From Cyanobium sp. ATX 6A2 (lineage in GTDB: Bacteria; Cyanobacteriota; Cyanobacteriia; PCC-6307; Cyanobiaceae), in the NCBI RefSeq assembly GCF_024346355.1, contig NZ_JAGQCU010000001.1:186001-250000 (forward strand): a DNA stretch of 64,000 nucleotides, given 5' to 3'. Shown here piece by piece: positions 1 to 64,000 of this stretch (the stretch's first letter is position 1; every line of letters starts with the position of its first letter). A program made the translations under genes and the position numbers. The notes beneath the pieces were generated by a model, which worked only from the letters and a program-made list of their open reading frames with translations, ran no database searches and was not told where the DNA came from.

Positions 1-299
1 CGCCAGGCCCCCAGGGCCTCGGCCCAGTGGCCCCCGCCAGGCAGCCCATGGCCCGGATCCCTGGGCAGGGGCGCCAGCTGGGGAAGCGAGCCACCAGCTG
101 CCGCGGCCAGCGCACTCAACCCGGCCAGGGAGTCCTGGGGATCGCCAGGGGCCAGGGGTGCCGCCAAGGCCAGGCCCAGGGCCTCCGCCAGCACCGGGGC
201 GGCCTTGTGCAGGCGGGCCGCCACCTTCGCGGGGGTGCCGAAGGCGAGCAGCACCAGGACGGGGGGCCGCGGCGGCGCAGGGAGACTGGAAGGCGTCAT
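1..299 (-). CDS. Hypothetical protein, N-terminal part (runs off left edge)
   Basis: An open frame starts with ATG at 299 and continues without a stop to the window edge, so only the first 99 residues are visible. The N-terminus is rich in proline, alanine and leucine and has a beta-strand-like stretch PVLVLLAFGTP near residues 13-23, followed by an Ala/Leu-rich helix. A GLPGGGHWAEALGAW segment lies near the visible end. I recognise no catalytic motif and cannot name a family. It is divergent from prs, with 68 bases between the two start codons. Codon use (G/C in third position) matches the neighbouring real genes, which supports coding. The reading frame itself is fairly secure; the function is unknown. 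Confidence 0.55.
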   Translation of the reverse strand, partial: MTPSSLPAPPRPPVLVLLAFGTPAKVAARLHKAAPVLAEALGLALAAPLAPGDPQDSLAGLSALAAAAGGSLPQLAPLPRDPGHGLPGGGHWAEALGAW

Positions 300-367
300 G
301 GATGTTTGCAAAGGCCGCACCGAGCCGCTTCTACCATCAGGATTCCGCTGACGCGTTCGCGCCCGCC

Positions 368-1375
368 GTGACCAGTTTCCTCACAGCCTCCCGGCTGGCA
401 CAGGCAAACCAGGCGGCGGCGTCAACTCAGGACACCCGCCGACTGCGCCTGTTCAGCGGCACCGCCAACCAGGAGCTGGCCCGGGAGATCGGTGGCTACC
501 TGGGCGTGCCTGACGGTCCGCGGGTGATCAAGCGCTTCGCCGACGGCGAGACCTACATCCAGATCCAGGAGTCGATCCGGGGCTGCGACGTGTTTCTGGT
601 GCAGCCCACCTGCGTGCCGGTGAACGACCACCTGATGGAGCTGCTGATCATGGTGGACGCCTGCAAGCGGGCCTCGGCCCGCCAGGTGACCGCCGTGATC
701 CCCTACTACGGCTACGCCCGGGCCGACCGCAAGACCGCCGGCCGGGAATCGATCGCCGCCAAGCTGGTGGCCAACCTGCTCACCAAGAGTGGCGTAGACC
801 GGGTACTGGCCATGGACCTGCACTCCTCCCAGATCCAGGGCTACTTCGACATCCCCTGCGACCACATCTACGGCTCGCCGGTGCTGGTGGACTACCTCAA
901 GACCCGGGACCTCGGCGAGGTGGTGGTGGTGTCGCCGGATGTGGGCGGCGTGGCCCGGGCCCGGGCCTTCGCCAAGCAGATGAGCGACGCGCCACTGGCG
1001 ATCATCGACAAGCGCCGCGCCGCCCACAACGTGGCCGAGAGCCTCACGGTGATCGGCGATGTGGCCGGCAAGACAGCCGTGCTGATCGACGACATGATCG
1101 ATACCGGCGGCACCATCTGCCAGGGCGCCCGGCTGCTGCGCCGAAGCGGCGCAGCCCGTGTGCTCTGCTGCGCCACCCACGCCGTGTTCTCGCCACCGGC
1201 GGCCGAGCGCCTCTCAGAGCCCGGGCTGTTCGAGGAGGTGGTGGTGACCAACTCCATCCCTCTTTCCGCCGATCGGCGCTTTCCCCAGCTGCGGGTGCTG
1301 TCGGTGGCCAACATGCTCGGTGAGGCGATCTGGCGGATTCACGAGGAGAGCTCCGTGAGCTCGATGTTCCGCTGA
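368..1375 (+). CDS. prs: Ribose-phosphate pyrophosphokinase (PRPP synthetase)
   Basis: Transfers pyrophosphate from ATP to ribose-5-phosphate, giving PRPP for purine, pyrimidine, histidine, tryptophan and NAD synthesis in the cytoplasm. The 335-residue protein is full length for class I enzymes. The family signature DLHSSQIQGYF lies at residues 150-160, and the PRPP-binding loop DMIDTGGTI at 242-250. An open frame extends upstream to 158, but that part is low-complexity and overlaps the divergent gene. The GTG at 368, giving VTSFLTAS, fits the usual cyanobacterial start. Two tandem phosphoribosyltransferase-like domains are expected from the family. No strong Shine-Dalgarno sequence is visible. 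The nearest downstream gene starts 8 bases after the stop and may be co-transcribed. Confidence 0.96.
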   Translation: MTSFLTASRLAQANQAAASTQDTRRLRLFSGTANQELAREIGGYLGVPDGPRVIKRFADGETYIQIQESIRGCDVFLVQPTCVPVNDHLMELLIMVDACKRASARQVTAVIPYYGYARADRKTAGRESIAAKLVANLLTKSGVDRVLAMDLHSSQIQGYFDIPCDHIYGSPVLVDYLKTRDLGEVVVVSPDVGGVARARAFAKQMSDAPLAIIDKRRAAHNVAESLTVIGDVAGKTAVLIDDMIDTGGTICQGARLLRRSGAARVLCCATHAVFSPPAAERLSEPGLFEEVVVTNSIPLSADRRFPQLRVLSVANMLGEAIWRIHEESSVSSMFR

Positions 1376-1383
1376 GACCCGCC

Positions 1384-2631
1384 GTGACGCCCACCAGGTT
1401 CCGCCGCCTGCTGGCGGCGACCCTCAGCGTGGCGGCCCTGGCCACGAGCTTCAGCCCGGCCCTGGCGGCGGCCCCGGCTGCGGCCCAGGGCCGCAGCGGC
1501 GCGCGCGAGCAGGCCCGCTCCAGGGCGGCCTCGCGCATCGGCGTGTGGCTCACCAACAGCCCCAGCCCGCTCTATTACCAGCCGGCACGGATCGACCAGG
1601 CGGTGAATGAGCTGGCGGCGGCGGGCTTCACCACCCTCTATCCCAATGTATGGAGCCGGGGCACCACCTTCCACCGCAGCCGCTGGGCGCCGATGGAGCC
1701 GGCCCTGGAGAAGGCCAACCCCAATTTCGATCCGATCTGCCACATGACCCGCGCGGCCCAGCGCCGCGGCATGGAGGTTGTCCCGTGGTTCGAATACGGC
1801 CTGATGGAACCGGCCACCGCCGAGGTGGTGAAGCGCAAACCGGAGTGGGTGCTGCAGCGCCGGGACGGCAGCACCGCCTATCCGATGCACGGCACCACCA
1901 TGGTGTGGCTGAACCCGGCCCACCCGGAGGTACGGGAGCGCTTCATCGGCTTGATCACCGAAATCGTGCAGCGCTGCGGCGTGGACGGCATCCAGCTGGA
2001 CGACCACTTCGCCTGGCCGGTGGAGCTGGGCTACGACCCGTTCACCCGTCAGCTCTACCGCCAGGCCACCGGCCAGGAGCCACCGGCCAACCCCAACGAC
2101 CGCTTCTGGATGCGCTGGCGCCGGCAGCAGCTCACCGAACTGCTGCGCGACCTGCGCACAGCCCTGCGGGACCTGGACGAACAAGCCCGCAGGAGCGGCA
2201 AGGGCACCGGTCACCCCACCTGGATCAGCCTCTCCCCGGGGCCATTCCGGTTCGCCTACAACCGCTGGCTGCAGGACTGGGAACTATGGACCGTGGGCAG
2301 CCTGGTGGACGACCTGGTTGTGCAGAACTATGCCTACTCGGTGCAGGGCTTCGCCAACGATCTCAACCAGCCGGCGCTGGTGAAGGCGAGCGAGTGGGGC
2401 ATGCCGGTGGAGATCGGCATCCTGGCCGGCTTCGGCGGCCGCACCACCGACATGACCACCCTGGCGGAGAAGGTGCGGCTGGCCAAGAATCGCGGCCACG
2501 GCGTGATCTACTTCTATTGGGAGGGCCTGTGGGGTGAGCACGCCGGTCGGGAGGGGGCAGCCCTGCGCCAGCGCCGCTTCACCGAACTGCACCGCAGCCT
2601 CCAGCGCACCCCCGCCCCCGGCCGCCGCTAG
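1384..2631 (+). CDS. Secreted glycoside hydrolase-like protein (GHL10/DUF187 type)
   Basis: A 415-residue protein with a GTG start. Residues 1-29 form a signal peptide: Arg-rich n-region, hydrophobic core, and an SPALAAA cleavage region. The rest looks like a TIM barrel of the GHL10 family of putative glycosidases. Family-like features are GVWLTN near residue 53, TTLYPNVW near 83, and the conserved GVDGIQLDDHF at 199-209, whose acidic pair is the likely active-site element. The substrate is unknown; a role in cell-wall or exopolysaccharide turnover is inference. It follows prs by 8 bases. Its TAG stop shares the palindrome CTAG with the TAG stop of the convergent pepN gene. Confidence 0.85.
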   Translation: MTPTRFRRLLAATLSVAALATSFSPALAAAPAAAQGRSGAREQARSRAASRIGVWLTNSPSPLYYQPARIDQAVNELAAAGFTTLYPNVWSRGTTFHRSRWAPMEPALEKANPNFDPICHMTRAAQRRGMEVVPWFEYGLMEPATAEVVKRKPEWVLQRRDGSTAYPMHGTTMVWLNPAHPEVRERFIGLITEIVQRCGVDGIQLDDHFAWPVELGYDPFTRQLYRQATGQEPPANPNDRFWMRWRRQQLTELLRDLRTALRDLDEQARRSGKGTGHPTWISLSPGPFRFAYNRWLQDWELWTVGSLVDDLVVQNYAYSVQGFANDLNQPALVKASEWGMPVEIGILAGFGGRTTDMTTLAEKVRLAKNRGHGVIYFYWEGLWGEHAGREGAALRQRRFTELHRSLQRTPAPGRR

Positions 2632-5324
2632 GGGGCCAGGCACTGCTCCACCACCTCGCGGCTGTTGGTGGAGAGGTCGGCGGCCGCCAGCTGCTCGAGC
2701 GCCTCGCGCAGGCGGGCCTGGCGGACAGGGCCGTAGCTCTGCCAGCGGCTGAACACCTTGACCAGGCGGGAGGCGGTGATCGGGTTGCGGCGATCGAGGG
2801 CGGCGATCTGGGCCGCCAGGAAGCGGTAGCCACTGCCGTCGGCAGCGTGGAACACCGGCGCATTGCCGGCCAGCCCCCCCAACACCGCCCGCACCGAGTT
2901 GGGGGCGGCGGGGTCGTAGCGGGGATGCTCCAGCAGCCGCGCCACCCGCTCCAGGCCGTCGGCGAAGGGGGCCGAGGCCTCCAGCGCAAACCAGGCATCG
3001 AGGATCACAGGCCGCTGCTGCCAGCGCCCAAAGAAAGCATCCATCGCCTCCTGGCGCTGGGGGATCTGGTAGCACTGCAGGGCCTGCAGGCCGGCCCGGG
3101 CCAGGGTCATCGAAGGGCCGTCCACCGCGTCGCGGGCGGCGGTGATCACCACGCCATCGCAGGCGGCCACGCGCCAGCGCCAGATCACCGCGGTGAGGCT
3201 GCGGGAGCCGCTGCCATCGGGCCAGGCCAACCCCCACTCCGGGCGGCAGCGTTCGAGGGCCTCGCCGAGGGGATCGGCCAGAGCTTCTGCGAAGCGCTGC
3301 TGCAGGGCCATTCGGGCAGCGAACAGGGCCGGCGGGTCGGGCTCGCCGCCCGCCGCCGCCGCCGCGTCCTCCAGTTCGGGCATGCCGGGCAGCACCATCA
3401 GGGCGGCGCGGCTGGCCTCGGAGAGGGCGGGGTCGGCGAGGATGCGGCCGATCGCGTCGATCAGCTCGCTCTCCAGCACAGCGTCGGGCTGGCCTTCGGC
3501 GCGGTGCAGCAGGGCATCGCGCAGCAGCGCCTGGCCCGCGTCCCAGCGGGCGAAGGCGTCGCTGTCGTTGGCCAGCAGATGAACCAGCTCGGAACTGGGC
3601 CGGCCCAGCTCCAGCTTCACCGGCGCCGAGAACTGGCGCAGTGCCGAGAGAGCTGGGGGGTGGTGCTGGCGGGGCAGATTCACCAGGTTGAGGCGCTGCT
3701 CGGGGCCATCCACCACCAGCAGGCGGGTCAGACGCCCGTCCTCACCGCTGCGGCAGGCCGCCAGAGCCTGCGTTTCACTTTCACCGTCCAGCTGCAGGGG
3801 CAAGGGCTGGCCAGCCTGATCCAGCAGGCCCAGGGCCAGGGGGATCACCAGCGGCTGCTTCTCGCTCTGGCCCGGGGTGGGTGGCGTGTGCTGGCGGATC
3901 TGCAGCTCCAGCCGTCCGCTGTCGCCATCCCAGTGGCGATGCACCTCCAGCTGAGGTGTGCCGGCCTGGTGGTACCAACGCCGGAACTGGGCGACATCAA
4001 AGCGGGGCAGGGGCACACCGGCGCTCCAGGCCTCCTCGGCCGCATCCTCCATGGCCCGCACGAAGTCGTCGCAGGTGGCGGCACTGCCGTCGTGGCGCTG
4101 CACGTAGAGCGCCATACCGCGTTGGAAGGTGGCCTCCCCGAGCAGGGTGTGGAGCATGCGAATCAGCTCCGACCCCTTTTCATAAATTGTGGTGGTGTAG
4201 AAATTGTCGATCGCCTGATAGGCATCGGGCTGCACCGGGTGGGCAGTGGGGCCGGCATCTTCGCGGAACTGGGTGTTGCGCAGCAGGGCCACATTCTCGA
4301 TTCGGTTGAGGGCGGAACCATGCAGATCAGCGCTGAAGCTCTGATCGCGGAACACCGTGAGTCCCTCCTTGAGAGAGAGCTGGAACCAGTCACGACAGGT
4401 GATGCGATTGCCGGTCCAGTTGTGGAAATACTCGTGGGCGATCACGCTCTCGATGCGCTCGAGTTCAGCGTCGGTGGCCGTTTCAGCATCAGCGAGAACG
4501 AGCTTGGAGTTGAAGATGTTGAGGCTCTTGTTCTCCATCGCGCCCATGTTGAAATGGCGCACCGCCACGATGTTGAACTCATCGAGGTCGTACTCCAGCC
4601 CGTAGCGCTGCTCGTCCCAGGCCATGGCCCGCTTCAGCGAGGCCATCGCATGGTCGGTGTAGGCCCCATCCCCGGGCTCCACATGGATGCGCAGGGTCAC
4701 CATGCGGCCGCTGGCGGTGGTGAAGCGATCGCGCACCTCCTCCAGCTGGCCCGCCACCAGGGCGAACAGATAGGAGGGCTTGGGGAAGGGGTCGTCCCAG
4801 ATGGCGTAGTGGCGGGCAGAAGCCAGCTCGCCGGTCTCCACGCAGTTGCCGTTGGAGAGCAGCACCGGGCAGCTCTGGCGGTCGGCCTCGATGCGCACCC
4901 GGAAGCGGCTGAGCAGGTCGGGGCGGTCGGGATGGAAGGTGATGCGGCGGAAGCCCTCGGCCTCGCACTGGGTGGTGAACAGCCCGCCACTCACGTACAG
5001 GCCTTCCAGGGCGGTGTTGGCGTGGGGGCGGATCCGCACCCGGCTCTCGAGCACGAAGGCGCGGGCGGGAGGCTCCGGGATCACCAGCTGCTGGCCGTCG
5101 AGCCGGTAGGCGCCTGCTGCCAGGAGCTGGCCATCGCAGCGCAGCTCCAGCAGCTCCAGGTCCACCCCCTGCAGCAGCAGCGGCCCTGGCGCGGCGGCCG
5201 GATTGGGCCGAAAGGCCAGCCGCGCCTCCACCTCGGCGTGGTCGTCGTGCAGGCGCACCGTGAGGTCGGTGCGATCCAGCAGCTGAGGGGCGGGACGGTA
5301 ATCGGCGAGACGCACGCTGGTCAT
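2628..5324 (-). CDS. pepN: Aminopeptidase N (M1 family zinc metallopeptidase)
   Basis: Removes N-terminal residues from peptides in the cytoplasm. The protein is 898 residues, usual for bacterial PepN (about 870-890). The exopeptidase motif GAMEN is at residues 261-265. The zinc motif HEYFH is at 297-301, and the third ligand Glu320 (LKEGLT) has the classic 18-residue spacing. DUF3458-type domains are expected C-terminally. The ATG at 5324 (MTSVRLADYRP) was chosen over an upstream extension of 64 low-complexity residues that would overlap the preceding gene. The start overlaps the stop of the upstream secreted-protein gene by four bases (ATGA), so the two are probably translationally coupled. 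The stop is tail-to-tail with the glycosidase gene. Confidence 0.95.
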   Translation of the reverse strand: MTSVRLADYRPAPQLLDRTDLTVRLHDDHAEVEARLAFRPNPAAAPGPLLLQGVDLELLELRCDGQLLAAGAYRLDGQQLVIPEPPARAFVLESRVRIRPHANTALEGLYVSGGLFTTQCEAEGFRRITFHPDRPDLLSRFRVRIEADRQSCPVLLSNGNCVETGELASARHYAIWDDPFPKPSYLFALVAGQLEEVRDRFTTASGRMVTLRIHVEPGDGAYTDHAMASLKRAMAWDEQRYGLEYDLDEFNIVAVRHFNMGAMENKSLNIFNSKLVLADAETATDAELERIESVIAHEYFHNWTGNRITCRDWFQLSLKEGLTVFRDQSFSADLHGSALNRIENVALLRNTQFREDAGPTAHPVQPDAYQAIDNFYTTTIYEKGSELIRMLHTLLGEATFQRGMALYVQRHDGSAATCDDFVRAMEDAAEEAWSAGVPLPRFDVAQFRRWYHQAGTPQLEVHRHWDGDSGRLELQIRQHTPPTPGQSEKQPLVIPLALGLLDQAGQPLPLQLDGESETQALAACRSGEDGRLTRLLVVDGPEQRLNLVNLPRQHHPPALSALRQFSAPVKLELGRPSSELVHLLANDSDAFARWDAGQALLRDALLHRAEGQPDAVLESELIDAIGRILADPALSEASRAALMVLPGMPELEDAAAAAGGEPDPPALFAARMALQQRFAEALADPLGEALERCRPEWGLAWPDGSGSRSLTAVIWRWRVAACDGVVITAARDAVDGPSMTLARAGLQALQCYQIPQRQEAMDAFFGRWQQRPVILDAWFALEASAPFADGLERVARLLEHPRYDPAAPNSVRAVLGGLAGNAPVFHAADGSGYRFLAAQIAALDRRNPITASRLVKVFSRWQSYGPVRQARLREALEQLAAADLSTNSREVVEQCLAP

Positions 5325-5785
5325 GGACGGGCAGGGGGTTCGGAAGCGGCCTTGACGGCCTTCTGCACATCGCGAAGCACCGCCTCGGGAAGCTGATCCG
5401 GGCAGAGCTCGGCGGCACCCAGAAGGGCGGAATTGAGCGAACCCTGGCGCAGTTGATCCAGGCTCAGGGGCGCCTTGATCATGGCGATGGCACCATCGTG
5501 GCTGCCCTGGATCCACACGCTGATCGTTTCAGCGGCGATCGTCACGGCCAGGTCGAACTCCACCCCGGCGGACCGGGCAATACACAGATTGAGGGCGGCA
5601 AGGCGGGTGTAAAGATCCATCTCCGTCTCGCTGGCCGGCGCCGCCAGGGCGGGGCGGGGCGGCAGGGCGAGCACAGCGGCCAACAGCAAAGGCGCCAGAA
5701 GCGCGGGACGCGGGAGCAGAGGGCGCAGAAGCACAGGGCGCAGACGCACAGTGGCCACTGAGGAATTGACTCCATGCTGCTGCAT
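5321..5785 (-). CDS. Conserved hypothetical secreted protein
   Basis: A 154-residue protein with no family that I can name. The ATG at 5785 gives MQQHGVNSSVATVRLR, followed by a long hydrophobic Leu/Pro/Ala segment ending PRPALAAPA. That is a signal peptide with cleavage near residue 51; the n-region is long, so an internal start is possible. The mature part begins ETEMDLYTRLAALNLC and contains two cysteines and an amphipathic C-terminal helix. The gene overlaps the pepN start by four bases and probably forms an operon with it. A periplasmic or thylakoid-lumen location is inferred from the signal peptide only. Confidence 0.7.
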   Translation of the reverse strand: MQQHGVNSSVATVRLRPVLLRPLLPRPALLAPLLLAAVLALPPRPALAAPASETEMDLYTRLAALNLCIARSAGVEFDLAVTIAAETISVWIQGSHDGAIAMIKAPLSLDQLRQGSLNSALLGAAELCPDQLPEAVLRDVQKAVKAASEPPARP

Positions 5786-5832
5786 GGCGCGGGAACGACC
5801 GCCCCCCTGACGGCCCTCCATAGGCTGAGGAG

Positions 5833-6978
5833 GTGGAACCTGCAGCCGCCAGCCCCCCCCCAGCCTCGGCTCCCTCCGAGGGGCAGCATCAGGAGCTGCA
5901 GCTGCTGCTGCTGGCAGGACGCCAGCATCTGGCCAGTGCCGATCTGCGCCAGCTGCAGCAACTGCTTCGGGACGAAGACCTGGGCCTCAAGGCCCAGCTC
6001 ACGATCAGCGATCCCGCCCGTCATCCGGAGCTGCTGGAGCTGCATCGCCTGGTGGCCACCCCGGCCCTGGTGAAACTGGCACCGTTGCCCCGGCAGGTGT
6101 TCGCCGGCAGCACCATCAGCAGCCAGCTGCGCAGCTGGCTGCCGCGCTGGCAGCAGGAGCAGGTGGTGACCAGCCTGGGCATCAACCTCAAGCCGGCGGA
6201 GGCTGATGGCAGCCGCAGTCGACGCGAGCTGCAGCTGGAAGACCAGCTGCTGGTGCTGCGCCAGGAGAATGAGGCGCTGATTGAGCGGCTGGGGGTGCAG
6301 GAGCGCCTGTTGCGCATGGTGGCCCATGAGCTGCGCACCCCACTCACGGCCTCCAAGCTGGCGTTGCAGAGCTATGAGCTGGGCCAGATCGACGTCCACC
6401 GCTTCCAGGACGTGCTGCGCCGGCGGCTGAACGACATCGAGGCCCTGTCGCAGGACCTGCTGGAGGTGGGCAGCACCCGCTGGGAGGCCCTGTTCAACCC
6501 CCAGCGTCTCAACCTGGGCACCGTGGCGGCGGAGACGATCCTGGAGCTGGAGAAGCTCTGGGTGGGGCGTGATCTGCGCCTGGTCACCGATATCCCGGCC
6601 GATCTGCCGGATGTGCACGCCGATGGCCGGCGCATGCGGCAGGTGCTGCTCAACCTGCTGGAGAACGCCTTCAAGTACACCGCCGAGGGCGGCACGGTGA
6701 GCCTCGCCCTGGTGCACCGCACCAGCCAGTGGCTGCAGGTGAGCGTGTGCGACAGCGGTCCCGGCATTCCCGAGGCCGAGCAGGAGCGCATCTTCCAGGA
6801 CCGGGTGCGCCTGCCCCAGACCGCTGGCAGCACCGCCGGCTACGGGGTGGGCCTGTCGGTGTGTCGCCGCATCGCCGAAGTGCACGGTGGGCGCATCTGG
6901 GTGGTGTCCGAGCCCGGCGAGGGGGCCTGCTTCCACGTCACCGTGCCGGTCTGGAACGGCCAGGCAGCCCCGTCTTGA
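5833..6978 (+). CDS. sasA: Circadian sensor histidine kinase SasA
   Basis: SasA reads the state of the KaiABC clock and passes phosphate to the regulator RpaA. The 381-residue protein has an N-terminal KaiB-like thioredoxin-fold domain (about 20-118), a coiled linker (130-158), a dimerisation domain with phospho-acceptor His165 in MVAHELRTP, and an ATPase domain. ATPase motifs are the N-box NLLENAFKY (274-282), DSGPGIP (307-313) and GYGVGL (336-341). This matches the family's usual length and order. The start is a GTG with an upstream GAGG Shine-Dalgarno. The kai genes themselves are not in this window. It is divergent from the secreted-protein gene by 47 bases. Confidence 0.93.
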
Positions 6979-7012
6979 CGAAGGGACACCCCGGCCCGTA
7001 GCTTCCATGCAT

Positions 7013-7051
7013 CGGCGCAACGGCCCAGATCCCAGATCCGGTGCCGTTTTT
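7013..7051 (+). terminator. Possible rho-independent terminator of sasA
   Basis: CGGCGC (7013-7018) can pair with GTGCCG (7041-7046), with one G-U pair, and is followed by five T residues (7047-7051). The loop is long (22 bases) and holds a direct repeat CCAGATC, so the hairpin is only moderately convincing. It lies 35 bases after the sasA stop and before the tRNA gene. Confidence 0.4.
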
Positions 7052-7118
7052 CCTCATCAGGCCTCGTCCAGGGGTCTTACTGTGGAACCCGCACGGCGGG
7101 AACTGTTGCCGTGGCCTC

Positions 7119-7191
7119 GCCCCCATCGTCTAGAGGCCTAGGACACCTCCCTTTCACGGAGGCGACAGGGGTTCGAATCCCCTTGGGGGTA
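7119..7191 (+). tRNA. tRNA-Glu (anticodon TTC)
   Basis: A complete 73-base cloverleaf. The acceptor stem GCCCCCA (7119-7125) pairs with TGGGGGT (7184-7190), and the discriminator base is A7191. The anticodon stem is CCTCC/GGAGG with loop CTTTCAC, giving anticodon TTC at 7153-7155. The T arm is AGGGGTTCGAATCCCCT-like with the invariant GTTCGAATC. CCA is not encoded. In cyanobacteria charged tRNA-Glu also feeds tetrapyrrole (chlorophyll, haem, bilin) synthesis through glutamyl-tRNA reductase, so this gene serves both translation and pigment supply. Confidence 0.97.
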
Positions 7192-7261
7192 TTCAGGGAG
7201 TGGTATTCGAGATGGAGAGGTATTCGAGGATCAGGGGGAACTGAAAGCTCTTAGCCCTGGT

Positions 7262-7870
7262 TCAGCCCTGCTCGATGCGGCGGTTTGCTTCCTGCTGCAC
7301 CCCGCGCAGGTTTGAAGCCAGATCCTGCTGCAGGCGTTGCTCGATCAGGCCGATGGGCATGCCCGGTTTGCCCTGAACCGTGAGCTCGTAGAGCAGGCGG
7401 GTGCTGATCTCATCGCGGTCCACGCGCCAGGTGCCCTCAAAGCGCCTGAAATCGCCACGGAGCATCTGAAAGCGCAGCTCACCGGCGTCTGGATCTTCCT
7501 CCAGTTCAAGCTCCACGCGGGCGCTGAAGCGCAGGCCACAGAACTGCTGACTGCCCACCTGCTCGAGAGCCACGCGGTTGCCCCGACGCCACAGTTGACG
7601 GGAGCTGACCAGGTTGGGGATGAAGCGATCGAGGTTGCCGTAATCGGTGAGCACCGACCAGATCCGCTCCGGATCAGGAGCCAGGCGCAGGAGTACGGCC
7701 AGCCGGCGGGTGCCCTGCTCCAGCCGCTCCATCTCCTGCTGAATGGTGTCGAGGCTGCAACTGCGCTCAGCGGCCTGGGTGGTGGCCCACCCCTCAGCGC
7801 TGGTGGTCTGGGGACTGAGCTGCAAGAGCGTGAGCGGCGCCAACGGGTCAAGCCGTGTGTGCTGGGCCAC
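7262..7870 (-). CDS. SRPBCC (START-like cyclase/dehydrase) family protein
   Basis: A 202-residue protein starting at GTG 7870. Residues about 50-195 match the polyketide cyclase/dehydrase or START-like fold. Typical features are RIWSVLTDYGNLDRFIPNL (near 68-87), then strands around NRVALEQVGSQQF, a GDFRRFEGTW turn, and a long C-terminal helix LIEQRLQQDLASNLRGVQQ. Such proteins bind lipids, pigments or other hydrophobic ligands; the ligand here is unknown. It is convergent with tRNA-Glu and divergent from petH across about 175 bases. The function beyond the fold is not predictable from sequence. Confidence 0.8.
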   Translation of the reverse strand: MAQHTRLDPLAPLTLLQLSPQTTSAEGWATTQAAERSCSLDTIQQEMERLEQGTRRLAVLLRLAPDPERIWSVLTDYGNLDRFIPNLVSSRQLWRRGNRVALEQVGSQQFCGLRFSARVELELEEDPDAGELRFQMLRGDFRRFEGTWRVDRDEISTRLLYELTVQGKPGMPIGLIEQRLQQDLASNLRGVQQEANRRIEQG

Positions 7871-7910
7871 AACCTAACTGCATCTGCCCGAACTTCCGTG
7901 CCAGCGGTGA

Positions 7911-9221
<1,311 letters not shown>

Positions 9222-9224
9222 GGC

Positions 9225-9275
9225 GGGCACTGGCGTTTCGGTGCTCGTTTGCTCACAGCCGAGGGCTGTGCTTGT
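9225..9275 (+). terminator. Tandem hairpins after petH, possible terminator
   Basis: Two hairpins lie just after the petH stop. The first pairs 9225-9232 with 9239-9246, including wobble pairs, around loop GCGTTT. The second is a perfect 7-bp stem CACAGCC/GGCTGTG (9254-9260 and 9264-9270) with a GAG loop, followed by CTTGTCC. The T tracts are poor, so termination may be partial, or the hairpins may stabilise the petH mRNA end. Confidence 0.4.
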
Positions 9276-9336
9276 CCTCCGGCGCCCCCGGCAGCCAGCC
9301 TGGACCTGAAGCATCAAGAGATCGGGAGAGCCGTTC

Positions 9337-10860
9337 ATGAGTGCCGTGCTCACCAACCCCCTGCGGGTCGGCCTGCGGCAGGAGCGGATCATTCCCGCCC
9401 AGTGCATCGTGATCTTCGGCGCCAGCGGTGACCTCACCCAGCGCAAGCTGATCCCGGCACTGTTCGAGCTCTACCGTCAGCGCCGCCTGCCCAGCGAATT
9501 CGCTGTGCTCGGCTGCGCCCGCCGGCCCTGGAGCGATGAGGAGTTCCGCTCCCGCATGGCAGACGCCCTGGGGGAGGAGATCGCCGGTCACGGCCACATC
9601 TGGGAGGGGTTCGCCGCCGGGCTCTTCTATGAGCCCGCCGACCTCTCCAACCCGGCCTCGATCCTGGCCCTCGGCCAGCGGCTCGAGCAGATCGACCGGC
9701 AGCGAGCCACCCGCGGCAACCGCACCTTCTATCTGTCGGTGTCACCGGCTTTCTACGGCAGCGGCACCCGGGCCCTCGCGGCCGCCGGGCTGCTGGACGA
9801 TCCGGACCGCACCCGGGTGGTGATCGAGAAGCCGTTCGGCACCGACTACCCCAGTGCCCAGGCGCTCAACAAGGTGGTGCAGGCCAGCGCCAAGGAAAAG
9901 CAGATCTTCCGGATCGACCACTACCTCGGCAAGGAAACGGTCCAGAACATCCTGGTGCTGCGCTTCGCCAACACCATCTTCGAGCCGATCTGGAACCGCA
10001 ACTACATCGCCAACGTGCAGATCACCGCGGCGGAAACGGTGGGGGTGGAGGAACGGGCTGGGTACTACGAGAGCAGCGGTGCCCTGCGCGACATGGTGCA
10101 GAACCACCTCACCCAGATCCTGGCACTCACGGCCATGGAGCCCCCCGGCCGCTTCGATGCCGAGGCGATCCGCAACGAAAAGGCCAAGGTGCTCCAGGCC
10201 GCCCGGCTGGCCCATCAGGGCGAGCCCTGGAAATGCTGCGTGCGCGGCCAGTACGGCGCCGGCGGCAACGCCCGCAGCCCGATTCCCGGCTACCGCGAGG
10301 AGCCCGGCGTGAACCCCAACACCACCACCGAAACCTATGTGGCGATGAAGCTGTTCATCGACAACTGGCGCTGGCAGGGGGTGCCGTTCTATGTGCGCAC
10401 CGGCAAGCGCCTGCCCAAGCGCCTCAGCGAGGTGGTGCTCACCTTCCGCGAAGCCCCGGTGCACCTGTTCGATGCCGCCGGCGGCGCCCCCACCCCCAAC
10501 CAGCTGATTCTGCGGATTCAGCCCGATGAGGGCGCCGACATCCGCTTCGAGGTGAAGGCCCCCGGCTCGGGCATGCGCAGCCGCCCGGTGGACATGGCGT
10601 TCAGCTACGACGAGAGCTTCGGCGAACCCAGCGATGAGGGCTATGTGCGACTGCTCGCCGACGCCATGCTCGGCGATCCCACCCTGTTCACCCGCAGCGA
10701 CGAGGTGGAAGCCGCCTGGCGTCTCTATACGCCACTGTTGGAGCTGATCGAAGACGCCCCCTGGCGATTGCCGGTGCAGCCCTATGAGGCCCGCACCTGG
10801 GGACCGGCCGCCGCCGACAACCTGCTGGCCGAAGACGGGCTGGTGTGGCGTCGTCCCTGA
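9337..10860 (+). CDS. zwf: Glucose-6-phosphate 1-dehydrogenase
   Basis: First enzyme of the oxidative pentose-phosphate pathway: oxidises glucose-6-phosphate to 6-phosphogluconolactone with NADP+, the main source of reductant in the dark. The 507 residues match the family. The nucleotide-binding GASGDL is at 28-33 and the active-site RIDHYLGKE at 192-200. Conserved FANTIFEPIWNR and YVRTGKRLPKR segments follow. It starts at ATG 9337. opcA follows 26 bases after the stop, the usual cyanobacterial order. OpcA is known to activate and help assemble Zwf in a redox-dependent way. Confidence 0.97.
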   Translation: MSAVLTNPLRVGLRQERIIPAQCIVIFGASGDLTQRKLIPALFELYRQRRLPSEFAVLGCARRPWSDEEFRSRMADALGEEIAGHGHIWEGFAAGLFYEPADLSNPASILALGQRLEQIDRQRATRGNRTFYLSVSPAFYGSGTRALAAAGLLDDPDRTRVVIEKPFGTDYPSAQALNKVVQASAKEKQIFRIDHYLGKETVQNILVLRFANTIFEPIWNRNYIANVQITAAETVGVEERAGYYESSGALRDMVQNHLTQILALTAMEPPGRFDAEAIRNEKAKVLQAARLAHQGEPWKCCVRGQYGAGGNARSPIPGYREEPGVNPNTTTETYVAMKLFIDNWRWQGVPFYVRTGKRLPKRLSEVVLTFREAPVHLFDAAGGAPTPNQLILRIQPDEGADIRFEVKAPGSGMRSRPVDMAFSYDESFGEPSDEGYVRLLADAMLGDPTLFTRSDEVEAAWRLYTPLLELIEDAPWRLPVQPYEARTWGPAAADNLLAEDGLVWRRP

Positions 10861-10886
10861 GCTCCGCACCCCCGCCCCCTCCCGCC

Positions 10887-12185
10887 ATGTCCACCCAGCT
10901 CACCCTCCAGGCCCCCACGGCGCTGCCGCCCAGCGAGGTTCCCAATTACCTGCAGACCCTCTGGGGGGAGGGTCTGCAGGGCTCCGATGGCGCCACCACC
11001 TTCACGTTGGTGGTGTACGAGGCCTCCTGGCTGCAGCAGCACCTGATCCGCACGGGTCGGGCCGACGGCCCGCTCACCGGGCTGCTGGAGCCCGAGCTGA
11101 TCAAGGCGGCCAAGCAGGCGGTGCCGGAACTGGGCCTGCCCCTGAGCACGGCCGTGATGGATCAGCGCCTGGCCTGGGAGCTGGGCCAGCAGCCTGGCCA
11201 TCACCAGGCCCAGGACCTGCGCGGCCAGTTCGTGGCGGCCGCCATCAGCGCCCACAAGCCCCGGCGTCTGATCACCCTGGCCCCCACCCTCGACGAGGGC
11301 CAGACACTGGAAACCCTCGTGGCCGCCTACTGCCCCCTGCCGGATGAGGGAGCGGGCGGAACCGCCTGCGGTGACGTGGTGGTGCTGCGAGGCGGACGCG
11401 GGTCGCTGCACCAGTCGCTGGAGCTCATCCATCCCCTGATCAGGGACGATCTGCCCTGCTGGGTGTGGTGGAACAGCAGCCTCGATGAGGCACCCGAGCT
11501 GCTGGAGGCCCTGGCCCCGCCGTCCCGGCGGCTGGTGGTGGACAGCTCCCTGGGCCATCCCCGCCGCTGTATCGACCTGCTGGTGCGCTGCATCAAGGCC
11601 GGCCAGGCCGTGAACGACCTCAACTGGCTGCGGCTGCGCACCTGGCGGGAATCGCTGGCGATGGTGTTCGATCCCCCCTCGCGCCGCACCGCCCTGGAGC
11701 AGGTGGTGCAGCTGGACATCGACGTGGAGGGTGATCACCCGCTCAAGGGCCTGCTGCTGGCGGCCTGGATCGCCGACCGACTGGGCTGGCACCTGGTGGA
11801 GTCGTATGACATCCCTGGCAACGGTGATGGCGACGGCATCGGCGCCTCCTTCGAGCGCACCGATGGCGCCGCTGTGCAGCTGCGTCTGATGCCGGTACCG
11901 GTGGGCAGTCCCAAGATCCACCCCGGAGCCCTGGTGGGCCTGCGGCTGATCTGCGCGCCCCAGGGCCGGCCACCCCTGTGCGTGATTCTCTGCTCTGAAT
12001 CGGGCGGCTGCATGCGCCTGGAGGCGGGCGGGATGGCCTCGATGGAGCTGGCCGAAGACGTGGTGCCCCTGCCCAACGAAAGCGAGGAGGTGGAGTTGGC
12101 CCGGCTGCTGGCGGGCGGCCACGACAGCACCAACCCGCTGCTGGCCTCCGCCGCGTCGATCGCAGCCCGGCTGCTGCCGGCCTGA
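10887..12185 (+). CDS. opcA: Glucose-6-phosphate dehydrogenase assembly protein OpcA
   Basis: OpcA is the allosteric activator and assembly factor for Zwf in cyanobacteria. The 432-residue protein begins at ATG 10887 (MSTQLTLQAP) after a short non-conserved in-frame extension. Family-like features are TTFTLVVYEASWLQQHLIR near 33-52, LITLAPTLDEGQ near 130, VWWNSSLDEAPELLE near 194-208, and ILCSESGGCMRLEAGGMA near the C-terminus. Its place directly after zwf agrees with the function. I see no sign of truncation. Cysteines at several positions fit thioredoxin-linked redox control, which is known for the family. Confidence 0.94.
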   Translation: MSTQLTLQAPTALPPSEVPNYLQTLWGEGLQGSDGATTFTLVVYEASWLQQHLIRTGRADGPLTGLLEPELIKAAKQAVPELGLPLSTAVMDQRLAWELGQQPGHHQAQDLRGQFVAAAISAHKPRRLITLAPTLDEGQTLETLVAAYCPLPDEGAGGTACGDVVVLRGGRGSLHQSLELIHPLIRDDLPCWVWWNSSLDEAPELLEALAPPSRRLVVDSSLGHPRRCIDLLVRCIKAGQAVNDLNWLRLRTWRESLAMVFDPPSRRTALEQVVQLDIDVEGDHPLKGLLLAAWIADRLGWHLVESYDIPGNGDGDGIGASFERTDGAAVQLRLMPVPVGSPKIHPGALVGLRLICAPQGRPPLCVILCSESGGCMRLEAGGMASMELAEDVVPLPNESEEVELARLLAGGHDSTNPLLASAASIAARLLPA

Positions 12186-12204
12186 ACACAGGCGCTCCGC
12201 AGCC

Positions 12205-13662
12205 ATGGCCTGCCTGATCGCCGCGCCCGCCAGTGGCAGTGGCAAAACCCTGCTCAGCCTGTCGCTGGCGGCCCTGGCCAGCAGGCGCGGCCTGCGGCTG
12301 CAGCCGTTCAAGGTGGGACCCGACTACCTCGATCCCCAACTGCTCAGCCGGGTGAGCGGGGTGGCCTGCCGCAACCTCGATCCCCTGCTCTGCGGTGAGA
12401 CCTGGGTGCGGCGCTGCTTCCACTGGCACGGCAGCAGGGCCGATCTGGCTTTGGTGGAGGGGGTGATGGGGCTGTTCGATGGCCGCGGAGCCGGCAGCGA
12501 GGGCAGCTCCGCGGCGGTGGCAGAGCTGCTGAACCTGCCGGTGGTGCTGGTGGTGGAGGCCTCCCGTCAGGCCGGATCGATCGCCGCCCTGGTGCGCGGC
12601 TTCCGGGATCACGGGCCGCCGCGGGTGCAGCTGGCCGGGGTGGTGCTCAACCGGGTGGGCTCGGAGCGCCACCGGGCCCTGCTGGCCGAGGCCCTGGCGG
12701 CGATCGCCGTGCCACTGCTGGGGGTGCTGCCCCACAGCCCCTCCCTGGAGTTGCCGAGCCGCCACCTGGGCCTGCTGCCGGCCCATGAAGTAGCCGACTT
12801 TTCAGCCCGCAGCGCCAGCTGGGCGGCACTGGCCGAGCGCCACCTGGATCTGGAGCGGCTCTGGCCCCTGCTGGCCCCAGCCCCGGCGGCAGGCCATGGA
12901 GTCACCGCAGATCTTGCACCGATCCAGACCCTGCTGGCGGGCCAGCCGGCCAGCCCCCGCTCCACTCACACCCCCAGGCCCACGACCGGCGAGCCCCGGC
13001 CCAGCCTGGCGGTGGCCAGCGACGCCGCCTTCCACTTCCGCTACCCGGAGGCCAGCGAACTGCTCGAAGCCCTGGGCGTGGAGCTGCGCCCCTGGAGTCC
13101 CCTGGCCGATGACCCCCTGCCCCCCGGCAGCGCGGCCGTGCTGCTTCCCGGTGGCTTCCCCGAGCTGCATGCCGCCCAGCTGGCGGCCGCCCGGCGCAGC
13201 CTGGCCGAGCTGCGCCACGCCCACGCGGCCGGAGTGCCGATCGTGGCCGAGTGCGGGGGCCTGCTGCTGCTGGGGCAGGAGCTCTGCGATCCCCTCGGCC
13301 AACCCCATGCCATGGCCGGGCTGCTGCCCTTCCGGGCCCGGCGGGGAGCCCTCAGCCTCGGCTACCGCCAGGCCCAGGCCAGCGCCGATGGGCTGCTGGT
13401 GCGGCGGGAGGAGCAGCTGCTGGGCCATGAATTCCACCGCTGGCAGCTGCAGGAGCTCACGGGCAGCGCGCACCCCCCGGAGGGGCAGGCGCTGTGGCAA
13501 CTGGAGGGCTGGGGCATCCCCGCGCGGGCGGAGGGATGGGGCACGGCACACCTGCATGCCAGCTGGCTGCACCTGCACTGGGCGGGCTGTCCCCAGATTC
13601 CCCGGCGCCTGGCGGCGGCAGCCCATCAGCGTGGGCGGTCCTTGCGAGGAGCGGCGCGGTGA
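12205..13662 (+). CDS. cobB: Cobyrinate a,c-diamide synthase (CobB/CbiA)
   Basis: Amidates the a and c carboxylates of cobyrinic acid in cobalamin (or pseudocobalamin) synthesis, using ATP and glutamine. The 485-residue protein has an N-terminal dethiobiotin-synthetase-like P-loop domain with PASGSGKT (8-15) and LVEGVMGLFDG (83-93). A C-terminal class I glutamine amidotransferase-like domain carries nucleophile Cys350 in VAECGGLLLLG. The linker between the domains (about 228-268) is Pro/Ala-rich. The ATG at 12205 follows the opcA stop by 19 bases. The last base of its TGA stop is the first base of the next gene's ATG, so the two are probably coupled. Confidence 0.94.
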   Translation: MACLIAAPASGSGKTLLSLSLAALASRRGLRLQPFKVGPDYLDPQLLSRVSGVACRNLDPLLCGETWVRRCFHWHGSRADLALVEGVMGLFDGRGAGSEGSSAAVAELLNLPVVLVVEASRQAGSIAALVRGFRDHGPPRVQLAGVVLNRVGSERHRALLAEALAAIAVPLLGVLPHSPSLELPSRHLGLLPAHEVADFSARSASWAALAERHLDLERLWPLLAPAPAAGHGVTADLAPIQTLLAGQPASPRSTHTPRPTTGEPRPSLAVASDAAFHFRYPEASELLEALGVELRPWSPLADDPLPPGSAAVLLPGGFPELHAAQLAAARRSLAELRHAHAAGVPIVAECGGLLLLGQELCDPLGQPHAMAGLLPFRARRGALSLGYRQAQASADGLLVRREEQLLGHEFHRWQLQELTGSAHPPEGQALWQLEGWGIPARAEGWGTAHLHASWLHLHWAGCPQIPRRLAAAAHQRGRSLRGAAR

Positions 13663-14351
13663 TGACCCACCTGCTCGGCGACCTGGCGGCCTTCGCTCTG
13701 GCGCTGGGCTTCTCCCCCCTGCACCTGGCCCTCGTGCTGCTGCTCCTGCTCGGCCCCCAGCCCCTGCGCCGCGGGGGCTGGTTTGTGGCCGGCTGGCTGC
13801 TCACCACGGCCCTGGCGGTGCTGCTGCTGCTGAGCGTAGGCCACGGCCTGCTGCTCACGATGGAGAAGGGCAGCGGCCACCGCACCGGGCTCGACCTGCT
13901 GGGGGCCGGCGCCCTGCTGGCCGTGGGTCTGCGGGAGCTGCTGGAGGGCCGCCGCGGCGGCGGCGACCCCGGCTGGACCGGGCGGCTGGAGCAGTTCTGC
14001 GCCCTGCCCCTGCCCCTGCTGCTGACGGTGAGCGCGGCACTGGAGGTGGCCAGCCCCGACAATCTGTTCCTCTTTGCCAAGGCCGCCGGAGGCCTGCTGG
14101 AGGCGGGCCTGGGCACGGCCCAGGAGGTGCTGGGGGCAGCACTGTTCTGCCTGGTGAGCGCCCTGCTGCTGCTACTGCCCCTGCTCGCCCTCGCGCTGGC
14201 GGGCAGCGACCGGGTGCTGCCCCTGCTGGAGGCGGGCAAGCGCTGGCTGTTCAGCCGGGGCGATCTGGTGGTGGCTCTGGTGAGCCTGGCTCTGGCCGGC
14301 TACCTGGGCTGGCAGGGGATCGAGGGCCTGCAGCGCGGCCTCGCAGCCTGA
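13662..14351 (+). CDS. GAP-family integral membrane protein
   Basis: A 229-residue, very Leu-rich membrane protein with about six transmembrane segments: residues 4-28, 38-60, 74-90, 111-135, 147-180 and 205-225. The pattern matches the GAP/Sap family (sulfolipid-1-addressing-type exporters, LysE superfamily-like). A conserved-looking ASPDNLFLFAKAAG segment follows the third helix. The substrate is unknown. The start at ATG 13662 overlaps the cobB stop by one base, which argues for co-expression with cobB; a role in corrin transport would be speculation. Longer upstream frames lie inside cobB and were not used. Confidence 0.8.
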   Translation: MTHLLGDLAAFALALGFSPLHLALVLLLLLGPQPLRRGGWFVAGWLLTTALAVLLLLSVGHGLLLTMEKGSGHRTGLDLLGAGALLAVGLRELLEGRRGGGDPGWTGRLEQFCALPLPLLLTVSAALEVASPDNLFLFAKAAGGLLEAGLGTAQEVLGAALFCLVSALLLLLPLLALALAGSDRVLPLLEAGKRWLFSRGDLVVALVSLALAGYLGWQGIEGLQRGLAA

Positions 14352-14384
14352 GCGGGATCCTGAACGGAATCAGGGAGCGGCGTT

Positions 14385-15821
14385 TCAGGCCTCAGCGAAC
14401 CAGTCGCCCCAGCGTTGCTGCTCGGCCTGGCTGGCCGGGCCGGCCACCAGGGCCACCCCCTGGCTGGCCCGGCTCACCGCCACATACACCAGCTGGCGGC
14501 GCAGCAGCTCGTCGCGGGGCCAGAACACATCGGCATCCACGAACACCTGGCCGAAGGTACTGCCCTGGCTGCGGTGCACCGTGAGCACGGCGGCCGGGCC
14601 GAGGGCCGCAAAGGCATCGCGCACCAGGAAGAACTGCCGCCACAGCCCCCGGGCCGCGGCCTTGCCCTGATCGCGGGCCACGCCGCGGGCGCTGGCGCGC
14701 AGCCGCTCGAGCACAGCGTCGAGGGCCTGGCGGGGAACGCTGCCGGCCGGCGGCAGCAGGCGCAGGCTCAGCCCGCTGTCGCCGGCCTGCACCGAGGCCG
14801 TGAGGGTGTCGATCAGGGGGGCATCGGCAACGCCGAAATCCGCCAGGTCGCAGCGTTCGGGGGTCACATCGCGCACCACCAGCTCGCGGTTGGAGCCGAG
14901 CACCATGTCGGGTTCCTCGGCGGCCTCCTCTCCCTCCCGGCAGGCGGGAGCCATCACGGCACTGCGGCTGATCAGCACCTCTCCGGGCAACACCGGCAGC
15001 TGGTCGGCCATGGCGCCGTGCAGGGCGCGGCGGGCGATCGGCACCAGCTGCTCCAGGGAGCGGTTGGTGTAGCAGAGGATGCGGGCCAGATCGGGATTGT
15101 CGGTTTCAGCGCTGCGGCGCAGGGCGGCCTGGGCCTCCAGCAGCCAGGCCTGGCGATCCAGCAGAGCCACGCGACCGGCGGCCGTGCGCACGGGCGGCAG
15201 GGGCGGTGGCCGGCGGCAGGGCAGGGCCTGCTCGCGGATCCCCTGGGCCAGGCGCAGCACCGGCCCCTGGTGGCGCACCACCTGGCGCAGGGCCGCCGTA
15301 CGGGCACGGCCGAGGGCGAACACCGCGCTCTCGGGCTCCCCCACCGGTGGCAGCTGGGCGGGATCACCCACGAACACCAGCCGGGTGCGGAAGGGATGGG
15401 CGCAGCGCAGGGTGATCTCCAGCAGCTGGCTGTCCACCATCGAGGCCTCATCGATCAGCACCAGAGCCAGGTGCTCCAGGGCCGCGGCGGTGTGTTCGCT
15501 CTCCTCGCAGCGCTCCAGATCGCCCTGACGCTTGAGCCGCAGCCGCAGCAACCGGTGGATGGTGGAGGGGTACCAGGTGGGCACCAGGGCAGCCGCCTGC
15601 AGATGGCTGCGCAACACCCCCACGGCCTTGTGGGTGGGGGCCACCACGGTCCAGCACAGGCCGGCGGCTTCGGCCTGGGCCAGGAAGCGCATCGACAGGA
15701 AGGTCTTGCCGGTGCCGGCGTAGCCGCTGAGCACGAAGGGCACCCCGGCCTGCGGTTCCGCCAGCCAGGCGGCAAAGGCCGCGCAGGCGGAGTGCTGATC
15801 GGTGGTGAGGGTGTCAGCCAA
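14385..15821 (-). CDS. RecD/UvrD-like superfamily 1 ATP-dependent helicase
   Basis: A 478-residue SF1B helicase-like protein. Motif I GYAGTGKT is at 33-40, motif II LIDEAS at 122-127, motif III GDPAQLPPV at 152-160, and a Gln-type TTDQHSACAAF near the start. The UvrD/RecD C-terminal motif VHRSQGSTF and the VAVSRA motif are near the end. No RecB or RecC partner is nearby, so it resembles stand-alone RecD2-type or exonuclease V-like helicases, but it is short (RecD2 is about 700 residues) and lacks the N-terminal extension. The start is TTG at 15821, overlapping the upstream DUF212 gene by 8 bases. A role in DNA repair is inferred from the family. Confidence 0.88.
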   Translation of the reverse strand: MADTLTTDQHSACAAFAAWLAEPQAGVPFVLSGYAGTGKTFLSMRFLAQAEAAGLCWTVVAPTHKAVGVLRSHLQAAALVPTWYPSTIHRLLRLRLKRQGDLERCEESEHTAAALEHLALVLIDEASMVDSQLLEITLRCAHPFRTRLVFVGDPAQLPPVGEPESAVFALGRARTAALRQVVRHQGPVLRLAQGIREQALPCRRPPPLPPVRTAAGRVALLDRQAWLLEAQAALRRSAETDNPDLARILCYTNRSLEQLVPIARRALHGAMADQLPVLPGEVLISRSAVMAPACREGEEAAEEPDMVLGSNRELVVRDVTPERCDLADFGVADAPLIDTLTASVQAGDSGLSLRLLPPAGSVPRQALDAVLERLRASARGVARDQGKAAARGLWRQFFLVRDAFAALGPAAVLTVHRSQGSTFGQVFVDADVFWPRDELLRRQLVYVAVSRASQGVALVAGPASQAEQQRWGDWFAEA

Positions 15822-16350
15822 TGCCGGCCGGCAGGCCCCACACCATCGCCAGGTGCAGAGGCGAGCCCACCAGCACCAGTCCGGGCAGGGCCACCGCCGG
15901 ACCCATCAGCGCACCCGCCAGCACCTCCAGGCGGGTGTGGCCGAGGTTTTCCTTGAGGGGAGGCAGGGGCTCGCTGCCGGCGGCGGCGCCAGCAACAGCG
16001 GCGGGCAGGCCATTGACCCGGGCGGCGGTGAGCCCGGCGGCCCGGCGCACGCCGGAGGCGTCGTAGAGCACCACGAAACACATGGCGGCCGCCAGGGCGA
16101 ACAGGGGATCGGCGAAGCCCAGCCGCCAGCCCAGCGCCGCCGCCGTACCGGTGAGCAGGGCGGAGTGGCTGGAGGGCATGCCGCCGGTTTCCACGAGCAC
16201 GCGGGGATTCCAGCGGCGGTGCAGCACCAGCTCAATGAGCAGCTTGGAGAGCTGGGCGCTGCCGCAGGCGGCCAGTCCCCACCAGAGCACGCCGTTGTCG
16301 AGCAGGGCCTGGAGGGGAGGCAGGGCGGCAGCGAGCGGATCCGGGCTCAT
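15814..16350 (-). CDS. Divergent PAP2 family (DUF212) membrane protein
   Basis: A 178-residue membrane protein with the DUF212 motif set: [19 protein letters not shown] near 57-75, [17 protein letters not shown] near 97-113, and the C-terminal [15 protein letters not shown] near 135-149. The S-H and H-T-R elements correspond to the phosphatase signature of PAP2 enzymes. A lipid phosphatase role is inferred; the natural substrate is unknown. Its ATG at 16350 overlaps the crtE stop region by four bases (ATGA). It follows crtE, which makes isoprenyl diphosphates, so action on a prenyl diphosphate is possible but untested. Confidence 0.87.
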
Positions 16351-17294
16351 CGGTCGCGGCTGGTGATGTAGTCGGCCAGGGCCAGCAGGGGCGCGGCCGG
16401 ATCCACAGCACCAGGGATGACGGTGGCAGCGGCATCGGCGGCGAACGGAGCCAGGGCGGCCTTGGCCTCAGCCACCAGCGCCTCGGCCCGCTGCCGCGAC
16501 TCCTCCAGGCCCAGCAGCTTCGGGTAGGTGGTCTTGTCGGCGGTGAGGTCCTTGCCGGCCGTCTTGCCCAGCACTTCGCTGCTGGCGGTCACATCGAGGA
16601 TGTCGTCGATGATCTGAAAGGCCAGGCCGATGCCGCGAGCGTAGGTGCCGAGGGCCTCGAGCAGGGCATTGGAGGCGCCGGCGATGTGGGCGCCGCAGAT
16701 CACGCAGGCCCGCAGCAGAGCACCGGTCTTGTGCAGGTGGATGTACTCGAGGGTGTCGAGATCGACGCTCTTGCCCTCGCACTCCAGGTCAACCACCTGA
16801 CCGCCCACCAGCCCCGGGGCGCCCGAGGCCAGCGACAGCTCGCCCACCACGGCCAGCAGGCGCTCAGCCGGCACCCCCGGACTGCGCAGCGCCACCAGCT
16901 CGAAGGCGCGGGTGAGCAGGGCGTCGCCGGCCAGGATGGCGTTGGCCTCGCCGTACACCTTGTGGTTGGTGGGCCGCCCACGGCGCAGATCGTCGTTGTC
17001 CATGGCCGGCAGGTCGTCGTGGATCAGCGACATGGTGTGCACCATTTCCAGCGCCACTGCCGTGGGCATGGCCGCCTGCGAGCTGCCGCCGGCCAGCTCG
17101 CAGGCGGCCAGGCAGAGGATCGGCCGCAGCCGCTTGCCGCCGGCCAGCAGCGAGTAGCGCATCGCCTCGCGCAGCGACTCCGGCCGCTCCGGCGGCAGCG
17201 CCGCCTCCAGGGCCGCCTCCACCCGCTGGCGGGCGCTCTCGAGGTAGGCCGAGAAATCGAATCCCTTGCCCGTGGTCGTGGCCACCGCTGCCAT
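16347..17294 (-). CDS. crtE: Geranylgeranyl diphosphate synthase
   Basis: Makes GGPP, the precursor of carotenoids, phytol and quinone tails. The 315-residue protein has the first aspartate-rich motif DDLPAMD at 93-99 and the second motif QIIDDILD at 227-234, plus GGKRLRP at 52-58. Its length is typical. ATG 17294 ([12 protein letters not shown]) was chosen; a longer frame would reach 17366 with a low-complexity stretch. The stop overlaps the DUF212 start by four bases, and the helicase gene follows, giving a three-gene minus-strand unit. Lycopene cyclase, a later step of the same pathway, lies near 30400. Confidence 0.94.
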
Positions 17295-17318
17295 GGGGAA
17301 AGGCGTTGCTGCCGCCGA

Positions 17319-17362
17319 TTCTCTCAGGCAGGCGTGATCAGGTGGCTGCGGCGTTGAGAGAA
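17319..17362. promoter_or_regulatory. Inverted repeat in the crtE / ParB-like divergent spacer
   Basis: TTCTCTCA (17319-17326) and TGAGAGAA (17355-17362) are perfect 8-bp inverted arms, 28 bases apart, in the 110-base spacer between the divergent crtE and ParB-fold genes. It could be an operator bound by a dimer, or a weak long-range hairpin. No known consensus is matched. Confidence 0.35.
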
Positions 17363-17404
17363 CCACTCAGGCGAGCCACACTGACCAGCAGTGATCCGGC
17401 CGCC

Positions 17405-18724
17405 ATGTTGCCCAGCTGCATCAGCAACCCGGCGGAACGCCGCCGCCGCATCGCCGCCGCCACGGCCAGCGTGCCCGCCGACCACTGGGTGACCCTGCGC
17501 CAGGGGCCTCGGCAAGTGTGCCGGGCACCACTCGCCCAGGAGCTGCTGCTCTACCGGGTGGACAACGGCCGCCTGCTGGCGGGACTGCAGGAGCGCCTGG
17601 CCCACCAGCCCAAGCGCCTGCAGCAGCTGGCGGAGCAGGAATCGGAACCCGGCACCCAGGAGTTGCTGCACGAACTGCTGGTGGACAAGGCGCGGGATCC
17701 CAAGGGGCCGATCCTGCAGGAACTGGAGCGCCTGGCGGTGCAGACCGAGCCGCTGCTGGTGGATGCCGAAGGGGTGGTGGTGAATGGCAACCGCCGGCTG
17801 GCCGCCATGCGCTGGCTGCTGACTGTGGACCCCCAGCGCTACGCGCGCTTTGAGCAACCCATGGCCGCCGTGCTCCCCCCCGAAGTGGAGCGCGCCGACC
17901 TGGAATTCATCGAGGCGGCCCTGCAGATGGCCCCCGAAACCAAGCTCGCCTACGGCTGGCTGGATCGTCGCCTGAAGCTGCGTGAGCAGCGCGACCAACT
18001 GGGGCTGGCAGACGAGTGGATCGTGGAGGCCTACCGGATGGCAGACCCGGGACAGGTGGGGCGGGAACTGGCCGAACTGGAGCTGGCAGAGGCCTACCTG
18101 GCCGAGATCAGCGGCACCCCCTTGCGCTACTCGGCCGTCGCCGACGCCGAGTCCCTGTTCTGTGGGCTGGCGGGCCAGTTGGCGGCCCTGCCGCGGCGTT
18201 TGGCGCGGCCCTGGCGGGCGCTGGGGTTGCTGCTGATCGACCAGCGCGCCCAGCTCGACCCCAGCCTGGCCAAGCATTTCCCCTTTGCGGAGCCGGTCGC
18301 TGCGGAACTGGCCCCCCTGGTGCTGGCGCGGCTGGCCCAGGAGTGGGGGCTCGAGGACGCCGAGCCGGACAAGGAGGAGGAGCCGACGCTGCGCAAGCCG
18401 GTGCTGCGGGAGCTCACGGCACTGGCCCTCAGCGAGCAGCCCCGCGAGCGCCTGGCCGCCCAGGTGCAGGACCAGCTCGATGCCGCCCGGCTGCAGTTCA
18501 GACAGGAGCGGATCCCGCAGCGCCTCATCCAGAACTTGCGCCAGGTGCGCCGCCAACTGGAGAAACTGGATCTCGGCCGGCTCGAGGGCCGCGAAGCACA
18601 GCACCTGCGGGGCGAACTGGCGGCCCTGCTCGCCGAAGCCCAGCCCCTGCTGGGCGCCGGCAATGCGCTCAGCCCGCCACCGGCATCCACCTGGAGAACA
18701 CTGTTCCACCGCTGGCGGCGCTGA
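17405..18724 (+). CDS. Stand-alone ParB/sulfiredoxin-fold protein of unknown function
   Basis: A 439-residue protein starting at ATG 17405. Residues about 100-150 carry the ParB/Srx-fold signature: TEPLLVDAEGVVVNGN followed by RRLAAMRWL (about 114-138). This corresponds to the ParB 'PLLVD..G...GHRRLAA' box, with NGNR in place of GHRR. Downstream, residues 180-220 (KLAYGWLDRRLKLREQRDQ) and the C-terminal third are charged and helical with coiled-coil character. There is no ParA, no parS site that I recognise, and no helix-turn-helix that I can assign with confidence. It is too long for sulfiredoxin. It stands between crtE and folD, with one base between its stop and the folD stop. The fold assignment rests on one motif. 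Confidence 0.75.
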   Translation: MLPSCISNPAERRRRIAAATASVPADHWVTLRQGPRQVCRAPLAQELLLYRVDNGRLLAGLQERLAHQPKRLQQLAEQESEPGTQELLHELLVDKARDPKGPILQELERLAVQTEPLLVDAEGVVVNGNRRLAAMRWLLTVDPQRYARFEQPMAAVLPPEVERADLEFIEAALQMAPETKLAYGWLDRRLKLREQRDQLGLADEWIVEAYRMADPGQVGRELAELELAEAYLAEISGTPLRYSAVADAESLFCGLAGQLAALPRRLARPWRALGLLLIDQRAQLDPSLAKHFPFAEPVAAELAPLVLARLAQEWGLEDAEPDKEEEPTLRKPVLRELTALALSEQPRERLAAQVQDQLDAARLQFRQERIPQRLIQNLRQVRRQLEKLDLGRLEGREAQHLRGELAALLAEAQPLLGAGNALSPPPASTWRTLFHRWRR

Positions 18725-18725
18725 C

Positions 18726-19607
18726 TCACACCACCAGATCGTCGAGGCCGTGCTCGAGGCCGTGGCGACGGCACCAGGCCAGCACCGTGTTCACCAGCAG
18801 CATGGTCACGGTCATCGGCCCCACGCCCCCCGGCACCGGCGTGAGCGCGGCGGCGATCGGCGCCACCTCGGCGGCGCGCACATCACCGCAGAGGCCGCCC
18901 TCGGGCCGCCGGTGGATGCCCACATCCACCACCACCGCGCCAGGCCACACGTGCTCGGCGCCCACGATCCCGGGGCGGCCAGCGGCCACCACCAACACCT
19001 CGGCCTGGCGGCAGAGCCCGGCCAGATCGGCGCTGCGGGAGTGGGCCACGGTCACGGTGGCGTCAGCGGCCTGGAGCATCAGCGCCATCGGCTTGCCCAC
19101 CAGGATGCTGCGCCCCACCACCACCGCACGACGGCCCGCCAGCGGCAGCCGGTGGCGGGCCAGCAGCGCCATCACCCCCGCCGGCGTGCAGCTGCGCGGA
19201 CCGGGTTCGCCCTTCAGCAGCCGGCCGAGGTTGAGGGTGTGCAGGCCATCGGCATCCTTCTCCGGATCGATCGCCGCCAGCAGCGGCCCTTCCTCCAGGC
19301 CGGCGGGCAGGGGCAGCTGCAGCAGAATGCCGTCGCAGGCAGGATCGGCGTTGAGGCACTGCACGGCTGCCAGCACAGCCGCGGCACCGGCATCAGCCGG
19401 CAGGTGCTCGCCCAGGCTGGTGATGCCCACCCGGCCGCAGGCCTTCTCCTTGTTGGCCACATACACGCCGCTGGCGGGATCGTCGCCCACCCGCAGCACG
19501 GCCAGCCCCGGCGGCCGGCCGATGGCCCCCTGGCGCTCGGCGATGGTGGCCCGCAGCCGGGCTTCGAGTTCGGCGGCGAGCTGGCGGCCGTCGAGGGTGA
19601 GGGCCAT
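18726..19607 (-). CDS. folD: Bifunctional methylene-THF dehydrogenase / methenyl-THF cyclohydrolase
   Basis: Interconverts 5,10-methylene- and 10-formyl-tetrahydrofolate with NADP+, for purine and formyl-methionine synthesis. The 293-residue protein shows the substrate-site motif [14 protein letters not shown] (49-62), catalytic Lys in that segment, GILLQLPLP (94-102), the NADP-binding [14 protein letters not shown] and the C-terminal PGGVGPMT signature. The ATG at 19607 was chosen. The same frame stays open about 930 bases further upstream, opposite the next gene, but that is a by-product of GC-rich antisense sequence. It is tail-to-tail with the ParB-fold gene. Confidence 0.96.
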
Positions 19608-19682
19608 GGCGTGCGGGCAGCTGGCCCCAGCTTGCCCCGGCCCGGCGGCGTCCCGCAGTGTCGCCGGGGCTAGTTTTGAACC

Positions 19683-21740
19683 ATGGGATGGCCGCGGCTG
19701 CGAACCCTCTGGCGGCGACTGCTGCGGGCTGAACGCCCCGTGCAGAGTCCGCCCTGGTGGCGCGGCCAGGATGCGGCCGCGGTACTGCTGGTGTGCCTGC
19801 TGGTGGCCCTGGTGTCCAGCTGGCCCTGGCTGGTGGAACCCAACCTGCGGGCCGGCATGATGGCCCCGTTCACGGTGCGGGCTCCCCAGGAGGCCCGGGT
19901 GGTGGACAGCACGGCCCTGGAGCAGCGCCGCGAGCAGATGCTGCCCCGCACCACGGTGCAGGTGGTGGATGAAACGGCCAGCACGCTGCTGCAGGAGCGG
20001 CTCGATGAGAGCCTGCAGGCGATCGAGGCCCAGGCCGGCAGCGCCGAGACCCTGGTCAAACCGGTGTCGCTCACCACGGTCGAACGCCTGTGGCTGCAGG
20101 GATTGAACAGCGTGGAGCGCACCGCCTGGGAGCGGGAGCTGCGCCAGGCCCAGCTGCGCATGCTCAGCCAGGGCCTGGCGGCCGGTCTGGCGGAGGGGCA
20201 GCTGCTGCAGGCGGCCAGCCTGCAGCTCGACGGTCTGCCCAGGGAGGGCCGGGAGGTGGGGGCCCGGCTGCTGGTGCACGTGCTCCAGGGCCAGTCGAAC
20301 CTGCGCAGCGATCCGGCCCTCAGTCAGCGGCGCATCGAGGCGCTGATCAACCAGGAGGGCATTCCCACGATCAACGTGAAGTCGGGCGATCTGGTGGTAC
20401 GGCAGGGCGAGCGCATCAGCGCCCAGGCCTTCGATGTGCTCGATTACTTCGGCCTGGTGAACCGGCGGCCGCGGCCGCTCACCTGGCTGGCTCACTTCGT
20501 GGAGGCGCTGGCGGCCTGCGGCCTGCTGGTGTTGCTGCAACGGCGCTGGCGGCCGAGCCTGGAGCCCCGCCAGGCGATGCTGTCACTGTCCACCCTGCTG
20601 GCGGTGCAGGGGGTGAACCTGTGGCTGGGCCCCCTGGCCAGCCCGATGCTGCTGTTGGTGCCGCCCACCCTGCTGCTGGCCCAGGGGCTGGGCAGCGGCT
20701 GCGGCCTGGCCTGGCTGGCGGCGGCCACCCTGCTCTGGCCCCTTCCGCTCAGTGGTGTGCTGGGGGTGCGGCTGCTGGTGGCGGCGGCCACCGGGGCCGC
20801 CGCGGCGATGGCCGCCGATCGCCAGCGCAGCCGGGCCGGACTGCTGCAACTGGCGGCGGTGCTGCCGGCGGCGGCGGTGCTGCTGCAGTGGCTGCTGCTG
20901 CAGGGCCGCGGCCAGCCGGGCCAGATCGACCTGGTGGGCGAGGGGCTGATGCTGGCGGGCCTGTTGATGCTGGGCCTGCTGCTGGCGCCGCTGGTGGAAA
21001 CCTTCTTCGGGCTGCTCACCCGCGCCCGCCTGCTGGAGCTGGCCGACCTGGAGCGGCCGTTGCTGCGCAAGCTCTCCTGCGAGGCACCGGGAACCTTCGA
21101 GCACACCCTGATGATCGCCGGCCTGGCGGAAGAGGGGGCCCGCAGCATCGGCGCCGACGTGGACCTGGTGCGCACCGGTGCCTTGTATCACGACGTGGGC
21201 AAACTGCACGCCCCGCAGTGGTTCATCGAGAATCAGGAGAGCGGCCGCAACCCCCACGACCAGCTCGATGACCCCTATGCCAGCGCCGCCATCCTCCAGG
21301 CCCACGTGGATGAGGGCCTGCGGCTGGCGCGCCGCTACCGCCTGCCCAGGCCCCTGGCCGACTTCATCCCCGAACATCAGGGCACCCTCAAGATGGGCTA
21401 CTTCCTGCACCAGGCCCGGGAGCGCAATCCAGCGGTCTCGGAGGAACGCTTCCGCTACCGCGGGCCTGCCCCCCGCAGTCGCGAAACGGGGATCCTGATG
21501 CTGGCCGATGGCTGTGAGGCGGCCCTGCGCTCGCTGCCGCCCACCACCACCGAAACCGAAGCCAGAGAGATGGTGGGGCGCATCCTCGGAGCCCGCCAGC
21601 GCGACGGCCAGCTGGCCGGCAGTGGCATCAGCCGAGCCGAACTGGAGTTGCTGATCCGCGCCTTCGTGCGGGTGTGGAAACGCATGCGCCACCGGCGCAT
21701 CCCCTATCCGATTCCGGCCCGCAAGGCCTTCAGCGCCTGA
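19683..21740 (+). CDS. 7TM-HD metal-dependent phosphohydrolase (PgpH-like)
   Basis: A 685-residue membrane protein of the 7TMR-HD family. It has one N-terminal transmembrane helix (about 33-51, [18 protein letters not shown]), then an extracytoplasmic 7TMR-HDED-like domain (about 55-265), a bundle of about seven helices (270-440), and a cytoplasmic HD domain. HD residues visible are His474 (EHTLMIAG) and His503-Asp504 (YHDVGK), with further HEG-like elements in FIPEHQGTL. Listeria PgpH of this family hydrolyses cyclic di-AMP; that substrate here is inference. The stop TGA at 21738 overlaps the ATG of the ATP-grasp gene by one base, so both are probably made together. Confidence 0.9.
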
Positions 21741-23311
21741 TGCCCCTGAGCTTCCGGCAGCTCCAGGCCCAGCTGCAGCCCTCCTGGGGCCGGGTGAGCG
21801 GCGGCCACGGCCCCGATGTGGATGTGCTGATGGTGCCCTCGCTGTCGCTGGAACAGCAGCAGATGGGCCTGGTGATGGGGGCCCATCACTACGAGGAGCG
21901 CCAGCTGTTCGCCCTCATCGGCCTGCGCCATCCAGGGGTGCGGATGGTGTACGCCAGCAGCAAACCCCTGGCCGACCTGGTGGTGGACGCGGTGCTGGAG
22001 CTGCTGCCGGGGGTGCCCGCCGCCCACGCCCGGCGGCGGCTGCACCTGGTGGACACCGATGACGCCTCCAGCCGGCCGCTGACGGCCAAGCTGCTGGAGC
22101 GCCCGGCCCTGCTGCAGCGCATCGCCGAGCTGCTGCGCCCCGGCCGCAGCTTCATCAGCTGCTTCGTGGTGAGCGATCTGGAGCGGCAGCTCTCAGAGCG
22201 CCTGCAGGTCCCCCTGCTGGGCACCGATCCGGCACTGGCCCACTGGGGCAGCAAGGCCGGCAGCCGCGCCCTGTTTGCCCGCCAGGGGGTACCCCATCCC
22301 CCCGGCAGCGCCCTGGTGCACACCCTCTCCGACCTGGCGGAGGTGACCGCCGAGCTGTGGGAAGGCCATCCCGAGCTGCGCCGCTGCGTGGTGAAGCTCA
22401 ACCAGGGCTTCAGCGGCGAAGGCAACGCCTGCCTGGAGCTGGAGCCCCTGGAGCTGGCCGAACGGCCGGCACGCGGGCGCCGGCAGCAGCTGCTGGGGGC
22501 CCTGGAGCAGCTGCCGATGCCGGCCGGCAACTGGCTGAAGCTGATGGCCGAGCAGGGGGCCCTGGTGGAGGCCTGGCTGGAGCCCTGGCAGGAAGGCGCA
22601 GAGGCGATCCACTCCCCCAGCGTGCAGGGCATGATCCACCCCGGCGGCAATGGCCGGCCCGGGGAGGTGGAGGTGCTCTCCAGCCACGAGCAGGTGCTCG
22701 GCGGCGCGAATGGGCAGACCTACCTGGGTTGCCTGTTTCCGGCGTCCGAGGCCTACCGGGCGGAGCTGATGGGCTACGGGCAGGCGGTGGGGGAGGCGCT
22801 GGCGGCCGTAGGGGCCCTGGAGCGCTACGCGGTGGATTTCATCGCCCGGCGCCGCGGCCGGCACTGGGACCTGCAGGCCATTGAGGTGAACCTGCGCCAG
22901 GGGGGCACGACCCACACGTTCATGACCCTGAACGCCATCACCAGCGGCCGCATGGATCCGGCCAGCGGCCTGTTCCGCTCTCCCACAGGCTCGCCGCTCT
23001 TCTACCGGGCCACCGACAACCTCTGCGACCCGCGCCTGCGCGGGCTGCTGCCGATCGACCTGATCGACATCGTGGCCGAGGCGGGACTGCACTACGACCC
23101 TGCCCAGCTGCGCGGCAGCGTCTTTCACCTGCTGGGCTGCCTCTCGGAGTTCGGCAAGCTGGGCATGACCTGCATCGGCCGCAGCGCGGCGGAGGCGGAT
23201 GCGGTGTATGCGGCCACGGCCGCCCAGCTGCTGCAGGCCGCCGCCAGCCTGGGGGCCGGAGATCCGGGATCGCCCGATCAGCAGCCCTCAGATTGCGCCC
23301 AGCGGCCCTGA
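21740..23311 (+). CDS. ATP-grasp protein, PGM1-like peptide ligase family
   Basis: A 523-residue protein. The middle part resembles ATP-grasp ligases: VPLLGTDPALAHWGSKAG (about 162-179), the segment RCVVKLNQGFSGEGNAC (about 215-231) as glycine-rich nucleotide-binding strand, and VNLRQGGTTHTFM (about 384-396) as the metal-binding end. The overall pattern resembles the C-terminal region of the peptide ligase PGM1 from pheganomycin synthesis, a family that many cyanobacteria carry with unknown substrates. It starts at ATG 21740, overlapping the upstream stop, and overlaps galE at the 3' end by 34 bases. Nothing typical of a peptide natural-product cluster is beside it, so a housekeeping ligase is likely. 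Confidence 0.82.
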   Translation: MPLSFRQLQAQLQPSWGRVSGGHGPDVDVLMVPSLSLEQQQMGLVMGAHHYEERQLFALIGLRHPGVRMVYASSKPLADLVVDAVLELLPGVPAAHARRRLHLVDTDDASSRPLTAKLLERPALLQRIAELLRPGRSFISCFVVSDLERQLSERLQVPLLGTDPALAHWGSKAGSRALFARQGVPHPPGSALVHTLSDLAEVTAELWEGHPELRRCVVKLNQGFSGEGNACLELEPLELAERPARGRRQQLLGALEQLPMPAGNWLKLMAEQGALVEAWLEPWQEGAEAIHSPSVQGMIHPGGNGRPGEVEVLSSHEQVLGGANGQTYLGCLFPASEAYRAELMGYGQAVGEALAAVGALERYAVDFIARRRGRHWDLQAIEVNLRQGGTTHTFMTLNAITSGRMDPASGLFRSPTGSPLFYRATDNLCDPRLRGLLPIDLIDIVAEAGLHYDPAQLRGSVFHLLGCLSEFGKLGMTCIGRSAAEADAVYAATAAQLLQAAASLGAGDPGSPDQQPSDCAQRP

Positions 23312-24381
23312 TGCCAGGCCCAGGCGTCGGCCAGAATCGTGTCCAGGTCTGAGCGCCGGGGCTGCCAGCCGAGTTCGGTGCGGGCCCGGGCGGCATCGGC
23401 CACCAGCGCGGCTGGATCCCCCGGCCGCCGGGGGGCGTCGTGGACGCTGAGCGACCCACCGGTGACCCGGCGGGCGCTGTCGATCACCTCCTGCACCGAA
23501 TAGCCGCGGCCGGTGCCGAGGTTGTACACCAACGGTGCCTCAGCTGCATCGGCGGCGGAATCCGATGCCCACGGGCTCTGCAGCAACCGCTCCAGCCCGA
23601 GCACGTGGGCGGCGGCCAGATCACTCACATGGATGTAGTCGCGGATGCAGGTGCCATCGGGCGTGGGGTAGTCGCGGCCGTATACCTGGATCGCCTCGCG
23701 GCGGCCGGCCAGGGCCTCGAGCACCAGGGGAATCAGATGGGTTTCGGGGTTGTGGTCTTCCCCCAGATCGCCGGCGGGATCGGCACCGGCGGCGTTGAAG
23801 TAGCGGAAGATCACGCTGGGCTGGCCGTAGGCGGCGGCGAAGTCGGCCAGCAGCTGCTCCACCATCCACTTGCTGCGGCCATAGGGGTTGATCGGCTGCT
23901 GGGGGGTGGACTCGCGGATCGGGATCTGGTCCGGCTCGGGGATTCCGTAGGTGGCGCAGGTGGAGCTGAACACCAGGGGGATCTGGGCACTGCTCTGGGC
24001 GCTGCCGGAGGCCTGGCCAGCGCGCCGCTCGCTCTCGGCCCGCAGCGCCTCCAGCAGCACCAGGGTGTCGCCGAGGTTGTTGCGGTAGTAGCGAGCCGGA
24101 TCGACCACGCTCTCGCCCACGTAGGCGTAGGCGGCGAAGTGCAGCACCGCCCGCACCGGGCCTGCCGGCAGCAGCGGATGGCTGCCCTGGAGCAGCTGAT
24201 CGAGCAGCGGCCGATCCCCCAGCTGACCCTCCACCAGCGGCACCTGGAGCACCGCCTGGGCGATGTCGCGGTGGCCGTACACCAGGTTGTCGAGCACCAG
24301 CACGGGCTGGCCGGCGCGCTGCAGGGCCCGCACCGTGTGGCTGCCGATATAGCCGGCGCCCCCGGTTACCAGAATCGTCAT
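23278..24381 (-). CDS. galE: UDP-glucose 4-epimerase
   Basis: Interconverts UDP-glucose and UDP-galactose for lipopolysaccharide and exopolysaccharide synthesis. The 367-residue short-chain dehydrogenase-type protein has the NAD-binding GGAGYIGS at 7-14, catalytic Ser/Thr in FSSTCATYG (138-146), and catalytic Tyr167 and Lys171 in NPYGRSK. GRDYPTPDGTCIRDYIHV is the usual GalE segment. An insertion RAESERRAGQASGSAQSSAQ (114-133) is longer than in standard GalE (about 338 residues) and is low-complexity. The ATG at 24381 (MTILVTGG) was chosen against a long non-conserved extension. Confidence 0.94.
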   Translation of the reverse strand: MTILVTGGAGYIGSHTVRALQRAGQPVLVLDNLVYGHRDIAQAVLQVPLVEGQLGDRPLLDQLLQGSHPLLPAGPVRAVLHFAAYAYVGESVVDPARYYRNNLGDTLVLLEALRAESERRAGQASGSAQSSAQIPLVFSSTCATYGIPEPDQIPIRESTPQQPINPYGRSKWMVEQLLADFAAAYGQPSVIFRYFNAAGADPAGDLGEDHNPETHLIPLVLEALAGRREAIQVYGRDYPTPDGTCIRDYIHVSDLAAAHVLGLERLLQSPWASDSAADAAEAPLVYNLGTGRGYSVQEVIDSARRVTGGSLSVHDAPRRPGDPAALVADAARARTELGWQPRRSDLDTILADAWAWHQGRWAQSEGC

Positions 24382-24472
24382 CACGACTGGACGGCTGCCG
24401 ACCACTGTGCCGCAGGGTGCCGACCGGGCATCAGCAGCGATCGGGCAGGATTGGGCCAGGCGAGCCGAACCG

Positions 24473-24964
24473 ATGGACCCCAGCCCCCTGGCCCCAGGCT
24501 CCACCGGCAGCGCTTCCAGCGCCGGTCCCCTGCCGCCGCTGCCCGACTGGGTGTTGTGGCTGCAGGCCGGGTTCACCGCCCTGGTGGCCGTGCTGTTCGT
24601 GGCCCTGCTGCTGCAGACACGCCAGCAGGGCAGCAAAATCCAGGAACTCCAGCAGCGTCTCCAGGGCCTGGAGAACAGCCGCGCCCTGGAGCGCACCACC
24701 GGCCTGGAGGATCAACTGCGCAATGCCGTGGAGCGGCTGCAGGCCCTAGAGCGCGACAGCAGCCGCCTCGATGTGCTGCAGGCCGAAACCGACGCCCTCA
24801 GCGCCCAGCTGCGTCAGCTGGGCCGCGCCCCCGCCGCAGCGGGCACCCCCTCCGCCGCTCCCGTGCCTGAACGTGGAGGCTCTGAAGCGGGCTTGCCGGG
24901 TTCATCCATCGCCCCCGCTGAGCCAGCCGGTCCGACGCCGCAGGGCGGCCCCGCCCAGCCCTGA
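24473..24964 (+). CDS. Hypothetical single-pass membrane protein with coiled coil
   Basis: A 163-residue protein of no recognised family. A Pro/Ser-rich N-terminus precedes one transmembrane helix (about 26-48, WVLWLQAGFTALVAVLFVAL). A strong coiled coil follows from about 52 to 117, with Leu/Gln/Glu heptads such as IQELQQRLQGLEN. The last 45 residues are a Pro/Ala/Gly-rich flexible tail. The ATG at 24473 was chosen; an in-frame start at 24407 would add 22 residues. Single-pass plus coiled coil would suit a division, envelope or scaffold protein, but nothing specific supports this. It is divergent from galE and convergent with the ABC permease, whose stop is 5 bases away. Confidence 0.7.
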   Translation: MDPSPLAPGSTGSASSAGPLPPLPDWVLWLQAGFTALVAVLFVALLLQTRQQGSKIQELQQRLQGLENSRALERTTGLEDQLRNAVERLQALERDSSRLDVLQAETDALSAQLRQLGRAPAAAGTPSAAPVPERGGSEAGLPGSSIAPAEPAGPTPQGGPAQP

Positions 24965-24969
24965 ACGAC

Positions 24970-25821
24970 TCAGCCCTTCACCGCGTCGCCACTGGCGCTG
25001 GGGAGGATGTAGCGCTGCAGGCCGATGAACAGCAGCAGCACCGGCAGGATCGAGATCACCGAGCCGGCCGCCACCAGGCGCCAGTCGAGGGAGAAGCTGC
25101 TGGCCAGCTGCTGCAGGCCCAGGGGCAGGGTGTAGAGCTCGGGTTCATCGAGGATCACCAGCGGCCAGAGGAAGTCGCTCCAGGTGCCAATGAACACGAA
25201 CATCGCCAGGGTGATCAGATCGGCCCGGGCAGCGGGGATCATCACGTTCCACCACTCGCCAACCGGCGTGCAGCCATCGCTGCGGGCCGCCTCCTCCAGC
25301 TCCACCGGCACCCCCAGAAAGCTCTGGCGCAGCAGGAAGATGCCGAAGGCCGTGGCGGCCTGGGGAATGATCAGCGCCCAGAGGGTGTTGCGCAGGCCGA
25401 TCTGCACCATCAGCAGATAGAGCGGAATCATCACCACCTGGAAGGGGATCAGGATCGTGGCCACCACCAGGGCCAGCACCAGCCCCCGCCCCGCAAAGCG
25501 CATGCGCGCCAGCGGGTAGGCCGCCAGGGAGCAGAAGGTGAGGTTGGCGAGCACCGCCAGGACGCTCACGATCGCGCTGTTGCGCAGGTAGGTGGCCATC
25601 GGGCTGTCGGCGAACAGGCGCTGGTAAGCCTCGAGGCTGGGCTCGGCCGGCAGCAGCGCCGGCGGGGTGGTGAAGATGTTCTCGGCCGGCCCCTTCAACG
25701 AGGTGCTCACCAGCCACAGCAGCGGCACCAGCATGGCCAGGGCCACCAGCAGCAGCAGCACCAGCTGCAGCGCCGCTGGCAGTGCGGAGCGGCGTGACGC
25801 GGCAGGGGGTTGGTGTGCCAT
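24970..25821 (-). CDS. Carbohydrate ABC transporter permease (MalG/UgpE type)
   Basis: A 283-residue inner-membrane protein with about six transmembrane helices: one near 20-42, then 77-98, 108-130, 141-163, 185-210 and 250-272. The binding-protein-dependent permease EAA motif, LEEAARSDGCTPVGEWW, lies about 175-191 and docks on the ATPase. MalG-type permeases work with a MalF-type partner, a solute-binding protein and an ATPase; none of these is in the window. It may start at ATG 25821 (one-base overlap with the leuA TGA) or at GTG 25824. Its close coupling to leuA is unusual for a sugar transporter. The substrate may be sucrose, glucosylglycerol or trehalose, by analogy only. Confidence 0.87.
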   Translation of the reverse strand: MAHQPPAASRRSALPAALQLVLLLLVALAMLVPLLWLVSTSLKGPAENIFTTPPALLPAEPSLEAYQRLFADSPMATYLRNSAIVSVLAVLANLTFCSLAAYPLARMRFAGRGLVLALVVATILIPFQVVMIPLYLLMVQIGLRNTLWALIIPQAATAFGIFLLRQSFLGVPVELEEAARSDGCTPVGEWWNVMIPAARADLITLAMFVFIGTWSDFLWPLVILDEPELYTLPLGLQQLASSFSLDWRLVAAGSVISILPVLLLFIGLQRYILPSASGDAVKG

Positions 25822-27464
25822 CACACCCGCGGCCGCTCAGCCAGGGGCAGATCCCCCAGCACCGGCAGGGGGGCCCGCTGGGGGTGCAGGGCCAGGGTCT
25901 GGCTGCCGGCCAGCAGGCGGTTGAGGGCATTCACGAACGCCTGGGCCGCGGCCACCACCACATCGGTGTCAGCGGCGTGGCCGGAATAGAGCGCCCCCTG
26001 GTGGCGCAGGCGGATGGTCACCTCGCCCATGGCGTCGATGCCCTCGGTCACGCTCTTCACCGAGAACTCCACCAGCTCGTTGGGCACCTGGGCCAGGCGG
26101 TTGAGGGCCTGGCACACCGCATCCACCGGACCGGTGCCGATCGCCGCCTCGGTGAGCTCGGCCCCGTCGGCGTTGATCAGGGTCACCGTGGCGGTGGGCT
26201 GCACGCCGGTGCCGCAGCTCACCTGCACGCTGCGCAGGGTGTATTGCACCTGGTCGTTCTGCTGCACCTGCTCGCTCACGATCGCCTCGAGATCGCGGTC
26301 GGTGATCTCGCGCTTGCGGTCGGCCAGCTCCTTGAAGCGGGTGAAGGCGTCGTCGAGGTCGTCGCGGCTGAGCTCGTAGCCGAGCTCCTCCAGCCGGGCC
26401 CGGAAGGCGCTGCGGCCCGAGAGTTTGCCCAGGGAGATGCGGTTGTCGGTGAGGCCCACGGTGCGGGCGTCGATGATCTCGTAGGTGAGGCGGTGCTTGA
26501 GCACGCCATCCTGGTGGATGCCGGATTCGTGGGCGAAGGCGTTGGCACCCACGATCGCCTTGTTGGGCTGTACCGCCATGCCGGTGAGGTTGCTCACCAG
26601 CCGCGAGGTCTTGGTGATCTCCTCGGTGCGCACACCGGTGAGCGGCTCGCTGGAATCGGCCGGCCGGCCCAGGAAGGGGTTGAAATAGCGGCGGCGCACA
26701 TGCAGCGCCATCACCAGTTCCTCCAGGGAGGCGTTGCCGGCCCGTTCGCCGATGCCGTTGATCGTGCACTCCAGCTGGCGGGCACCGTGCTTCACCGCTT
26801 CCAGAAAGTTGGCCACCGCCAGGCCCAGATCGTTGTGGCCATGCACGGAGATCACCGCCTGCTCGATGCTCGGCACCTGGGCGTTGATGCCGGCGATCAG
26901 GGCGCCGAATTCCGCCGGGGTGGCGTAGCCCACCGTGTCGGGGATATTGATCGTGGTGGCGCCAGCACGGATCGCCGCCTCGATCACCTCATAGAGAAAC
27001 TCGGGATCGGAACGGCCGGCGTCCTCGCAGGAAAACTCCACGTCGTCCACCAGGGAGCGGGCGTAGTCGACCATCTCGGCGGTGATCGCCAGCACCTCGG
27101 CGCGGCTCTTGCGCAGCTTGTGCTCCAGGTGGATGTCGCTGGTGGCGATGAAGGTGTGGATGCGACGGCGGGCAGCGGGGGCCACGGCATCGGCGCAGGC
27201 CTTGATGTCACCGGCGGCTGCACGGGCCAGGCCGCAGATGATCGGCCCCTCGGCGCTGCCCACGCTCTCGGCGATGCGCTGCACGGCGTTGAAGTCGCCC
27301 GGGCTGGCGAAGGGGAAGCCGGCCTCGATGATGTCCACCCCCAGCCGGGAGAGCTGCTGGGCGATGGCGAGCTTCTCCTCCAGGTTGAGGCTGGCGCCAG
27401 GCGATTGCTCGCCATCGCGCAGGGTGGTGTCGAAGATCAGCACCCGACCGGGGTCGCGGGCCAT
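25821..27464 (-). CDS. leuA: 2-Isopropylmalate synthase
   Basis: Condenses acetyl-CoA with 2-oxoisovalerate, the first committed step of leucine synthesis. The 547-residue protein has the catalytic [15 protein letters not shown] (11-25), the metal-binding [13 protein letters not shown] (about 214-226), and a C-terminal regulatory LeuA dimer domain (about 400-520) that gives leucine feedback inhibition in the family. It starts at ATG 27464. Upstream bases 27470-27510 are clearly less GC-rich (TATAGG and TAGCTAT elements on the coding strand) and probably hold the promoter. The stop overlaps the start of the sugar-permease gene. Confidence 0.96.
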
Positions 27465-27529
27465 CGCAGGGCTCCCTATACGGAATAGCTATGAGTTAGC
27501 CCCATCCTAGAGGCTCGCCCGGGCCGCCC

Positions 27530-28111
27530 TCAGCGGGAGAAGACAGGAGCCTGCAGGGCCTCGGCCTTCTCCAGCTGCTCACGCAGGTCGGCCAGGTCGA
27601 CGAAGCAATCGGCGGCGTTGCGCAGCTCCCGGGCCACCATCCCCTCGGTGCTCATCAGCACGATCTGCAGCCCCCGGGCCCGCAGCACCTCCACCAGGCG
27701 ATCGAGGTCTCGGCTGCCGCTGAGCAACCACACCACCTCAGTGCGTGCGGCCACCGCCATCAGGTCAACGGCGATCTCCACATCGAGATTGGCGCGCACG
27801 AACTGAGGACGCGATTCACCATCACCGGCAGCGCCCCCCGGGCCGCCAGCGCCCGCCAGTTCCCGCAGCGGACGGGTGCGCACCGTGAAACCGAGGCTGG
27901 TGAGAGCATCGCGAAAGGGGCGCTGATCGCCGGGATCGCGCAGGCCGGCGTACCAGAAGGCACTGCTGAGTTCCAGCTCCGGCTGGCAACGGGCATGGGC
28001 CAGCAGGCGGCGGGGATCGAAGAACCAGCCGAGCTTCTGCTGGGCGTAGAACATGCTGTGGCCGTCCACCGCCAGCACCAGCCGCCGGCGCGGACTAGAA
28101 GAAGAGGTCAC
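27530..28111 (-). CDS. NYN-domain (LabA/DUF88-like) protein
   Basis: A 193-residue protein with a PIN-like NYN domain. Acidic positions visible are Asp16 (LVLAVDGHSMFY), Asp110 and Asp116 (ANLDVEIAVDLM), and Asp135 (LLSGSRDLDRL). The usual LabA motif SGDGDF reads SGSRDL here, so one expected acidic residue is a serine. TEGMVARELRNAADCFVDL (about 155-173) is the conserved C-terminal part. LabA in Synechococcus elongatus takes part in clock output; NYN proteins in general are RNA-processing candidates. The GTG at 28111 was chosen; an in-frame extension upstream runs opposite the GH57 gene and was rejected. Function in this organism is unknown. Confidence 0.82.
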   Translation of the reverse strand: MTSSSSPRRRLVLAVDGHSMFYAQQKLGWFFDPRRLLAHARCQPELELSSAFWYAGLRDPGDQRPFRDALTSLGFTVRTRPLRELAGAGGPGGAAGDGESRPQFVRANLDVEIAVDLMAVAARTEVVWLLSGSRDLDRLVEVLRARGLQIVLMSTEGMVARELRNAADCFVDLADLREQLEKAEALQAPVFSR

Positions 28112-28137
28112 GCCGAAGGGGGCACACCGGGGAGATC

Positions 28138-28166
28138 TGAACTCGACCGTACCGCGCCCGTACAGT
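28138..28166 (+). promoter_or_regulatory. Candidate promoter of the GH57 gene
   Basis: TACAGT (28161-28166) as -10 and TGAACT (28138-28143) as a weak -35, with a 17-base spacer, would place the transcription start about 15 bases before the ATG at 28187. An interrupted palindrome GTAC-N7-GTAC overlaps the spacer (28149-28163). Confidence 0.35.
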
Positions 28167-28186
28167 GGATCCAGTGTGGTGGTGCC

Positions 28187-29758
28187 ATGGTCACGGGCGA
28201 TCTTGCCCTCGTCCTCCACGCCCACCTGCCCTACGTGCGCAGCGCGCAGGCCGGTTCCCTGGAGGAAGACTGGTACTTCCAGGCCCTGCAGGAGTGCTAT
28301 CTGCCCCTGCTGACGGTGCTGGAGGCCGCGGCCTCTGATCGCCGCCAGCAGCCGCGGCTCACCCTCGGGCTTTCGCCCACCCTGCTCAGCCTGCTGGGCG
28401 ACCGCGAACTGAACGCCCGCTTCCTGCCCTGGCTGGTGCAGCGTCAGCTGCTGCTGGCCCAGGCCCCCGCCGAGCACCAGATGGCCGCCCAGCACCTGGC
28501 GGAGCAGCTGGCAACGGTGGAGCGCCAGTGGCTCGAGCACGAGGGCCAGGTGGTGCGGCGCTTCCAGCAGCTGCAACAGCGCGGTGTGCTCGACCTGATC
28601 ACCTGCGGTGCCACCCACGGCTATCTGCCGCTGCTGCGCCAGGTGCCGGAGGCGGTGCAGGCCCAGCTGGTGAACGCCGTGCGCGAGCACCAGCGCCAGC
28701 TGGGCGAGCGGCCGCTGGGGATCTGGCTGCCGGAATGCGCCTACTACGAGGGGCTCGATCAGCAGCTGGTGGCCGCCGGCCTGCGCTATTCGGTGCTCGA
28801 CGGCCACGGCCTCCTGCACGCGCTGCCGCGCCCCCGCTACGGGGTGTTCGCCCCCGTCTGCTCTCCGGCTGGGGTGGCGTTCTTCGGGCGCGACGGCAAC
28901 GCCACCCTGCCGGTGTGGAGCGCCCGGGAGGGCTACCCCGGGGACGGCGTCTACCGGGAGTTCCACCGCGACCTGGGCTGGGATCTGCCCGAGGAGCAGC
29001 TCCAGGAAGCGGGCATCGGCAGCCGCCGGCCCCTGGGGCTGAAGCTGCACCGCGTCACCGCCCAGGGCTGCCCCCTCGAGCACAAACAGCCCTACGACCC
29101 GGCCGCCGCCGCCGAGCGGGTGGAGCAACACGCCAGCGCCTACCTGCGGGGCCGGGCCACCGAGCTGGCGGGGCTGGCCGGTTCCATGGAACCGTTGCCC
29201 CTGCTGGTGGCGCCCTTCGACGCGGAGCTGTTCGGACACTGGTGGTTTGAAGGGCCCCAGTTCCTGGCGGCCCTGTTCCGTCATTGCCACCAGGCCGGCG
29301 TGCGCCTGGTGACCCTGCGCGAAGCCCTGCAGCAACGCCCCAGCCTGCAGGTGTGCCGGCCCTCGCCCAGCAGCTGGGGCCAGGGCGGGTACCACACCTA
29401 CTGGCTCAACGACAGCAACGCCTGGGTGGTGCCGGAGTGGCAGCGGGCGTCGCAGGCCATGGTGCGGCGCGTGAACCGCGGCGTGGCCAACCGCCACCAG
29501 CGCGATCTGCTCAACCAGGCGGGGCGGGAGCTGTTGCTGGCCCAGAGCTCCGACTGGAGCTTCATCCTCAGGGCCGGCACCACCACCGAACTGGCCCGCG
29601 AGCGCATCCAGCGCCACCTCGATCGCTTCTGGCGCCTGCTCGATGCCATCGACCACAACCGGCAGCTGCCCCACGACTGGCTGCAGGCGGTGCAGCGCGA
29701 AGACCGCCTGTTCCCCAAGCTCAACGCTGCCGACTGGGTGACACCCCCAAGCGGATGA
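28187..29758 (+). CDS. GH57 1,4-alpha-glucan branching enzyme
   Basis: Creates alpha-1,6 branches in glycogen. The 523-residue protein has GH57 region 1 HAHLPYVR (11-18), region 2 with CGATHGYLPLL (140-150), and region 3 GIWLPECAYYEG (178-189) with catalytic nucleophile Glu183. Region 4 has APFDAELFGHWW with catalytic acid Asp345. A C-terminal DUF1957-type helical domain follows. The ATG at 28187 (MVTGDLALVLHAHLPY) gives the usual short N-terminus. A glucanotransferase or amylase role is less likely because the HAHLPYVR and ELFGHWWFEGP segments are typical of branching enzymes. The enzyme would act on glycogen, the cell's night store, alongside zwf and opcA elsewhere in the window. Confidence 0.9.
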   Translation: MVTGDLALVLHAHLPYVRSAQAGSLEEDWYFQALQECYLPLLTVLEAAASDRRQQPRLTLGLSPTLLSLLGDRELNARFLPWLVQRQLLLAQAPAEHQMAAQHLAEQLATVERQWLEHEGQVVRRFQQLQQRGVLDLITCGATHGYLPLLRQVPEAVQAQLVNAVREHQRQLGERPLGIWLPECAYYEGLDQQLVAAGLRYSVLDGHGLLHALPRPRYGVFAPVCSPAGVAFFGRDGNATLPVWSAREGYPGDGVYREFHRDLGWDLPEEQLQEAGIGSRRPLGLKLHRVTAQGCPLEHKQPYDPAAAAERVEQHASAYLRGRATELAGLAGSMEPLPLLVAPFDAELFGHWWFEGPQFLAALFRHCHQAGVRLVTLREALQQRPSLQVCRPSPSSWGQGGYHTYWLNDSNAWVVPEWQRASQAMVRRVNRGVANRHQRDLLNQAGRELLLAQSSDWSFILRAGTTTELARERIQRHLDRFWRLLDAIDHNRQLPHDWLQAVQREDRLFPKLNAADWVTPPSG

Positions 29759-29809
29759 CCCCAAGCAGATGATCCCGAGCCGATGCCCCGGGGCGGCCGC
29801 TGCTGGGGC

Positions 29810-31087
29810 TCAGCCGCGGGGCCAGATCAACTGGCCGAGCAGCGCCGCTTCCCGACCCTGCTGGGCGATCAGGCCGGCCCTCACGCTCCAGGGCGCTGTG
29901 GCAAACAGACGCAGCATGGCCACCACCAGCTCCGGCAGGCTGAGGGTATTGGTGAGGAAGCCGGTCCACTGCTGCGGCGGCAGGGCGAAGAAGGTGGCGA
30001 AATGGGCCCGGAGCTGGGCCTCGGAAAAGCGCATCAGCTTCTCCAGTCCGAACTGGTACAGCGCCTGTCTGCGGCGCAGCTCCAGCGGCCACAGCGCCCG
30101 CCAGCCCACCCCGGCCAGGGCCGCAGGGCTGGCCAGGGGATCAGCACGCAGGGCCGCCGCCAGCGCCGCCGCCAGCCCTGGTGCCCGCCGCAACAGGGCG
30201 CCCACCATGTAGCCCGAGGCCGGATGCACCATCGCCGCCGAGCCACCGAAGGCCAGCAGGGGCTGATCGAGATCCGGCAGGGGCAGGTTCATCGGGAACA
30301 GGCAGAGCTCTTCATGCTCCACCACCTCGATCGCCACGCCGCGGTGGGCCAGGCGCCGCTCCAGCCGCTGCCGGAGGGTGTCGAAGGGCAGCGCTGGCGC
30401 CAGGGCCAGGGAGGTTTCCTCCACGAAGAACCGCCCCGCGCCCAGGTCCATGGCATAGAGAAAGGTGGGCGGCTCGCGGCGCTCGACGGGGCTGAGGTGA
30501 TCGCAGCGGAAGTCCATCAGCACCAACTGACCGGGCTGCACCGGGGGCGCACTGAACCGCCCCACCACCCCGTAGGCCGCCTGGCCGGCCACCGGACCAC
30601 GATCCGGGCGGCGGATCAGGGCCGACCGGTGCCCCGAGGCATCCACCACCAGCCGGGCCCGCAGCTCCCGGCCATCGGCGCAGCGCACCAGGCTGCAGGC
30701 GGCGCTCTGGCTGGCGCCCGCCACAAAGCTCAGCTCCCTTGCCTCCCCACGCTCCCAGCGCACCGCGCCGGCAGTGCACTGATCAAGCCAGTGGCGCTGC
30801 AGCAGCGTCTTGTCGAACAGGCCGTAATCGCGGCCATGGGGAGTGGGGGCATCGGCCAGCCCCGGGCCACCGCCTTCGCCCGCGCCGAAATAACTGCAGG
30901 TGCGGCTCCAGCGGTGCTCGAGCAGGTGGGAGAGCCCCAGGGCATCCACCTCCTCACCCCAGATGCCGTAGGTGTTGGGCCAGGGTGCGGCGGGGTCGCT
31001 GGCACTGAGCACCGCCACACGCACCCGCTCAGCGGCCAGCGCCGCGGCGATCGAGAGCCCCGCGGGGCCGCCGCCCACCACCAGCAC
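29810..31087 (-). CDS. crtL: Lycopene cyclase (CrtL type, probably beta)
   Basis: Closes the rings of lycopene to give beta-carotene (or alpha-type rings). The 425-residue flavoprotein-like enzyme has the dinucleotide-binding motif VVGGGPAGL near its very N-terminus (3-11), the family motif PWPNTYGIW (35-43), and the later LFPMNLPLPDLDQPLLAFGG segment. The start is constrained: reading back from GTG 31087 there is no ATG, GTG or TTG before the in-frame gyrA stop, so the GTG at 31087 or a rarer codon must serve. This leaves only two residues before the beta strand, shorter than usual. Beta versus epsilon activity cannot be decided by eye. The gene follows gyrA by 23 bases and is probably co-transcribed. 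Confidence 0.9.
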   Translation of the reverse strand: MLVVGGGPAGLSIAAALAAERVRVAVLSASDPAAPWPNTYGIWGEEVDALGLSHLLEHRWSRTCSYFGAGEGGGPGLADAPTPHGRDYGLFDKTLLQRHWLDQCTAGAVRWERGEARELSFVAGASQSAACSLVRCADGRELRARLVVDASGHRSALIRRPDRGPVAGQAAYGVVGRFSAPPVQPGQLVLMDFRCDHLSPVERREPPTFLYAMDLGAGRFFVEETSLALAPALPFDTLRQRLERRLAHRGVAIEVVEHEELCLFPMNLPLPDLDQPLLAFGGSAAMVHPASGYMVGALLRRAPGLAAALAAALRADPLASPAALAGVGWRALWPLELRRRQALYQFGLEKLMRFSEAQLRAHFATFFALPPQQWTGFLTNTLSLPELVVAMLRLFATAPWSVRAGLIAQQGREAALLGQLIWPRG

Positions 31088-31110
31088 ATCCGCCTCAGCG
31101 CTCAGACCGC

Positions 31111-33814
<2,704 letters not shown>

Positions 33815-33816
<2 letters not shown>

Positions 33817-35008
33817 GCACAACCGCCTTCAATCGTCCCATTCTATCGAGCCCGGCGACGCCCTTCCACGCAGCGAAACCCAGCTGTGTGAACGCCAGCG
33901 GGCGGGCGAGCTGCGGGTGCGCTCAGCCGCCGACTTCCGGGCCCTGGTGCGCGAGCGGGGGCTGGAGCGGGCCTACGCCATCACTGATGTGGTGGTGGCC
34001 GCCGATGCCGGCTTCACCGACCAGGCCAGCCTGCACCTCTCCCTGGGCCCCACGGATCCGCCGATCCGGCTGCGGGAGGCCCGGCTCGATGGCGTGCAGG
34101 GGCTGGCCAGCGGCGGGGCCGGCGAGCTGGTGCTGCCGGTGGGCGGCGGGCTGGGGGAACCGGCGCGCCACAGCGGAGCCCAGCTGCTCGGCGCCCTGCT
34201 GGCCGGCGGGGCGCTGGCCTTCGACGCCGGCGGTGAGGGCACGCCCTCCCATCCCCGCCGCGACCTGCACACCGAGCTCAACCTGGAGCGGATCGGCGGC
34301 GGACGGCTGCTCCTGCACCGAGCCATCGCCGAAAACGGCGTGGCGGCGGTGAGCAGCGCAGCCGGGCTCTGCGCCAGCCCCTGGGGACCGCTGCTGGGCC
34401 CCTACGGCACGGCCCTGTGGAGCTGCGGCGGCGCCGGCAGCATCGGTCTCACCATGCCAGGGCTCACGTTGCTGGGGCCGGGCTCACCGGTGCTGGTGGC
34501 CGGGGGCATCGGCTGGGTGCTGGGGGCCGGCAGTGGCCACCAGCCCGGCCCCAGGAGGCAGCGCAGCGGCCATGCCCTCACGCCCGGAGCCACGGCGGCG
34601 GTGAGCGTGGACCTGCACAGCCTCGAGGGCCGCTGGCTACGGCCCTGCTTCTTTGCCGGCCACGGCTGCGCCCTGCTGGTGGCGATCGCCGCCCCGGTGC
34701 CGCTGCTGGACCTGGAGGTGGCCAGGCGGGCGGCGACGGGGCCCGACGAGCTGGAGGCGCCGGTGCTGGATGTGGCCATTCCCCGGCGGATCAAGCCGGC
34801 CCTGGGGTCGGTGAGCTACGCCCAGCTGGCCAGCGGCCGCATCGTGGTGGGCGAGCGGGAGCTGCGCTGCGCTCCGGCCCACAGCCCCCGGATGGCAGCC
34901 GAGATCACGGCCGAACTGGTGAGCCGGCTGGAGGGCAATCGCTTTCCGATCCGGCTGCCGGTGATGCCGCTCGCGAGCCAGCCCACCCTGCTGCCCATCG
35001 ACAGCTGA
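33815..35008 (+). CDS. DUF39-type (homocysteine biosynthesis-like) protein
   Basis: A 397-residue protein that resembles the DUF39 family. Shared features are [11 protein letters not shown] (about 49-59), [19 protein letters not shown] (about 70-88), [13 protein letters not shown] (about 149-161), and [19 protein letters not shown] (about 227-245). In methanogens the family makes homocysteine from aspartate semialdehyde and sulfide with a ferredoxin partner. The cysteines I recall as conserved in archaeal members (CSSGA and GTDCYPR positions) appear here as TDQAS and GTPSHPR, so the same chemistry is doubtful. The ATG at 33815 lies inside the start codon of gyrA on the other strand. No CBS-ferredoxin partner is next to it. 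Confidence 0.8.
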
Positions 35009-35130
35009 GGCAAGAGGGGGCGGGCAATCACCCTTAAGCTCCTGCGCAACTTTGACGAGCCACAGGCCGCGACAGGCAATCCGCCAGGACCCTGCCCAGC
35101 ACAGCTCCCCGTTCTTCGCCCATCGCCCCC

Positions 35131-35718
35131 ATGGCCGACACCCAGCGCGACGACCTGCAGGCCGCCTCCAGCCCCGCAGACACCAGCACCGCGGACACGC
35201 GTGCCGCGGCAGCGCGTGCTGCAGAGGCGAGTGCCGAAGCCGTCACGGCCGCAGACATGAGCGGCGAGTCCAGCCATGCTCCCGCCTCCGAGCCCACCCC
35301 ACCGCCCCTGAACGAACCCACCGCAGTGGCGGAGCCCACTGTGGAAACCAGCACCACCGTGCCAGCACTCGGCGGCGGCGCCACGCCCACAGGCGATGGC
35401 GATGGCGGCGAGTGGAATCTGCTGGTTGAGAAGCTGCAGCAGTGGTGGCGCAGCGGCGAGCTGCAGAGCCTCTGGCAGCAGGCGAAAACGCCCCTCACCC
35501 TCGGGCTCGCGCTGATCACGGTGCTGATGGTGCTGCGGGTGTACGCAGGGCTGCTGAGCGCCATCAACAGCCTTCCGCTGGTGCCCGGTCTGCTGGAGTT
35601 GGTGGGTGTGATCTGGGGCGTCCGCTATGGCCTTCCCAAGCTGATTCGCCGCAGCGAGCGCGAGCGGCTGCTCGACGGCCTGCAACAACGCTGGCGCAGC
35701 TTCCGCGGCCAGGACTAA
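35131..35718 (+). CDS. CAAD-domain membrane protein (CURT1-like)
   Basis: A 195-residue protein. The first 90 residues are disordered, rich in Ala, Thr, Pro and acidic residues. The CAAD domain follows: an amphipathic helix LLVEKLQQWWRSGELQSLW (about 97-115), two transmembrane helices (about 120-142 and 148-166), and a C-terminal helix RSERERLLDGLQQRWRSF. CAAD domains occur appended to some cyanobacterial aminoacyl-tRNA synthetases and in CURT1 proteins, which curve thylakoid membranes. Here the domain stands alone, without a synthetase. A thylakoid-shaping role is plausible. It starts at ATG 35131 and is followed by guaB3 after 43 bases. Confidence 0.85.
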   Translation: MADTQRDDLQAASSPADTSTADTRAAAARAAEASAEAVTAADMSGESSHAPASEPTPPPLNEPTAVAEPTVETSTTVPALGGGATPTGDGDGGEWNLLVEKLQQWWRSGELQSLWQQAKTPLTLGLALITVLMVLRVYAGLLSAINSLPLVPGLLELVGVIWGVRYGLPKLIRRSERERLLDGLQQRWRSFRGQD

Positions 35719-35761
35719 AGCCGCATCAGTTGATACGGTGGCCCGAATCTGCCCACCCTCT

Positions 35762-36925
35762 GTGGATATCCAGCTCGGCCGTTCCCGCACCGTCCGTCGC
35801 GCCTATGGCATCGACGAAATTGCCCTGGTGCCGGGCGGCCGCACGGTGGATCCGGCCGTGACCGACAGCAGCTGGAGCCTGGGGGGGATTGAGCGGGAGA
35901 TCCCCATCATCGCCAGCGCCATGGATGGCGTGGTGGACGTGGCCATGGCCGTGGAGCTCAGCCGGCAGGGCGCCCTGGGGGTGCTCAACCTGGAGGGGGT
36001 GCAGTGCCGCTATGACGACCCCAACCCGGTGCTGGATCGCATCGCCGCCGTGGGCAAGGACGAGTTCGTGTCCCTGATGCAGGATCTCTACAGCCAGCCG
36101 GTACGGGAAGACCTGATCCGCAGGCGCATCGCTGAGATCAAGCAGAAGGGCGGCATCGCCGCGGTGAGCGCCACCCCGGTGGCCTCGATCAGGTTCGGCA
36201 GGGCCATCGCCGAGGCCGGCGCCGACCTGTTCTTCGTGCAGGCCACGGTGGTGAGCACCGAGCACATCGGCCCTGAAGGCCAGGAAACCCTCAATGTCGA
36301 GGCCCTCTGCCGCGACTTCGGCGTGCCGGTGGTGATCGGCAACTGCGTCACCTACGAGGTGGCCCTGAAGCTGATGCGCGCTGGTGCCGCCGGCGTGCTC
36401 GTGGGGATCGGCCCCGGCGCCGCCTGCACAAGCCGCGGCGTGCTCGGGGTGGGCATTCCCCAGGCCACCGCCGTGGCCGACTGTGCCGCCGCCCGTGACG
36501 ACTACGCCGCCGAGAGCGGCCGCCGCGTGCCCGTGATCGCCGATGGCGGCATCGTCACCGGAGGCGACATCTGCAAGTGTCTGGCCTGCGGCGCCGATGG
36601 GGTGATGATCGGGTCGCCGATCGCCCGAGCCGCCGAGGCCCCTGGCCGGGGTTTCCACTGGGGCATGGCCACCCCCAGCCCAGTGCTGCCCCGCGGCACC
36701 CGCATCAAGGTGGGCACCACCGGCAGCCTGGAGCGGATCCTGCGCGGCCCCGCCGGCCTCGACGACGGCACCCAGAATCTGCTCGGCTGCATCCGCACCT
36801 CCATGGGCACCCTGGGAGCCCGCACCCTTCAGGAGATGCAGCAGGTGGAGGTGGTGGTGGCTCCATCGCTGCTCACCGAGGGCAAGGTGTATCAGAAGGC
36901 GCAGCAGCTGGGCATGGGGAAGTAG
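35762..36925 (+). CDS. guaB: GuaB3-family IMP dehydrogenase-related protein
   Basis: A 387-residue TIM-barrel protein of the GuaB3 subfamily. Visible motifs are the substrate loop GIGPGAACTSRGVLGVG (215-231) with the catalytic Cys222 equivalent, VIADGGIVTGGDICKCL (258-274), and GADGVMIGSP (277-286). The CBS domains of classical IMP dehydrogenase are absent. In cyanobacteria GuaB3 has been linked to IMP/GMP metabolism; oxidation of IMP to XMP or reduction of GMP are the alternatives. The start is GTG 35762 (VDIQLGRSRTVRRAYG), as is usual in this group. The small RNA yfr1 and trxA follow downstream. Confidence 0.93.
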   Translation: MDIQLGRSRTVRRAYGIDEIALVPGGRTVDPAVTDSSWSLGGIEREIPIIASAMDGVVDVAMAVELSRQGALGVLNLEGVQCRYDDPNPVLDRIAAVGKDEFVSLMQDLYSQPVREDLIRRRIAEIKQKGGIAAVSATPVASIRFGRAIAEAGADLFFVQATVVSTEHIGPEGQETLNVEALCRDFGVPVVIGNCVTYEVALKLMRAGAAGVLVGIGPGAACTSRGVLGVGIPQATAVADCAAARDDYAAESGRRVPVIADGGIVTGGDICKCLACGADGVMIGSPIARAAEAPGRGFHWGMATPSPVLPRGTRIKVGTTGSLERILRGPAGLDDGTQNLLGCIRTSMGTLGARTLQEMQQVEVVVAPSLLTEGKVYQKAQQLGMGK

Positions 36926-36936
36926 GAGGCGAGGTC

Positions 36937-36942
36937 TATCTT
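36937..36942 (+). promoter_or_regulatory. Candidate -10 element of yfr1
   Basis: TATCTT (36937-36942), just after the guaB3 stop, sits 6 bases before the predicted 5' end of the Yfr1 RNA. A clear -35 is not seen, so the RNA may rely on the -10 alone or partly on read-through from guaB3. Confidence 0.45.
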
Positions 36943-36948
36943 GAGGTT

Positions 36949-37010
36949 GTGGGGGCTTCACAGCTCGCACACTCCTCACACCCTCCGGCCCGGCTCGTCC
37001 GGGCCTTTTT
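36949..37010 (+). ncRNA. yfr1: Yfr1 small regulatory RNA
   Basis: Yfr1 is a trans-acting cyanobacterial RNA of about 55-65 bases that binds target mRNAs, such as porin genes, through an unpaired ACTCCTCACAC core. That core is present at 36971-36981. Before it, GTG (36949-36951) and CAC (36959-36961) can form the 5' hairpin with a GGGGCTT loop. After it comes a perfect 7-bp GC terminator stem and five T residues. The position between guaB3 and trxA is the one reported for Yfr1 in marine Synechococcus and Prochlorococcus. The 5' end is estimated from the -10 element; the 3' end is well defined. No protein is encoded here. Confidence 0.88.
36987..37010 (+). terminator. Rho-independent terminator of yfr1
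   Basis: GGCCCGG (36987-36993) pairs perfectly with CCGGGCC (36999-37005) around loop CTCGT and is followed by TTTTT (37006-37010). It also forms the 3' hairpin of Yfr1 and would stop transcripts coming from guaB3. Confidence 0.9.
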
Positions 37011-37091
37011 GCTTCCCCCTCCAGCGCACCAGCGGCCCGGCTCGCCTCCTGCAACGCTTGATGTGGGGCCGGCAAAGCGGTCTGGACCCCT

Positions 37092-37100
37092 TGCTACATT
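37092..37100 (+). promoter_or_regulatory. Extended -10 promoter of trxA
   Basis: TGCTACATT (37092-37100) is an extended -10 element (TGN plus TACATT), 24 bases before the trxA ATG. No good -35 is needed for this class and none is seen. The predicted start is near 37107. Confidence 0.5.
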
Positions 37101-37124
37101 GCTGAAATCCCGATCCCAACAAGG

Positions 37125-37448
37125 ATGTCCAGCGCAGCCGCTGTCACCGACGCCTCCTTCGAGCAGGACGTGCTCAAGAGTGATGTGCCTGTGCTGGTCG
37201 ACTTCTGGGCGCCCTGGTGCGGCCCCTGCCGCATGGTGGCGCCGATCGTCGATGAAATCGCCAAGGAATTCGAGGGCCAGATCAAGGTGTTCAAGCTAAA
37301 CACCGACGAAAATCCCAACGTGGCCAGCCAATACGGCATCCGCAGCATTCCCACCCTGATGGTGTTCAAGGGCGGTCAGAAAGTCGACACCGTCGTCGGT
37401 GCCGTGCCCAAGACCACCCTGTCCGGCACGATCAGCAAGTACCTCTGA
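37125..37448 (+). CDS. trxA: Thioredoxin (m-type)
   Basis: Reduces disulfides in target enzymes, linking photosynthetic electron flow to metabolism (Calvin cycle enzymes, and OpcA/Zwf in this window). The 107-residue protein has the WCGPC active site at 31-35, the buried Asp in LVDFWAPW, and the cis-proline segment [14 protein letters not shown] (about 71-84). Length and sequence are typical of the essential cyanobacterial TrxA. It starts at ATG 37125 with AAGG only a few bases upstream, too close for a good ribosome site. The downstream LOG-family reading frame overlaps its last 50 bases in another frame. Confidence 0.97.
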
Positions 37449-38556
37449 CAGCTCCGGTCTGAACAGCCCCCTGACAGATCCCCGGTCGGCCCTTTCACCG
37501 GCACAGCGCAACGGCGGTATCAGCCCTCTTGAGGCCCTCGCCAGCGCCATTGAGCACCACCCCCAGCGGCGCACCATTCACCGCGCCCTGGTGTCCCTAC
37601 TCGACATCTGCCGCAACGAAACCGAGCCCGACGCCTGGCGGATCATCAGTGGCACCCTGGCTGACATCAGCGAAGCCCTTGAGGCATTCCGGCCACACCG
37701 CAAGGTTCGCAAGGTGTCGGTATTCGGCTCGGCCCGCACCACAGCCGACGACCCCGCCTTCCAGATGGCCGAGGAGCTCGCCGTGCGGGCGGTGGAGGAA
37801 GGATTCGAGGTGATCACCGGTGCCGGTGGCGGCATCATGGAGGCCGCCAACCGCGGGGCCGGCAGCCAGGCCAGCTTCGGTCTCAACGTCGACCTGCCGT
37901 TCGAGCAGCACCCCAATCCGATCGTGAGCAGCTACGAAGCGAGGCTGCTCAACTTTCGCTACTTCTTCACCCGCAAGTTGTTCTTCCTGCGCGAGAGCGA
38001 CGCGGTGGTGGTGCTGCCCGGCGGCTTCGGCACCCTCGATGAGCTGTTCGAGGCACTCACCCTGATCCAGACGGGCCGCACCCCACCGATGCCGCTGGTG
38101 CTGCTCGCTCCGCCGGGAGATCCCTTCTGGAGCAGTTGGCAGGTGGAGGTGCAGCGGCTGATGACCAAACGGGGCCTGATCTCACCTGAGGATCGCTCCC
38201 TGGTGTGCCAGACGGACAGCGCCAGCGAAGCGATTGCCCGCATCTCCCGCTTCTACCGGGTGTTCCACGCCGCCGAACTGCTCAGTGATCGGCTGGAACT
38301 GCAGCTCAATGCCCCGATCCCAGCGGAAGCGCTGGAGCGGCTCAACCGTGATTTCGACGACCTGGTGGACCAAGGGGCCATCCACGCCGCCGAAACCAGC
38401 GATGACGATGGCTTTCTGCGGCCCTGCCTGCGCTTCCGCTTCAATATGCGCCGCATGGGCAGGCTGTACCAACTGATCGATGCCCTCAACGGGCTCGACC
38501 TGGGCGGTGGATCGGCCCTGGAGCAGCCCGAGCAGCGCTGCCTGGAGCCGTCATGA
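37399..38556 (+). CDS. LOG-family protein (TIGR00730-like, 'lysine decarboxylase' fold)
   Basis: A protein of up to 385 residues with a Rossmann-like LOG domain: [13 protein letters not shown] (about 110-122), the [15 protein letters not shown] phosphate loop (about 141-155), and the signature [12 protein letters not shown] (about 207-218). Members release cytokinin bases from nucleoside monophosphates or act on AMP-like nucleotides; the decarboxylase name is historic. An extra C-terminal domain of about 110 residues follows the fold. The start is uncertain: the only GTG or ATG near the conserved region is GTG 37399, inside trxA. The next GTG is within conserved sequence, so a CTG start after trxA is possible. 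Its stop overlaps the hisH ATG by four bases. Confidence 0.85.
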
Positions 38557-39185
38557 GGCGTCTGGGCCTGATCGACTACGGCATGGGCAACCTGCACTCG
38601 GTGCGGCGGGGCTTCGAGCGGCTGGGCGCGGAGGTGGTGAGCGTGGCCGATCCAGCGGCCGACGCGCCCCTGATCGACAGCTGCCAGGGGCTGCTGCTGC
38701 CGGGGGTGGGGGCCTTCGACCCGGCCATGGAGCGGCTGCGGGCCAGCGGGCTGGAAGCAATGCTGCGCGATTGGTGCGCAGCGGAGCGGCCGCTGCTGGG
38801 CATCTGTCTGGGGCTGCAGCTGCTGTTCGAAGCCAGCGATGAGGGCCACAGCCGGGGGCTGGCTCTGCTGCCGGGGCGGGTACGGGCACTGCCGCGCCGC
38901 CGCGGCCATCCGATCCCGCACATGGGCTGGGAGCCCCTGATCCCGCTCAGCCCCAGCCCCCTGCTGCCCGCTGGAGCTCCCGAGGCCTGGGTGTACTTCG
39001 TGCACTCCTTCGCCGCCGAACCCAGCGATCCGGCCATCACCACCGCCGGGGTGGACTTCGCCGGCGACACGGTCACCGCCGCGGTGTGGCACGGCGCCAT
39101 CGGCGCCTGCCAGTTTCACCCGGAGAAATCGGGCCGGGCCGGTGCGGCGATCCTGCAGCGCTGGCTCCAGTGGTTGCCGGCATGA
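38553..39185 (+). CDS. hisH: Imidazole glycerol phosphate synthase, glutaminase subunit HisH
   Basis: Supplies ammonia from glutamine to HisF in histidine synthesis. The 210-residue class I amidotransferase has nucleophile Cys85 in GICLGLQLLF, the oxyanion strand PGVGAFDPAM (50-59), and the His189/Glu191 pair in CQFHPEKSG. The N-terminal DYGMGNLHSV is a HisH hallmark. It starts at ATG 38553, overlapping the stop of the LOG gene. HisF is not in this window. PRPP from prs feeds the same pathway. Confidence 0.96.
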   Translation: MRRLGLIDYGMGNLHSVRRGFERLGAEVVSVADPAADAPLIDSCQGLLLPGVGAFDPAMERLRASGLEAMLRDWCAAERPLLGICLGLQLLFEASDEGHSRGLALLPGRVRALPRRRGHPIPHMGWEPLIPLSPSPLLPAGAPEAWVYFVHSFAAEPSDPAITTAGVDFAGDTVTAAVWHGAIGACQFHPEKSGRAGAAILQRWLQWLPA

Positions 39186-39198
39186 GCGCGGGGCTGCC

Positions 39199-39765
39199 AT
39201 GAGCCTGCGCCTCAGCGGCGGCCGCAGGCTGAAGAGTCCGCCCGGATCCCTGGCCCGCCCCACCCCCGCCCGGGTGCGGCTGGCCGTGATCAACCTGCTG
39301 GCGGCCGAACTGCCTGGCTGCCGCTGGCTTGATCTCTGTTCCGGCAGCGGCGCCATGGCCTGCGAAGCCCTGCAGCGCGGAGCCGCCCAGGTGGTGGCGG
39401 TGGAGCGCGATCGGCGCCTGGCGGCAGTGGCCCGCAGCAATCTCGAGGCCGTGCAGCAGGGCCTGGGGCGGCAGCCGCAGGTGGAGGTGCAGATCGACGA
39501 GGTGCTGCGCTGGCTGCGGCGCGGCAACGGAGGGGAAACCCGCAATGGGGGCGGCTTCGATCTGATCTATGCCGACCCTCCCTACGCGGCGGGTCTGTAT
39601 GGGCCGATCGCCAACGCGGTGGCCACCGGGCGCTGGCTGGCCGAAACCGGAACCCTGGTCTGGGAGTGCGGTAGCGATGCGGTGGCGGAGGTACCGGAGG
39701 GCTGGCGACAACGGGAGCGCCGCCGCTATGGGTCCACCACGGTGCTGCTGCTGCAGGAGCGCTGA
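39199..39765 (+). CDS. rsmD: 16S rRNA (guanine-966-N2)-methyltransferase RsmD
   Basis: Methylates G966 of 16S rRNA with S-adenosylmethionine. The 188-residue protein has the SAM-binding motif LDLCSGSGAMACEA (44-57), the acidic VVAVERD (66-71) and the catalytic DPPY at 126-129. The N-terminal GGRRLKSPPG is the usual rRNA-binding start. ATG 39199 was chosen; an upstream in-frame start lies within hisH. The stop is tail-to-tail with petG, 4 bases away. The order hisH-rsmD-petG is, to my knowledge, common in picocyanobacteria. Confidence 0.94.
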   Translation: MSLRLSGGRRLKSPPGSLARPTPARVRLAVINLLAAELPGCRWLDLCSGSGAMACEALQRGAAQVVAVERDRRLAAVARSNLEAVQQGLGRQPQVEVQIDEVLRWLRRGNGGETRNGGGFDLIYADPPYAAGLYGPIANAVATGRWLAETGTLVWECGSDAVAEVPEGWRQRERRRYGSTTVLLLQER

Positions 39766-39769
39766 ACGC

Positions 39770-39883
39770 TCAGCCGTCGAGCATGGAACCGCGGCGGTAC
39801 TGGCTCCAGGCCGCCACGAACAGACCCAGCAGGGTCACAGGGATCAGGCCCAGCACGATCCCGCAGAGCAGTGGTTCGATCAT
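39770..39883 (-). CDS. petG: Cytochrome b6f complex subunit V (PetG)
   Basis: A 37-residue single-helix subunit needed for assembly and stability of cytochrome b6f in the thylakoid membrane. Read on the minus strand from ATG 39883, it starts [18 protein letters not shown], then a membrane helix to WSQYRRG, ending MLDG and TGA at 39770-39772. This is the standard PetG length and sequence pattern. The palindrome ACAATTGT lies about 23 bases upstream in an AT-rich patch and may belong to the promoter. It is convergent with rsmD and divergent from the cytochrome c gene. Confidence 0.96.
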
Positions 39884-40060
39884 GGCGAGACCGGCGTGGC
39901 TTTCAAGTCACAATTGTTCCACGCCGACGTGTTCGCTGCCCACCACATCCGTGCCGAAGCCCCAGCCGTTGCTCACGGCGCAGGTCTGCCGCCCGTCAGG
40001 CTGGTGAAGGCCTGGTCATCGATCCCATTCCAGCCAAGCCCAGCTCCCGCCGCTCCCCGT

Positions 40061-40489
40061 GTGACCAGCCCCGTGCGATCCAGCACCCCCCAGTCTCCAG
40101 CGCCCGACTCCGCCGCCGAGCTCGCCCCTGGCGGCGGGATGGGTCGTGGACTGGTGGCCGCTCTGGTGACGGCAGCTGCCATCGCTTGCACCGTGCTGGC
40201 GCTGCTGGTGCTGCCGGGTGCCGGCAGCGATCCCTACACCCGTCAGACCCTTGAGCTCAAGGGATCTGTGGAGCATGGTGCCCTGTTGTTTCGGCTGAAC
40301 TGCGCCGGTTGTCACGGCATCGCCGCCCAGGGACTGGTGGGCCCCAACCTGCACGGAGTGGCGGAACGCAAGAATCAGCGGCAGCTGATCCGCCAGGTGG
40401 TGAGCGGTCGCACTCCGCCGATGCCCAGCTTTCAGCCCGAACCCCAGGCCATGGCCGACCTGCTCGCCTACCTGAACGGGCTGGTGTGA
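40061..40489 (+). CDS. Membrane-anchored c-type cytochrome
   Basis: A 142-residue protein with a Pro/Ser-rich N-terminus, one transmembrane or signal-anchor helix (about 30-52), and a small class I cytochrome c domain. The haem motif CAGCH is at 81-85 and the likely axial Met121 lies in TPPMPSFQP. The domain faces the lumen or periplasm and would carry electrons; the partner is unknown. The start is GTG 40061; earlier in-frame starts exist but give non-conserved sequence. The gene's TGA overlaps the next gene's GTG (GTGA). Confidence 0.88.
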   Translation: MTSPVRSSTPQSPAPDSAAELAPGGGMGRGLVAALVTAAAIACTVLALLVLPGAGSDPYTRQTLELKGSVEHGALLFRLNCAGCHGIAAQGLVGPNLHGVAERKNQRQLIRQVVSGRTPPMPSFQPEPQAMADLLAYLNGLV

Positions 40490-41310
40490 GCCAGGGCCCG
40501 CCCCTGGCGGTGGTGTTGGTGGAGCCCGCCGGCCCCCTCAACGTGGGCGGCGTGGCCAGGGTCTGCGCCAACTTCGGGGTCACCGATCTGCGGCTGGTGG
40601 CGCCGCGTTGCTCTCACCTCGGCGAGGAGGCCCGGCGCATGGCGGTGCACGGGGTTGCTGTGCTGCAGTCGGCGCGGCTGTTTCCCAGCCTGGCGGCGGC
40701 CCTGGCCGATTGCCGGCGGGTGGTGGCCACCAGTGGCCGTCGTTGCGGTGAACCGCTGCCCCTGCAGGGCCTCGATGGGGCCCTGGGCTGGCTGGGGGAG
40801 GACGTTTCCGCCGCCGGCGCTGGCCAGCACTCCACCGCAGTGCCGCGAGCCCTGGTGTTCGGCCGCGAGGACCGGGGCCTGAGCAACGCGGAGCTGCTCC
40901 AGGCCGGCAGGCTGCTGAGCATCGACACCGCAAGCACCTACGGCTCCCTCAACCTGGCCCAGGCCGCTGCCGTGGTGTTGCACCACTGGCACCGCTTGCA
41001 GACCGGAAGCCGGCAATCAGCCGGCGCGAGCGACTGCTCACCGCCCTCCGGGCCAGGGCCGGAACCCTGCCCGCGGGCGGCACTGGAAGCCATGCTCGGC
41101 GATGCCGAGCGACTGCTGCTGGAGGTGGGCTTCCTCTATCCCCACACCGCTGCGGCACGGATGGCCAAGCTCCGGGCCCTGCTGCAGCGCGCCCAGGTGG
41201 GCAGCGAGGAGGCGGCCCTGCTCCGGGGGATGGTGCGCCAGCTGCGCTGGGCCCAGACCCGCGGCGGCACTGGCACCAGAGAGGGCGACGATCCGGCCCC
41301 CACCCCTTAA
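40486..41310 (+). CDS. TrmH/SpoU-family RNA 2'-O-methyltransferase (TrmJ-like)
   Basis: A 274-residue SPOUT-class methyltransferase. Motif 1 is LVEPAGPLNVGGVARVCANF (about 11-30), motif 2 LVFGREDRGLSN (about 123-134), and motif 3 YGSLNLAQAAAVVLHHW (about 152-168). A C-terminal helical extension resembles TrmJ, which methylates position 32 of tRNAs. The start is GTG 40486, overlapping the cytochrome stop. The RNA target is inferred from the resemblance, so a different 2'-O site remains possible. Confidence 0.88.
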   Translation: MSQGPPLAVVLVEPAGPLNVGGVARVCANFGVTDLRLVAPRCSHLGEEARRMAVHGVAVLQSARLFPSLAAALADCRRVVATSGRRCGEPLPLQGLDGALGWLGEDVSAAGAGQHSTAVPRALVFGREDRGLSNAELLQAGRLLSIDTASTYGSLNLAQAAAVVLHHWHRLQTGSRQSAGASDCSPPSGPGPEPCPRAALEAMLGDAERLLLEVGFLYPHTAAARMAKLRALLQRAQVGSEEAALLRGMVRQLRWAQTRGGTGTREGDDPAPTP

Positions 41311-41336
41311 CTTCAGCCGATCCTCTCCCAGCTGCC

Positions 41337-42392
41337 TTGAGCGCCGCTCAATCCCCCAGGCCCCCCCGCAACCGCTGGCGGCAAACCCTGCTGTTGCTGC
41401 TGCGGCTGGCCGTGATGGGCGTGGGCCTGGGGGTGCTGGCCGGCACCGGCCTGAGGCTGCTGGCACCGCGGCTGGCCGAGGGCAACCTGCCCAGCTTCGG
41501 CCAGCTGGCCGAAGCCCCTGAGCAGCAGAGTCTGGCGATGGGCCGCTTCCAGCCCAGGCAGGAGATCACCGAGCTCAGTGAGCGCTGGCAGCAACTGGCG
41601 GCAGCCCAGAAGGACCTCAAGGCCACCGGATTTCTGCTCGTGCTCGACGACGGCCGCTTCGCCCAGCTCGGCCCCGACCAGCCGATGCCGGCGGCCAGCT
41701 CGATCAAGACCCCGATCCTGGTGGTGGCCCTGGAGGATCTCGACTCGGGCAAGCTCAGCTGGAACGACCCGCTGCAGCTCACCCAGGAGCTGGTGGGTGG
41801 CGGCGCCGGCTGGATGGCCACCCGCCCCCTGGGCACCCGCTTCCCGTTCCGCGAGGCGGCCACCGAGATGATCCGGGTCAGCGACAACAGCGCCACCAAC
41901 CTGGTGATTCAGAAGCTGGGCGGCCAGGCCGCCGTCAACGCCCGCTTCCAGACCATGGGGCTGTCGGCCACACAACTCAACAACTGGCTCCCGGATCTCG
42001 ATGGCACCAACACCAGCAGCGCCCGCGACCTGGCCCGCTCCATCGCCCTGGTGGACACCGGCGAGACCCTCGGTCCCCGCGCCCGCGACCACTTCCGCGA
42101 GATCATGGCCAGCTCCGGCACCGACACCTTGATTCCCCAGGGCCTGCTGCAGGGCCTGGGCAAGAACGCCGAGCAGGCCGACCCCGAGCTGCTCAGCCTG
42201 GGCATCACCGCCCTCAACAAAACCGGCGACATCGGCACCGCCTACGCCGATGCCGCCCTGATCCAACTGCCCAATGGCCAACGGGCCGTGGCCGCCTTCA
42301 TGGTCACCGGCCCCTTCAACGATCCCCGCTCCGCCGAATTGATCCGCGGCATGGCCGCAGCCGTGAGCCAGACCCTGGTGGGGCGCCCATGA
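41337..42392 (+). CDS. Membrane-anchored serine hydrolase of the beta-lactamase/PBP fold
   Basis: A 351-residue protein with an N-terminal membrane anchor (about 17-37). The class A-type motifs are all present: the SxxK box S121-S-I-K124, the SDN box at 182-184 (VSDNSATN), and the KTG box at 295-297 (NKTGD). It could be a beta-lactamase or a DD-peptidase; a housekeeping cell-wall role is more likely in this setting. The start is TTG 41337, 26 bases after the previous stop. The stop overlaps the DUF3370 gene by four bases (ATGA). No lactamase regulator (AmpR or BlaI type) is nearby. Confidence 0.87.
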   Translation: MSAAQSPRPPRNRWRQTLLLLLRLAVMGVGLGVLAGTGLRLLAPRLAEGNLPSFGQLAEAPEQQSLAMGRFQPRQEITELSERWQQLAAAQKDLKATGFLLVLDDGRFAQLGPDQPMPAASSIKTPILVVALEDLDSGKLSWNDPLQLTQELVGGGAGWMATRPLGTRFPFREAATEMIRVSDNSATNLVIQKLGGQAAVNARFQTMGLSATQLNNWLPDLDGTNTSSARDLARSIALVDTGETLGPRARDHFREIMASSGTDTLIPQGLLQGLGKNAEQADPELLSLGITALNKTGDIGTAYADAALIQLPNGQRAVAAFMVTGPFNDPRSAELIRGMAAAVSQTLVGRP

Positions 42393-43879
42393 CCCAACCG
42401 CCGCTACCTCCGCCCGCCATGCCACTCCCCGCGATGACCCGCTCCGTGCTGTGCAGCCTGCTGCTGCTGACCCCTGCCCTGGCCCTGGCACCCACACCGG
42501 CTCCGGCCCAGCAGCAGGGTGAGCGCAGCGAACCGTTGCTGCGTCGCCAGACCGTGGCCCCCCTGCCCGGCGGGCTCGATTCGGTGCTGATGGTGAACGA
42601 CAACAATCCGGAGCTGATCAGCGGTCCGGGCATCCTGCTCTCCACCTTCCCGGCCGCCGGTCGCAGCGTGCCGGAGGCCCACCTGGATGTGGCCCTCCAC
42701 GGCCGCTTCGACCTGTTCAGCCACCACGTCTACGCCGGCAAACCGGAAACCCTCAGTTCCACCCTGTGGCTGGCGGTGGTGGCCCAACCCCGCGGCGACA
42801 GTCCCGTGCAGCTGCGCCTGCTGGAGGGCTCCACGGCCCTGTCGCAGTCGCTGGATCCGGCCATGGCCGGGGCTCCGTTCCTGCCCCTGCCGCCGCTGCT
42901 GGCTGAGGGCACCACTCCGGCCTGGGCCGGCCCAGGCAGCCGCGTGGCCACCGAACTGTTGATGCGCCGGCGCAGCCCAGAAATTCCCCGCGAGTGGACC
43001 TTGCAGGCCGGGGAGGCCAGCACGCTTGTGGTGCTGCCCCTGCCGGTGCGGGGTCTGGACCCCCTGCTCAACGGTCGCAACCTGCAGCTGCGGCTGCACA
43101 GCGATGGCCCCGTGAGCCTGGCCACCCTGGCCGCCTTCGGCCCGCTCGATCAGCCGCCGCCGGCCGACACCTGGGCGCCCCTGCTCGATGGCGGCCTCAG
43201 TCCCAAGGAGCACGTGCCCACCCCCCGCGGCGCGCCGGGCCGGATGATCTATTCGCGGGTGAGCGGGGTGCAGGAGGGCAGCGTCTGGCGGGGCACCATC
43301 ACCAGCCCTGGCCAACCCTGGCTCAGCGTTGACGCCGCCCCGATCTCCTGGCCGATCGCCTCCCTTGAGCGCGGTCGGCTCGGCACCGAGCAGGTGCAGA
43401 CCGCGGAGCTCAAGGCCTTCTATCCCGGCACCGCCTGGGCCGCCCACGGCAACTACGGGGTGGAATACGACCTCACGATTCCCCTGCGCAACACCGGATC
43501 GAAATCGGTTCAGCTGCAGCTGACGTTCGAATCCCCGCTCAAGACCGATCAGGCCCTGGGCGGACTGCGCTTCCACACCACCCCGGTGCGCTCGGTGATG
43601 TTCCGTGGCCCGATCGAGGTGGCCGGGCTGGATGGCGTCGAAGGCCGACCGTCGGCCCGGCGCCGCTTCCACCTGGTGCAGCGGGCCGGCGATCAGAGCC
43701 CGCCCCTGGGCACCGTGAGCCTGGGTCCGGGGGACTCCCGCAACCTGCGGGTGCGGCTGATCTATCCGGCCGACGCCACCCCGCCCCAGGTGCTGAGCCT
43801 GCTGCCCGTCTCGGACGGACAGGCCACCAGCCCAGCTGTGAAACAATCGGGCCAACAGCCAGCCAGCAGCACTCCGTGA
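42389..43879 (+). CDS. DUF3370 secreted protein
   Basis: A 496-residue protein of the mostly cyanobacterial DUF3370 family. Conserved features visible are [20 protein letters not shown] (about 52-71), [11 protein letters not shown] (about 108-118) and [19 protein letters not shown] (about 354-372). A signal peptide is present; the cleanest version starts at [12 protein letters not shown] (ATG 42434), so the true start may be 42419 or 42434 rather than 42389. The C-terminal half has beta-rich, Ig-like character. The function is unknown; an extracytoplasmic location follows from the signal peptide. It is coupled to the serine hydrolase upstream and its stop overlaps the chlI GTG. Confidence 0.83.
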
Positions 43880-44964
43880 CGCCAGTCCGCCAGCGCCGGG
43901 TCTTCCCCTTCACCGCGATTGTGGGTCAGGAGGAGATGAAGCTGGCCCTGCTGCTCAACGTGATCGACCCCCGCATCGGCGGCGTGATGATCATGGGCGA
44001 CCGGGGCACGGGCAAGAGCACCGCGATCAGGGCCCTGGCCGATCTGCTGCCGGAGATCGACGTGGTGAGCGGCGATCCTTACAACAGCGCCCCCGAGGAT
44101 CCCGACCTGCAGAGCGAAGAGGTGCGCCAGCGCCAGGAGCAGGGCGAGGAGCTGCCGGTGGAGCGCCGCCAGGTGCCGATGGTGGACCTGCCCCTGGGGG
44201 CCACCGAGGATCGCCTCTGCGGCACGATCGACATCGAAAAGGCCCTCAGCGAGGGGGTGCGGGCCTTTGAGCCGGGCCTGCTGGCCAAGGCCAACCGCGG
44301 CCTGCTCTACGTGGATGAGGTGAACCTGCTCGACGACCACCTGGTGGATGTGCTGCTGGATTCGGCCGCCTCGGGCTGGAACACCGTGGAGCGCGAGGGG
44401 GTGAGCGTGCGCCACCCGGCCCGATTTGTGCTGATCGGCTCCGGCAACCCGGAGGAAGGCGAGCTGCGGCCCCAGCTGCTCGATCGCTTCGGCATGAGCG
44501 TGGAGGTGCGCACCGTGCGCGATCCGGCGCTGCGGGTGCAGGTGGTCGACCAGCGCACCGCCTTCGACAACGACCCCGACGGCTTCAACGGCGCCATGCA
44601 GGCCGGCCAGGAGGCCCTGCAGGCCCGAGTTGTGGAGGCCCAGGAGCGGCTGGGGCAGGTACAGATCGACGATGACCTGCGCATCCGCATCTCCGCCATC
44701 TGCGGTGAGCTGGATGTGGATGGTCTGCGTGGTGACATCGTCACCAACCGGGCGGCGCGCGCCCTGGCCGCCTTCGAAGGCCACAGCGAGGTGAGCGAAG
44801 ACGACGTGGCCCGGGTGGCGGCCTGCTGCCTGCGCCATCGCCTGCGCAAGGATCCGCTTGAGCAGATCGACTCCGGCGATCGGGTGGTGAAGATGTTCTG
44901 CAAGGTGTTCGAGCGGCCCGAATCGGCCGACCGCAGCGCCTTCGAACTGGCCCTGGCGGCCTAG
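43876..44964 (+). CDS. chlI: Magnesium chelatase ATPase subunit I
   Basis: ATPase that drives Mg2+ insertion into protoporphyrin IX, the first committed step of chlorophyll synthesis, with ChlD and ChlH. The 362-residue AAA+ protein has Walker A GDRGTGKS (41-48), Walker [13 protein letters not shown] (143-154) and the sensor region [14 protein letters not shown] (about 182-195). The N-terminal [16 protein letters not shown] is the family hallmark. The start is GTG 43876, overlapping the DUF3370 stop. Control by thioredoxin is known in plants; TrxA is coded in this window, but a link here is inference. Confidence 0.96.
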
Positions 44965-44975
44965 GGAACAACCCG

Positions 44976-45446
44976 ATGCGCATCCTCGGCATCGACCCGG
45001 GCCTGGCCCGGGTGGGTTACGGGGTGATCGAGATCGAACCGCAGCAGGGCCGCCAGCGCCTGCTCGACTGCGGCATCCTGCGCACCGATCCTGGCCGCAG
45101 CGAGGGTGAGCGGATGGTGGAGATCTCCCGCGATCTGCGGGTGCTGCTACGCACCTGGAGGCCCCAGCTGGCGGTGGTGGAGAAGTTCTTCTTTTATCGC
45201 TCCAGCACCACCATTGCCGTGGTGCAGGCCCGTGGCGTGCTGCTGATGACCCTGGCCCGCTGGAACGTGGCGGTGGTGGAGTTCCCCCCCATGCAGATCA
45301 AGCAGGCCCTCACCGGCAATGGCCACGCCGACAAGCAGGAGGTGCTGGAGGCAGTGATGCGCGAGCTGCAGCTGGAGTGCCCGCCGCGACCCGACGATGC
45401 CGCCGACGCTCTGGCCGCCGCCCTCACCGGCTGGTTCCAGCGCTGA
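44976..45446 (+). CDS. ruvC: Holliday junction resolvase RuvC
   Basis: Cuts Holliday junctions after RuvAB branch migration in recombination repair. The 156-residue RNase H-fold nuclease shows catalytic Asp7 (ILGIDPGLARVGYG), Glu69 (VVEKFFFYRS), and the C-terminal aspartates 141 and 144 (PDDAADALAAA). Length is typical. It starts at ATG 44976, 11 bases after chlI, and the folate ligase gene starts 5 bases after its stop. Confidence 0.96.
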   Translation: MRILGIDPGLARVGYGVIEIEPQQGRQRLLDCGILRTDPGRSEGERMVEISRDLRVLLRTWRPQLAVVEKFFFYRSSTTIAVVQARGVLLMTLARWNVAVVEFPPMQIKQALTGNGHADKQEVLEAVMRELQLECPPRPDDAADALAAALTGWFQR

Positions 45447-45451
45447 GGGTG

Positions 45452-46153
45452 ATGGCTGAGCACCACGACGCCACATCAGCTGACAAGGCGGCCCTGCGGC
45501 TCCGGTTGCGGGCGCTGCGGGGGCAGCTGCTCCCCGGAAGCGAAGCGGCGATTCGCACCCAGGTGGCCCTGGTGCTGGAGGGGCCCCTGGCCGGAGCCGG
45601 CCGGGTGGGCCTCTACTGGCCCCTGGCCGGCGAGGTTGACCTGCGGCCCCTGGCCGATCAGCCGGCCCTGGCCAGCCGGCTGGCCCTGCCCGCCGTTGCC
45701 GGGAACCGGTTGCTCTACCGCCCCTGGCACGCCGCCCAGGCCCTGCACCGCGATGCCTGCGGCATTCCCGCGCCGCCGCCCTCTGCGGGCGATCTGGCGG
45801 CCGGGGAGCTGGCGCTGCTGCTGGTGCCGGCGCTGGCGGTCGATCGGCGGGGGCTGCGGCTCGGCTATGGCGGCGGCTGGTACGACCGGTTGCGCAGCCG
45901 GCCCGACTGGCGCCGTGTGCCGGCCCTGGCGGTGCTGCCCTCCGGCTGCCTGCTGGAGCGGCTCCATGCGGATCCCTGGGATGTGCCCTTCGATGGCTGG
46001 ATCTGCGAGCGGGGACTGGGGCGGCCGCTCGCTCAGGCCCAGGGCGGCCCTTCGGCACCCGCATCACAATCTTGTTCACAAACAGCCCCTGATCCCCTCG
46101 GCTCCGACGCAACTTTGCGAGGATCACGCCCAGTGCACAGGCGGTCGCCGTGA
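45452..46153 (+). CDS. 5-Formyltetrahydrofolate cyclo-ligase
   Basis: Converts 5-formyl-THF to 5,10-methenyl-THF with ATP, salvaging folate. The 233-residue protein has the family motif RLGYGGGWYDRLRSR (about 139-153) and an N-terminal KAALRLRLRALR basic helix. The core should end near residue 192 (WICERGLGRPL). About 40 further low-complexity residues then read through sequence that looks intergenic, to a TGA that overlaps the next gene's GTG. Either this is a true lineage-specific tail or a stop has been lost. It starts at ATG 45452. It shares the folate pool with folD. Confidence 0.9.
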   Translation: MAEHHDATSADKAALRLRLRALRGQLLPGSEAAIRTQVALVLEGPLAGAGRVGLYWPLAGEVDLRPLADQPALASRLALPAVAGNRLLYRPWHAAQALHRDACGIPAPPPSAGDLAAGELALLLVPALAVDRRGLRLGYGGGWYDRLRSRPDWRRVPALAVLPSGCLLERLHADPWDVPFDGWICERGLGRPLAQAQGGPSAPASQSCSQTAPDPLGSDATLRGSRPVHRRSP

Positions 46154-46365
46154 ATCTGTCCTCCCTCACTTCGGACACCACCTTCAGCGTCGCCCCATCC
46201 GCCTCTGCCTCCACCGCCTCCGCCCCCACCGCCTCTGATCGCGTGCTGGCCGCCGAGCTGGCTGCCCGAACTGAGTCCCACGACGCCCTCTCGATGATGG
46301 TGAGCTCAATGGTGCGCATGGTGCAGGCCGGCAGAACCCGCGACAGCCGCTGGAAGGACAGCTGA
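46150..46365 (+). CDS. Small hypothetical protein
   Basis: A 71-residue reading frame from GTG 46150. The first half is Ser/Ala/Thr-rich and unstructured; the second half (DRVLAAELAARTESHDALSM onwards) could form a Met-containing amphipathic helix. No family is recognised. Its start overlaps the upstream TGA (GTGA), and another gene starts 14 bases after its stop, which supports but does not prove translation. Confidence 0.45.
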   Translation: MNLSSLTSDTTFSVAPSASASTASAPTASDRVLAAELAARTESHDALSMMVSSMVRMVQAGRTRDSRWKDS

Positions 46366-46379
46366 GCCGCAGACCACCG

Positions 46380-46931
46380 ATGACGGAGATCACCATCCAT
46401 TGCCCCGGCCCGCGGGCGGGCCGGGCCGTTCTCGGCCTCGGGGCTCTGATTCTGGGAGCCCTCAGCGGCGGGCCCGCCTGGGGCCACGCGATCGAGAGCA
46501 GCCTCGAGCACATCTCGGAAGTGAACGCATCCTTCCGCCAGGAGCTGGAGTTGAACAGCCGGTTCAGCACTGGCGAACCCGCTGACGCGGCGGCGGTCAG
46601 GCTGCTGCGTCCCGACGGTCAGGCAGTCGATCTGGGCCGCACCGACGCCGAGGGGCGTCTGCGCTTTGCCCTGCCGGATGACGCCGCCGCCGACTGGGAG
46701 GTGCAGGTGGATGCGGGGCCCGGCCACCGCGACTACCTGGAACTGGCCGAAGCCGGCGCCTCACCCCCCCTGGCCTCCAGCCCCAGCCCCCTGGGAGATT
46801 GGCGACCCAGGGCTCCAGAGCGGCGGCTGGCCCAACGCTCCTCCGGCTTGCGGCAACCGGTGCTGGGGGGCCTGACAGTGGGGCTTGGTGCCGCCGGAGC
46901 GCTGCTGCTGGGCCACCGGCGACGGCGCTGA
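46380..46931 (+). CDS. Hypothetical secreted protein with C-terminal membrane helix (NikK-like?)
   Basis: A 183-residue protein with a signal peptide (about 1-36, ending GGPAWGHA). A small beta domain follows, with FSTGEPADAAAVRLLRPDG and TDAEGRLRFALPDD, then a Pro/Ser-rich linker and a C-terminal hydrophobic helix (about 162-178) with a positive RRRR end. The 'GEP...A.V......DG..G.T..EG...F..P' pattern and mature His-rich start recall the periplasmic NikK/CbtL-type accessory components of nickel/cobalt transporters. That likeness is weak, and no cbiM, cbiQ or cbiO gene is nearby. It starts at ATG 46380. sufE begins directly after its stop. Confidence 0.7.
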   Translation: MTEITIHCPGPRAGRAVLGLGALILGALSGGPAWGHAIESSLEHISEVNASFRQELELNSRFSTGEPADAAAVRLLRPDGQAVDLGRTDAEGRLRFALPDDAAADWEVQVDAGPGHRDYLELAEAGASPPLASSPSPLGDWRPRAPERRLAQRSSGLRQPVLGGLTVGLGAAGALLLGHRRRR

Positions 46932-47366
46932 ATGGCTGACTCCCGCCCCATCGCCACGGGCAGCAAAGCCCTCGATCGCATGGTCGAGCGCCTGGCCGGC
47001 AGCGCCGACCCCCGTCGTCGCTACGAATACGTGCTCTGGCTGGCCAAGAAACTCCAGCCCCTGCCGGAGGAGTTCCGCAACGACGCGTTCAAGGTCAAGG
47101 GCTGCGTGTCCCAGGTGTACGTGGTGGGGGAGCTGCAGAACGGCACCCTGCACTGGCAGGGCGATTCCGACGCTGCCATCACCAAGGGCCTGCTGGCCCT
47201 GCTGATCGAAGGGCTCGAAGGGCTCACCCCCGAGCAGGCCAGCGCCATCGATCCGGGCTTCATCGCCGCCACCGGGCTGCAGGCCAGTCTCACCCCCTCC
47301 CGTGCCAACGGCTTTCTGAACATCCTGCGGATGATGCAGAGCCAGGCCAGGGCGCTCGCGGCCTGA
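46932..47366 (+). CDS. sufE: SufE-family cysteine desulfurase-associated protein
   Basis: Accepts persulfide sulfur from the SufS desulfurase and passes it to the SufBCD scaffold for Fe-S cluster assembly. The 144-residue protein has the active Cys58 in VKGCVSQVYV and the YEYVLWLAKKLQPLPEEFRN helix (31-50) typical of SufE. It starts at ATG 46932 with no gap after the previous stop. hom follows after 34 bases. Fe-S demand is high in photosystem I. Confidence 0.94.
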   Translation: MADSRPIATGSKALDRMVERLAGSADPRRRYEYVLWLAKKLQPLPEEFRNDAFKVKGCVSQVYVVGELQNGTLHWQGDSDAAITKGLLALLIEGLEGLTPEQASAIDPGFIAATGLQASLTPSRANGFLNILRMMQSQARALAA

Positions 47367-47400
47367 TTTCTAGGATCGGCCTTCTGCGCGTTCCCAGCCC

Positions 47401-48762
47401 ATGACGATCGGCATCGGCCTGCTCGGCCTCGGCACGGTGGGAGCAGGGGTTGCCGACATCCTGGCCAACCCCGAAGGACGCCATCCCCTGGTGGCGGAGC
47501 TGGCGCTGCGGCGGGTGGCGGTGCGGAACCTGGACCGGCCCCGGGCGGTGCCGGTGGCCCCTGAGCTGCTCACCACCAATCCCGAAGTGGTGGTGGACGA
47601 CCCGGCGGTGGACATCGTGGTGGAGGTGCTCGGCGGACTGGAGCCGGCCCGCACGCTGATCCTGCGGGCCATCGCCGCCGGCAAGCCCGTGGTCACGGCC
47701 AACAAGGCGGTGATCGCCCGCCACGGGGAGGAGATCGCCGCCGCTGCCGCCGCCGCCGGGGTGTACGTGCTGCTGGAGGCGGCGGTGGGCGGCGGAATCC
47801 CGATCATCGAACCGCTGAAGCAGTCGCTCGGGGCCAACCGCATCGAACGGGTGAGCGGCATCATCAACGGCACCACCAATTACATCCTCAGCCGCATGGC
47901 GGCCGAGGGGGCTGACTACGGGGCGGTGCTGGCCGACGCCCAGCTCCTCGGCTATGCCGAGGCCGATCCGGCGGCCGATGTGCAGGGCGCCGACGCCGCC
48001 GACAAGATCGCCATCCTCACGGGGCTGGCCTACGGGGGCTCAGTGCCGCGGGAGGCGATCCCCACCGAGGGCATCGACCAGCTGGACGCCCGCGATGTGG
48101 CCTACGCCGACAAACTCGGCTTTGTGGTCAAACTGCTGGCCATTTCCCAGCGGATCGACAGCCAGCCCGACAGCGAACCAGGCACCCTGGCCGGCACTGC
48201 CCAGCAGCCCGGCAGCCAGCTGCTGGATGTGCGCGTGCATCCCACGCTGCTGCCCCGCAGCCACCCCCTGGCCGGGGTCAACGGGGTGTTCAACGCCATC
48301 CTGGTGGAGGGAGACCCGGTGGGCCAGGTGATGTTCTACGGCCCCGGAGCCGGGGCGGGGCCCACCGCCTCCGCGGTGGTGGCCGACATCCTCAACATCG
48401 CCGGGATCCGTGAGGCCACAAATCCATCGGGCTCGGCCAAGGGGCCGGTGGGCCTCGATCCGCTGCTGGCGGCCGGCAGCTGGCGCCAGTGCCACCTGAT
48501 CGACGGTGCTCGCACCACCCATCGGAACTACGTGCGGCTGCGCACCAGCGACGAGGCGGGTGTGATCGGCCGGATCGGCACCTGCTTCGGGGAGGCGGGG
48601 GTGTCGATTCAGTCGATCGTGCAGTTCGAGGCCGAGAGCGAGGCCGCCGAGATCGTGGTGATCACCCACGAGGTGCTGGAGGCCCACTTCCGTCAGGCCC
48701 TCGAGGCCATCGCCGCTCTGCCGGAGGTGCAGGGCGTGGCCGCCTGCCTGCGCACGCTCTGA
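47401..48762 (+). CDS. hom: Homoserine dehydrogenase
   Basis: Reduces aspartate semialdehyde to homoserine, leading to threonine, methionine and isoleucine. The 453-residue protein has the NAD(P) motif GLGTVGAGV (9-17), the homoserine dehydrogenase signature ASRM-type NGTTNYILSRM (about 158-168), ADKIAILTGLAYGG (about 200-213), and a C-terminal ACT domain (about 375-453) that usually gives threonine feedback. It starts at ATG 47401. A TAGGAT element at 47373-47378 may be a -10 box. A GGCCC/GGGCC hairpin just after the stop (48764-48780) lacks a T tract. Confidence 0.96.
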   Translation: MTIGIGLLGLGTVGAGVADILANPEGRHPLVAELALRRVAVRNLDRPRAVPVAPELLTTNPEVVVDDPAVDIVVEVLGGLEPARTLILRAIAAGKPVVTANKAVIARHGEEIAAAAAAAGVYVLLEAAVGGGIPIIEPLKQSLGANRIERVSGIINGTTNYILSRMAAEGADYGAVLADAQLLGYAEADPAADVQGADAADKIAILTGLAYGGSVPREAIPTEGIDQLDARDVAYADKLGFVVKLLAISQRIDSQPDSEPGTLAGTAQQPGSQLLDVRVHPTLLPRSHPLAGVNGVFNAILVEGDPVGQVMFYGPGAGAGPTASAVVADILNIAGIREATNPSGSAKGPVGLDPLLAAGSWRQCHLIDGARTTHRNYVRLRTSDEAGVIGRIGTCFGEAGVSIQSIVQFEAESEAAEIVVITHEVLEAHFRQALEAIAALPEVQGVAACLRTL

Positions 48763-48920
48763 AGGCCCACAGTCCGGGCCTGGATTTGGTGCGCAAATCG
48801 GCATTGGGGGATGCGCGATGGCGTCGACACGGCACCATGGCATCAGTCCGATTCGAAAGGAATCCTTAAATCTCGTCCAGTCTTCTCCCGGTCGCGCCGG
48901 CGGCGCTTCCGTCGCTAGGA

Positions 48921-48938
48921 CAGATCACATCAGATCTG
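48921..48938. promoter_or_regulatory. Inverted repeat upstream of the 70-residue gene
   Basis: CAGATC (48921-48926) and GATCTG (48933-48938) are perfect 6-bp inverted arms with a 6-base spacer; CAGATC is also repeated directly at 48931. A second direct repeat, TTCATGA (48960-48966 and 48971-48977), spans the start codon with one-helical-turn spacing. The site lies in the AT-richer half of the 211-base hom-downstream spacer, which otherwise holds nothing I can name. Operator function is a guess. Confidence 0.35.
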
Positions 48939-48973
48939 TTCCGCTCGCTTTCCCACCACTTCATGATTCGTTC

Positions 48974-49186
48974 ATGACCAGTCTTTCCTGCACCCATCCC
49001 CGCACCGCCCCCAGCCAAGGGGACTGCGTTCGGATCCAGGCCGATGATCACGTGTACCAGGTGATCGGCATCGACGACCGACACGACCGCTGCTGGTTGC
49101 GCCGCTGGCCCCTGGCCCGGCAGGGCTCTGAAGTGTTTGAAATTTCCCTGCAGGAGGTGCAGCCCGCCCGGCCCCCTCACTCTTGA
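48974..49186 (+). CDS. Small conserved-looking hypothetical protein
   Basis: A 70-residue protein from ATG 48974. The middle part GDCVRIQADDHVYQVIGIDD (17-36) reads like a small SH3-like or Tudor-like beta barrel, and RCWLRRWPLARQGS follows. The pattern (beta strands, acidic-basic alternation, no membrane segment) resembles short cyanobacterial proteins of unknown function. Own promoter signals are possible upstream. An earlier in-frame start would reach 48818 but gives non-conserved sequence. The function is unknown. Confidence 0.65.
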   Translation: MTSLSCTHPRTAPSQGDCVRIQADDHVYQVIGIDDRHDRCWLRRWPLARQGSEVFEISLQEVQPARPPHS

Positions 49187-49214
49187 ATGGCAGCATTCTG
49201 CTGACCTCTCCACG

Positions 49215-50873
49215 TTGCCCCGGTCCTTGCGGCTGACTCCCCGGCTGATACCTCGGCTGACGTCGCTGCGCTGGGGCTCATTCCTGATCGCCGCCCTCGT
49301 GCTGGCAGGTTGCCGGGTGCCAAGTGGGTCAGGGGGAGGCACCGCCACCCGATCCGCCATTGCGTCCGCCGGAGAGCGGTCCAGTGGCGATCTGGTGGTG
49401 GCCACCAGCGCCCGGGTGGGCTCGGTGGACCCCGTGCGCGCCTCCACCTTCGGAGCCACCCAGCTGCTCAGTGCCATCGGCGATCCGCTTTACCGCCTGG
49501 ACGATGACGGCGGATTGCTTCCGGCCCTGGCCGCGGAATTGCCTCGCGTCAGTTCCGACGGCCTGACGGTGACCATCCCCCTGCGCCGCGATGTGCTGTT
49601 CCACGACGGCACATCCTTCGATGCGGCCGCCATGGTGTTCAGCCTGGAGCGCTTCCTGGCGATCGGCACCCTCAGCTATCTGCTCGACGAGCGCATTGAG
49701 GCCGTGCGGGCCAGCGGATCGCACGAGCTGGAGCTGCGTCTCAGGCGCCCCACCACGGTGCTGCCCCAGCTGCTGAGCACCATCAACCTCACCCCCGTTT
49801 CTCCCCAGGCCTACCGGGACTACGGCGATCGCGCCCTCAGTGATCGCTTCGTGGGCACCGGGCCCTACCGGCTGAGCTTCTTCAGCGATCAGCAGCAGCG
49901 CCTGGAGCCCTTCGAGCGCTACTGGGGCGAGCGGCCCCGCAACGCCGGCATCGTGCTGGTGAGCCTGGGCAACTCCACCGCCCTGTTCGGCGCCATGGGC
50001 AGCGGCGAGGTGGATGTGCTGCTCTCCACCGGCCTGCACGAAGACCACCAGCAGGCCCTGGAGCGCCGGGCCGAGCTGGGAGAGCTGCGGGAGGGTCGGG
50101 GCCCGGCCCTGGAGATCGGCTACATCACCCTGCACACCCAGCAGCCGCCTTTCATCGATCCCGAACTGCGCCAGGCCCTGGTGCACAGCCTCGATCGGCA
50201 GCTGATCAGCGAGCGGGTCAGCCAGGGTCTGCGCAGTCCCCTGCGCGACCTGGTGCCCCCGGCGGTGAGCGGCACAAGCCGGCAGATCTGGCCCGCCTAC
50301 GACCCGGACAGGGCCCGCAGCCTGTTCCGCCAGGCGGGTTACTGCGATGGCCGGGTGCTGGAGCTGCCGCTCACGTTCCGCTCCAACATCCCCTCCGACC
50401 GCCTGATGGTGCTCACCTGGCAGGCCCAGCTGGCCCGCGATCTGGGCGACTGCATCGCGCTGCAACCCAACGGCATGGAGTCGACCACGGTGTACAGGCA
50501 GCTCGGCGAGGGGGCTTTCGCGGCCGTCATGCTCGACTGGCGCGGAGCGGTGCGCGACCCGGAGGCCTATCTGTTTCCCCTGCTGAGTTGCAGCGAGGCC
50601 GAGGGCGAGCACTGCCTCAGGGGAGAGAGCGCCCTGAGCGGCAGCTTCTGGACAGCCCCCGGGCTGCAGCGGGATCTGCTGCGCAGCGAGGGGCTGACCG
50701 GGAGCGAACGCCTGGAGCTGCTGCGGAGCATTGAGGAGCGCACTGCCGCCGCAGCTCCCTACCTGCCCCTCTGGCTGGTGACGCCGCGGGCCTGGGCCCA
50801 GCCCCGACTCGAGACGCCCCGCTTCGACGGCAACGGGCGCCTGCTGCTGCAGGAACTACAGAGCCTGCCATGA
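49215..50873 (+). CDS. Peptide/nickel-type ABC transporter substrate-binding lipoprotein
   Basis: A 552-residue family-5 solute-binding protein (DppA/OppA type). A lipobox LVLAGC ends at Cys33, so the mature protein is lipid-anchored in the periplasm. Family features are VATSARVGSVDPVRAS near 61-76, LAAELPRVSSDGLTVTIPLR (about 103-122), FHDGTSFDAAAMVFSLERF and FVGTGPYRLSFF (about 213-224). It starts at TTG 49215; TTG 49137 is an alternative inside the previous gene. The stop overlaps the permease ATG by four bases. Ligand is unknown; oligopeptides, nickel or opines are possible for the family. Confidence 0.9.
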   Translation: MPRSLRLTPRLIPRLTSLRWGSFLIAALVLAGCRVPSGSGGGTATRSAIASAGERSSGDLVVATSARVGSVDPVRASTFGATQLLSAIGDPLYRLDDDGGLLPALAAELPRVSSDGLTVTIPLRRDVLFHDGTSFDAAAMVFSLERFLAIGTLSYLLDERIEAVRASGSHELELRLRRPTTVLPQLLSTINLTPVSPQAYRDYGDRALSDRFVGTGPYRLSFFSDQQQRLEPFERYWGERPRNAGIVLVSLGNSTALFGAMGSGEVDVLLSTGLHEDHQQALERRAELGELREGRGPALEIGYITLHTQQPPFIDPELRQALVHSLDRQLISERVSQGLRSPLRDLVPPAVSGTSRQIWPAYDPDRARSLFRQAGYCDGRVLELPLTFRSNIPSDRLMVLTWQAQLARDLGDCIALQPNGMESTTVYRQLGEGAFAAVMLDWRGAVRDPEAYLFPLLSCSEAEGEHCLRGESALSGSFWTAPGLQRDLLRSEGLTGSERLELLRSIEERTAAAAPYLPLWLVTPRAWAQPRLETPRFDGNGRLLLQELQSLP

Positions 50874-51901
50874 GTCGCCGCCGCGCCCTGGCCCGCTACC
50901 TGGCCGCCCGCCTGGCCCTGGTGCCCGTGATGCTGTGGCTGATCGCCAGTCTGGTGTTTCTGCTCCTGCGCGTGGCCCCCGGCGATCCGGTGGATGCGGT
51001 GCTAGGCACCCGCGCTCCGGAAGCCACCAGGGCCGCCCTGCGCAGCCAGCTGGGTCTGGATCAGCCCCTGCTGCTGCAGTACGGCCAGTTTCTCGTGGAT
51101 CTGCTGCGGGGCGATCTGGGCGAATCGCTCAACAGCCAGGAGCCGGTGAGCCGGATCATCAGCCAGAGCCTGCCGGCGAGCATGGAACTGGGGCTCACGG
51201 CCCTGCTGCTGGCCGCTCTGCTGGGGCTGGCCGTGGGGTTTTCCGGCATCGCCCGGCCCGAGGGCAAGCTCGATCTCGCCGGCCGTCTCTACGGCATCGG
51301 CACCTATGCCCTGCCGCCCTTCTGGGCGGCGATGGTGGTGCAACTGATCTTCGCCGTGTGGCTGGGCTGGCTGCCGGTGGGGGGACGGTTCCCGCCCACG
51401 CTGCTGCCGCCGCAGGGCAGCGGCTTTTACCTGCTCGAGAGTCTCCACAGCGGCCTGAGCACAGGGCAGTGGCAGCAGCTCGGCGGCACGATCCGCCATC
51501 TGCTGCTGCCGGCCGGCACCCTGGCGCTGCTGCTCAGCGGCATCTTCACCAACGCCCTGCGGCTCAACCTGCGCCGGGCCCTCTCCTCCGACTACGTGGA
51601 GGCCGCCCGCAGCCGCGGCCTGGGAGAAGTGAGGGTGGTGCTGCGCCATGCCCTGCCCAATGCCCTGCTGCCGGTGCTCACCATCACGGGAATCACCGTG
51701 GCCTCGCTGATCGGTGGCGCGCTGCTGATCGAAGTCACCTATTCCTGGCCGGGCATCGCCTCCCGCCTGCAGGAGGCGATCGCCCAGCGCGACTACCCGC
51801 TGGTGCAGGGCATCGTGGTGGTGGTGGCGGCGCTGGTGGTGCTGGTCACGGTGGTAGTGGATCTGCTGGTGGCCCTCCTTGATCCCCGGATTCGGTTCTG
51901 A
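50870..51901 (+). CDS. ABC transporter permease, DppB/OppB type
   Basis: A 343-residue inner-membrane permease with six transmembrane helices and a periplasmic loop after helix 1 (MLWLIASLVFLLLRVAPGDPVDAVLG is the classic DppB start). The EAA motif VEAARSRGLGEVRVVLRHALPN (about 243-264) contacts the ATPase. It is coupled to the binding-protein gene by a four-base overlap. The second permease (DppC) and the ATPases (DppD/F) are not adjacent, so the full transporter must use parts coded elsewhere or be incomplete. Its 3' end overlaps the convergent hydrolase gene by 56 bases. Confidence 0.92.
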   Translation: MSRRRALARYLAARLALVPVMLWLIASLVFLLLRVAPGDPVDAVLGTRAPEATRAALRSQLGLDQPLLLQYGQFLVDLLRGDLGESLNSQEPVSRIISQSLPASMELGLTALLLAALLGLAVGFSGIARPEGKLDLAGRLYGIGTYALPPFWAAMVVQLIFAVWLGWLPVGGRFPPTLLPPQGSGFYLLESLHSGLSTGQWQQLGGTIRHLLLPAGTLALLLSGIFTNALRLNLRRALSSDYVEAARSRGLGEVRVVLRHALPNALLPVLTITGITVASLIGGALLIEVTYSWPGIASRLQEAIAQRDYPLVQGIVVVVAALVVLVTVVVDLLVALLDPRIRF

Positions 51902-53576
51902 CCCCTGATCCGCTTCTGCCCAGGCGCAGGGGGCCAGGCAGGGGTGCCAGCCGGCGCTGCCAGGCCCGGGCGGCATCGGCATCGAGCACGGTGGCCTCCA
52001 CGCCGCCGTGGCGGCGGCGCTGGGGAGCGAGCAGGTCGTCGTGCCGAGCGGAGTCGAGGAATTCGCTGGTGAGGCGCAGCAACAGCTCCTGCACCTGCCG
52101 CGGATCTACGCCCACAAACACCTCCCCCAGCCGGAACAGGGCCTCGCTCTCGCCCTCGAGACGCACCGGGGAGAAGTGGCTACCGCCGTCCACCAGCACC
52201 AGACGGCTGCGGGGATGGCGACTGCTGCTCAGCAGGCCGAGCTGCTCCTGCACCGGCGGGGTGATGAGATCGAGGCTGCCACCCGCCATCAGCACCGGCA
52301 CCGGCAGATCGGCCAGGCCCCGCTCGGGCCAGAGCAGGCTGCCGAAGCCATTGAAACTCACCACCGCCAGCAGCGGCGTGCCGTCCATCAGTGGAGGCTG
52401 GCTGAGGTCGGCCGGCGCCGAGCGGGGGGAGCCGTCGCCGGTGATGGCCTGCAGCTGGCACTGCAGCAGCCGCGAGACATTGGTGAGCGGCAGTGAGGCC
52501 AGGGCCTGACGGCAGCGCGCGGCAAGCCCCTGCTCCGGCACCAGCCCCGCCGCCATCAGGGCCACCAGCCCACCGAGGGAATGGCCCATCAGCACCACGC
52601 CGGCATCGCCGGCCCCGGGAGGGCCGAGGGCGGGCAACCGCCCCTCGGCGTGGGCATTGAGCACGGCCTGCAGGTCGGCCAGGCGCTGGGGCACCGATTC
52701 CGCCCCTGGCGGCGGCCCCTGGCCGCTCAGCGAGGCCTGCACGGCCCGTTCATCACTGCCGGGGTGCTCGAGCACCAGCACCGGCCAGCCCTGCTCGGCC
52801 AGCGCGGAGGCCAGCCAGTTGAGCTGGCTACTGCTTCCCCCCAGACCCGGCATCAACAGCAGCCAGGGTTGCGGCTCGCCGCGGGCGGAGCTCCGGGAGG
52901 CCCAGAGATCGATCGGCAGCGGCGCGGAGCGATGGGCCACGCTCAGCTCCAGCCGCCTGGGCTCCGCTGGCTGGCTGGTGCGCAGCCGCCCCACCAGCAG
53001 CTGCTGCGACTGGCGCAGCGGCAGCGGCAGCCGGCGCAGCTCCGCAACGGCGTGCTTCTGGTGCTGCAGCTGCTCGCGCCAGTGCTGAGCCAGGGCCAGC
53101 AGGCCATCCACCTCCAATGTCACCTGTTCGACCGGCAGCTCGCGCAGCAGCTCCAGCGCCGTCACCGACGGTTGCCGCTCGAACAGTCGCTGCAGGCTGG
53201 CCATCAACAGGGGCGCCGTGCTCTGGCCCCCGGGGCCGGTGAGCAGCCCCCCCACCTGCCGCAGCATCTGCTCCCCGCTCCAGCTGCCGAGCAGCTCGCT
53301 GGCAAAGCTGCGGTTCTGCAACAGGGGAGCCTTCAGGAGGCGGATCAGGCCGGTGCGGGAGCGATCATCGAGCAGGTTGAGCCAGGTCGCCTGATCGCTT
53401 CGGGCCCGGACCGGGTCCTGGCTCCAGGCCTCCAGGTCATTCAGGTCGATGGGTAGCTCCAGACCATCGAAGCGCACCACCAGCTCCTCCACCGCCCGGG
53501 CCGGTGGCAGCCCCCCGGCCGGCAGCAGCACCAGCAGACTGGCGATCAACCCGGACAGGCGGCGGCGGTTTGACAA
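51846..53576 (-). CDS. Secreted alpha/beta hydrolase with DUF1400 domain
   Basis: A 576-residue protein. A signal peptide (about 1-28, ending PPARA) precedes a DUF1400 region (about 29-150), which occurs in cyanobacterial hydrolases. The alpha/beta-hydrolase core has the nucleophile elbow GHSLGG (331-336, Ser333), the oxyanion strand LLLMPGLGGSSSQL (239-252) and the late histidine in VDGGSHFSPV. It resembles predicted dienelactone hydrolases or lipases; substrate unknown. The start is TTG 53576, and it shares these bases with the TTG start proposed for the divergent MFS gene. The 3' end overlaps the permease gene. Confidence 0.88.
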   Translation of the reverse strand: MSNRRRLSGLIASLLVLLPAGGLPPARAVEELVVRFDGLELPIDLNDLEAWSQDPVRARSDQATWLNLLDDRSRTGLIRLLKAPLLQNRSFASELLGSWSGEQMLRQVGGLLTGPGGQSTAPLLMASLQRLFERQPSVTALELLRELPVEQVTLEVDGLLALAQHWREQLQHQKHAVAELRRLPLPLRQSQQLLVGRLRTSQPAEPRRLELSVAHRSAPLPIDLWASRSSARGEPQPWLLLMPGLGGSSSQLNWLASALAEQGWPVLVLEHPGSDERAVQASLSGQGPPPGAESVPQRLADLQAVLNAHAEGRLPALGPPGAGDAGVVLMGHSLGGLVALMAAGLVPEQGLAARCRQALASLPLTNVSRLLQCQLQAITGDGSPRSAPADLSQPPLMDGTPLLAVVSFNGFGSLLWPERGLADLPVPVLMAGGSLDLITPPVQEQLGLLSSSRHPRSRLVLVDGGSHFSPVRLEGESEALFRLGEVFVGVDPRQVQELLLRLTSEFLDSARHDDLLAPQRRRHGGVEATVLDADAARAWQRRLAPLPGPLRLGRSGSGVRTESGDQGGPPADPLPP

Positions 53577-54844
53577 GGGCGGGTGAACGCGGGGGGCTGG
53601 CCTGGGCAGCGGGGATCTGGACCTGGTACACCCAGTTTCCCTCTGCCCTGCGCGAGGTGGCCGTGCTGCGGCTGGTGGGTTCCGTGGGTGCCGGCGGCGT
53701 GCTCTACCTCACGCCCATGGTGTTTCACCAGGAGGCCTTCAGCGCCACCAACGTCACCCAGGGGCTGGCCCTGGCGGCCCTGGCAGGCACGGTGGGGCGC
53801 TTCCTCTGTGGCCTGCTGCTGGACCGGGGGCTGAACTGCTCCCTGCCGGTGCTGCTGGCGGCCCTGCTCTCCCTGGGGGCCGATGCCACCCTGTTCAACG
53901 CCCGGGAGTTTCCCGGCTACCTGCTCGGCCAGCTGATGCTGGGGATCGCCATGGGCTTCTACTGGCCGGCCATCGAGCTGGCGGTGCCCCTGAGCTGTGC
54001 CCGCGGCCCGGCCCCGATCCCCTCCGCCCGTGGCTTTGCGCTGGTGCGCAGCGCCGACGCCACGGGAATCGCAGCCGGAGCGCTGCTGGGGGCCGCTCTG
54101 GCGGCTCTGGGACGGCTGCGGGGTGTGTACCTGCTGGACATCCTCTGCCTGAGCGCCATGGTGGTGCTGCTGCTGCTGCGCCCTCTGCCCGATCCCCACC
54201 GCCGGCAGGCCAGCGCCGAGGCCCGCCGTTGGGGGCCCTGGCTGCGGGAACTGCTGCCGGTGCTGGCGATCGCGCTGCTGGCCACCTCGCTTCCTGCCCT
54301 GATGCAGAGCGCACTGCCGCTGGATCTGGTGCGCGGCGGCCTGCGGCGCGGGGCCCTGCCCGACAGCCTGGGGGCGCTGCTGATCGGCCTGCAACTGGGC
54401 CTGCTGGTGCTGATCCAATGGCCCCTGGGCCAGGCCCTGGCGCGCCGGCCGGTGGCGGTGGGCCTGGGCCTCAGCCTGGTGAGCTTCGCCTTCGGCACCG
54501 CCCTGCTGTCGTTCTCGGCGCTGCTCGTGGGAGGCGTGTGGGTGGTGGTGTTGGCCCAGCTGCCCCTGGCCATGGGCCAGGCCGCCTTCCTGCCCATCGC
54601 CACCGAGGCGGTGATCGAGATCTCGCCGGAGGAGCATCAGGGGGTGGCGATGGCCCTGTTCTCCCAGTGTTTTGCCATCAGCGCGCTCATCGCTCCACTG
54701 CTGGCGGGCATGGCCCTCGAGGGCCAGGGGCACGGCGCCAGCCTCTGGCTGGTGATGGCGGCGCTCTGCGTTGCCGGCCTGCTGCTGGTGCGGCGGATCA
54801 GACCGCGGAATCGCCAGGGGGGCGATCAGCTCCGGAGCGCTTGA
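53570..54844 (+). CDS. Major facilitator superfamily transporter
   Basis: A 424-residue membrane protein with 12 predicted helices. After helix 2 comes GRFLCGLLLDRGL (about 83-95), the MFS A-type loop motif with Asp and Arg. The middle loop (about 202-222) is short and basic, and the C-terminal half ends in VAGLLLVRRIRPRNR. Substrate is unknown. The start is uncertain: TTG 53570 gives the region before helix 1 that homologues seem to have, but it overlaps the divergent hydrolase start; GTG codons near 53657 would shorten it. The 3' end overlaps the small minus-strand gene by 47 bases. Confidence 0.88.
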   Translation: MTRAGERGGLAWAAGIWTWYTQFPSALREVAVLRLVGSVGAGGVLYLTPMVFHQEAFSATNVTQGLALAALAGTVGRFLCGLLLDRGLNCSLPVLLAALLSLGADATLFNAREFPGYLLGQLMLGIAMGFYWPAIELAVPLSCARGPAPIPSARGFALVRSADATGIAAGALLGAALAALGRLRGVYLLDILCLSAMVVLLLLRPLPDPHRRQASAEARRWGPWLRELLPVLAIALLATSLPALMQSALPLDLVRGGLRRGALPDSLGALLIGLQLGLLVLIQWPLGQALARRPVAVGLGLSLVSFAFGTALLSFSALLVGGVWVVVLAQLPLAMGQAAFLPIATEAVIEISPEEHQGVAMALFSQCFAISALIAPLLAGMALEGQGHGASLWLVMAALCVAGLLLVRRIRPRNRQGGDQLRSA

Positions 54845-54998
54845 CCCAGGCCTCGTGGGGCAGCGGCTCGGTGCCGTACTCCCAGTCGTCGTAGTCGGGG
54901 TCGTTGCGAATGCGGCGGTGCAGCTCCTTCTGCACGTCGAAGTCGTGGCGGTGCTCAGGCTGATGGGCGGGATGCGAGGAGGGTTGCGGGGAGGACAT
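54798..54998 (-). CDS. Small hypothetical acidic/His-rich protein
   Basis: A 66-residue protein from ATG 54998. A polar N-terminus with several histidines is followed by DVQKELHRRIRNDPDYDDWEYG (a helix then an acidic aromatic segment). There is no membrane segment. ATG 55025 or GTG 55028 are alternatives that would overlap the ychF TGA and couple the two genes. Family unknown. It reads downstream of ychF and runs into the MFS gene from the other strand. Confidence 0.6.
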   Translation of the reverse strand: MSSPQPSSHPAHQPEHRHDFDVQKELHRRIRNDPDYDDWEYGTEPLPHEAWVKRSGADRPPGDSAV

Positions 54999-55024
54999 CC
55001 CGGCATGGGCGGCTGCGTCCAGCA

Positions 55025-56116
55025 TCACACGTTGAACAGAAACTCCATCACGTCGCCCTCGTCCACCAGGTAGTCCTTGCCCTCGGCCCGCAGCCAGCCG
55101 CGATTGCGGGCCTCCGCCAGGGAACCCGCCGTGAGCAGCTGCTCCCAGCCGATCGTCTGGGCGCGGATGAAACCGCGCTCGAAGTCGGTGTGGATCACGC
55201 CTGCGGCCTGAGGAGCGGTCATGCCGGCCCTGATCGTCCAGGCCCTGGTCTCCTTTTCGCCGGTGGTGAAGTAGGTGCGCAGTCCCAGCAGGTCGTAGGT
55301 GGCGCGGATCAGGCTCTGCAGGCCGCCCTCCTCCACCCCGAGGCCGGCCAGGAATTCGGCCCGCTCCTGCTCGGGCAGCTCGATCAGCTCCGCCTCCACC
55401 TGGGCGGAGATGCGCACCACGGCGGCCCCTTCACGGGCCGCGAGCGCCGTCACGGCCTCGCAGTGGCTGTTCCCGGCGGCCAGATCCTCCTCGCTCACAT
55501 TGGTGGCGTAGATGATCGGCTTGGCGGTGAGCAGCCCCAGGGGCCGGATCGTCGCGGCCTCCTCCGGGCTGAGGGTCACGCTGCGGGCAGCGCCGCCGGC
55601 CTCAAGCACCTGCTGGATGCGCTCCAGGGCGGCGTCTTCGGCCTGGGCCTCCTTGCTGGTGCGCAGCTGTTTCTTCAGCCGCTCGCGCCGCTTCTCCACC
55701 TGGGAAAGATCGGCCAGCGCCAGTTCCAGGTTGATCACCTCGGCATCGCGCAGCGGATCCACCGAACCGGCCACGTGGATCACGTCGTCGCTGTCGAAGC
55801 AGCGCACCACGTGCACGAGCGCGTCCACCTCGCGGATGTTGGCCAGGAACTTGTTGCCCAGGCCCTCCCCCTGGCTGGCTCCTTTCACCAGACCGGCAAT
55901 GTCCACGAACTCCACCCGGGTGGGGATGATCTCGCGGCTGGCACTGAGAACCGCCAGCCGCTCCAGGCGCGGATCGGGCACCGCCACCACGCCCGAGTTG
56001 GGCTCGATGGTGCAGAACGGGTAGTTGGCGGCCTCCGCCTGGGCGTTGGCCACCAGGGCGTTGAACAGAGTGGATTTGCCCACGTTGGGCAACCCGACGA
56101 TTCCGGCTTTGAGCAT
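55025..56116 (-). CDS. ychF: Redox-regulated ATPase YchF (Obg-like)
   Basis: A universally conserved OBG-family P-loop ATPase that binds ribosomes and affects stress responses. The 363-residue protein has the P-loop GLPNVGKST (8-16), switch region [19 protein letters not shown] (about 70-88), a coiled-coil region (about 135-165), and a C-terminal TGS domain with TGEKETRAW and [12 protein letters not shown]. NxxE (NVSEEDL) replaces the GTPase NKxD, which explains ATP specificity in the family. It starts at ATG 56116 and is divergent from the RND adaptor by 53 bases. Confidence 0.96.
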
Positions 56117-56169
56117 GACTGGAATCTACGGAGCCCCCGGCCGGCTCGCCTCTGGCGAAAGTCGGGGGG

Positions 56170-57435
56170 ATGGTCGCTCGCCGTCCCAGGGGAGCAACCG
56201 CGAAACTGGGAGCAGCGTCATGCACCCCGATTCCCACCCGCACCCCCCTGCCTGAGGTGGCGCCCAGCCCCAGCCGCGGCGCTCCCCCCACCAGTCCCGC
56301 CAGCGGCTCCCCGTCTCCGCGGCCATCGGAGCCGCCACCGCCCTGGCGGCAGCGGCGCCTGTGGGCTGCGCTGGCCGCCCTGGTGGTGGTGGTGGCGGGC
56401 GTGGGCCTGTGGCAGCGCCAGCGCGGCAGCCGCCAGGCCGACCTCGGCCCCTACACCGTGCTGGCCAGCTCCGGGGAGCTGCCGGGGGTGATCAGCGCCT
56501 CCGGGGAGATGGGTGCCGAGCAGCGGGTGAATGTGAGTCCCAAGCGCCAGGGCGTGCTGGAGGAACTGTTCGTGGAGGAAGGAGACATGGTGCGGCGCGG
56601 CCAGCCCCTGGCCCGCATGGATTCCGGTGACCTGCAGGAGCGCATCAAGGAACTGCAGGCCCAGCTGCGCTCGGCCGAAGCCCAGTTGGTGCGCAGCCGC
56701 AGCGAGGTGGAACGCAATGAGGGGTTGTTTCTTCAGGGCGCCATCAGCCTCAGCGACGTCAACGCCGTGCGCAGCACCTTCGCGGTGGATGTGGCGGCGG
56801 TGCAGGCGGCCCGCCAGCGGATTGAGGCCCGCCGGGTGGAGCAGGCCGAACTGATTGTGCGCGCCCCCTTCGACGGGGTGATCACCCAGCGCTTTGCCGA
56901 TCCCGGCTCCTTCGTTACCCCCACCACCACGGCCGCCGCCGTGGCGGGCGCCACCAGCTCGTCGATCGTGGAGCTCTCCCAGGGGCTTGAGGCGGTGGCC
57001 AAGGTGCCCGAGAGCGACATCGCCCGGATCGCCGTGGGGCAGGAGGCCCAGGTGCGCGTGGATGCCTTCCCCGATCGCAGCTTCCCCGCCCGGGTGAAGC
57101 GGATCACACCGAGGGCGGTGAAACTCAACAACGTCACCTCCTTCGATGTGTATCTGGAATTCCCCGAGCGCCCGCCGGAGCTGCGCATCGGCATGACCGC
57201 CGACGTGGGCTTCCAGACCGGTGGCGTGCAAGCCCAGACGCTGGTGCCCACCGTGGCGATCGTCACCGAGGACGGACGGCCAGGGGTGCTGCTGGTGGAT
57301 GCCGACCGTCAGCCCCGGTTCCAGCCTGTGGAGCTGGGCATCAGCAGCGGCCGCGACACCCAGATTCTCTCGGGCCTGGAGGCCGGCACCCGGGTGTTCA
57401 TCGATCTGCCGCCCTGGTCCCGGCGGCAGCGCTGA
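56170..57435 (+). CDS. HlyD/RND-type efflux periplasmic adaptor
   Basis: A 421-residue membrane fusion protein. A Pro/Ser-rich cytoplasmic start (1-58) precedes one transmembrane helix (about 67-83, LWAALAALVVVVAGVG). The periplasmic part has the lipoyl half-motif VISASGEMGAEQRVNVSP, a coiled-coil hairpin (about 155-235) and the second lipoyl half APFDGVITQRFADPGSFV (about 235-252). A beta-barrel domain with RIGMTADVGF follows. A partner ABC permease (MacB type) or RND pump is expected but not present here. It starts at ATG 56170. Confidence 0.9.
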   Translation: MVARRPRGATAKLGAASCTPIPTRTPLPEVAPSPSRGAPPTSPASGSPSPRPSEPPPPWRQRRLWAALAALVVVVAGVGLWQRQRGSRQADLGPYTVLASSGELPGVISASGEMGAEQRVNVSPKRQGVLEELFVEEGDMVRRGQPLARMDSGDLQERIKELQAQLRSAEAQLVRSRSEVERNEGLFLQGAISLSDVNAVRSTFAVDVAAVQAARQRIEARRVEQAELIVRAPFDGVITQRFADPGSFVTPTTTAAAVAGATSSSIVELSQGLEAVAKVPESDIARIAVGQEAQVRVDAFPDRSFPARVKRITPRAVKLNNVTSFDVYLEFPERPPELRIGMTADVGFQTGGVQAQTLVPTVAIVTEDGRPGVLLVDADRQPRFQPVELGISSGRDTQILSGLEAGTRVFIDLPPWSRRQR

Positions 57436-57468
57436 TTCCGGCCCCGGTTCAGGCCAGGGCCCCGATGC

Positions 57469-58581
57469 TCAGGCGAGCGCCAGAAAGCGCCGGGCCGCCG
57501 CCACAATGCGGCCGCTGGCCTGGCCGTCACCGAAGGGGTTGTGGGCCCGGGCCATGGCCTCATAGGCCTCGGGGTCGCTGAGCAGTCGGCTGGCCTCGGC
57601 GGTGATGTCGGCGGTGGCGGTGCCGATCAGCTTCGCGGTGCCCGCCTCCACCGCCTCGGGGCGTTCGGTGGTGCGGCGCAGCACCAGCACGGGCTTGCCC
57701 AGGGCCGGAGCCTCCTCCTGCAATCCGCCGGAATCGGTGAGCACCAGGGTGGAGCCCCGCATCGCCGCCACCAGCTGGTCGTAGTCGAGCGGCTCGGTGA
57801 GGAAGGCGCGGGGGTGGCTGCCCAGCAGGGCCTGCAGCGGCTCGCGCACGGTGGGGTTGCGGTGCAGGGGCAGCAGCAGGGCCGTGTCGGGGTAGCGCTC
57901 CAGCAACTGCAGGAATCCGCTACCGATCTCAGCCAGCCGCTCACCCCAGTTCTCGCGCCGGTGCACCGTGGCCAGGATCACGCGCTGGGCCTGCCAGTCG
58001 AGGCCGGGAAGGTCGTAGGCCGGGGCCCGCTCTGCCATCTGCAGCAGGGCGTCGATCACCGTGTTGCCAGTGACCAGCACCTCCCCCACCACCCCCGAGG
58101 CGCGGCAGTTCGCCGCCGAGCGCTCGGTGGGGGCGAAGTGCAGCTGGGCCAGCTGGGAAATCAGCCGCCGGTTGGCCTCCTCCGGGAAGGGGTCGAGCAG
58201 GTTGTCGGTGCGCAGGCCCGCCTCCACGTGACCGACAGGGATCTGCTCGTAGAAGGCGGCGAGCGCCGAGGCGAAGGCGGTGGTGGTGTCCCCCTGCACC
58301 AGCACCAGATCCGGCCGGTGGACGGCGAACTCCTCCTTGAGGCCCTGCAGGGCGGCACAGGTGATGTGGGTGAGGGTCTGCTTGGGCGCCATCAGCGCCA
58401 GGTCGTGATCGGCCCGCAGGCCGAACAGCTCCATCACCTGGCTCACCATCTCCCGATGCTGACCGGTGAGCACCACCCGGGTGCGGAACTCGCAGGCGGC
58501 CTGGAAGGCGCGGATCACCGGTGCCAACTTGATCGCCTCGGGCCGGGTGCCGAGCACGATTGTGACCAGGGGCTCAGACAC
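57469..58581 (-). CDS. wecB: UDP-N-acetylglucosamine 2-epimerase (non-hydrolysing)
   Basis: Interconverts UDP-GlcNAc and UDP-ManNAc for surface polysaccharide synthesis. The 370-residue GT-B fold protein has GTRPEAIKLAPVI (11-23), LVLVQGDTTTAFASALAAFY (about 91-110), HVEAGLRTDNLLDPFPEE (about 117-134) and the UDP-binding LTDSGGLQEEAPALGKPVLVLR (about 281-302). The start is GTG 58581. A TAAGAT box on the minus strand (58609-58614) may be its -10. It is divergent from pilT and convergent with the RND adaptor. Confidence 0.95.
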   Translation of the reverse strand: MSEPLVTIVLGTRPEAIKLAPVIRAFQAACEFRTRVVLTGQHREMVSQVMELFGLRADHDLALMAPKQTLTHITCAALQGLKEEFAVHRPDLVLVQGDTTTAFASALAAFYEQIPVGHVEAGLRTDNLLDPFPEEANRRLISQLAQLHFAPTERSAANCRASGVVGEVLVTGNTVIDALLQMAERAPAYDLPGLDWQAQRVILATVHRRENWGERLAEIGSGFLQLLERYPDTALLLPLHRNPTVREPLQALLGSHPRAFLTEPLDYDQLVAAMRGSTLVLTDSGGLQEEAPALGKPVLVLRRTTERPEAVEAGTAKLIGTATADITAEASRLLSDPEAYEAMARAHNPFGDGQASGRIVAAARRFLALA

Positions 58582-58695
58582 CGACGGCAGGTGACAGCGG
58601 ATCGGCGGATCTTACGGAGCGCGCCAGAACCACGGCACCCATGCTGACAGAACCGGTCCGACTGGCGAAGCTGAGTGGATATCCGGTGACGCCCG

Positions 58696-59850
58696 ATGAC
58701 CACCGCACCGCTTCCCAGCTCACCGCTGCCCAACTCGCCCTTGCCGCCGCCGCCGCTGCCGGCCGTCGCGGCGGCGTTCGCTGAACAGCCCGCGAGTCTC
58801 GAGGCGCTCGTGCGCCTGGCCCACGAGCGCGAGTACTCCGACGTGCATCTGGGCGTGGGCGAGGAACCGCGCTACCGCTCCCGCGGCACGATGGTGCGCA
58901 CCGGCTGGCCGGTGAGCGACGGCGAGCAATTCCAGCGCTGGCTTCGCGAAATCCTCCGTCCGGAGGAGATCGCCCTCTTCGAGCGCCACAAGGAATTCGA
59001 CGGCTCCCACAGCTTCCCCTTCGCGCGGGTGCGCATCAACCTGCTCGACACCCTGCGCGGCCCGGCTATGGTGCTGCGCCTGATTCCCCACCGCGTGCCC
59101 ACCCTCGACGACCTGGGCATGCCGGCCGTACTGAGGGAACTCTGCACCCGGCCCAAGGGGATGGTGCTGGTGACGGGGCCCACCGGCTGCGGCAAGACCA
59201 CCACCCTGGCGGCGATGATCGACTGGATCAACCGCAACATGTACCGGCACGTCGTCACGATCGAGGATCCGATCGAATACGTGCACACCAGCGCCGAATC
59301 GCTGATCCGCCAGCGCCAGGTAGGGCAGCACACGCTGCAGTTCCACAATGCCCTGCGGGCCTCGATGCGGGAGGACCCCGACGTGATCCTGATCGGCGAG
59401 ATCCGCGATCGCCTCACCCTGGCCACCGCCATCGAGGCCTCCCAGACCGGCCAGCTGGTGTTTGGCACGCTGCACACCAATTCCGCCATCAAGACAGTGG
59501 AGCGAGTGCTGGGCATGCACTCCCCCAATGAGCAGGACAGCGTGCGTCAGGCCGTTTCGGAGTCGTTGCTGGCCGTGATCGCCCAGGGCCTGATCAGGAC
59601 CACCGATGGAGATCGCACCGCTTACCAGGACATTCTGATCAACACCGACGCCTGCAAGGACTACATCCAGCGCGGCGAACTCGATGAGGTTGAGGAGATC
59701 ATGCGCCGCAGCCGCTTCGATGGCATGGTGACCGCCAACCAGTCGCTGCTGGAGCTGGTGGAATCCGGTCGGGTGGTGCAGGAGGAGGCCCTGGCCCAGA
59801 GCCTGCGGCCCAGCGAACTGCTCCAGGCCTTCCGCGGCCGCACCATCTAG
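58696..59850 (+). CDS. pilT: Type IV pilus retraction ATPase (PilT-like)
   Basis: Hexameric ATPase that retracts type IV pili for twitching or DNA uptake. The 384-residue protein has Walker A GPTGCGKTT (161-169), an Asp-box-like EDPIEYVH (about 189-196), Walker B ILIGEIRD (about 234-241) and the His box GTLHTNSAIKTV (about 256-267). The C-terminal part lacks a clear AIRNLIRE motif, which PilT normally uses for retraction, so a PilT-like variant is possible. A Pro-rich N-terminus (1-30) is extra. It starts at ATG 58696. No other pil genes are adjacent. Its TAG stop shares CTAG with the HLIP gene. Confidence 0.92.
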   Translation: MTTAPLPSSPLPNSPLPPPPLPAVAAAFAEQPASLEALVRLAHEREYSDVHLGVGEEPRYRSRGTMVRTGWPVSDGEQFQRWLREILRPEEIALFERHKEFDGSHSFPFARVRINLLDTLRGPAMVLRLIPHRVPTLDDLGMPAVLRELCTRPKGMVLVTGPTGCGKTTTLAAMIDWINRNMYRHVVTIEDPIEYVHTSAESLIRQRQVGQHTLQFHNALRASMREDPDVILIGEIRDRLTLATAIEASQTGQLVFGTLHTNSAIKTVERVLGMHSPNEQDSVRQAVSESLLAVIAQGLIRTTDGDRTAYQDILINTDACKDYIQRGELDEVEEIMRRSRFDGMVTANQSLLELVESGRVVQEEALAQSLRPSELLQAFRGRTI

Positions 59851-60155
59851 CGGGCCGCCAGCCGGGCGATCAGCAGCACCGACAGGCCCACCGATAGGCC
59901 AAGCATGGCCAGACGGCCATTCCAGATCTCAGCCTGGGGTGTGAATCCACGCCTCCAGGAGTTGAGTTCGGTGCGGCTCACCGGTTCAACATCACTACTG
60001 GGGCTGTCGAGATGGGGCGTTGCGCCCTGCTCGTGCGGGGATGGACTGGAGGCAGATGGGCTGGAGGTGGAGGGCTCGGCGATCGAGGCCCTTTCGCCCG
60101 GCTGGCCGGCAACGCTGGCCGGCCCAAGGGACCCATCCTTGTCGGCAGCGGCCAT
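59847..60155 (-). CDS. High-light-inducible protein (HLIP / Scp family)
   Basis: A 102-residue one-helix chlorophyll a/b-binding-like protein. A long Ser/Pro-rich N-terminus precedes the conserved core GFTPQAEIWNGRLAMLG (about 71-87) and a transmembrane helix (LSVGLSVLLIARLAAR). The E-x-x-N-G-R motif binds pigment. HLIPs protect against excess light and help chlorophyll handling. The N-terminal extension is longer than in the shortest HLIPs (about 45-70 residues). ATG 60155 was chosen; a TTG at 60179 is possible. It follows tsaD by 33 bases and is convergent with pilT. Confidence 0.88.
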   Translation of the reverse strand: MAAADKDGSLGPASVAGQPGERASIAEPSTSSPSASSPSPHEQGATPHLDSPSSDVEPVSRTELNSWRRGFTPQAEIWNGRLAMLGLSVGLSVLLIARLAAR

Positions 60156-60188
60156 GGCGGCAAAGGCATACAGCAACAACCTAGAGGC

Positions 60189-61247
60189 TCAGAACGGAGC
60201 CGGTGTGTCGTAGAGGCAGCCGGCCTGCTCCAGCGGCAGGCGCGCGGCCACGCCCAGCTCGCCCGCACTGCGACAGCCCCGGGCCAGGCGCTCGCAGGCC
60301 GCCACCCCCACCATGGCGGCGTTGTCGGTGCAGTAGGCCAGCGGCGCCACCCGCCACTGCAGACCATCACGGCGGCAGCGGTCCGCCAGCAGCGTGCGCA
60401 GGCGCTGGTTGGCGGCCACCCCGCCCACCAGCACCAGGGTGCCGAGACCCTGGTCGCGGGCACAGCGGCAGCTGCGCTCCACCAGCACGTCCGCCACCGC
60501 CTGCTCGAAACTGGCCGCCAGATCAGCCAGGGGCAGGGGGCCAGGTCCCTCGGCCTCCAGGCTGCGCACCAGCCGCAGCATGGCGGTCTTGAGGCCGCTG
60601 AAGCTGAAATCGTAGGGATGGAAGCCTCCCTCCGGCCGCGACACCCGGCCCCGAGGCAGCCGGAACCGCTGGCCATCCCCGCCGCTGGCCGCCGCCTGAA
60701 TCGCCGGTCCGCCCGGATAGCCCAGCCCCAGCAGGCGCGCCACCTTGTCGAAAGCCTCGCCGGCCGCATCGTCGTGGCTGCGGCCCAGGCGCAGAACTGC
60801 CTCGGGGGCCTCGACGCGCACCAGCTCGGTGTGTCCGCCGCTCACCAGCAGCACCAGGTGGGGACCGGGGGGCAGGGGCTCGCCCAGCCGCACCGAGGCC
60901 AGATGGCCCTCGAGGTGGTGCACCCCCAGAAACGGTTTGCCGTGGAGGCGGGCCAGGGTCCGACCGGTGACCGAAGCCACCAGCAGCGCTCCCACCAACC
61001 CCGGCGCCACCGTCGCGGCCACCGCATCCACCTCGCTCAGGGCCAGGCCACTGTCCCGGCACACCTGCTCGATCAGCTGCGGCAGGGCCTCCACATGGCG
61101 GCGCGAGGCGATCTCGGGCACCACCCCACCCCAGCGGGCATGTTCCTCCACCTGGGAAGCCACCGCACTGGCCAGCACCACGCGGTCACGCACGATGGCC
61201 GCGGCGGACTCGTCACAACTTGTTTCGAGGGCCAGAACCGTTGGCAT
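60189..61247 (-). CDS. tsaD: tRNA N6-threonylcarbamoyladenosine synthase subunit TsaD
   Basis: Forms t6A37 in ANN-decoding tRNAs together with TsaB, TsaE and TsaC. The 352-residue ASKHA-fold protein has [13 protein letters not shown] (7-19), metal ligands His111 and His115 (HHLEGH, 110-115), [13 protein letters not shown] (about 133-145), and the late [10 protein letters not shown]. Older annotations call the family O-sialoglycoprotein endopeptidase. It starts at ATG 61247 and is divergent from psaF by 49 bases. Confidence 0.97.
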
Positions 61248-61296
61248 GGTGCCGGTGCTGCGCTCTTACGTTCTGTCGGTGACATCCTGCATCGCG

Positions 61297-61794
61297 ATGC
61301 GCCACTTCTTTCCCCGCCTGTGCGCGGTTCTGCTCTCCGCCTTCCTGCTGTTCGGCCTGGCACCTGTTGCCAATGCCGATGCATCCGTTGCCGGTCTCAC
61401 ACCCTGCGCTGAGAGTCCCCGCTTCCAGCAGCGGGCCGCCGCGGCCAAAACACCCCAGGCCGAAGCCCGCTTCAAGCTCTACAGCCAGGCCCTCTGTGGC
61501 ACCGATGGGCTACCCCACCTGATCGTGGATGGCCGCTGGAGCCATGCCGGTGACTTCCTGATTCCCAGCATTGCCTTCCTCTACATCGCCGGTTGCATCG
61601 GTTGGGCAGGCCGCAGCTACCTGATGGCGGTGCGGGGTGCCAAGGACGCCAACATGAAGGAAATTCAGATTGACGTGCCCCTGGCCCTGAAGAGCACCAT
61701 CGCCGCCGCCAGCTGGCCGCTGGCCGCCTTCAAGGAGCTCACCGGCAAAGTCCTCACTGAATCCGAAGATCGCATCACCGTGTCGCCGCGCTGA
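61297..61794 (+). CDS. psaF: Photosystem I subunit III (PsaF)
   Basis: PsaF sits at the lumenal side of photosystem I and helps dock plastocyanin or cytochrome c6. The 165-residue protein has a signal peptide (1-28, [12 protein letters not shown]), the lumenal [20 protein letters not shown] (30-49), Cys37 and Cys68 for the conserved disulfide, and a transmembrane region (about 85-105, [21 protein letters not shown]). It starts at ATG 61297; longer upstream frames belong to antisense of tsaD. psaJ follows 44 bases after the stop, forming the usual psaFJ operon. Confidence 0.96.
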
Positions 61795-61838
61795 CTCTCT
61801 CCACAGCTGCGCGCCAACGTCATCACCCACTCCAAATC

Positions 61839-61955
61839 ATGAAAAAATTTCTTACCACGGCACCAGTCTTTTCAGCGATCTGGTTTTTCCTCACCGCCGG
61901 AATCATGATCGAGTTCAACCGTTTCTTCCCCGATCTCCTGTTCCACCCCCTCTGA
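61839..61955 (+). CDS. psaJ: Photosystem I subunit IX (PsaJ)
   Basis: A 38-residue hydrophobic subunit that stabilises PsaF. From ATG 61839 it reads [20 protein letters not shown], then [18 protein letters not shown] and TGA. The single transmembrane helix and the N-R-F-F-P-D-L ending are typical. It lies 44 bases after psaF. Its local base composition is clearly less GC-rich than the neighbours, as is common for short photosystem genes. Confidence 0.97.
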
Positions 61956-62021
61956 ACTCTCCCCCTCATGACGCGCCCCTGCTGAGGCCATTCCTTTGAG
62001 CTGAATACGGCGTCGTGACGA

Positions 62022-62606
62022 TCAGGGCCTTCCGGACGGGGGGCCCTTTTGCTGGCGTGCATCGAGCTGCATCAGCCGCTCCAGTTCTGCCAGGGCCAGC
62101 TGCAGATCGCCATTCACCAGCACCGCATCAAACTCGCCCTCCGCAGCCAGTTCCACCCGGGCGCGGTCCAAGCGCTTGCTGATCGCCCCATCACTGTCCG
62201 TGCCCCGCCCGCGGATGCGGCGTTCCAGTTCCGCGAAGCTGGGCGGCTTGATGAACAGCTGAAACCCCGCGGGGAAGGTGCGCCGCACCTGCCGGGCCCC
62301 CTCCAGTTCGATCTCCAGCAGCACCGGTCGCCCCTGCTCGAGATGCTGCTCCACGGGTCGGCGCGGGGTGCCGTAGAGGTTGCCGGCAAATTCGGCCCAC
62401 TCCAGAAATCCACCCGCACGCACCTGCCGCTCGAATGCCTCCCGGCTGAGGAAGAAGTAGCTCTCTCCATCCACCTCGCCCGCCCGTGGAGCGCGGGTGG
62501 TGGCCGACACCGACAGCCAGATCTGCCCATGACGCTCCAGCAGCCGGCTCACCAGGGTGCCCTTGCCGACGCCACTGGGGCCGGTGATCACGGTGAGACG
62601 CGCCAT
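62022..62606 (-). CDS. gmk: Guanylate kinase
   Basis: Phosphorylates GMP to GDP with ATP, in purine salvage and GTP supply. The 194-residue protein has the P-loop GPSGVGKGT (9-17), the GMP-binding [20 protein letters not shown] (about 34-53) and [11 protein letters not shown] (about 97-107). It starts at ATG 62606. Its C-terminus ([10 protein letters not shown]) is shaped by sequence that also forms the psaFJ terminator hairpin. GuaB3, coded near 36000, is an upstream step in the same nucleotide route. It is divergent from the NFACT gene by 71 bases. Confidence 0.96.
62024..62050 (+). terminator. Rho-independent terminator of psaFJ
   Basis: A 10-bp stem (62024-62033 with 62038-62047, two G-U pairs, loop GGAC) is followed by TTTT (62047-62050). 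It lies 68 bases after the psaJ stop and within the last codons of the convergent gmk gene, coding KGPPSGRP on the other strand. On the minus strand no T tract follows, so it should act only on psaFJ. Confidence 0.75.
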
Positions 62607-62611
62607 CGCTG

Positions 62612-62638
62612 TTGAACGGTGGGGCTGCAGAGTAAGAG
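62612..62638 (+). promoter_or_regulatory. Candidate promoter of the NFACT-family gene
   Basis: TTGAAC (62612-62617) and TAAGAG (62633-62638) with a 15-base spacer lie in the gmk/NFACT divergent spacer; the spacing is shorter than optimal. The predicted start near 62645 would leave a leader of about 33 bases. Confidence 0.3.
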
Positions 62639-62677
62639 TCGGTGTGGGTCTCCCCGGCGCAGCAGCCGGCGCAGGTG

Positions 62678-64000
62678 ATGGCGAGGCTGCAGCCGATGGA
62701 TTTCACCAGCCTGCGGGCCGTGCTGGCTGAATGGCGGGCGCTGCTGCTGCCCAGCCGCTTCGAGAAGGCCCAGCAGCCCAGCCCCCACGGCCTGCAGATC
62801 GGCCTGCGTCACCTGCAGGGGATCACCTGGCTGGAACTGAGCTGGCAGGCCGAGGCGGCCCGGGTGCACGCCATCGCCACGCCCCCACGTCAGGGAGAAG
62901 GCAGCACCCTGGCCCAGCAGCTGCAGCACGGGCTGCGCGGCCTGGCGCTGATCCAGATCGAGCAGCCGGGCTGGGAGCGGGTGGTGAAGCTGGGCTTTGC
63001 CCGCCGTCCCGGTGAGCCGGCGCAGCGCTGGCTGATGGTGGAACTGATGGGCCGCCACAGCAATCTGTTCCTGCTCGACGAGGAGCGGCAGGTGGTGGCC
63101 CTGGCCCGGCAGGTCAAAGCCAGTCAGTCGCGGCTGCGGCCGATCGGCACCGGCGATCCCTATCAGCCGCCGCCGCCCCTGGCCGGCGACCCCCCCAGCC
63201 GCCACGAGAGCTTCGAGAGCTGGCAACGCCGCCTGCTGCTGGTTCCCGTGCCGCTCGAGCGGGCCCTGCGGGAGGCCTACCAGGGCATCAGTCCTGCCCT
63301 CGCCCGGCAGCTCGCCCCAGCGGACTGGCTCGCTCAGCCGGTGAGTGAGCTCAGCGGCAACCAGTGGCACCAGCTCTGGCAACACTGGGGCGTCTGGCTG
63401 GAGGCGCTGGCGAGCGACCGCTTCCGCTGGCAGGCCCTGGGTGACGGCTATGCCTGCTGGCCGCTGAGCCACACCCCCCCAGCCGACGCACCACCCACGG
63501 CGCTGGCGATCAACCGGGCCCTGGCGGCCTACTACGGCGACCATCTGGCCACAGCGCTGCTGCGGCAACGGCGGCAGCAGCTGCAGCAGCAGCTGGAGCG
63601 CCTGGAGCAGCGGGAACGGCGCCAACGCCAGGAACAGGAGGCGCTGCTGGCCGCTGTTCCCGCCAGCGAGGAGCTCCAGCGCCGGGCCGATGCCCTGCTC
63701 AGCCAGCGACAGCCTGAGCGCAGCTGCATCGACGAGGCCCAGAGGCTCTACCGCAAGGCCCGCAAGCTGCGCCGCTCCCTGGAGGCCATCCAGGCCCGGC
63801 TGGAGGTGCACCGCCAGCGGCTGGACACGATCGCGGCCAGCTTCACCTACCTGGAGCACGCCGAAACAGCGGAGCAGCTGGCCTGGATCGCCGATGAATT
63901 CGACCAGCTGCTGGGGGGAGTGGCCAGCGGCCCGCAGCGACGGCAGACGGGGGGCGGCAACCGCCAAGCGGGCCCCCAGCCCCTGGAGCTGCACACGCCC
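62678..64000 (+). CDS. NFACT/Rqc2-family RNA-binding protein, N-terminal part
   Basis: The frame is open to the right edge, so only about 440 residues are visible. Residues 7-150 match the NFACT-N fold: [40 protein letters not shown] and [17 protein letters not shown] (the typical MGRHSN element). Around 285-390 lies a strong coiled coil ([19 protein letters not shown]). Bacterial relatives (RqcH) recruit alanyl-tRNA to stalled 50S subunits for ribosome-associated quality control; older names are fibronectin-binding protein. ATG 62678 was used; ATG 62696 is an alternative that removes six residues. The C-terminal NFACT-R domain is beyond the window. Confidence 0.88.

Follow-up and report, generated by a model that had tools for sequence, protein, structure and literature searches.

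A Yfr1 small RNA gene between guaB3 and trxA of Cyanobium sp. ATX 6A2, with candidate porin targets and a putative Yfr2-type antisense partner

The spacer between guaB3 and trxA in Cyanobium sp. ATX 6A2 raises the question of whether it holds a gene for the small RNA Yfr1, whether this copy deviates from the RNA that is already known, and on which partners it would act. The initial annotation, made from the letters of the DNA, had placed a Yfr1 RNA in this spacer, with its own promoter and terminator and with a 5' stem that might be shortened in this lineage. The window, i.e. the whole stretch of 64,000 nucleotides that was analysed, lies on contig 1 of a genome of 3.0 Mb in 46 contigs, and this genome was searched as a whole. 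Published work on Yfr1 and its relatives (PMC2190773, PMC2518516, PMC6778093, PMC6974561) is cited here from the available excerpts of each paper.

Identity and architecture of the element

The features taken as defining Yfr1 were a covariance score above the cut-off, a core that is unpaired within a single strand of 16-20 nt, a 5' hairpin of 6-10 bp whose stem is interrupted by no more than one bulge or internal loop, a 3' GC-rich hairpin of 6-9 bp followed by a U-tail, a location that is usually between guaB and trxA and on their strand, an abundant transcript of 54-69 nt, and target regulation through pairing of the core. The Rfam model RF01116 (Yfr1), which had been suggested as a check, matches 36949-37007 on the forward strand with 61.1 bits (cut-off 38; E 1.2e-9 in the window search), and as the match covers model positions 1-59 of 59, it is full-length. 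In the genome-wide search it is the sole Yfr1 match above the cut-off. The core lies between two hairpins, the 5' one with eight pairs and a single 1x1 mismatch, the 3' one with seven GC pairs followed by TTTTT, and the transcript predicted from the sequence would have 62 nt (Table 1). Each Yfr1-defining feature that is open to computation is present at this locus. It is therefore hardly in doubt that the element is an ortholog of Yfr1, a trans-acting small RNA gene of about 62 nt, in agreement with the initial annotation; covariance score, structure, core, synteny, -10 box and porin complements all point the same way.

Table 1. Features of the yfr1 locus, its neighbours and its candidate partner RNA; window positions unless a contig is named
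Feature	Position	Strand	Basis
guaB3, upstream neighbour, start codon uncertain	35762..36925	+	NCBIfam TIGR01304, 513.9 bits
-10 promoter box TATCTT of yfr1, without -35 consensus	36937..36942	+	TANNNT conserved
yfr1 small RNA, predicted 62 nt, predicted ends	36949..37010	+	RF01116 match, fold z
5' hairpin, 8 pairs, one 1x1 G.G mismatch	36949..36970	+	fold -10.1 kcal/mol
Conserved unpaired core ACUCCUCACAC, pairing seed	36971..36981	+	exact in 30/30 loci; unpaired probability 0.99-1.0
Intrinsic terminator, 7 GC pairs, 5-base loop, TTTTT	36987..37010	+	hairpin -13.8 kcal/mol
trxA, thioredoxin, downstream neighbour	37125..37448	+	NCBIfam TIGR01068, 139.7 bits
Cyano-1/Yfr2-type RNA (with terminator-like end to 69081; L038 1497-1600)	G000:C7:68978-69050	+	RF01701
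tRNA gene	7119..7191	+	Rfam 60.2 bits

Other matches of this kind were discarded. A second RF01116 match, on contig C46 of the same genome, reaches 31 bits, below the cut-off of 38, has CUCAUCAC in place of the core, and overlaps the end of an open reading frame together with the terminator-like hairpin of that frame, and was taken as chance. Matches to asX2 and mir-1909 near yfr1 (E 0.1 and 9.5) are far under their cut-offs, and the asX2 match rests on the yfr1 terminator read from the opposite strand.

The 11-base core ACTCCTCACAC is exact, and it is the only match with up to one mismatch in the window; as shuffled windows hold on average 0.70 such matches, the core by itself proves nothing. 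The predicted fold of the complete element has -27.0 kcal/mol (z -3.56), a value equalled in 1 of 200 shuffles, and it leaves a single strand of 16 nt (36971-36986) with the core at its start, every core base being unpaired with a probability of 0.99-1.0, as had been anticipated. The perfect GC terminator was likewise recovered: the site GGCCCGG-CTCGT-CCGGGCC-TTTTT is the sole terminator-like site in 36700-37200, where shuffles gave a mean of 0.2.

The 5' stem is the point at which the earlier description has to be corrected. It had been read as a short GTG/CAC stem, but the predicted hairpin has eight pairs interrupted by one G.G mismatch, and the proposed shortening in this lineage does not hold, as the published architecture has a 5' stem of 6-10 bp that may be interrupted once (PMC2190773). 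The mismatch is common to the family, with a standard pair at this place in 2 of 26 aligned rows. This fourth position of the 5' stem (36952 and 36967; alignment columns 4 and 20) is purine-purine in 20 of the 26 rows, with varying letters (G.G in seven, A.A in seven, G.A in five and A.G in one), and the mismatch is possibly a kept structural feature. A GAG/CTC extension of the stem, which had been considered in case transcription starts earlier, is indeed predicted to pair when the fold begins at 36943, the GAGG then pairing with CCUC of the core, but this extension is probably not transcribed, because it falls into the gap of conserved length that separates the -10 box from the predicted 5' end.

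A -10 box is indicated by conservation: in 29 of 30 loci, the distance from the end of a TANNNT hexamer to model position 1 is 6 or 7 bases, and in the thirtieth it is 9, as compared to a mean of 1.1 and a maximum of 5 in 500 composition shuffles. The claim of an own promoter thus stands in so far as the TATCTT is concerned, although a two-hexamer promoter scan found none. The Yfr1 sequence of Prochlorococcus MED4, quoted in PMC2190773, starts at the same model position (compared with locus L026), from which we infer a 5' end at about 36949.

All in all, the element is an ordinary copy of an RNA already known and matches published Yfr1 biology. It shares with Yfr1 (RF01116; Voss et al. 2007, PMC2190773) the exact core, the two hairpins, the 16-nt unpaired stretch, the U-tail and the predicted size of about 62 nt, as well as the gene order guaB-yfr1-trxA, and differs from it, as far as the excerpts of that paper describe Yfr1, by sequence drift only, with stem and spacer lengths inside the published range.

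Candidate porin targets and a probable Yfr2-type partner

On which partners would this RNA act? The exposed core would pair with (G)UGUGAGGA immediately ahead of the start codons of SLH/OprB (SomB-type) porins, and such pairing with porin mRNA would lower porin translation. The genome contains five OprB porin genes, three of which are SomB-type "iron uptake porins" by NCBIfam. The search of porin leaders that had been proposed found a core complement of 8-9 bases ending 4-8 bases before the ATG in three of the five genes; the complements in the three SomB-type porins are GTGTGAGGA, GTGTGAGGA and TGTGAGGA, with 8, 4 and 5 bases, respectively, from their ends to the ATG, and no core complement was found before the ATG of the remaining two. 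In the entire 3.0-Mb genome, the pattern TGTGAGGAN{2,14}ATG occurs five times, three times at porins, and the reversed control occurs twice; the 11-mer count by itself is not enriched (2 versus 2 for the reversed control). Across the genus, TGTGAGGAN{2,12}ATGAARC, in which the ATGAARC favours a common porin start, gave 22 sites in 12 of 13 genomes (own included) and none in reversed controls, and of the 19 sites that were parsed, all 19 open porin reading frames with an SLH start as judged by eye. When porins were taken by family (55 match rows, with loci for 32, of which five were unscorable and 27 scored), 20 of the 27 had at least 8 complement bases with the ATG 4-8 bases on and seven had not, a count without shuffled control. 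The similarity of the leaders is partly due to shared descent, the porins being paralogs.

Cofolding with Yfr1 gave a gain of -11.3 kcal/mol for the porin leader on contig C17 (1 of 100 shuffles as good), and gains of -8.1 and -7.7 kcal/mol for those on C4 and C46 (9 and 7 of 100 shuffles as good), neither of which is exceptional. The motif-less porin L033 (-0.5 kcal/mol) and the own trxA (-2.4) and guaB3 (-0.3) gained little. The strongest porin gain, -16.3 kcal/mol (3 of 100 shuffles as good), belongs to L036, a motif-less porin of the own genome, in a cofold that opens the terminator and pairs about 30 bases, seven of them in the core. Porins with and without the motif are therefore not told apart by cofold energy, which was dropped as main argument; the target argument is carried by the placement before the start codon and by the genome-wide rarity. 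A porin mRNA complement has also been published for Yfr1 of Prochlorococcus MED4. Judged from this placement and by analogy, it is quite likely that the core pairs at porin mRNA starts and lowers translation, and base pairing by Yfr1 probably reduces the expression of outer-membrane porin genes in this strain.

A second kind of candidate partner is a Cyano-1 RNA (RF01701), of which the genome holds one, with 47.6 bits at a cut-off of 41. Cyano-1 and Yfr2 are, as we presume, one family. The RNA carries at its 5' side a stretch perfectly complementary to all 11 bases of the Yfr1 core, and GTGTGAGGAGT is present; accordingly, the genome has just one further exact core-mer besides that of yfr1, on the opposite strand of this RNA, which is convergent with an adjacent gene that was read by eye as rplL. 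Cyano-1 RNAs occur in 12 of the 13 genus genomes, one in each, with GTGTGAGGAG in 11 of the 12 and a difference in the first base in the twelfth. The cofold gain of Yfr1 with its Yfr2-type RNA is -13.7 kcal/mol, and 0 of 100 shuffles were as good. Whereas Yfr1 and Yfr2 of MED4 can pair only with one mismatch and a bulge (PMC2518516), the 11 bases pair perfectly here, and the Cyano-1 consensus would likewise match the core perfectly over 11 bases. A search of the genome for Cyano-2 (RF01702) gave no match, and control sequences were equally without match. The Cyano-1 RNA is not Yfr1 itself but an antisense partner: Yfr2 is a published partner of Yfr1, it binds Nostoc Yfr1 in vitro (PMC6974561), and it relieves the repression of a MED4 porin leader by Yfr1 in E. 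coli (PMC6778093). By analogy, the single Cyano-1/Yfr2-type RNA would most likely be a sponge that titrates Yfr1.

It could also be that the roles are reversed and that Yfr1, its identity untouched, mainly serves to titrate the Yfr2-type RNA as its main partner. The perfect 11-base complement, the only cofold gain reached by no shuffle, and a published affinity of Yfr1 that is higher for Yfr2 than for ppa mRNA (PMC6778093) agree with such a role, but porin starts keep at least 8 complement bases in 20 of the 27 scored genus leaders, and in E. coli reporters it is Yfr1 that represses the MED4 porin leader and Yfr2 that relieves (PMC6778093), which makes the reversal rather unlikely. Repression of porins by Yfr1 is the reading that we prefer.

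Conservation, apparent losses and phage sequences

RF01116 matches above the cut-off were found in 53 of 60 genomes including the own one, i.e. in 52 of 59 relatives. Of these matched loci, 30 (own included) were compared in detail, and the core is exact in all of them. The flanks were those given by the initial annotation (Table 1), and in the fetched stretches guaB3 is present in 29 and trxA in all 30 loci; the trxA of L024 is truncated by the contig end, and that of L030 is about 760 bases away. The named relatives of the own trxA include those of Cyanobium sp. FGCU52, with 96% identity, and of a Synechococcaceae bin, with 99%. When 26 loci were aligned and the remaining four (L014, L023, L030 and L031, which belong to other families) omitted, 14 named pairs proved standard in 96.0% of cases over 23 distinct sequences (26 rows), as opposed to 21.7-54.2% in slid versions; seven 5' stem pairs were counted on this alignment, 96.3% of which are standard, and three pairs have changes on both sides. 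The alternative that the element is a Yfr10-type RNA, or a chance core beside a guaB3 terminator, draws on the core sequence that Yfr10 has in common with this locus, on the chance expectation for the core given above, and on the fact that a GC terminator downstream of guaB3 would be normal, but it is extremely improbable, as the core is located in a single strand between two hairpins and not, as in Yfr10, in a loop on a stem, as the Rfam Yfr1 match is full-length, and as -10 box and neighbour genes are both conserved, while the synteny of Yfr10 is, according to PMC6778093, not conserved.

Seven of the 60 genomes are without RF01116 match, and laxer filters still gave none at the cut-off. In G020 (99% complete), guaB3 and trxA are 50 bases apart, and the spacer (L193 2662-2711) contains no core. 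In G022, a 177-base spacer is without core, perhaps an instance of the loss that has been published for low-light Prochlorococcus. In G044, guaB3 is present and trxA absent from the fetched stretch. For G019 and G025 there was no guaB3 match, and for G028 and G032 only weak ones, so that the lack of yfr1 in these four may be due to gaps. In a second set of cyanobacterial trxA loci, the core was found in 22 of 28, and among the six without core only L119, from Candidatus Synechococcus spongiarum SH4, has guaB3 beside trxA; the other five may be other trxA genes. The SH4 spacer (1951-2000) also comprises 50 bases without core; as SH4 was seen in a 2.5-kb stretch, this absence applies to the guaB3-trxA spacer, and a yfr1 elsewhere is possible. 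The guaB3 of L119 was matched as two overlapping pieces in different frames, and the assembly may hold an error in this gene. Between guaB3 and trxA, yfr1 has apparently been lost in the sponge symbiont SH4 and in one relative, G020. A literature search on Yfr1 with spongiarum or symbionts, judged in part by title, found no report of a yfr1 loss.

Could Yfr1 also be carried by phages? A scan of viral contigs for the core plus GCCYG gave 87 stretches, of which 80 were taken on. Six of these passed a crude two-hairpin filter, four being related contigs, and scored 29.8-35.5 bits with the Rfam Yfr1 model, below the cut-off of 38. Of 33 relatives found via a neighbouring 138-aa protein, 32 were scanned, and the core occurs in the same four contigs only; 23 of the other 28 keep, as judged by eye, a TTGACTC or CTGACTC loop on a different stem. 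A phage-borne Yfr1 was rejected as coincidence, chiefly on the ground that these relatives have not kept the core. What these contigs contain (L247 12041-12100 and relatives among L287-L313) is a small hairpin between the stop codon of the unknown 138-aa protein and a terminator-like hairpin. The DNA polymerases closest to that of the phage, with 48-53% identity, are from a Gammaproteobacteria phage, two Pelagibacter phages and one phage without assignment, those of Pseudanabaena and Microcystis phages being more distant (39% and 37%). A viral scan for Yfr2-like RNAs gave two stretches, by eye without Cyano-1 layout or terminator in the bases shown, and no annotated phage record was matched by blastn with window positions 36880-37130.

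Implications for the genus

As the initial annotation had pointed out, protein-only pipelines miss genes such as yfr1, and the annotation given here is a correct one. The start-site complements in porins across the Cyanobium-like genus fit the published picture of porins as Yfr1 targets. More tentatively, and with considerable doubt on our side, the genus could possess a compact porin switch, consisting of one Yfr1, one Yfr2-type sponge with a perfect complement, and SomB-type porins most of which have a site of 8-9 bases before the start, a circuit whose Yfr1 end would have been dismantled in the Candidatus Synechococcus spongiarum lineage. If the loss in the sponge symbiont is true for whole genomes of this lineage, it would be a natural experiment on life without Yfr1.
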